The notes under the pieces are model-generated. The model saw nothing but the letters and a program-made list of their open reading frames with translations. It was not told where the DNA came from and searched no databases. Both the position numbers and the translations under genes were made by a program. A DNA stretch of 22,688 nt from Nitrospirota bacterium (lineage in GTDB: Bacteria > JACPQY01): NCBI GenBank assembly GCA_016180645.1, contig JACPAV010000065.1:1-22688 (forward strand). The letters run 5' to 3'. Below, in pieces: positions 1-22,688 of the stretch; the stretch's first letter is position 1, and every line of letters begins with the position of its first letter.

Positions 1-117
1 GGGTTCGGAAACCGTGGCATCGTTGACCCTTTGTTGGACGATATCAGCAGGATGCTCTCCGGTCTGATTCGCCACGTTGAGATGCGGAACGGGCGGGGAA
101 GGGGCGGAGGGACATGA
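1..117 (+). CDS. 3' end of an unidentified upstream gene (partial)
   Basis: Frame 1 is open from the window edge to a TGA at 115-117 and encodes 38 residues, beginning GFGNRGIVDPLLDD and ending in a Gly/Arg-rich tail. The TGA overlaps the ATG of the next gene as ATGA, the usual sign of translational coupling and the same overlap style seen at 10108 and 17381 in this window. That argues for a real gene end rather than chance. The fragment is too short to assign to a family. Its position at the head of an array that leads into a TraC-like ATPase makes a secretion component possible, but that is a guess. The remaining sequence lies outside the window. Confidence 0.55.
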   Translation, partial: GFGNRGIVDPLLDDISRMLSGLIRHVEMRNGRGRGGGT

Positions 118-2561
118 AGGCTGTCCGACTTGTCTTTCTCATCACCCTTCACTCATCACTCATCACGATCTCGCCCGCCTGCCAGAAAACCGCGGCCAAG
201 GAAGAGCCCCAAGCGCCCCGAGACACACAGGCGCCGACGCTCAGTATCACCGAGCCGAGCCTGCCGTACGGCATGGAGGGGATCTCGCAGAGGGAGGGGG
301 TCATCACCTTCTCCGGAATGGCGGAGGATGATCAAGGCGTGGTCCGCGTCAAATGGGAGAACCACCGTGGAGGGAAGGGATGGGCGCGGGTGATGAACAT
401 TCACGGTACCCAGACGAACTGGGAGGTGAAAGACATCCCCATCGAGCCGGGTGACAACAAGATCACCCTGACGGCGCAGGACGCGGCGGCGAACGCGGCG
501 ACAAAGACCATCTGGGTGGGGCGGACCACGGACGTGGATTTCATCAGCTACCCCGACGCGAGCGAGACCGACATCCACTTGAACGAGGCCACCGAGACGA
601 TCTTCCGAGTGGCGATCAAGGAAGCCCGGAAGGTGAAGATCGAGAGCGTCAAGCTCGTGAAGGTGAACGAGAACGGCGAAATTCTGGACACGCTCGGCCC
701 GATGTACGACGACGGGAAGAGCGAGCACGGAGATGAAGTCCCCGCGGACGGCGTCTACAGCGCGAGAGTCACGCTCTTGGAAGGCACGGAGGGCATGGTC
801 CGCTTCCGCGTGGTCGTTAACGGCGTCAAAGAAGGCACGGGCACTGTCTCGGCGTCCTCCGAACCGTTCGGCGCGCAGGTTTTCGTTCCACTGACCGACG
901 AGGAACTAAAGGTATATCTGGCGATGGGACGGAAAGCCGGGGAAATGTACGCCCCGTTGGAAGCGGAGGTGGGAGGTAGGGAGGCGGCGCGTCGGACGGC
1001 TGAATGGCTCAAGAAACAACCTGGCGTGAAGGATGCGGGGTCATTCGAGGACGGCTACAGCTTCGTCATGGATTCGGGTCTCCAGACGGTCTACATTAAC
1101 CCGGATCGGTTTACCAAGCAGGACATTGATCCCGCCGACCTCGAGCCTCTGAGGGAAGAGCCACCGTCTGATTCAAACGCCCCGCCCGTTATGCCTTCGA
1201 GGCCGAAGAAGTTGGAACCACTGATCTACAAGACCCATCGGAGATCGGGGCCATCCCGGGCACAAATCATCAATCCCAAGGTCCTGGTCGTGTCACCCTA
1301 CTCCAATCAGTCCCCGAGGCTTCCGGCGGGGGCCTACGACCGCGTCCACCGGATGTTTGCGGACCACAAGTGTCCGGTTTACGAAGCGAAACGTGTGAAA
1401 GGGGCGTTACCCGACGTTGAAGTTTTCAAGACTCTGAAAGAGCATGACACCGTCATCCTGGATACTCACGGGGAGGCCTTCTGTCCGACTGACGGATGGT
1501 ATCAAGCCTGTCCCTCTGGGTCATCTAGGAAGCCAAGGGCATTCGTAGCGACTTACACGGGAACCCGTGTTACGGCATCCAACGTAAACCAGTACCGGGA
1601 TGATCTGCGTAATGGGATGCTGTACCTGGCGCCGCTCGATCGAGAAGCGCTGAACATGCACTTCGTCCTCTCGCCCACCTTTGTCACAACCCACAATAGC
1701 AAATTTCGTTCTGGCACGATGGTGTTCAATGGGAGTTGCCGAAGCATGTACAACCCCACCATGGCGGGGGCTTTCCTCATGGCGGGCGCGTCGTACTACA
1801 TGGGTTACAACGAGTACGTTCGCACGTGCTACGACAGCGCGGTCGTCAAGACCTTCTTCGAATCCTTGCTTGCCGGGTCTACGGCGGGTCAGGCGTTTAC
1901 GGCCGCGACAACCGCCCACGGCTTCGACGACAACAATTGCTGGTTCTCCCCCCTCTTCTCGAAGCCGTTCCCCGCGGTTCTGACGCCGGCTGGCAATCCC
2001 GACCTCAAGATAACGATCGAGGGGGTCAACAACGGCTCATTCGAGCAAGGACCGGGAGCCCCGCCCCCCGGGTGGGATGCCAAGGGCGACGTGCAGATCA
2101 TCACCAAGCTCGGCCCGATCACGGCGAAAGAAGGCCTCTACATGGCCTACCTCAGCACCGGGGAAAATGCTGAGGAGCAACCCCGCAGCATGCTCGAACA
2201 ACCCTTCTGCGTGCCTCCGGATGCGAAGAAAGTCTCCTTCGACTACCGCCTCGTCTCCGAAGAGCCCGACGAATTCCTGAACTCGGGCTATCGAGACACC
2301 TTCGAGGCGGCGCTCGTCGTGGGAAGCGCGCGGACGGTCCTGGTTTCGGAGCACACGGATCAGGCGCCTTGGAATCCCGTTTCCGGGATCGACCTTGAAG
2401 GCGGCGACCGCACGGCTTTTGCCACCGACTGGCGGCGAGTGAGCGGGGACCTTTCCGAAACCGCCCGCGCCGAGGGCGCGACCCTTGCCTTCCGCCTCCA
2501 AGACAACGGCGATCTCGTCTACGACACCGCCGCCCTCCTCGAAAACGTGCATCTGGAATAG
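114..2561 (+). CDS. caspase-like (clan CD-like) surface lipoprotein, paralog copy 1
   Basis: An 815-aa predicted lipoprotein. The signal peptide ends in S-P-A-C with the lipidated Cys at residue 23. A glucodextranase-B-like Ig domain follows (about 40-137: GxAEDDQGVVRVKW and TAQDAAANAATKTIWV patterns), then a choice-of-anchor-X-like domain (about 140-258, with the DDGKSEHGDEVPADGVYSA signature) and a helical linker with the motif EAARRTAEWLKKQPGV. The core (about 389-629) has two hydrophobic strands ending in LDTHG (His452) and FNGSC (Cys542), the arrangement expected of a caspase-fold His/Cys dyad. The C-terminal domain (630-815) looks like a choice-of-anchor jellyroll (NNGSFEQGPG, LSTGEN, FDYRLVSEEP, YDTAALLENV). 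The start is supported by GGAGG at 106-110. Peptidase activity is inferred from motif only; the partner or substrate is unknown. Confidence 0.85.
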   Translation: MKAVRLVFLITLHSSLITISPACQKTAAKEEPQAPRDTQAPTLSITEPSLPYGMEGISQREGVITFSGMAEDDQGVVRVKWENHRGGKGWARVMNIHGTQTNWEVKDIPIEPGDNKITLTAQDAAANAATKTIWVGRTTDVDFISYPDASETDIHLNEATETIFRVAIKEARKVKIESVKLVKVNENGEILDTLGPMYDDGKSEHGDEVPADGVYSARVTLLEGTEGMVRFRVVVNGVKEGTGTVSASSEPFGAQVFVPLTDEELKVYLAMGRKAGEMYAPLEAEVGGREAARRTAEWLKKQPGVKDAGSFEDGYSFVMDSGLQTVYINPDRFTKQDIDPADLEPLREEPPSDSNAPPVMPSRPKKLEPLIYKTHRRSGPSRAQIINPKVLVVSPYSNQSPRLPAGAYDRVHRMFADHKCPVYEAKRVKGALPDVEVFKTLKEHDTVILDTHGEAFCPTDGWYQACPSGSSRKPRAFVATYTGTRVTASNVNQYRDDLRNGMLYLAPLDREALNMHFVLSPTFVTTHNSKFRSGTMVFNGSCRSMYNPTMAGAFLMAGASYYMGYNEYVRTCYDSAVVKTFFESLLAGSTAGQAFTAATTAHGFDDNNCWFSPLFSKPFPAVLTPAGNPDLKITIEGVNNGSFEQGPGAPPPGWDAKGDVQIITKLGPITAKEGLYMAYLSTGENAEEQPRSMLEQPFCVPPDAKKVSFDYRLVSEEPDEFLNSGYRDTFEAALVVGSARTVLVSEHTDQAPWNPVSGIDLEGGDRTAFATDWRRVSGDLSETARAEGATLAFRLQDNGDLVYDTAALLENVHLE

Positions 2562-2621
2562 CTCGATGAAACGGATTCCGATCCCCGTCCTACTCATCAC
2601 CCTTCACTCATCACTCTTCAC
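2544..2621 (+). repeat. tail-to-head junction repeat J1 (copy 1 / copy 2)
   Basis: A 78-bp block covering the last codons of one gene, the TAG stop, the 4-nt spacer CTCG, the ATG and most of the next signal peptide (core GGAATAGCTCGATGAAAC). It recurs at 4984, 7294 and 12487 with few substitutions. Confidence 0.85.
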
Positions 2622-5001
2622 GACTGTTCCGGCCTGCGACAAGAGCGCCGCGAAGGAGGAGGCCCAAGCGGCCAAGGACACCCAGGCGCCCTCCCTCTCG
2701 ATCACCGAGCCGAGTCTGCCGTACGGGATGGAGGGGATCTCGCAGAAGGAGGGCGTGATCACCTTCTCCGGCATGGCGGAGGACGACCGAGGCGTGGTCC
2801 GTGTGAAATGGGAGAACCACCGGGGAGGGAAGGGTTGGGCGACCGTCGTTCGCCGGGGCACGCAGACCGATTGGGAAGTGAAAGACATCCCGGTCGAGCC
2901 GGGCGACAACCGGATCACCTTGACCGCTCAGGACGCCGCGGCGAACGCGGCCACGCAGACGATCTGGGTGGTGCGGACCACGGACGTGGATTTCATCAGC
3001 TACCCCGATGCGAGCGAGACGGACCTTGAGATCAGCAAGCTGACAGAGGTCATTTTCCGAGTGGCGATCAAGGAGAGTCCGAAAGTGAAGATCGAGAGCG
3101 TCAAGCTCGTGAAGGTGAACGAGAATGGCGAGATTCTGGACACGCTCGGCGAGATGCTCGACGACGGCAAGAGCGAGCACGGGGACGAAGTTCCTGCCGA
3201 TGGCGTGTTCAGCGCGAAGGTCACGCTTCTGGAAGGCACCGAAGGCAAAGTCCGTTTCCGCGTCGTTGTCTCCGGTGTGAAGGAAGGTGCGGGGGGCGTC
3301 ACCGCTTCCTCCGAGCCTTTCGCCGCCCGCGTGTTCAGGCCGTGGACAATGGAACAGTTGAACGCCTTTTGGGCTGTCCAAGAGCCGTCAGAAAAGATGT
3401 ACTTCGACCTCAAGAGCCGGTTGGGGCATGAAGAGGCTGCCCGGAGGACGGTCGAATGGGTGAAACAACAACCGGGCGTTGCTCGCGCCCATGCAGACGA
3501 AGACGGCTACGGATTCACGATGGAGTGGGGCGAGTTCGGTGGACACATAGACATCATCCCGCGAGGTTCCGGCTGGCACCCGGATGATCCCCCCGAAACG
3601 CGTGGAGAAACGCCCGGTCCCTCCCGGCAACTACGGCCACAAGATCAGACTCCAATCCAGGCCCCTCCTCTGCCCGAAAAGGCCCCGCAGAAGCGGCAGC
3701 CGTTGCGTTACAAGTTTCGCGTAGGGGCGCGCGCTGAACTCAAGAACCCCAAGGTCCTCCTTGTTTCACCGTTCTCAAAAAGCCTTCCTACCGAGGGACT
3801 CGACTTCCTCCAAAAGAAGTTCGAGGCGAGCAAGTGCCCCACCTTCCTGACAAAACGGATCGAGAACCTGGACGCCGACATCGAGGCCTTCAAGACGTTC
3901 AAGGACTACAACGTGGTTGTCCTTTACACGCATGGCAATGCCTTGTGCCGTACAGGAGATGGCCCGGCTTATGAATACCGGCGGTGCCCATGTGGGCGGA
4001 CGGCTGGCGCGATGCCCGTCACACTCACGAGCATTCCTCGGAGTCAGGAAATGGATGTGCGCTATCTGGATGAGCGGAACGGCGGCCGGATTGTGGGGAA
4101 GCCCCTTGACGTCTACGGCATCACGCCTGCTTTCGTCACGAAGTACGACAGAAGCTTTCCCACCGGAGCGCTTGTCTTCAACGGAAGCTGCCGGAGCCTC
4201 TTCAACCCCGCCCTCTCAGATTCCTACCGGTCGGCCGGCGCGGCGGCCTATCTGGGATACACGGAGTACGTGTCGATCGGCCACCACAACCTCGTTGTAA
4301 ACGCCTTTTTCGAATTCCTCCTGACTGGACGGAACCTGACCCAAGCGCTCGGCGACACGCTGCTCCAGCGCGGCCTCAAGGATCCCGCGGGGGGATTCAA
4401 CGGCTGTGAACCGGCGGCATTCGTCGGAGCCGGCAAGCAAGACCTCAAGATCACGATCGAAGGCTTCAACAACGGCTCGTTTGAGCAAGGGCCGGGAGTC
4501 CCGCCCGCCGGGTGGGACGCGACAGGCGACGTGCAGATCATCACCAAGTTGGGGCCTCTGACGGCGAAGGACGGTTCCTACATGGCGTATCTCAGCACCG
4601 GCGAGAATGCCGAAGACCAGTCCAAGAGCACGCTCGAGCAACCCTTCTGCGTGCCGGCGGACAAATCGAAGATATCTTTTTCCTATCGTCTGGTCTCCGA
4701 AGAACCTCTGGAATTCGTCAACTCGGAGTGGCGCGATACGTTTGAGGCAGCATTGGTGGTCGGGACCGCCCGCACGGTTCTCGTTTCCGAAACAACGGAC
4801 AAGGGACCGTGGGCGGCGCTCAGCGGCGTGGACCTCGAAGGGGGCGATCGCACCGCCTTCACCACCGACTGGCGGCGCATCTCGTCCGATCTCCCGGAAA
4901 CCGCCCGCACCGAAGGCGCGACCCTTGCCTTCCGCCTCCAAGACAACGGCGATCTCGTCTACGACACCGCCGCCCTCCTCGACAACGTGCATCTGGAATA
5001 G
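2566..5001 (+). CDS. caspase-like surface lipoprotein, paralog copy 2
   Basis: An 811-aa paralog of the gene at 114 with the same domain order. The frame is open further upstream to 2485, but ATG 2566 is chosen because it gives the signal peptide MKRIPIPVLLITLHSSLFT ending in V-P-A-C (Cys24), matching the other copies. It starts 4 nt after the previous stop, with no clear Shine-Dalgarno, so coupling is likely. The putative dyad is His456 (LYTHG) and Cys542 (FNGSC). A Pro/Gln-rich linker at about 3583-3720 precedes the core and is nearly identical in DNA to the one in copy 4. The residue after the lipid Cys is Asp, the inner-membrane retention signal in enteric bacteria, whereas copies 1 and 4 have Gln. 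The C-terminal domain matches the other copies closely. Confidence 0.85.
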   Translation: MKRIPIPVLLITLHSSLFTTVPACDKSAAKEEAQAAKDTQAPSLSITEPSLPYGMEGISQKEGVITFSGMAEDDRGVVRVKWENHRGGKGWATVVRRGTQTDWEVKDIPVEPGDNRITLTAQDAAANAATQTIWVVRTTDVDFISYPDASETDLEISKLTEVIFRVAIKESPKVKIESVKLVKVNENGEILDTLGEMLDDGKSEHGDEVPADGVFSAKVTLLEGTEGKVRFRVVVSGVKEGAGGVTASSEPFAARVFRPWTMEQLNAFWAVQEPSEKMYFDLKSRLGHEEAARRTVEWVKQQPGVARAHADEDGYGFTMEWGEFGGHIDIIPRGSGWHPDDPPETRGETPGPSRQLRPQDQTPIQAPPLPEKAPQKRQPLRYKFRVGARAELKNPKVLLVSPFSKSLPTEGLDFLQKKFEASKCPTFLTKRIENLDADIEAFKTFKDYNVVVLYTHGNALCRTGDGPAYEYRRCPCGRTAGAMPVTLTSIPRSQEMDVRYLDERNGGRIVGKPLDVYGITPAFVTKYDRSFPTGALVFNGSCRSLFNPALSDSYRSAGAAAYLGYTEYVSIGHHNLVVNAFFEFLLTGRNLTQALGDTLLQRGLKDPAGGFNGCEPAAFVGAGKQDLKITIEGFNNGSFEQGPGVPPAGWDATGDVQIITKLGPLTAKDGSYMAYLSTGENAEDQSKSTLEQPFCVPADKSKISFSYRLVSEEPLEFVNSEWRDTFEAALVVGTARTVLVSETTDKGPWAALSGVDLEGGDRTAFTTDWRRISSDLPETARTEGATLAFRLQDNGDLVYDTAALLDNVHLE

Positions 5002-5061
5002 CTCGATGAAACGATTTCCGATCCTCATCCTACTCATCGCCCTTCACTCATCACTCTTCAC
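4984..5061 (+). repeat. tail-to-head junction repeat J2 (copy 2 / copy 3)
   Basis: Second copy of the 78-bp junction. By eye it differs from J1 at five positions, all in the signal-peptide half. It joins a caspase-like tail to a caspase-like head. Confidence 0.85.
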
Positions 5062-7311
5062 GACTGTTCCGGCCTGCGACAAGACCGCGGCAAAGGAAGA
5101 GGTTCAGGCGGCCAAGGACACCCAGCCGCCGACGCTCAACGTCTCGGAGCCAAGCCTGCCGTATGGGATGGAGGGGATCTCCCAGAGGGAAGGCGTGATC
5201 TCCTTCTCCGGCATGGCGGAGGATGATCAAGGCGTGGTCCGCGTGAAATGGGAGAGCAGTCGCGGCGGCAAGGGTTGGGCGACCGTCGCTCGCCGGGGCA
5301 CGCAGACCGATTGGGAGGTGAAAGACATCCCGGTCGAGCCGGGCGACAACCGGATAACCCTGACGGCGCAGGACGCGGCGGCGAATGCGGCCACGCAGAC
5401 GATCTGGGTGGTGCGGACCACGGACGTGGATTTCATCAGCTTCCCCGATGCGAGCGAGACCGACATCCACTTGAACGAGGCCACCGAGACGATCTCGACG
5501 AGGTTCCGGCGGACGGCGTCTACAGCGCGAAGGTGACGCTCCTTGAAGGCACGGAAGGCAAAGTCCGTTTCCGTGTGATCGTGTCCGGCGTGAAAGAGGG
5601 CTCGGGGGGCGTCACCGCTTCGTCCGAACCCTTCGTCATTCGATCCTTGCGGTTGTGGACGGAAGAGGAGGAGCGGCAGGCCGACGCGATTGACGAGCAA
5701 GCGGACAGTACATATTTCGAGTTGAAGGCCAAATTCGGTCACGAGGAAGCCGCGCAGCGCACCGTGGAGTGGTTGAAGATGCAGCCCGGCGTCGCGAGTG
5801 CTGGCGCTTCCGAGGGTGGGTACAGTTTTCTCATGGAGTCGGGAATACAGGGTGGTTACTTGGAGACTATTCCGCGAAAAAATGCCAACCCCGCCGATCT
5901 CAAACCTGATCTACAGAAAGAAGGTTTTGAGGAGCATTGTCTTGGGGATGTTTGCGACACGCCCGACCCGACTGCGGCACCGGCCTCCGCGGTTCGGAAA
6001 CTTGCTCCGCTTCAGTACAAGATGGATCGGCGTGGAGGACTTCGGGCCGGAATCACGAACCCGAAGGTTCTGATTGCGTCTCCTTTTGCAGGCGAATTGC
6101 CCGTCAAAGCGTCGGTGGAACTGAACAGGATGTTTGGATCCCACAGATGTCCGATATTCGACAGGAGGTGGATCGTGGGTGAGAAGGCTGGCGTTGAAAC
6201 TTTCAAGACCATGAAGGACTACGACATCATCGTTCTTGATACGCACGGCGATGCGATCTGCTGGAAAGCCGAGGGTGGATACGAGCGCTGCCGTCGGGGA
6301 GATTTGCCTCCTCCTGGAGCGATTGTGATTACGCGGACCGGTACACCGGTCACGAAGGAAATGAGCCGTTTGTACTCGGAGGAAAGGCGCTCCGGGTTGA
6401 TCGTAGGAGACAGGTTGTTTTCCACCTACGCGATCACGCCGGCCTTCGTCTACAAGCACAAGCCGTTTCGTCAAAAGTCAATGGTTTACAATCTCTCGTG
6501 CCGCAGCCTCTATAACCATACGATGGCCCAAGCTTTTCGGAATGTGGGCGTGTCGCCCTACTTTGGCTATTCGGAGTACGTGGACACCTGCTACGACGAC
6601 ATCGTGCCGACGATTTTTCAGTCCCTTCTAAAGGGACACACCGCAGGCCGGGCATACTCGGACGGCGTTGCCGCCTACGGCCCAACGGACGCGTCTTGCT
6701 CGCCCGTTCCCGAGCCGCATCCGGCGACCTTGATCTTGGCGGGGAGCAGCGACCTCAAGATCACGATCGAGGGCTTCAACAACGGATCGTTCGAGCAAGG
6801 GCCGGGAACCCCGCCCCCCGGGTGGGACGCCAAGGGAGACGTGCAGATCATCACCCAGCTCGGCCCGATCACGGCGAAAGAGGGAATCTACATGGCCTAC
6901 CTCAGCACGGGGGAAAACGCCGAAGACCAATCCAAGAGCGCGCTCGAACAACCCTTCTGCGTTCCGGCGGACAAATCGAAGATATCCTTCTCATACCGAC
7001 TGGTTTCCGAGGAGCCTGACGAATTTCTGAACTCGGGGTATCGAGACACCTTCGAAGCGGCGCTGGTCATCGGGACCGCCCGCACGGTTCTCGTTTCCGA
7101 AACGACGGACAAGGGGCCGTGGTCCCCCTTGCCCGGCGTCGACCTCGAAGGGGGAGATCGCACCGCTTTCGCCACCGACTGGAAAACCGTGGCCTCGGAA
7201 CTTTCCGAAACCGCCCGCGCCGAAGGCGCGACCCTCGCCTTCCGCCTCCAAGACAACGGCGATCTCGTCTACGACACCGTCGCCCTCCTCGACAACGTGC
7301 ATCTGGAATAG
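5006..7311 (+). pseudogene. caspase-like surface lipoprotein, paralog copy 3, frameshifted by a 127-nt deletion
   Basis: The 5' part reads from ATG 5006 (MKRFPILILLIALHSSLFT...VPAC, then the Ig domain) but leaves frame after ATETI at 5494 and stops at 5536. The homologous continuation (DEVPADGVYSAKVTLLEG) resumes at 5497 in the -1 frame and stays open to 7311. Alignment with copy 1 (602 to 732) against 5494 to 5497 shows 127 nt missing, most of the choice-of-anchor-X domain. Everything downstream is intact, including the putative His (THG, codon 6244-6246) and Cys (codon 6499-6501), here NLSC instead of NGSC. No slippery heptamer lies at the junction. Either a recent inactivation or a misassembly across near-identical repeats. 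The 5' piece alone would give a 176-aa lipidated Ig domain. Confidence 0.8.
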
Positions 7312-7371
7312 CTCGATGAAACGATTTCCGATCCTCGTCCTACTCATCACCCTTCACTCATCACTCTTCAC
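7294..7371 (+). repeat. tail-to-head junction repeat J3 (copy 3 / VWA gene)
   Basis: Third copy. It joins a caspase-like tail to the unrelated VWA gene body, so the leader is shared beyond the paralog family. Confidence 0.85.
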
Positions 7372-10111
7372 AATCTTCCCGGCCTGTGAGAATCGGAAGG
7401 CCCCAACACTCGACCCGACTGAGGCTTTGGAGCAGCTCCCCCAGGCCGAAATCGCATCGGACCCGGTGGCACTCACCCCCGTCGTGGCGTGGGCAGTGGA
7501 TCAGATCCTCGTGTCGCTTCGATACTGGGACATTGTGAATGTGGAAGAGGCGCTCGATTTCACGAGAGCGCGTCCAGGTCAGCCGACTTTGTTTGCCGGA
7601 TTGCCTCTCGGGATGCGGCCCGTGCGATCCCGTTCCCGAATCGCCAGACGCCAGGTAGACAATTCCTGTCCCATGCGAGTGGATCGGTCCGACGGGCCGA
7701 CGGGCAAGATCGACCTTGAACTCCTCGGCGGCTGCGAAGCATCGGTAAGCGAAATACCCATTCGCTATGTCGGGAGCATACGATTGAAAGGGGACTTGAG
7801 CCTCGGCGGTCTTCGCGTGAACACGGTTTGGAAGGACTGGACGGAAGAAAATCCCTTCGGACGCAAGAAAGTAAACGGCACTCAGACGCTGGAGAGTTCG
7901 ATCCAGGCCGAAGGCGAATATGCCGCTTCCATTCGCCGGCAGTTGGGGGGGACAACCGGAGACGCGGGGCCCATCGAGGAAGACTTCACGTGGACCGTCT
8001 CAGGACGCGACGGTGAGGAGGCGAACACGAGCGGCTCCTGGCTGTGGACCTCGGGATCATCGATGAGCGCATTGCGCGTGGACCTGAGAACCACATCCGT
8101 TCCGGCGGATACGGCCACGGGGAAACCCGAACGGGTGACCGAGGGAACCTTGGATCTCGGTCTTGTGGGAGGCGGATCACTTCCAGTTCTTTCCGGCTCT
8201 TCTTCCGGCCGGCTGACCGTGCATTTCGAGAGCGTCCGCACGGGCGCCTGTCGTGATGGTCCCGCGAAGCCGACGACCGGCCGGATCATATTTGAATCCC
8301 TCAACCGGGTGGAGGCCGTTTTTTCAGATTCGTGCGACGGATGTGTAAGCCTAACCGATGGGAGCGGGCGCAAGGTTTGCTGGACGGAGCCGGCGCCGCC
8401 GACCGAACCGCCCAACCCAACGGAAGGCCCCCCAACGAGCGAAGGAGTTACCGAGCCGCCTGCGGAGCAGCTGGAGGCCAAAATCGTCGTCATGGAGCCG
8501 ATCTTCACCGCTCAAACCGATATCGCTTCAAATCAGGTCACCCTTGCCTCACAAGACTTGGCGGTGGCCCTGCCGGAAGGGTATCGGACGGTCAACGTAG
8601 AAGCCGATGTGTCCGGCATCTTTTTCGACCGGAGTGAGGGAATTCGTGGGTTCGCCGTGGCGGGACCCTCCGAGGCCGCAACGGCGTCCAAGCTCGGCGA
8701 AGCGTTCAAGAACGGGAGTCGGATCAACGGAACGTCCCTCCCCGCGGAGTCGGCGGCCGTCGTCAGCACGGTCAACTCCCTGCGCCTGACATCGGTGGAA
8801 GGAAAGCCAATGTCGCTTCAGACGTTCGCCGTCGGCTTCTCTTCGCCGAGGAGCTGGGAGAGTGTGACCGCGCAGCTCGCGGCAGGCGTGGGAATGGCGG
8901 CAGCCAAGACGGAGATCTCCATGCCGGGGGTTGAAGTCGGCGCCGCATCCGGCGTCACGTCGAAAGACTATATCGTGGCGCTGGGGTCCGTCGCGCGTGA
9001 TGGGGGAAAATCGCTGCACGCCGCCGCTGTGGCGCCCATGGACCGCTTCGATGAGCAGTCGTCCGAAATGTTTCAGACCGTGGCCGCGGCCACGCGCGCC
9101 AACGCGAAGCTCGCCAGGAAAGAAGAGTCCTTCACGGCCCAGGCTCAAGGGCCGCAGATCACCGTGAGCTCGTCGGTGGTGGACGTGCTGTGGGTCATTG
9201 ATGACTCCGGCAGCATGTCCGAGGAGCAATCCAACTTGGCGACGAATTTCGACGCCTTTTTCCGGCAATTCCGGGCGCTCAACCTCGATTACCACCTGGG
9301 CGTGGTGACGACCGACTGCGACAGTTACAACAGTACCTACTACGGCTCCAAACCGCTCTGCGGCGCCCTGCGAAAACTCTCGAACGGGGCGGTGACCATC
9401 GACTCCAACACGCCGCAGGCCGAGAAGGAATGGGCCACCATCAGCCGCCCCGGCACGTCCGGCTCGGGCAACGAGAAGCCGCTCCTGGCCGCAAGGGAAG
9501 CCCTCACCAGCCGCGAAACGGACAAGACCAACGCCGGATTCCGGAGAGCCGGAGCCTCACTCGTGGTCATCCTTGTCACGGACGAGGTGGATCACTCCTA
9601 CGAAGGCGCTTACAAGAATTCCGACCCGGGGGCGACCTACACGCCGCCCACGCCATTCATCCAATTCGTGCAAGCTCAGGCCGCCTCCGTATTCGCCATC
9701 ACCGGCGATCCGGGGGTGGCCGCCTACAGCGGCGGTTGTACCAGCGCGAACGGCGGCGCCGATCCGGGCAACGCCGTGATCGAGGTGGCGGAATCCACCG
9801 GCGGCTCCTGGGCCAGCATTTGCAGCAGCACGTTCGCGCCGACGCTCAGTCTCATCTCGCAAGCGATCGGCACGAAGTCGAGCCGGTTCCGTCTTTCGCA
9901 GGCGGCCATACCTTCCCGCATCCGCGTGTTCGTGGACGGCATCGAAGTCCGCCGCAGCATCACCCGAAAGAATGCGGGCGCCATCCAACAGGCGGATGGA
10001 TTCATTTATGACGTCGCCTCCCGCACCGTCTCCTTCATCGGGGTTCGGTTCGCACCGAAGCCCGGCCAAACCGTCCGCGTCGTCTACCTGGCGGTGGAGG
10101 GGTTGGCATGA
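7316..10111 (+). CDS. von Willebrand factor A domain lipoprotein
   Basis: A 931-aa predicted lipoprotein with Cys24 after F-P-A. Its leader (MKRFPILVLLITLHSSLFT) is the one used by the caspase-like paralogs, but the mature protein is unrelated to them. Residues 25-350 form an unrecognised beta-rich region with a few Cys; a Pro/Thr/Glu-rich linker follows around 358-380. The VWA domain begins near residue 623, with a complete MIDAS D-x-S-x-S (Asp629, Ser631, Ser633, as IDDSGSM) and a later TDEVDHS (Asp756), which suggest metal-dependent ligand binding. The C-terminal tail (RIRVFVDGIEV, RVVYLAVEG) resembles the beta module that often closes VWA surface proteins. It starts 4 nt after copy 3, and its stop overlaps the start of copy 4 (ATGA). 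Role: probably surface adhesion or complex assembly (inference). Confidence 0.85.
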   Translation: MKRFPILVLLITLHSSLFTIFPACENRKAPTLDPTEALEQLPQAEIASDPVALTPVVAWAVDQILVSLRYWDIVNVEEALDFTRARPGQPTLFAGLPLGMRPVRSRSRIARRQVDNSCPMRVDRSDGPTGKIDLELLGGCEASVSEIPIRYVGSIRLKGDLSLGGLRVNTVWKDWTEENPFGRKKVNGTQTLESSIQAEGEYAASIRRQLGGTTGDAGPIEEDFTWTVSGRDGEEANTSGSWLWTSGSSMSALRVDLRTTSVPADTATGKPERVTEGTLDLGLVGGGSLPVLSGSSSGRLTVHFESVRTGACRDGPAKPTTGRIIFESLNRVEAVFSDSCDGCVSLTDGSGRKVCWTEPAPPTEPPNPTEGPPTSEGVTEPPAEQLEAKIVVMEPIFTAQTDIASNQVTLASQDLAVALPEGYRTVNVEADVSGIFFDRSEGIRGFAVAGPSEAATASKLGEAFKNGSRINGTSLPAESAAVVSTVNSLRLTSVEGKPMSLQTFAVGFSSPRSWESVTAQLAAGVGMAAAKTEISMPGVEVGAASGVTSKDYIVALGSVARDGGKSLHAAAVAPMDRFDEQSSEMFQTVAAATRANAKLARKEESFTAQAQGPQITVSSSVVDVLWVIDDSGSMSEEQSNLATNFDAFFRQFRALNLDYHLGVVTTDCDSYNSTYYGSKPLCGALRKLSNGAVTIDSNTPQAEKEWATISRPGTSGSGNEKPLLAAREALTSRETDKTNAGFRRAGASLVVILVTDEVDHSYEGAYKNSDPGATYTPPTPFIQFVQAQAASVFAITGDPGVAAYSGGCTSANGGADPGNAVIEVAESTGGSWASICSSTFAPTLSLISQAIGTKSSRFRLSQAAIPSRIRVFVDGIEVRRSITRKNAGAIQQADGFIYDVASRTVSFIGVRFAPKPGQTVRVVYLAVEGLA
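10096..10102 (+). promoter_or_regulatory. ribosome binding site inside the end of the VWA gene
   Basis: GGAGGGG lies 5 nt before ATG 10108, within the last codons of the VWA gene. It fixes the start of paralog copy 4. Copies 2 and 3 lack such a site, so copy 4 can initiate on its own. Confidence 0.6.
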
Positions 10112-12504
10112 GAGACCGGCGATGGTGGCTTTCCGATTCCCGATTCCCGATTCTCGTCCTCCTGCTCTCTGCTCACTGCTTGCTGCTCACCCTGCCCGCC
10201 TGCCAAAAGACCGCGGTGAAGGAGGAGGCGCAAGCGGCGAAGGACACACAGGCGCCGACGCTCAATATCACCGAGCCGATCCTGCCGTACGGGATGGAGG
10301 GGATCTCGCAGAAGGAGGGCGTGATCACCTTCTCCGGCACGGCGGAGGACGACCGAGGCGTGGTCCGCGTGAAGTGGGAGAACCACCGGGGAGGGAAGGG
10401 CTGGGCGCGGGTGATGAACATTGGCGGCGCCCAGACGGACTGGGAGGTGAAGGACATCCCGCTCGAACCCGGCGACAACAAGATCACCCTGACCGCGCAG
10501 GACGCCGCGGCGAACGCGGCGACGAAGACGATCTGGGTGGTGCGGACCACGGACGTGGATTTCATCAGCTTCCCCGATGCGAGCGAGACCGACATCCACT
10601 TGAACGAGGCCACCGAGACGATCTTGAACGAGGCCGGCGAGGTCCTGGACACGCTCGGCCCGATGTTCGACGACGGCAAGAGCGAACACGGGGACGAAGT
10701 CCCCGCCGACGGCGTCTACAGCGCGAAGGTCACGCTTCTGGAAGGCACCGAAGGCAAAGTCCGTTTCCGCGTCGTCGTCTCCGGCGTGAAGGAGGGCGCG
10801 GGGGGCGTCACCGCTTCGTCCGAACCTTTCGCCGCCCGGGTGTTCAAGCCGTGGACAATGGAACAGATGGACGCCTCTGAGGCGGTCCAGGAGACATCCG
10901 AGAAGATGTACTTCGACCTCAAGAGCCGGGTGGGACATGAAGAGGCCGCCCGGAGGACCGTCGAATGGCTGATGATGCAACCGGGCGTGGCCGATGCCTA
11001 CGTACATAAGGAGGGATACGGATTCACCATGGAATGGGGCGAGATCGGCGGACACATGGAAATTGCCGTTCGGGGCTCCGGATGGCACCCGGACGATCCC
11101 CCCGAAACGCGTGGAGAAACGCCCGGTCCCTCCCGGCAACAACGGCCACAAGATCAGACTCCAATCCAAGCCCCTCCTCTGCCCGAAAAGGCCCCGCAGA
11201 AGCGGCAACCGTTGCGTTACAAGTTTCGCGCAGGGACGCGCGCCGAACTCAAAAACCCCAAGATCCTGTTTGTCTCCCCCTTCTCGCAGAGCCTCCCCAC
11301 GGAGGGACTTGATTTCCTCCAGAAGAAGTTCGAGGGAAGCAAGTGCCCTGCCTTTGTGACTAGGCGGATCGAGAACGCCGCTGCCGACATCGAGGTCCTC
11401 AAGACCCTCAAGGATTACAACGTGGTCGTCTTCTACACGCACGGCAAGGCCATGTGCCCGGTCGATGCCCCGGGCCGATACCGACCATGCCCCTGTGGGC
11501 GGAGGTCGGACGCAATCCCCGTCACGCTGACGAGCATTCCTCGAAGCAATCAAATGAACGCCCGATATCGGGAGGAACTGAATGCGAACCGGGTGGTAGG
11601 AAGACCATTTGACTACTACGGGATGACCCCTGCTTTCATCACACACTACAATAGATCCTTTCCCCCCGGTGCGCTCGTTTTCAATGGAAGCTGCCGGAGC
11701 CTCTTCAACCCCGCCCTCTCAGATGCCTACCGGTCGGCCGGCTCCGCCGCCTATCTCGGATACTCGGAAATCGTGTCAGTCAAGTACCACAATCTTGTTG
11801 TAGACACATTCTTCAAATTCCTCTTGGCAGGCAGGAACCTGACCCAAGCGCTTGGGGATACGCTCCTACAAAACGGGACGAAGGATCCGTGGGGCGGATT
11901 CGACGACTGCGAGCCGGCCGCATTCGTCGGAGCCGGCAAGCTGGACCTCAAGATCACGATCGACGGCTTCAACAACGGATCGTTTGAGCAAGGGCCGGGA
12001 ACCCCGCCCGCCGGGTGGGACGCCAAGGGAGACGTGCAGATCATCACCAAGCTCGGACCGATCACGGCGAAAGAGGGCCTCTACATGGCCTATCTCAGCA
12101 CGGGGGAAAACGCCGAAGACCAATCCAAGAGCGCGCTCGAACAACCCTTCTGCGTTCCGGCGGATGCAAAGAAGATTTCGTTCGATTATCGCCTCGTCTC
12201 CGAAGAGCCCGACGAATTCCTGAACTCGGGGTATCGCGACACCTTCGAAGCGGCGCTGGTCATAGGAAGCACCCGCACGGTTCTCGTTTCCGAAACGACC
12301 GACAAGGGGCCGTGGGCGGCGCTCAGCGGCGTGGACCTCGAAGGGGGCGACCGCACCGCCTTCGCAACCGACTGGAAAACCGTGGCCTCGGACCTTCCCG
12401 AGAACGCCCGAACCGAGGGCGCGACCCTCGCCCTCCTCGTCAAGGACGGCGGAGATCCTGTCTATGACACCGTCGCCCTCCTCGACAACGTGCATCTGGA
12501 ATAG
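10108..12504 (+). CDS. caspase-like surface lipoprotein, paralog copy 4
   Basis: A 798-aa paralog with all domains in frame. Its leader differs from the others: MRDRRWWLSDSRFPILVLLL...LPAC, encoded by short repeats of GATTCCC and CTGCTCAC type. The start overlaps the VWA stop (ATGA) and has a good ribosome binding site. Compared with copy 1, 60 nt (20 codons) are missing in frame in the choice-of-anchor-X domain just after ATETI, the same place where copy 3 lost 127 nt. The putative dyad is His445 (FYTHG) and Cys529 (FNGSC). Core and linker are closest to copy 2 (shared Pro/Gln linker; SDAYRSAGSAAYLGYSE against SDSYRSAGAAAYLGYTE). The C-terminal domain ends LLVKDGGDPVYDTVALLDNV, slightly diverged from the otherwise near-uniform tails. 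Enzymatic activity is not demonstrated by sequence. Confidence 0.85.
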   Translation: MRDRRWWLSDSRFPILVLLLSAHCLLLTLPACQKTAVKEEAQAAKDTQAPTLNITEPILPYGMEGISQKEGVITFSGTAEDDRGVVRVKWENHRGGKGWARVMNIGGAQTDWEVKDIPLEPGDNKITLTAQDAAANAATKTIWVVRTTDVDFISFPDASETDIHLNEATETILNEAGEVLDTLGPMFDDGKSEHGDEVPADGVYSAKVTLLEGTEGKVRFRVVVSGVKEGAGGVTASSEPFAARVFKPWTMEQMDASEAVQETSEKMYFDLKSRVGHEEAARRTVEWLMMQPGVADAYVHKEGYGFTMEWGEIGGHMEIAVRGSGWHPDDPPETRGETPGPSRQQRPQDQTPIQAPPLPEKAPQKRQPLRYKFRAGTRAELKNPKILFVSPFSQSLPTEGLDFLQKKFEGSKCPAFVTRRIENAAADIEVLKTLKDYNVVVFYTHGKAMCPVDAPGRYRPCPCGRRSDAIPVTLTSIPRSNQMNARYREELNANRVVGRPFDYYGMTPAFITHYNRSFPPGALVFNGSCRSLFNPALSDAYRSAGSAAYLGYSEIVSVKYHNLVVDTFFKFLLAGRNLTQALGDTLLQNGTKDPWGGFDDCEPAAFVGAGKLDLKITIDGFNNGSFEQGPGTPPAGWDAKGDVQIITKLGPITAKEGLYMAYLSTGENAEDQSKSALEQPFCVPADAKKISFDYRLVSEEPDEFLNSGYRDTFEAALVIGSTRTVLVSETTDKGPWAALSGVDLEGGDRTAFATDWKTVASDLPENARTEGATLALLVKDGGDPVYDTVALLDNVHLE

Positions 12505-12564
12505 CTCGATGAAACGATTTCCGATCCCCGTCCTACTCATCACCCTTCACTCATCACTCTTCAC
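12487..12564 (+). repeat. tail-to-head junction repeat J4 (copy 4 / NHL gene)
   Basis: Fourth copy. It differs from J3 at one position by eye and joins copy 4 to the unrelated NHL-repeat gene. Confidence 0.85.
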
Positions 12565-14821
12565 AATCTTCCCGGCCTGCGGCGGCTCCCGCCCGGCAAA
12601 TGAAACCATCGGGATTCCTCTTCGCCCCGAAGTCGCCCTCTTCCTTGCTTCCGCTGTCCCTCTGACAACGGAGATCGAGACGGGAACAAACCTCCCTCCT
12701 CTCGAAACAGGGGTGACGTGCCGTCCGGGCGGCGCCTCGGTTACCGCGGCTCCGTCGCCGGCCGCGCCAACCACCGTAGAGGAATGTACTCTCGATGCGG
12801 CGATCCCGGAAAAAACTCTCGCGGTAGGCGCCGTCCTCCGACTCACCGTAGCTCGGGTAGCCGATGGAGTGGTCGTCGCGAAGATCATGGCACGCGCTTC
12901 CGCCCGGACTCCGGGTCACCGGTTTATCCTGCGGGATGCACTTGTGTATCTCCCGGACGATGATGGCGACGGGGTCTCCAATGCTCTCGAATCGGTCTCC
13001 GGATATTCCCCGCTTGATCCCACCGTCAAACCCGAGACGGCACAACTGGCGGAAACGGCAGGCCGCGCCGCGCGGAGACTCCAGCCGCTCCTGGGAACAC
13101 TCCCCCCCCTCAAGATCGATCTCATCCCCCCTCAGGCTTGGATCACCAAGCCTGAGGCCGGCTCGGGAGCAGATGAATTCTCATTCAGCTCACCCGACGC
13201 CTCGGCCGTTTTCCTCTGCTCGGTCGACGGCTCCGATTTCGAGATGTGCTTCGATACGCTTCGACTGGATAAGTTAACGGATGGAACGCATCAAGTGGAA
13301 ACCAGGGCCGTGAGCCCCCTCGGCAGCGCCCAGAAAGAACCCACCGTATTCAAATGGGAGCAACAACCCCCCGCGACACCGCCTGACGCGCTCTTCGACC
13401 TGACCGCTCCCAACCCACCCGACTCTCTCACGCTCAGCATGGACAGCTTTGGAGAGGGCAAGTTCATCCTCTCCTGGCCGGAAGCATCAGACGATTTTGG
13501 CGTCCTCGGATACCGCGTCTGGTATGACTCGGACGGGCCGGGTCCTCCATACAGTGGGACTGGATTCCGCGAAGGGTCGTCCCCGATCTTCGTGCCCGCT
13601 CCGGCAACCCGCTTCGAATTCACCGGCGCGAAGTTCCGTCCCTACTATTTCGCCGTGACGGCCCTCGACCACGCCAGGCGGGAGTCCGCTTTCACGGAGG
13701 AGGTCAACACGTTCCTCCCCCCGGCGGAACATGTGATCGGGCAAGCCGACTTCACCGCACACGCCGCGGGCCTCTCGGCGTCCACCTTCGACGCTCGAGG
13801 CGCCGACCCCGTGAGAGGTCTCGGATACGACCCGGATCTCCAACGACTCTTTGTCTCCGACTACTACGGGCATCGGGTGTTGGTCTTTTCTCTCGCCGCC
13901 GGGATCACAGACGGCATGAGCGCTTCGAATGTCCTCGGCGCTCCCGACTTCACCACACGCGGCGCCGGTTGCAGTCCCTCAAGCCTGCTCAACCCGGCCT
14001 CTCCTGCGTACGATCCGGCAGGCAAACTCTTGTTCGTTCCCCAGGAGGGCGCGAGCAGAATCTCCGTGTTCGAGTTGGGCCATGGAATCCACGATGGGAT
14101 GAGCGCCGCCCACGTGCTGGGCCAAAGGAGCCTCTCCTCGTGTGATGGAGGCACGGGGCGGTCCCTCCTGTCTGAAGCCGCCTCGGCCGCTTACTCCGGC
14201 AAAGAGAAAAGACTGTTCGTGTCCGATTTCGGAAACAACAGGGTGCTTGCCTGGGAGCTTCCTTCTGGCTTGGAAAACGGAGTGGCGGCGGACCTCGTCC
14301 TGGGCCAAAAGAGCTTCACGACCAATGCTTGCGGCAGCGATCCCGCGGAGATGGATGGGCCGGCGCAGATTCTATACGACGAGGCCACCCATCGGTTGTT
14401 CGTCGCGGATTCCGGCGACGTGTGCGGCCTCGGGATGAGGGTCCTGGTGTTCGACTTCTCGCAATCCGTTGCGAACGGGGCCCAAGCCGCCCCGGGCCCT
14501 GGACGGACGGGATCCCCGGCCGGCAACTCGGGCTCCGAACATGCCTCCCTGGCAACCCCCCGTGGAATAGCCCTCGATCCCGTCGGCAGCACCCTTTTCA
14601 TTTCGGACAGCGGCAACAACCGGATCCTCGTCTACGATCTGGCATCAGACGCGAGAATGGCGGCCTACGTGATCGGACAGGCCAATTTCAACGATCGCGC
14701 GCCGGGACGATCGCAAACCAGGCTGAAAAATCCCGCCGGGTTGGTCTTCGATCCGGACCATCGCCACCTGTTCGTGGCGGATTCGGGCAACAACCGAGTG
14801 CTGGCTTTCAGGATTCCATGA
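12509..14821 (+). CDS. Ig / fibronectin III / NHL-repeat lipoprotein
   Basis: A 770-aa predicted lipoprotein with the shared leader (MKRFPIPVLLITLHSSLFT...FPAC, Cys24). ATG 12509 is chosen over the upstream in-frame 12464 because it gives this leader 4 nt after the preceding stop. A calcium-loop-like DDDGDGVSNALE sits at about 150-161. Residues 210-290 carry the Ig-like pattern FSSPDASAVFLCSVDG ... DGTHQVETRAVS. A fibronectin III domain spans about 300-405. From about 407 to the end run six NHL-type blades (LFVSDYYGHRVLVF, LFVSDFGNNRVLAW, LFISDSGNNRILVY, LFVADSGNNRVLAF), probably a six-bladed propeller, with the recurrent VLGQ/VIGQ + F spacer. Likely an outer-surface binding or scaffolding protein; the ligand is unknown. 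It lies 22 nt upstream of the TraC-like gene. Confidence 0.85.
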   Translation: MKRFPIPVLLITLHSSLFTIFPACGGSRPANETIGIPLRPEVALFLASAVPLTTEIETGTNLPPLETGVTCRPGGASVTAAPSPAAPTTVEECTLDAAIPEKTLAVGAVLRLTVARVADGVVVAKIMARASARTPGHRFILRDALVYLPDDDGDGVSNALESVSGYSPLDPTVKPETAQLAETAGRAARRLQPLLGTLPPLKIDLIPPQAWITKPEAGSGADEFSFSSPDASAVFLCSVDGSDFEMCFDTLRLDKLTDGTHQVETRAVSPLGSAQKEPTVFKWEQQPPATPPDALFDLTAPNPPDSLTLSMDSFGEGKFILSWPEASDDFGVLGYRVWYDSDGPGPPYSGTGFREGSSPIFVPAPATRFEFTGAKFRPYYFAVTALDHARRESAFTEEVNTFLPPAEHVIGQADFTAHAAGLSASTFDARGADPVRGLGYDPDLQRLFVSDYYGHRVLVFSLAAGITDGMSASNVLGAPDFTTRGAGCSPSSLLNPASPAYDPAGKLLFVPQEGASRISVFELGHGIHDGMSAAHVLGQRSLSSCDGGTGRSLLSEAASAAYSGKEKRLFVSDFGNNRVLAWELPSGLENGVAADLVLGQKSFTTNACGSDPAEMDGPAQILYDEATHRLFVADSGDVCGLGMRVLVFDFSQSVANGAQAAPGPGRTGSPAGNSGSEHASLATPRGIALDPVGSTLFISDSGNNRILVYDLASDARMAAYVIGQANFNDRAPGRSQTRLKNPAGLVFDPDHRHLFVADSGNNRVLAFRIP

Positions 14822-14829
14822 TGACCCGG

Positions 14830-14837
14830 AAGGAGGT
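14830..14837 (+). promoter_or_regulatory. strong ribosome binding site of the TraC-like gene
   Basis: AAGGAGGT, a full match to the 16S anti-Shine-Dalgarno, 6 nt before ATG 14844. It is much stronger than the sites of the lipoprotein array, so translation level may step up here. Confidence 0.75.
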
Positions 14838-14843
14838 GCAGCC

Positions 14844-17384
14844 ATGGCGATCTCGTTCGAACGTATGAAGACACTCCACGACCGCGGCGAGGACCTTGCG
14901 TCGCTCCTGCCGTATTACGACTACGACCCCGAGGGCCAGGTCTTCATCCAAGTGGACGGCAGGCTGGGCGTCGGGTGGAAGATCGAACCGGTGCCGTCGG
15001 ACACGGATACGGACGAATCGCGATCGAGGCTGGCCGAACTCGTCGAAAAAATCCTCCTGGAAATTCCCCCGGAGTTTGCCGGCCAGTGGATTCTCGAAGT
15101 CAGCCGGGATGTGGAGGACACGCTGGACCGGTTCATATCGGCGTCCGATCTGAACGGTCGTGGGCTGCTGAAGCTCCTCTGCGAGGGTAAATGCGAACGA
15201 TATCGAAATGCCACTTCCTATGGATTCTGGAAAGGCAATCCCTACCGCTGCCGCAAGTTTTCAACCTACCTCCTATTGTCCTCCCCAAAGGTGGCCAATC
15301 TCCCCGGCGGCCCGCTGGCGTGGATCGGTCGCGGGCGTTCCTCGCTCGTCGATGAAGCCGAACGAAAATATCTCCAACGTAAGGCCGATCTGACCCGCCA
15401 GGCCATGGCGGTCGAGCGCGGCTTTGAAGGGTACGGTTTCAAGCCGCAACGGCTGGATCTGACGGGTCTGCTCGGAATCGTGTATCGAACCTTGAATCCC
15501 GGCCGGGCGGAAAAGTTCAGGTTTGGGAATCGGCCTGAAACGGCGGCGGGAGCCGACTTGACGTTCACGCCCGACGGTCGGCCGCTCCGCGAGCAAGTCG
15601 TCTTCGGAAACTGTGCCGTTCGGGAGGACCATCTGGATCTGGACGGCATGCACGCGCAGGTCTTCAGCCTCACGGGCCTTCCCGGCAGCGTGAGCCCGGG
15701 CCTCATCAACACGCTCCTCGAAAGGTATACCGGCGACCTCCTCGTCACGATTAATTTCGTCAACTTGTCGCTGTCCGATTCGAAAGGAGCCCTCGGCATG
15801 AAACGATTCCTCGCCGGCCGGCAGGCGAAATCGATCACCGGGCAGGAGAACCTTTCCGCGAAGGTGATTCTGGAGGAGCTCGACGAAGTGCTGCGGGAGA
15901 TCGAATCGCACAATCGGCGCATGGTCTGCTTCTCGGTGCACGCGGTGGCCTCCACGCCGCCCGAACGCCACGCCGAAGCGGCGGATTCCATCCTCCGCGC
16001 GTTCTCATTCGTGGGGGCGACGGCGACCGTTGAAACCGCCATCGCACTGCCGGTCCTGCTCTCCAGCCTCCCTCTTGCCTTCGACCCCAAATTGGATTCG
16101 TACATGCGCCGCCTCCGGAAAGTTCTCTCGGACCGCTTTGTGATGTTCTGCCCCCTCTGGGGGTACTTCCGGGGCACCCGATCGCCCACACAGCTTTACC
16201 TCACGCGGCAGGGCGTTCCGATCACGCTCGATCCGATGGATTGCGATACCAGCCCCCACGGCGTGATCCTCGCCACATCCGGCGCCGGCAAAAGCTTCTT
16301 CACCAACGACATGCTCATTCAAGCCCAACGGTTGGAACCCCGGCCGTTCGTCTTCATCATCGACGTCGGCGGCTCATATCAGAAATTGTGTGAGATGATG
16401 GACGGCGACTACGCCCAGATCCAACTCCGAGCTCCGACCTGCATCAACCCGTTTGCTGAAGAACTCAGCGACGCGAGCGTGGCGCTGTGGGTTCCCCTCT
16501 TGGCGCAGATGGTGCGAGACCCTGAGAGCGCCGAGCCGGTCACCCGCGAGCAGAAAGTCCTCTTCGAACTCGCCCTCCGCGGCGCTTTCGAGCACAAGCC
16601 CGGAAGCGAAATCTTCCTGAGCGACATCGTGGCCGAATTGAAAAAACAGGGCGCCCTCGGCGAATCCCTCGCGCTCAAACTCTACCCGTTCACCCGTCAG
16701 GGCCGCTTCGGAGTGTTCTTCGACGGCCCGACGAAACTCCGCATCGGCAACCGATTCATGGTCTTCGACCTCACCGAGGCGAAAGATCAGGTCGAACTGC
16801 GCGGGCCGCTCATGATGGCGGTGATGAATCTCATCATCCGCATCGTTCGGGAGGAAAACCTTCGCGGCACCCGAAAATACCTCATGATCGATGAAGCGTG
16901 GGCCTTCCTCAAAGATCCCGCAGCCGCAGAGTTCATCAAGGAAGGGTACAAAACGTTTCGGAAATACTCGGGGCTCGTTTTCGTCATCACGCAGGACGTG
17001 CTCGATCTGGTCCAGTTCCCCGCCGGTGAAGCGATCCTGTCCAACGCCCCGAACGTATTTCTGCTCAAACAGCAGGCCAAAGCCCTCGAGGCGCTCGGCA
17101 AGCACCTCCATCTTTCGGAAAATCAAATCCGGACCATCCAGTCGGTCCACATGCGTAAGGGCTACTACAGCGAAGCCTACGTCATGACCACGTTCGAAGG
17201 CGCCACGAGGGACGGCGTGATCCGCGTGGTGCCGGACCCGGTCTCGTACTGGGTGTCCACTACGGATGGCGCGGACGTTCAGGCCTTTCATGAAGCGGTC
17301 AAGGAAACCGGGGACAAGGTTGAGGCGATCCGGCGGCTGGCCGAACGATTCCCGATGGGAGCCGCGGCCGGGAGCTCCCGATGA
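14844..17384 (+). CDS. traC: TraC/VirB4-type conjugative secretion ATPase
   Basis: An 846-aa protein, about the size of F-plasmid TraC, the VirB4-class ATPase that energises pilus assembly and transfer at the inner membrane. The N-terminus (LLPYYDYDPEGQVFIQVDG, then LGVGWKIEP) matches the F-type TraC opening. The ATPase half has Walker A ATSGAGKS (Lys483, Ser484), Walker B YLMIDEAW (Asp683, Glu684) and the downstream VFVITQDVLDL segment typical of the family. All catalytic motifs are intact. It ends in an ATGA overlap with the next gene. The F-type neighbours TraV, TraW and TraU are not recognisable here, so either the rest of the system is elsewhere or this is a divergent apparatus. The symbol is by family, not proof of orthology. 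Confidence 0.88.
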   Translation: MAISFERMKTLHDRGEDLASLLPYYDYDPEGQVFIQVDGRLGVGWKIEPVPSDTDTDESRSRLAELVEKILLEIPPEFAGQWILEVSRDVEDTLDRFISASDLNGRGLLKLLCEGKCERYRNATSYGFWKGNPYRCRKFSTYLLLSSPKVANLPGGPLAWIGRGRSSLVDEAERKYLQRKADLTRQAMAVERGFEGYGFKPQRLDLTGLLGIVYRTLNPGRAEKFRFGNRPETAAGADLTFTPDGRPLREQVVFGNCAVREDHLDLDGMHAQVFSLTGLPGSVSPGLINTLLERYTGDLLVTINFVNLSLSDSKGALGMKRFLAGRQAKSITGQENLSAKVILEELDEVLREIESHNRRMVCFSVHAVASTPPERHAEAADSILRAFSFVGATATVETAIALPVLLSSLPLAFDPKLDSYMRRLRKVLSDRFVMFCPLWGYFRGTRSPTQLYLTRQGVPITLDPMDCDTSPHGVILATSGAGKSFFTNDMLIQAQRLEPRPFVFIIDVGGSYQKLCEMMDGDYAQIQLRAPTCINPFAEELSDASVALWVPLLAQMVRDPESAEPVTREQKVLFELALRGAFEHKPGSEIFLSDIVAELKKQGALGESLALKLYPFTRQGRFGVFFDGPTKLRIGNRFMVFDLTEAKDQVELRGPLMMAVMNLIIRIVREENLRGTRKYLMIDEAWAFLKDPAAAEFIKEGYKTFRKYSGLVFVITQDVLDLVQFPAGEAILSNAPNVFLLKQQAKALEALGKHLHLSENQIRTIQSVHMRKGYYSEAYVMTTFEGATRDGVIRVVPDPVSYWVSTTDGADVQAFHEAVKETGDKVEAIRRLAERFPMGAAAGSSR

Positions 17385-17902
17385 GATGGGTTGCAGCAGC
17401 CGCCCTGGTGGTAGCCATGATTTCCGGCACGATCACCCTCGGAGTGACCCGCGCCTCCAAGGAGAGGGAGTCGATCTTGGAGGCTCGCTTGAGGGTCATC
17501 GAGGAAAAGACCGGCATCACCCGAGCCGGCGGCGCGAGCCTGGGACGAATCGGTGGGGGATTCCCATTGCCGCTGAAGCCCCCCCCGAACCTGTCCGGTG
17601 TCCGGCGGCTCCGATGGAACGCACACGGCCTCGAACTTTGGGGGCCTTCCAAAGAGAAGTGTGCCGAGTGGGGGGGACGATTTGCTGGGGGCACCTGCCG
17701 TCTATCTTCCGGAGGGATTGTGAATCGACCTGTGTTAAATCGAGACTCGGCCCCTGCGAGCGCCGAGTGGGAAGTGCCGACGCTGCGAGGTGTGGGCGTT
17801 CTGCTCGATCGGCTCCGGCGGCGGCCGTTCGTTCTGACGGAAGCCGATTGGGAAAACGGACGCCTGAGTGTTACCGGCCACCTCGCACCGGGTGGAGATT
17901 GA
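17381..17902 (+). CDS. single-span inner-membrane protein, possibly PilO/GspM-like
   Basis: A 173-aa protein whose ATG overlaps the stop of the TraC-like gene (ATGA) and whose TGA overlaps an in-frame ATG of the next gene. It has one N-terminal membrane segment (about residues 3-23, AAAALVVAMISG...), a short charged coiled-coil stretch (SKERESILEARLRVIEEK) and a periplasmic remainder. The C-terminal part (VPTLRGVGVLLDRLRRR then GRLSVTGHL) loosely resembles the PilO/GspM ferredoxin-like domain. That resemblance is by eye and weak. In F-type operons a small membrane protein (TrbI) follows TraC, so the position would also fit a coupling or assembly factor. I do not recognise the family with certainty. 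Confidence 0.7.
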   Translation: MRWVAAAALVVAMISGTITLGVTRASKERESILEARLRVIEEKTGITRAGGASLGRIGGGFPLPLKPPPNLSGVRRLRWNAHGLELWGPSKEKCAEWGGRFAGGTCRLSSGGIVNRPVLNRDSAPASAEWEVPTLRGVGVLLDRLRRRPFVLTEADWENGRLSVTGHLAPGGD

Positions 17903-17904
17903 TG

Positions 17905-17911
17905 AAGGAGG
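17905..17911 (+). promoter_or_regulatory. ribosome binding site deciding the start at 17917
   Basis: AAGGAGG sits 5 nt before ATG 17917. The alternative in-frame ATG at 17902, overlapping the previous stop, has no comparable site, so 17917 is the better start. Confidence 0.7.
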
Positions 17912-17916
17912 ATTCG

Positions 17917-18519
17917 ATGAAAACGAAACGCTGGCTCAGCATCTCGGTTGTTGGTCTGTGTGCGATGATCGGGGGGGTCTTCGTCGCCCTTCGTACGGGC
18001 GCCTTCGGGCAATCCGCAGAGAAAGGTCTACTGGGCGATTTCGGGGGCGGGGGTGACACCGAAACCTCAGTCACCCCGAGTCCAGGTGAGGGATCGCCCA
18101 CCGATGGATCGGCTTCCCTGTCGAAAGCGCAAAAGCAGACCGCTCCTCCCGAGGAACGACTGCCGGCGCTCGATTGGGTGAGCGATCCCGAGCTGGATGC
18201 TCTCCGAATGGATGTCTACAAGGCCGAACTCCGCGCGAGGCTGCTCAAGGCCACGGCTGAAATTCGAGACTACGAGAAACGGCTGAGCGGAAAGCCCGCA
18301 AGAGACATTGAAGCCCCGAAGCCGGTTGCACCCCCCAAGCCGAAGCCCAAACTGAAACTCATCGCCGTCGACGGCAAGGGGGCCATCGTGGAAGTGGACG
18401 GCCGAACCTACTCGTTCGACAAACCTGGTGATCAGGAAGGAAAAGTGTCGCTCAAGGGCGTTACCTCGGACCGCGCCCTCATCGAAGTGGACGGGGAAGA
18501 CTTCGAAGCGAAGTTCTGA
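17917..18519 (+). CDS. bitopic membrane protein with GspC/PilP-like C-terminal domain
   Basis: A 200-aa protein. One transmembrane segment near residues 6-25 is followed by a Gly/Ser/Thr-rich linker, a helical charged region (about 90-130, DALRMDVYKAELRARLLKA), a Pro/Lys-rich spacer, and a compact beta domain (about 146-200: LIAVDGKGAIVEVDG ... RALIEVDGEDFEAKF). The last resembles the homology region of GspC and PilP, which links inner-membrane platforms to outer-membrane secretins; the similarity is in pattern only. With the preceding gene it would form a PilO-PilP-like pair next to a type IV secretion ATPase, which is unusual. It is the last gene of the operon-like run. The upstream in-frame ATG 17902 would add five residues. 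Confidence 0.7.
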   Translation: MKTKRWLSISVVGLCAMIGGVFVALRTGAFGQSAEKGLLGDFGGGGDTETSVTPSPGEGSPTDGSASLSKAQKQTAPPEERLPALDWVSDPELDALRMDVYKAELRARLLKATAEIRDYEKRLSGKPARDIEAPKPVAPPKPKPKLKLIAVDGKGAIVEVDGRTYSFDKPGDQEGKVSLKGVTSDRALIEVDGEDFEAKF

Positions 18520-18583
18520 CGCGTCGCGCTACGGCTGATTTCCCATCCCGTCTCGGCTAAGATGCTTGGGAACAAGGAAACCC

Positions 18584-19204
18584 ATGCCACTCCACCGGCC
18601 TTCGATCTGTCAACTCGCCCGAACTGCCTCCGTGCTGGTCTTTGTCGCAACCTCGGGCTGCGCCTCCTTGAACCTTCGTACCCGCGGGGGCGGACCGGTC
18701 GTTCAGGAAATGGCCCCTGCATTTCGATTGCGCGCGATGACCGGCAACGACATTTCCCTGACCGACGTCCTCGCCCAAGGTCCGGTCGTGCTCGTTTTCT
18801 ACGAGAGTTCCAAATCCTCCCACTGTCGGAAGCAACTCGATGAGTTCAACCGGAACCTGGGGGAATTCAGACGCCGCGGAGCGATACTGCTTGCCGTCAG
18901 CGCGGATTCCCCGGAAACCTCCGCTCAACTCGCAAAAGATCTTCATTTGGCTTTTCCCCTCCTGTCCGATCCTTCACTCGAAACGATCCAAGCGTACGGC
19001 ATGGCTCGGATGGAGAAGGATGCGGCCGTTCCCGGCATATTCATTATCCCGCAAAGCGGCCGGATCTACTGGAAGTACGTGTCCGAGGCCATGGGCGATC
19101 GCCCCTCACTCCGCTGGGTTCTCTACATTCTCGATGACGCGCTCGGTCAAACAAGCGAATCCTTGAAACCGGGCGCGGTCTTCCCGCACCAGCAAAAATT
19201 CTAG
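18584..19204 (+). CDS. redoxin (AhpC/TSA-like) lipoprotein
   Basis: A 206-aa protein with a thioredoxin-fold peroxiredoxin-like body. The signal peptide ends T-S-G-C (Cys26), so it is probably membrane-anchored and faces the periplasm. The body shows APAFRL, then VVLVFYESSKSSHC with Cys81 in the peroxidatic position, LLAVSADSPE, FPLLSDPS and a VPGIFII cis-Pro loop. The usual P-x-x-x-T-x-x-C is reduced to S-x-x-C without the Pro, and no resolving Cys is evident, so peroxidase activity is uncertain; a 1-Cys enzyme or a thiol chaperone are alternatives. Start ATG 18584 is preferred because AAGGA ends 5 nt upstream; an in-frame TTG at 18566 would add six residues. It is separated from the previous gene by 64 nt with no visible terminator. 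Confidence 0.8.
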   Translation: MPLHRPSICQLARTASVLVFVATSGCASLNLRTRGGGPVVQEMAPAFRLRAMTGNDISLTDVLAQGPVVLVFYESSKSSHCRKQLDEFNRNLGEFRRRGAILLAVSADSPETSAQLAKDLHLAFPLLSDPSLETIQAYGMARMEKDAAVPGIFIIPQSGRIYWKYVSEAMGDRPSLRWVLYILDDALGQTSESLKPGAVFPHQQKF

Positions 19205-19247
19205 GCGTTTCTATAGAGGCTAAGCCTCGATAGACAGAATTCCGATT

Positions 19248-19308
19248 CGTAGGGGAGCATCTTCAGATGCTCCCTCTTGTTGGGAGGGTCTGAAGACCCC
19301 CCCCTACG
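19248..19308. repeat. palindromic intergenic element, member 1
   Basis: A 61-bp element bounded by the 8-bp inverted repeat CGTAGGGG / CCCCTACG. Inside are two hairpins: a perfect 10-bp stem at 19253-19274 (GGGAGCATCT, loop TC) and a 6-bp stem at 19286-19299 (GGGTCT, loop GA). It may form one long cruciform or two separate hairpins. Same design as the elements at 19848 and 20535. It lies in the 244-nt gap after the redoxin gene; a shorter hairpin (GAGGC-TAA-GCCTC) near 19217-19229 precedes it. Confidence 0.8.
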
Positions 19309-19363
19309 CATTCTCGAAGAACAAAGGGTCTTGGCTCACCGTCACGGTCCACATCGAATCCGC

Positions 19364-19390
19364 TTGACAGGGCCGGGACACCTGTCTAAT
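19364..19390 (+). promoter_or_regulatory. putative sigma-70-type promoter for the small lipoprotein
   Basis: A perfect -35 box TTGACA (19364-19369) is followed by TCTAAT (19385-19390, five of six to TATAAT) at a short 15-nt spacing, or by TAATAG at 17 nt with a weaker match. It lies about 60 nt upstream of ATG 19449 on the same strand. Confidence 0.5.
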
Positions 19391-19436
19391 AGTCACTCTC
19401 CAGAGACGAAGGTCTCCAAAAGAGTTTACCCAATTG

Positions 19437-19444
19437 AAGGAGGT
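19437..19444 (+). promoter_or_regulatory. strong ribosome binding site of the small lipoprotein
   Basis: AAGGAGGT, 4 nt before ATG 19449. It rules out the upstream in-frame TTG at 19434, which lies just before this site. Confidence 0.75.
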
Positions 19445-19448
19445 GCTA

Positions 19449-19835
19449 ATGAAATCACTTAAGGTATTGGCGGTTGCCGCCGTCGTCGGCCTTTCGGCCA
19501 CGGCCTGCGTGTCGAAAGCCGTCATGGTCAACACGGCGACCGCGCCGATCCAGGCGCAGGTCAGCGCCAAAGTTATCGGAACGGCCGAAGGAAAATCCTG
19601 CGGCATGTTCTGGGCGCCGTTTGTCACTCAACTCCTGGCCGGATTGGCCAAGGTGGAAGGCGTTCCGGGGGGCGTGAACACGGCCCTTTTCTACAACGCG
19701 ACACAGGGCGCGCTCCAGCAGAAGCCTGAAGCCGATGCCTTTGCCGGGTTGAGGACGGAGGTCACAACGACCGACTACCTGATCATTGCGAAGACGTGCG
19801 TGAGCGTCCGCGCAAAAGCCGTCCAATTTCAATAA
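19449..19835 (+). CDS. small lipoprotein, possibly TRL-like family
   Basis: A 128-aa predicted lipoprotein: MKSLKVLAVAAVVGLSATAC with the lipid Cys at residue 20. The mature part is about 108 aa with two further Cys (in GKSCGMFW and AKTCVSV) that could pair. The layout, with VMVNTATAPIQ near the start, a GTAEGKSCG turn, a central hydrophobic segment and a final YLIIAKTCVSVRAKAV strand, loosely recalls TRL-like lipoproteins (small cell-surface or periplasmic proteins of unknown role), but I am not sure of the family. It appears to be a single-gene unit with its own promoter and a strong downstream terminator. Confidence 0.75.
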   Translation: MKSLKVLAVAAVVGLSATACVSKAVMVNTATAPIQAQVSAKVIGTAEGKSCGMFWAPFVTQLLAGLAKVEGVPGGVNTALFYNATQGALQQKPEADAFAGLRTEVTTTDYLIIAKTCVSVRAKAVQFQ

Positions 19836-19847
19836 GAAAGTAGAGCC

Positions 19848-19958
19848 GTAGGGGAGGACCTCGCTGCCGCCCGGCTCCGAAGCCATTCGGAGCCGCGGCC
19901 GCACTCGAAGACGTGTCAGGTCCTCCCTGCTTGGGAGCAGCTAAAGCTGCTCCCCTAC
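19848..19958. repeat. palindromic intergenic element, member 2 (enlarged)
   Basis: A 111-bp element with the 9-bp terminal inverted repeat GTAGGGGAG / CTCCCCTAC. Its right hairpin is a perfect 10-bp stem (19933-19954, GGGAGCAGCT, loop AA). The left arm is also a perfect 10-bp repeat (GGGAGGACCT, 19852-19861 with 19918-19927), but its loop is filled by about 56 bp that hold another perfect 10-bp hairpin (19872-19895, CGGCTCCGAA, loop GCCA). It lies just after the stop of the small lipoprotein. Confidence 0.8.
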
Positions 19959-19977
19959 TCGAGAAATCGAGTTTGTG

Positions 19978-20013
19978 AAGGCGGCGGGAAGAGTTTCCCG
20001 CCGCCTTTCTTTT
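19978..20013 (+). terminator. strong rho-independent terminator
   Basis: A 13-bp perfect stem AAGGCGGCGGGAA (19978-19990), loop GAGT, complementary arm 19995-20007, then TCTTTT. It terminates plus-strand transcription from the small lipoprotein. Its T tract overlaps the stop codon of the convergent thioesterase gene. On the minus strand the stem follows that stop directly, but no T run comes after it. A smaller hairpin (ACTCGA-GAAA-TCGAGT, 19957-19972) lies just upstream. Confidence 0.88.
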
Positions 20014-20462
20014 CAGTTGATCTTCCGGAGATGATACTCGAACTCCAGCTCTGCAGCCAGCTCGCCTTTCTCGTTGGTCATCTGAAGTTTCACCGGAAAA
20101 TTGTACTTCCCGTCCCGTTCCACCGCCGCCATGGCGGTCTCCACGGCGAGAGGTTCGATCGTGCCCGTACACACAAGCCGCTCCCGAAACGGCTTCCGAT
20201 AATTGACTTTTGCCCCCCGTACCACGATCACCAGCTTTCCCATGTCCAGAACCGAAGACACGAGCGCGGCGCCCGTCGTCTCACCCGCCGTGAAGATCGC
20301 CCCGGCATGAACGGTCGCGACATGGTTCGAAACGTTTTCGCTGAAGGCCATTTCCGATGTCACCTTTCCATCGCCGAGTGACTTGATCTTCAAATTGAGC
20401 CGTCGGATGTACGGCACCGCCTGCTCCAACATCGCCTGAAGCGCTTCAAGGTCTACGGCCAT
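20013..20462 (-). CDS. hotdog-fold thioesterase (DUF4442 / PaaI-like)
   Basis: A 149-aa protein, the usual size for a single hotdog domain. Signature NHVATVHAGAIFTAGETTGA (residues 46-65) with Asn46, His52, Gly54 and Glu61 matches the catalytic helix region of PaaI/DUF4442-type acyl-CoA thioesterases; strands such as LVIVVRGAKVNYRKPF follow. It probably hydrolyses an acyl-CoA in the cytoplasm; the substrate cannot be told. An AAAGGAG site (20469-20475 on the minus strand) lies 6 nt before the start. It is the only minus-strand gene in the window and stands alone between two convergent or divergent plus-strand units. Confidence 0.82.
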   Translation of the reverse strand: MAVDLEALQAMLEQAVPYIRRLNLKIKSLGDGKVTSEMAFSENVSNHVATVHAGAIFTAGETTGAALVSSVLDMGKLVIVVRGAKVNYRKPFRERLVCTGTIEPLAVETAMAAVERDGKYNFPVKLQMTNEKGELAAELEFEYHLRKIN

Positions 20463-20534
20463 ACTTTACTCCTTTCGGGGACTTGGTTGCTCCATATCTG
20501 CGCAGGGCCTGTAACGTCTCGGTGAACCCATCAT

Positions 20535-20596
20535 GGTAGCCGCAACCTTTAGGTTGCGTCCGCGCCGTTGTGCGCAGGCTAAAGCCTGCGGCTACC
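20535..20596. repeat. palindromic intergenic element, member 3
   Basis: A 62-bp element with the perfect 10-bp terminal inverted repeat GGTAGCCGCA / TGCGGCTACC. Two 7-bp hairpins are nested inside: CGCAACC-TTTA-GGTTGCG (20541-20558) and CGCAGGC-TAAA-GCCTGCG (20573-20590), with mutually complementary loops. It lies in the 289-nt gap between the thioesterase and citrate synthase genes. Confidence 0.85.
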
Positions 20597-20705
20597 AAGC
20601 ACTAGCTCTCTCGCATAGATCCGACGGGATCACCGAAACGTTACCAGGACCTTCAGGGCGCTGATATAGCTCCCTGGCGGCGCCGGTGCAAGTTGACCGC
20701 GGGCA

Positions 20706-20734
20706 TTGATCCTGCTCCGGCAGCGTGCTAGCGT
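20706..20734 (+). promoter_or_regulatory. weak candidate promoter of the citrate synthase gene
   Basis: TTGATC (20706-20711) and TAGCGT (20729-20734) are 17 nt apart, a spacing that fits sigma-70, but the -10 matches only three of six bases. Transcription would start very near the GGAGG ribosome binding site (20743-20747) of ATG 20752. Confidence 0.35.
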
Positions 20735-20751
20735 AACCGAACGGAGGACTT

Positions 20752-22059
<1,308 letters not shown>

Positions 22060-22068
22060 GTTTTCACC

Positions 22069-22533
22069 GTGGCCGCCCAGGAGAAAGAGCCCTACACCGT
22101 TTCCAGCATCGGTCCTTGGAAGGATCTGGTCCGCCAGAAGGGAGCCGCCCAGGGAAAAATATTCCTAAGCCAGATTCTCAAGTTGGAGAACATGGATATC
22201 TCGCTCAATGCCCTCAAGCCCGGTTGGCTCAATCCGTATCTGCACCGGCACATCGACCACGAGGAGGTCTACCTCTTCATCAGCGGCAATGGCGAAATGA
22301 AGCTGGACGACCGGATTATCCAAGTGAAAGAGGGTGATGTGGTGCGAATCTCCCCCGGCGTGGCGCGTGGCATTCGGAACCCGGCTTCGAATACGGACGA
22401 GTTGTGGCACATCTGCGTGCGCGCCTCCAAGGGACCGTTCATGCTGACCGACGCTCCCGGCGCCGGTCCGGTCGACGGCGTGGACGACTGGTCCTACGAC
22501 AAGCTGATCGAAAAGCTTCGCAAGACGAAATAG
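22069..22533 (+). CDS. small cupin-domain protein
   Basis: A 154-aa single-domain cupin starting at GTG 22069, 9 nt after citrate synthase, without a clear ribosome binding site, so it may depend on coupling. Cupin motif 1 is clear: G52...H59-R-H61...E66...G73 in PGWLNPYLHRHIDHEEVYLFISGNG (here described by residues rather than as a unit). Motif 2 reads GDVVRISPGVARGIRN, where the usual metal-ligand His is Arg100. Three of the four classical ligands remain, so the metal site may be altered. Small-molecule binding or an isomerase or dioxygenase activity are all possible; no substrate can be named. Confidence 0.8.
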   Translation: MAAQEKEPYTVSSIGPWKDLVRQKGAAQGKIFLSQILKLENMDISLNALKPGWLNPYLHRHIDHEEVYLFISGNGEMKLDDRIIQVKEGDVVRISPGVARGIRNPASNTDELWHICVRASKGPFMLTDAPGAGPVDGVDDWSYDKLIEKLRKTK

Positions 22534-22688
22534 TCCGCCTCAAAGCGGATTGATCTTTCTGATTCCTCGTCCACCTGTGCTCTGATCCCTGTAGCCGAGC
22601 CTTAACCTGAATCCGGCGTGAAGGTGAGTATATCACAGCTGGATTCCTTGCTTGGCGAGGGGCTAGTGCGTATTCTGAGGGGATGGGC
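22534..22688. other. non-coding end of window
   Basis: No gene is recognisable in these 155 nt. The only signal is a possible promoter reading out of the window: TTGCTT (22648-22653), a 17-nt spacer and TATTCT (22671-22676), a weak match that could serve a gene beyond the edge. Confidence 0.4.

What the first reader, a model, noticed from the sequence alone, without database searches (positions are those of the whole stretch)
114..12504. Tandem array of four large lipoproteins with a predicted caspase-fold core
All four copies place a THG motif and an SCRS motif at the ends of hydrophobic strands about 85-90 residues apart, the layout of a clan CD His/Cys dyad, between surface-type Ig and choice-of-anchor domains. 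Lipid-anchored caspase-like proteins in a tandem family are unusual. They could act as processing proteases, effectors or adhesins.
Basis: partly seen in the sequence, partly recalled or inferred. Interest (0 to 1): 0.75.

Follow-up and report, generated by a model that had tools for sequence, protein, structure and literature searches.

The report
Surface-anchored CHAT-type caspase-like protease family
A bacterium from a barely sampled phylum carries four side-by-side genes for surface proteins built around a caspase-type protease domain, and the same unnamed protein design turns up in several distant bacterial groups, so caspase relatives appear to work on the outside of bacteria too.

Summary
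Four paralogues lie at 114-2561, 2566-5001, 5006-7311 and 10108-12504. Copy 3 is frameshifted by a 127-nt deletion, and a VWA-like protein gene separates copies 3 and 4. All carry THG and SCRS 84-90 residues apart. AlphaFold2 predicts the core as a caspase-like sheet (pLDDT 82), and structure searches rank SAVED-CHAT, separase, gingipain R and caspases highest (VIA Z 11.6-17.7). Profile-profile comparison with CHAT domains (E 9e-9) puts the His and Cys on the CHAT His and Cys. The dyad is invariant in every relative in which both positions align.

No Pfam or NCBIfam model passes its cut-off on the window copies. The design (Ig, choice-of-anchor-X, helical pre-domain, CHAT-like core, jelly roll) recurs in several phyla: lipoproteins, S-layer-anchored Paenibacillus proteins, and two giant Paenibacillaceae proteins that add HINT and toxin-like ends. 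In the window the genes form a 4-nt-spaced run with VWA, NHL and an F-type TraC ATPase. The sister genome carries the cassette and the F-type genes on one contig.

Best reading: surface-tethered CHAT-type cysteine endopeptidases. Activity, substrate and lipidation are inferred, not shown. New variant of a known kind.

The parts
114..2561 (+). c1: signal peptide (C at residue 23), Ig-like, choice-X-like, helical pre-domain, CHAT-like core (about 369-627; H452, C542), C-terminal jelly roll
2566..5001 (+). c2: same architecture; THG at residue 455, SCRS at 541
5006..7311 (+). c3: frameshifted copy (127-nt deletion after 5496); core and jelly roll open from about 5518 to 7311; pseudogene, assembly error or recent lesion
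10108..12504 (+). c4: same architecture, 60-nt in-frame deletion at the same 5' junction as c3; closest to c2 (81% aa)
1218..2000 (+). CHAT-like core of c1, predicted caspase-like fold; His and Cys 90 residues apart
3700..4440 (+). CHAT-like core of c2
6001..6750 (+). CHAT-like core of c3 (in the shifted frame)
11209..11943 (+). CHAT-like core of c4
7316..10111 (+). VWA-like exported protein between c3 and c4; weak CglD match; 49% identical orthologue directly downstream of the sister genome's caspase-like gene
12509..14821 (+). NHL beta-propeller exported protein; a partly similar gene (39% over 145 aa) follows in the sister genome
14844..17384 (+). F-type TraC / VirB4 T4SS ATPase (327 bits, under the TIGR02746 equivalog cut-off); 73% identical in the sister genome

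Best explanation
The four genes encode (three intact, one frameshifted) Sec-exported, probably lipid-anchored proteins of an unnamed family built on one chassis: Ig-like stalk, choice-of-anchor-X-like sandwich, helical/beta pre-domain, CHAT-type caspase-like domain with a His/Cys dyad, and C-terminal jelly roll. The most likely working is a latent cysteine endopeptidase held on the cell surface. The flanking domains position it, the pre-domain and jelly roll gate it or bind the target, and Cys542/His452 (c1) cut a surface or secreted protein, possibly the protein itself or a product of the same F-type T4SS cluster. The tandem copies keep nearly the same chassis while their pre-domain and protease core have diverged, so they probably differ in specificity. 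Shown: paralogy, predicted fold, dyad conservation, architecture in other phyla, gene context. Inferred: catalysis, lipidation, gating, substrate and any role in the T4SS.
For: Core model pLDDT 82, pTM 0.83. Foldseek top hit SAVED-CHAT 8tl0, E 5e-6. VIA Z 17.7 SAVED-CHAT, 16.7 separase, 15.7 gingipain R RgpB, about 12 caspases, legumain and metacaspases. hhalign against a CHAT alignment: probability 95.7, E 8.7e-9, His on His and Cys on Cys. The G629 relative reads LSACRS and passes the CHAT cut-off (24.7 against 24 bits). Dyad invariant in 23/23 members and in all distant hits where both positions align. dN/dS about 0.19-0.27 in the core where measurable. Same architecture with a canonical lipobox in the sister genome (L019) and a GSC motif in another phylum (L106), and with SLH anchors in Paenibacillus. 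CASP-VWA order and F-type T4SS genes on one contig of the sister genome.
Against: No activity data. Lipoboxes in this genome have Pro at -2. The full-length model is weak outside core and flanks (mean pLDDT 59), so domain packing is unknown. No substrate is identified. The T4SS link rests on two related genomes only.
Confidence: 0.66

Rival explanations
1. Pseudo-protease or adhesin: the caspase-like fold is kept as a binding scaffold and the proteins act as surface adhesins or receptors, the choice-X, Ig and jelly-roll domains being the active part.
For: Adhesin-type flanks, neighbouring VWA and NHL proteins with binding-type folds, strong divergence of the cores between copies.
Against: Both dyad residues are invariant in every member in which both positions align, across several phyla, unlike known pseudo-orthocaspases, which lose the dyad (PMC6426788, abstract).
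Confidence: 0.17
2. The chassis is a trafficking and processing module of polymorphic toxin systems, and the window copies are toxin-less or immunity-side members used in contact-dependent competition.
For: Two 2193-2225 aa Paenibacillaceae proteins carry SLH, this module, a HINT domain and divergent C-terminal ends, one HNH-like and one kinase-like by eye. Caspase-like domains are described as releasing peptidases in such proteins (PMC3482391).
Against: No toxin or HINT domain follows the core in the window; the copies end with the jelly roll.
Confidence: 0.12
3. Gingipain-like (C25) exported peptidases.
For: RgpB is a strong fold match (Z 15.7); the genome has two true C25 proteins.
Against: PF01364 finds only the two other loci; no profile match to those two C25 sequences, whereas CHAT matches.
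Confidence: 0.03

Closest known systems
CHAT domain peptidases (Pfam PF12770; TPR-CHAT/Csx29, SAVED-CHAT)
   Same: Fold, HG and (S/G)AC-S type motifs, dyad in register
   Different: The named examples are intracellular CRISPR-linked effectors (general knowledge); here exported, longer His-Cys insert, a different chassis, and only one member reaches the Pfam cut-off
Separase (C50)
   Same: Second-best VIA fold match, Z 16.7
   Different: Eukaryotic, intracellular cohesin protease with a helical scaffold
Gingipains (C25)
   Same: Exported bacterial clan CD peptidase with Ig-type neighbours, VIA Z 15.7
   Different: No sequence-profile link
Polymorphic toxins with caspase-like releasing peptidases (PMC3482391)
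   Same: The module occurs in HINT-bearing Paenibacillaceae proteins
   Different: The window proteins have no toxin end

Membership tests
Clan CD caspase-like fold | Caspase-like alpha/beta sheet with His after one central strand and Cys after the next | tested here: met
   Model strands E78-82 then H84, E168-172 then C174; VIA Z up to 17.7; predicted structure only
Clan CD caspase-like fold | Conserved His/Cys dyad | tested here: met
   23/23 members plus eight of nine distant hits; the aligned part of the ninth stops at the Cys
Clan CD caspase-like fold | Cysteine endopeptidase activity | not testable with these tools
   No assay
CHAT (PF12770) | Match above Pfam gathering score | tested here: not met
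   No CHAT match for the window copies; the G629 member passes with 24.7 against 24 bits
CHAT (PF12770) | Profile-profile homology with dyad in register | tested here: met
   Probability 95.7, E 8.7e-9
Peptidase C25 (gingipain) | Match to PF01364 | tested here: not met
   Only C33 and C2 loci hit in this genome, none in the window
Bacterial lipoprotein | Lipobox of PROSITE PS51257 type before Cys | tested here: not met
   SPAC, VPAC, LPAC with Pro at -2; orthologue L019 meets it with LVAGC
choice-of-anchor X / L domains | Match above NCBIfam cut-off | tested here: not met
   NF041940 up to 24.1 of 25 bits, NF038133 up to 19.7 of 27: resemblance only
F-type T4SS gene cluster | TraC, TraB, TraK and TraV-like genes linked to the cassette | tested here: met
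   TraC in window; all four types and the cassette on one contig of the sister genome; the TraV match is sub-threshold

The most novel reading that the evidence does not exclude
A trans-phylum class of cell-surface CHAT proteases on a fixed chassis, amplified in tandem with recombining ends and diversified catalytic cores inside a T4SS gene cluster, so that one cell displays several surface proteases of different specificity that process or gate conjugation, secretion or contact-dependent killing machinery.
Probability: 0.2. Interest if true: 0.8.

Novelty: new variant of a known kind. Interest (0 to 1): 0.55.

Why it matters
The CHAT proteases with solved structures matched here are intracellular regulators or effectors. 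A conserved exported version anchored by lipid or S-layer domains, with an intact dyad in distant phyla and also fused to HINT/toxin-like ends, would extend caspase-type proteolysis to the bacterial surface and gives a concrete set of proteins to assay. No Pfam or NCBIfam model covers the window copies above its cut-off, so the family is likely annotated only by its flanks.

Tried and rejected
Gingipain membership. PDB sequence search with the core profile: nothing significant. Plasmid and phage collections: no match. A weak hit on contig C11 lies among unrelated genes, by eye IspD/IspF-type, and is chance. I at first called two large ORFs of the sister locus TraU-like; no profile supports it, so the name is dropped. 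The first distant alignment had a wrong stretch for L058 and was replaced. Full-length fold prediction gave only a moderate model; in its fold searches there were CBM/ephrin-receptor-like Foldseek hits, which I take to be the C-terminal jelly roll, and PD-1/GlgE-like VIA hits for the middle sandwich at Z about 8.5, too weak to name. Paper searches for the family by domain words found nothing specific.

Full report
Observation. The window is the whole contig C65 of its assembly. Four paralogues lie in it: c1 114-2561, c2 2566-5001, c3 5006-7311, c4 10108-12504. Genes follow each other with 4-nt gaps or a 4-nt overlap up to 14821, then TraC after 22 nt, so the stretch reads as one operon. c3 has a 127-nt deletion after 5496 that shifts the frame; c4 has a 60-nt in-frame deletion starting at the same junction. 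Reads are not available, so pseudogene and assembly error cannot be told apart for c3.

Mosaic divergence. At DNA level the first about 700 nt and the last about 560 nt of the copies are mostly 70-98% identical, while the middle (from about 800 to 1970 in c1 coordinates) is mostly 35-65% identical in all pairs except c2/c4. Synonymous differences follow the same pattern (pS about 0.25-0.54 in the flanks, 0.70-0.76 in the core; c2/c4 0.46 in the core). This is the pattern expected from recombination homogenising the ends while cores diverge; differences in replacement rate alone would not raise pS. dN/dS in the core is 0.19-0.27 where it can be estimated, though synonymous sites are close to saturation for most pairs.

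Fold. With 13 family sequences the c1 core is predicted at pLDDT 82. His84 of the model (H452 of c1) follows strand 78-82 and Cys174 (C542) follows strand 168-172. Foldseek ranks SAVED-CHAT first (E 5e-6) and then DdvA, separases, caspases and TPR-CHAT; VIA-align gives Z 17.7 for SAVED-CHAT, 16.7 separase, 15.7 gingipain R RgpB and 11.6-12.9 for TPR-CHAT, metacaspases, legumain and caspases. Only alignment ranges and DSSP were available, not coordinates, so the His-Cys distance is not measured. A profile comparison with 15 CHAT domains fetched by PF12770 gives probability 95.7, E 8.7e-9 with both dyad residues in register. Window copies do not reach the Pfam CHAT cut-off; the G629 relative does (24.7 against 24) and reads LSACRS. 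The two C25 sequences of the same genome show no such link.

Distribution. The family was found in both genomes held of the window's phylum (the sister is a Nitrospirae-labelled groundwater MAG), in several Paenibacillus species with SLH anchors, in 8 of 245 Paenibacillaceae genomes sampled, in 2 of 4 genomes of another small phylum and in 8 of 132 genomes of a further phylum. One of the latter (L106) has the whole architecture with a lipobox-like GSC motif. Two Paenibacillaceae proteins of 2193 and 2225 aa add a HINT-type domain and different C-terminal ends; I read these as polymorphic toxins by eye, not by a profile search. His and Cys are invariant in 23 of 23 members and in eight of nine more distant hits; the aligned part of the ninth, a fragment, stops at the Cys.

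Context. After c4 come an NHL protein and an F-type TraC ATPase. In the sister genome one contig carries CASP-VWA-NHL-like genes in that order and, about 30 kb away on the same strand, TraC, a secretin-like ORF, TraV-like, TraB and TraK genes. Contig C1 of the window's assembly carries the matching TraK, TraB, TraV-like and secretin-like genes. C1 probably joins C65, which would place the array inside the T4SS operon; this is inference. Neither plasmid nor phage collections hold a relative.

Interpretation. The shown facts support an exported CHAT-type caspase-like family with an intact dyad on a conserved surface chassis. That it cuts proteins, what it cuts, whether the leaders are lipidated and whether it serves the T4SS are inferences. 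A survey of prokaryotic caspase homologues noted that many may be extracellular (PMC3501461), and caspase-like domains are proposed releasing peptidases in polymorphic toxins (PMC3482391); this family adds a fixed surface architecture and a CHAT-type core to that picture.

Noticed in passing
window 147, 2602, 5042, 7352, 12545; C1:10016 of the same genome: The hydrophobic core of six signal peptides (LITLHSSLFT) is encoded by a dispersed short repeat CTTCACTCATCACTCTTCA: 15 places in the genome with up to 1 mismatch, 0 for the reversed control; several of the other places do not look like signal peptides.
   Followed up: partly
window 19-181 and contig C1 9888-10050 (L034): The upstream region and leader of c1 are 94% identical over 163 bp to those of the TraV-like gene on contig C1, as if leaders are exchanged between these genes.
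   Followed up: partly
window 7316-10111: VWA-like protein with a weak match to the gliding motility lipoprotein CglD (63.9 bits, cut-off 400) and to a Bdellovibrio MIDAS adhesin model.
   Followed up: no
L001 and L002 (G000:C33, G000:C2): Two true gingipain-family (C25) proteins in open frames of over 2300 aa elsewhere in the genome.
   Followed up: no
L054 (G000:C20): A second, more distant TraC-type T4SS locus (P-loop_TraG match over cut-off) with no caspase-like gene seen next to it.
   Followed up: no
L069, L071, L072 (G621): Two giant Paenibacillaceae proteins join SLH, this CHAT-like module, a HINT domain and unrelated C-terminal ends, a layout typical of polymorphic toxins.
   Followed up: partly
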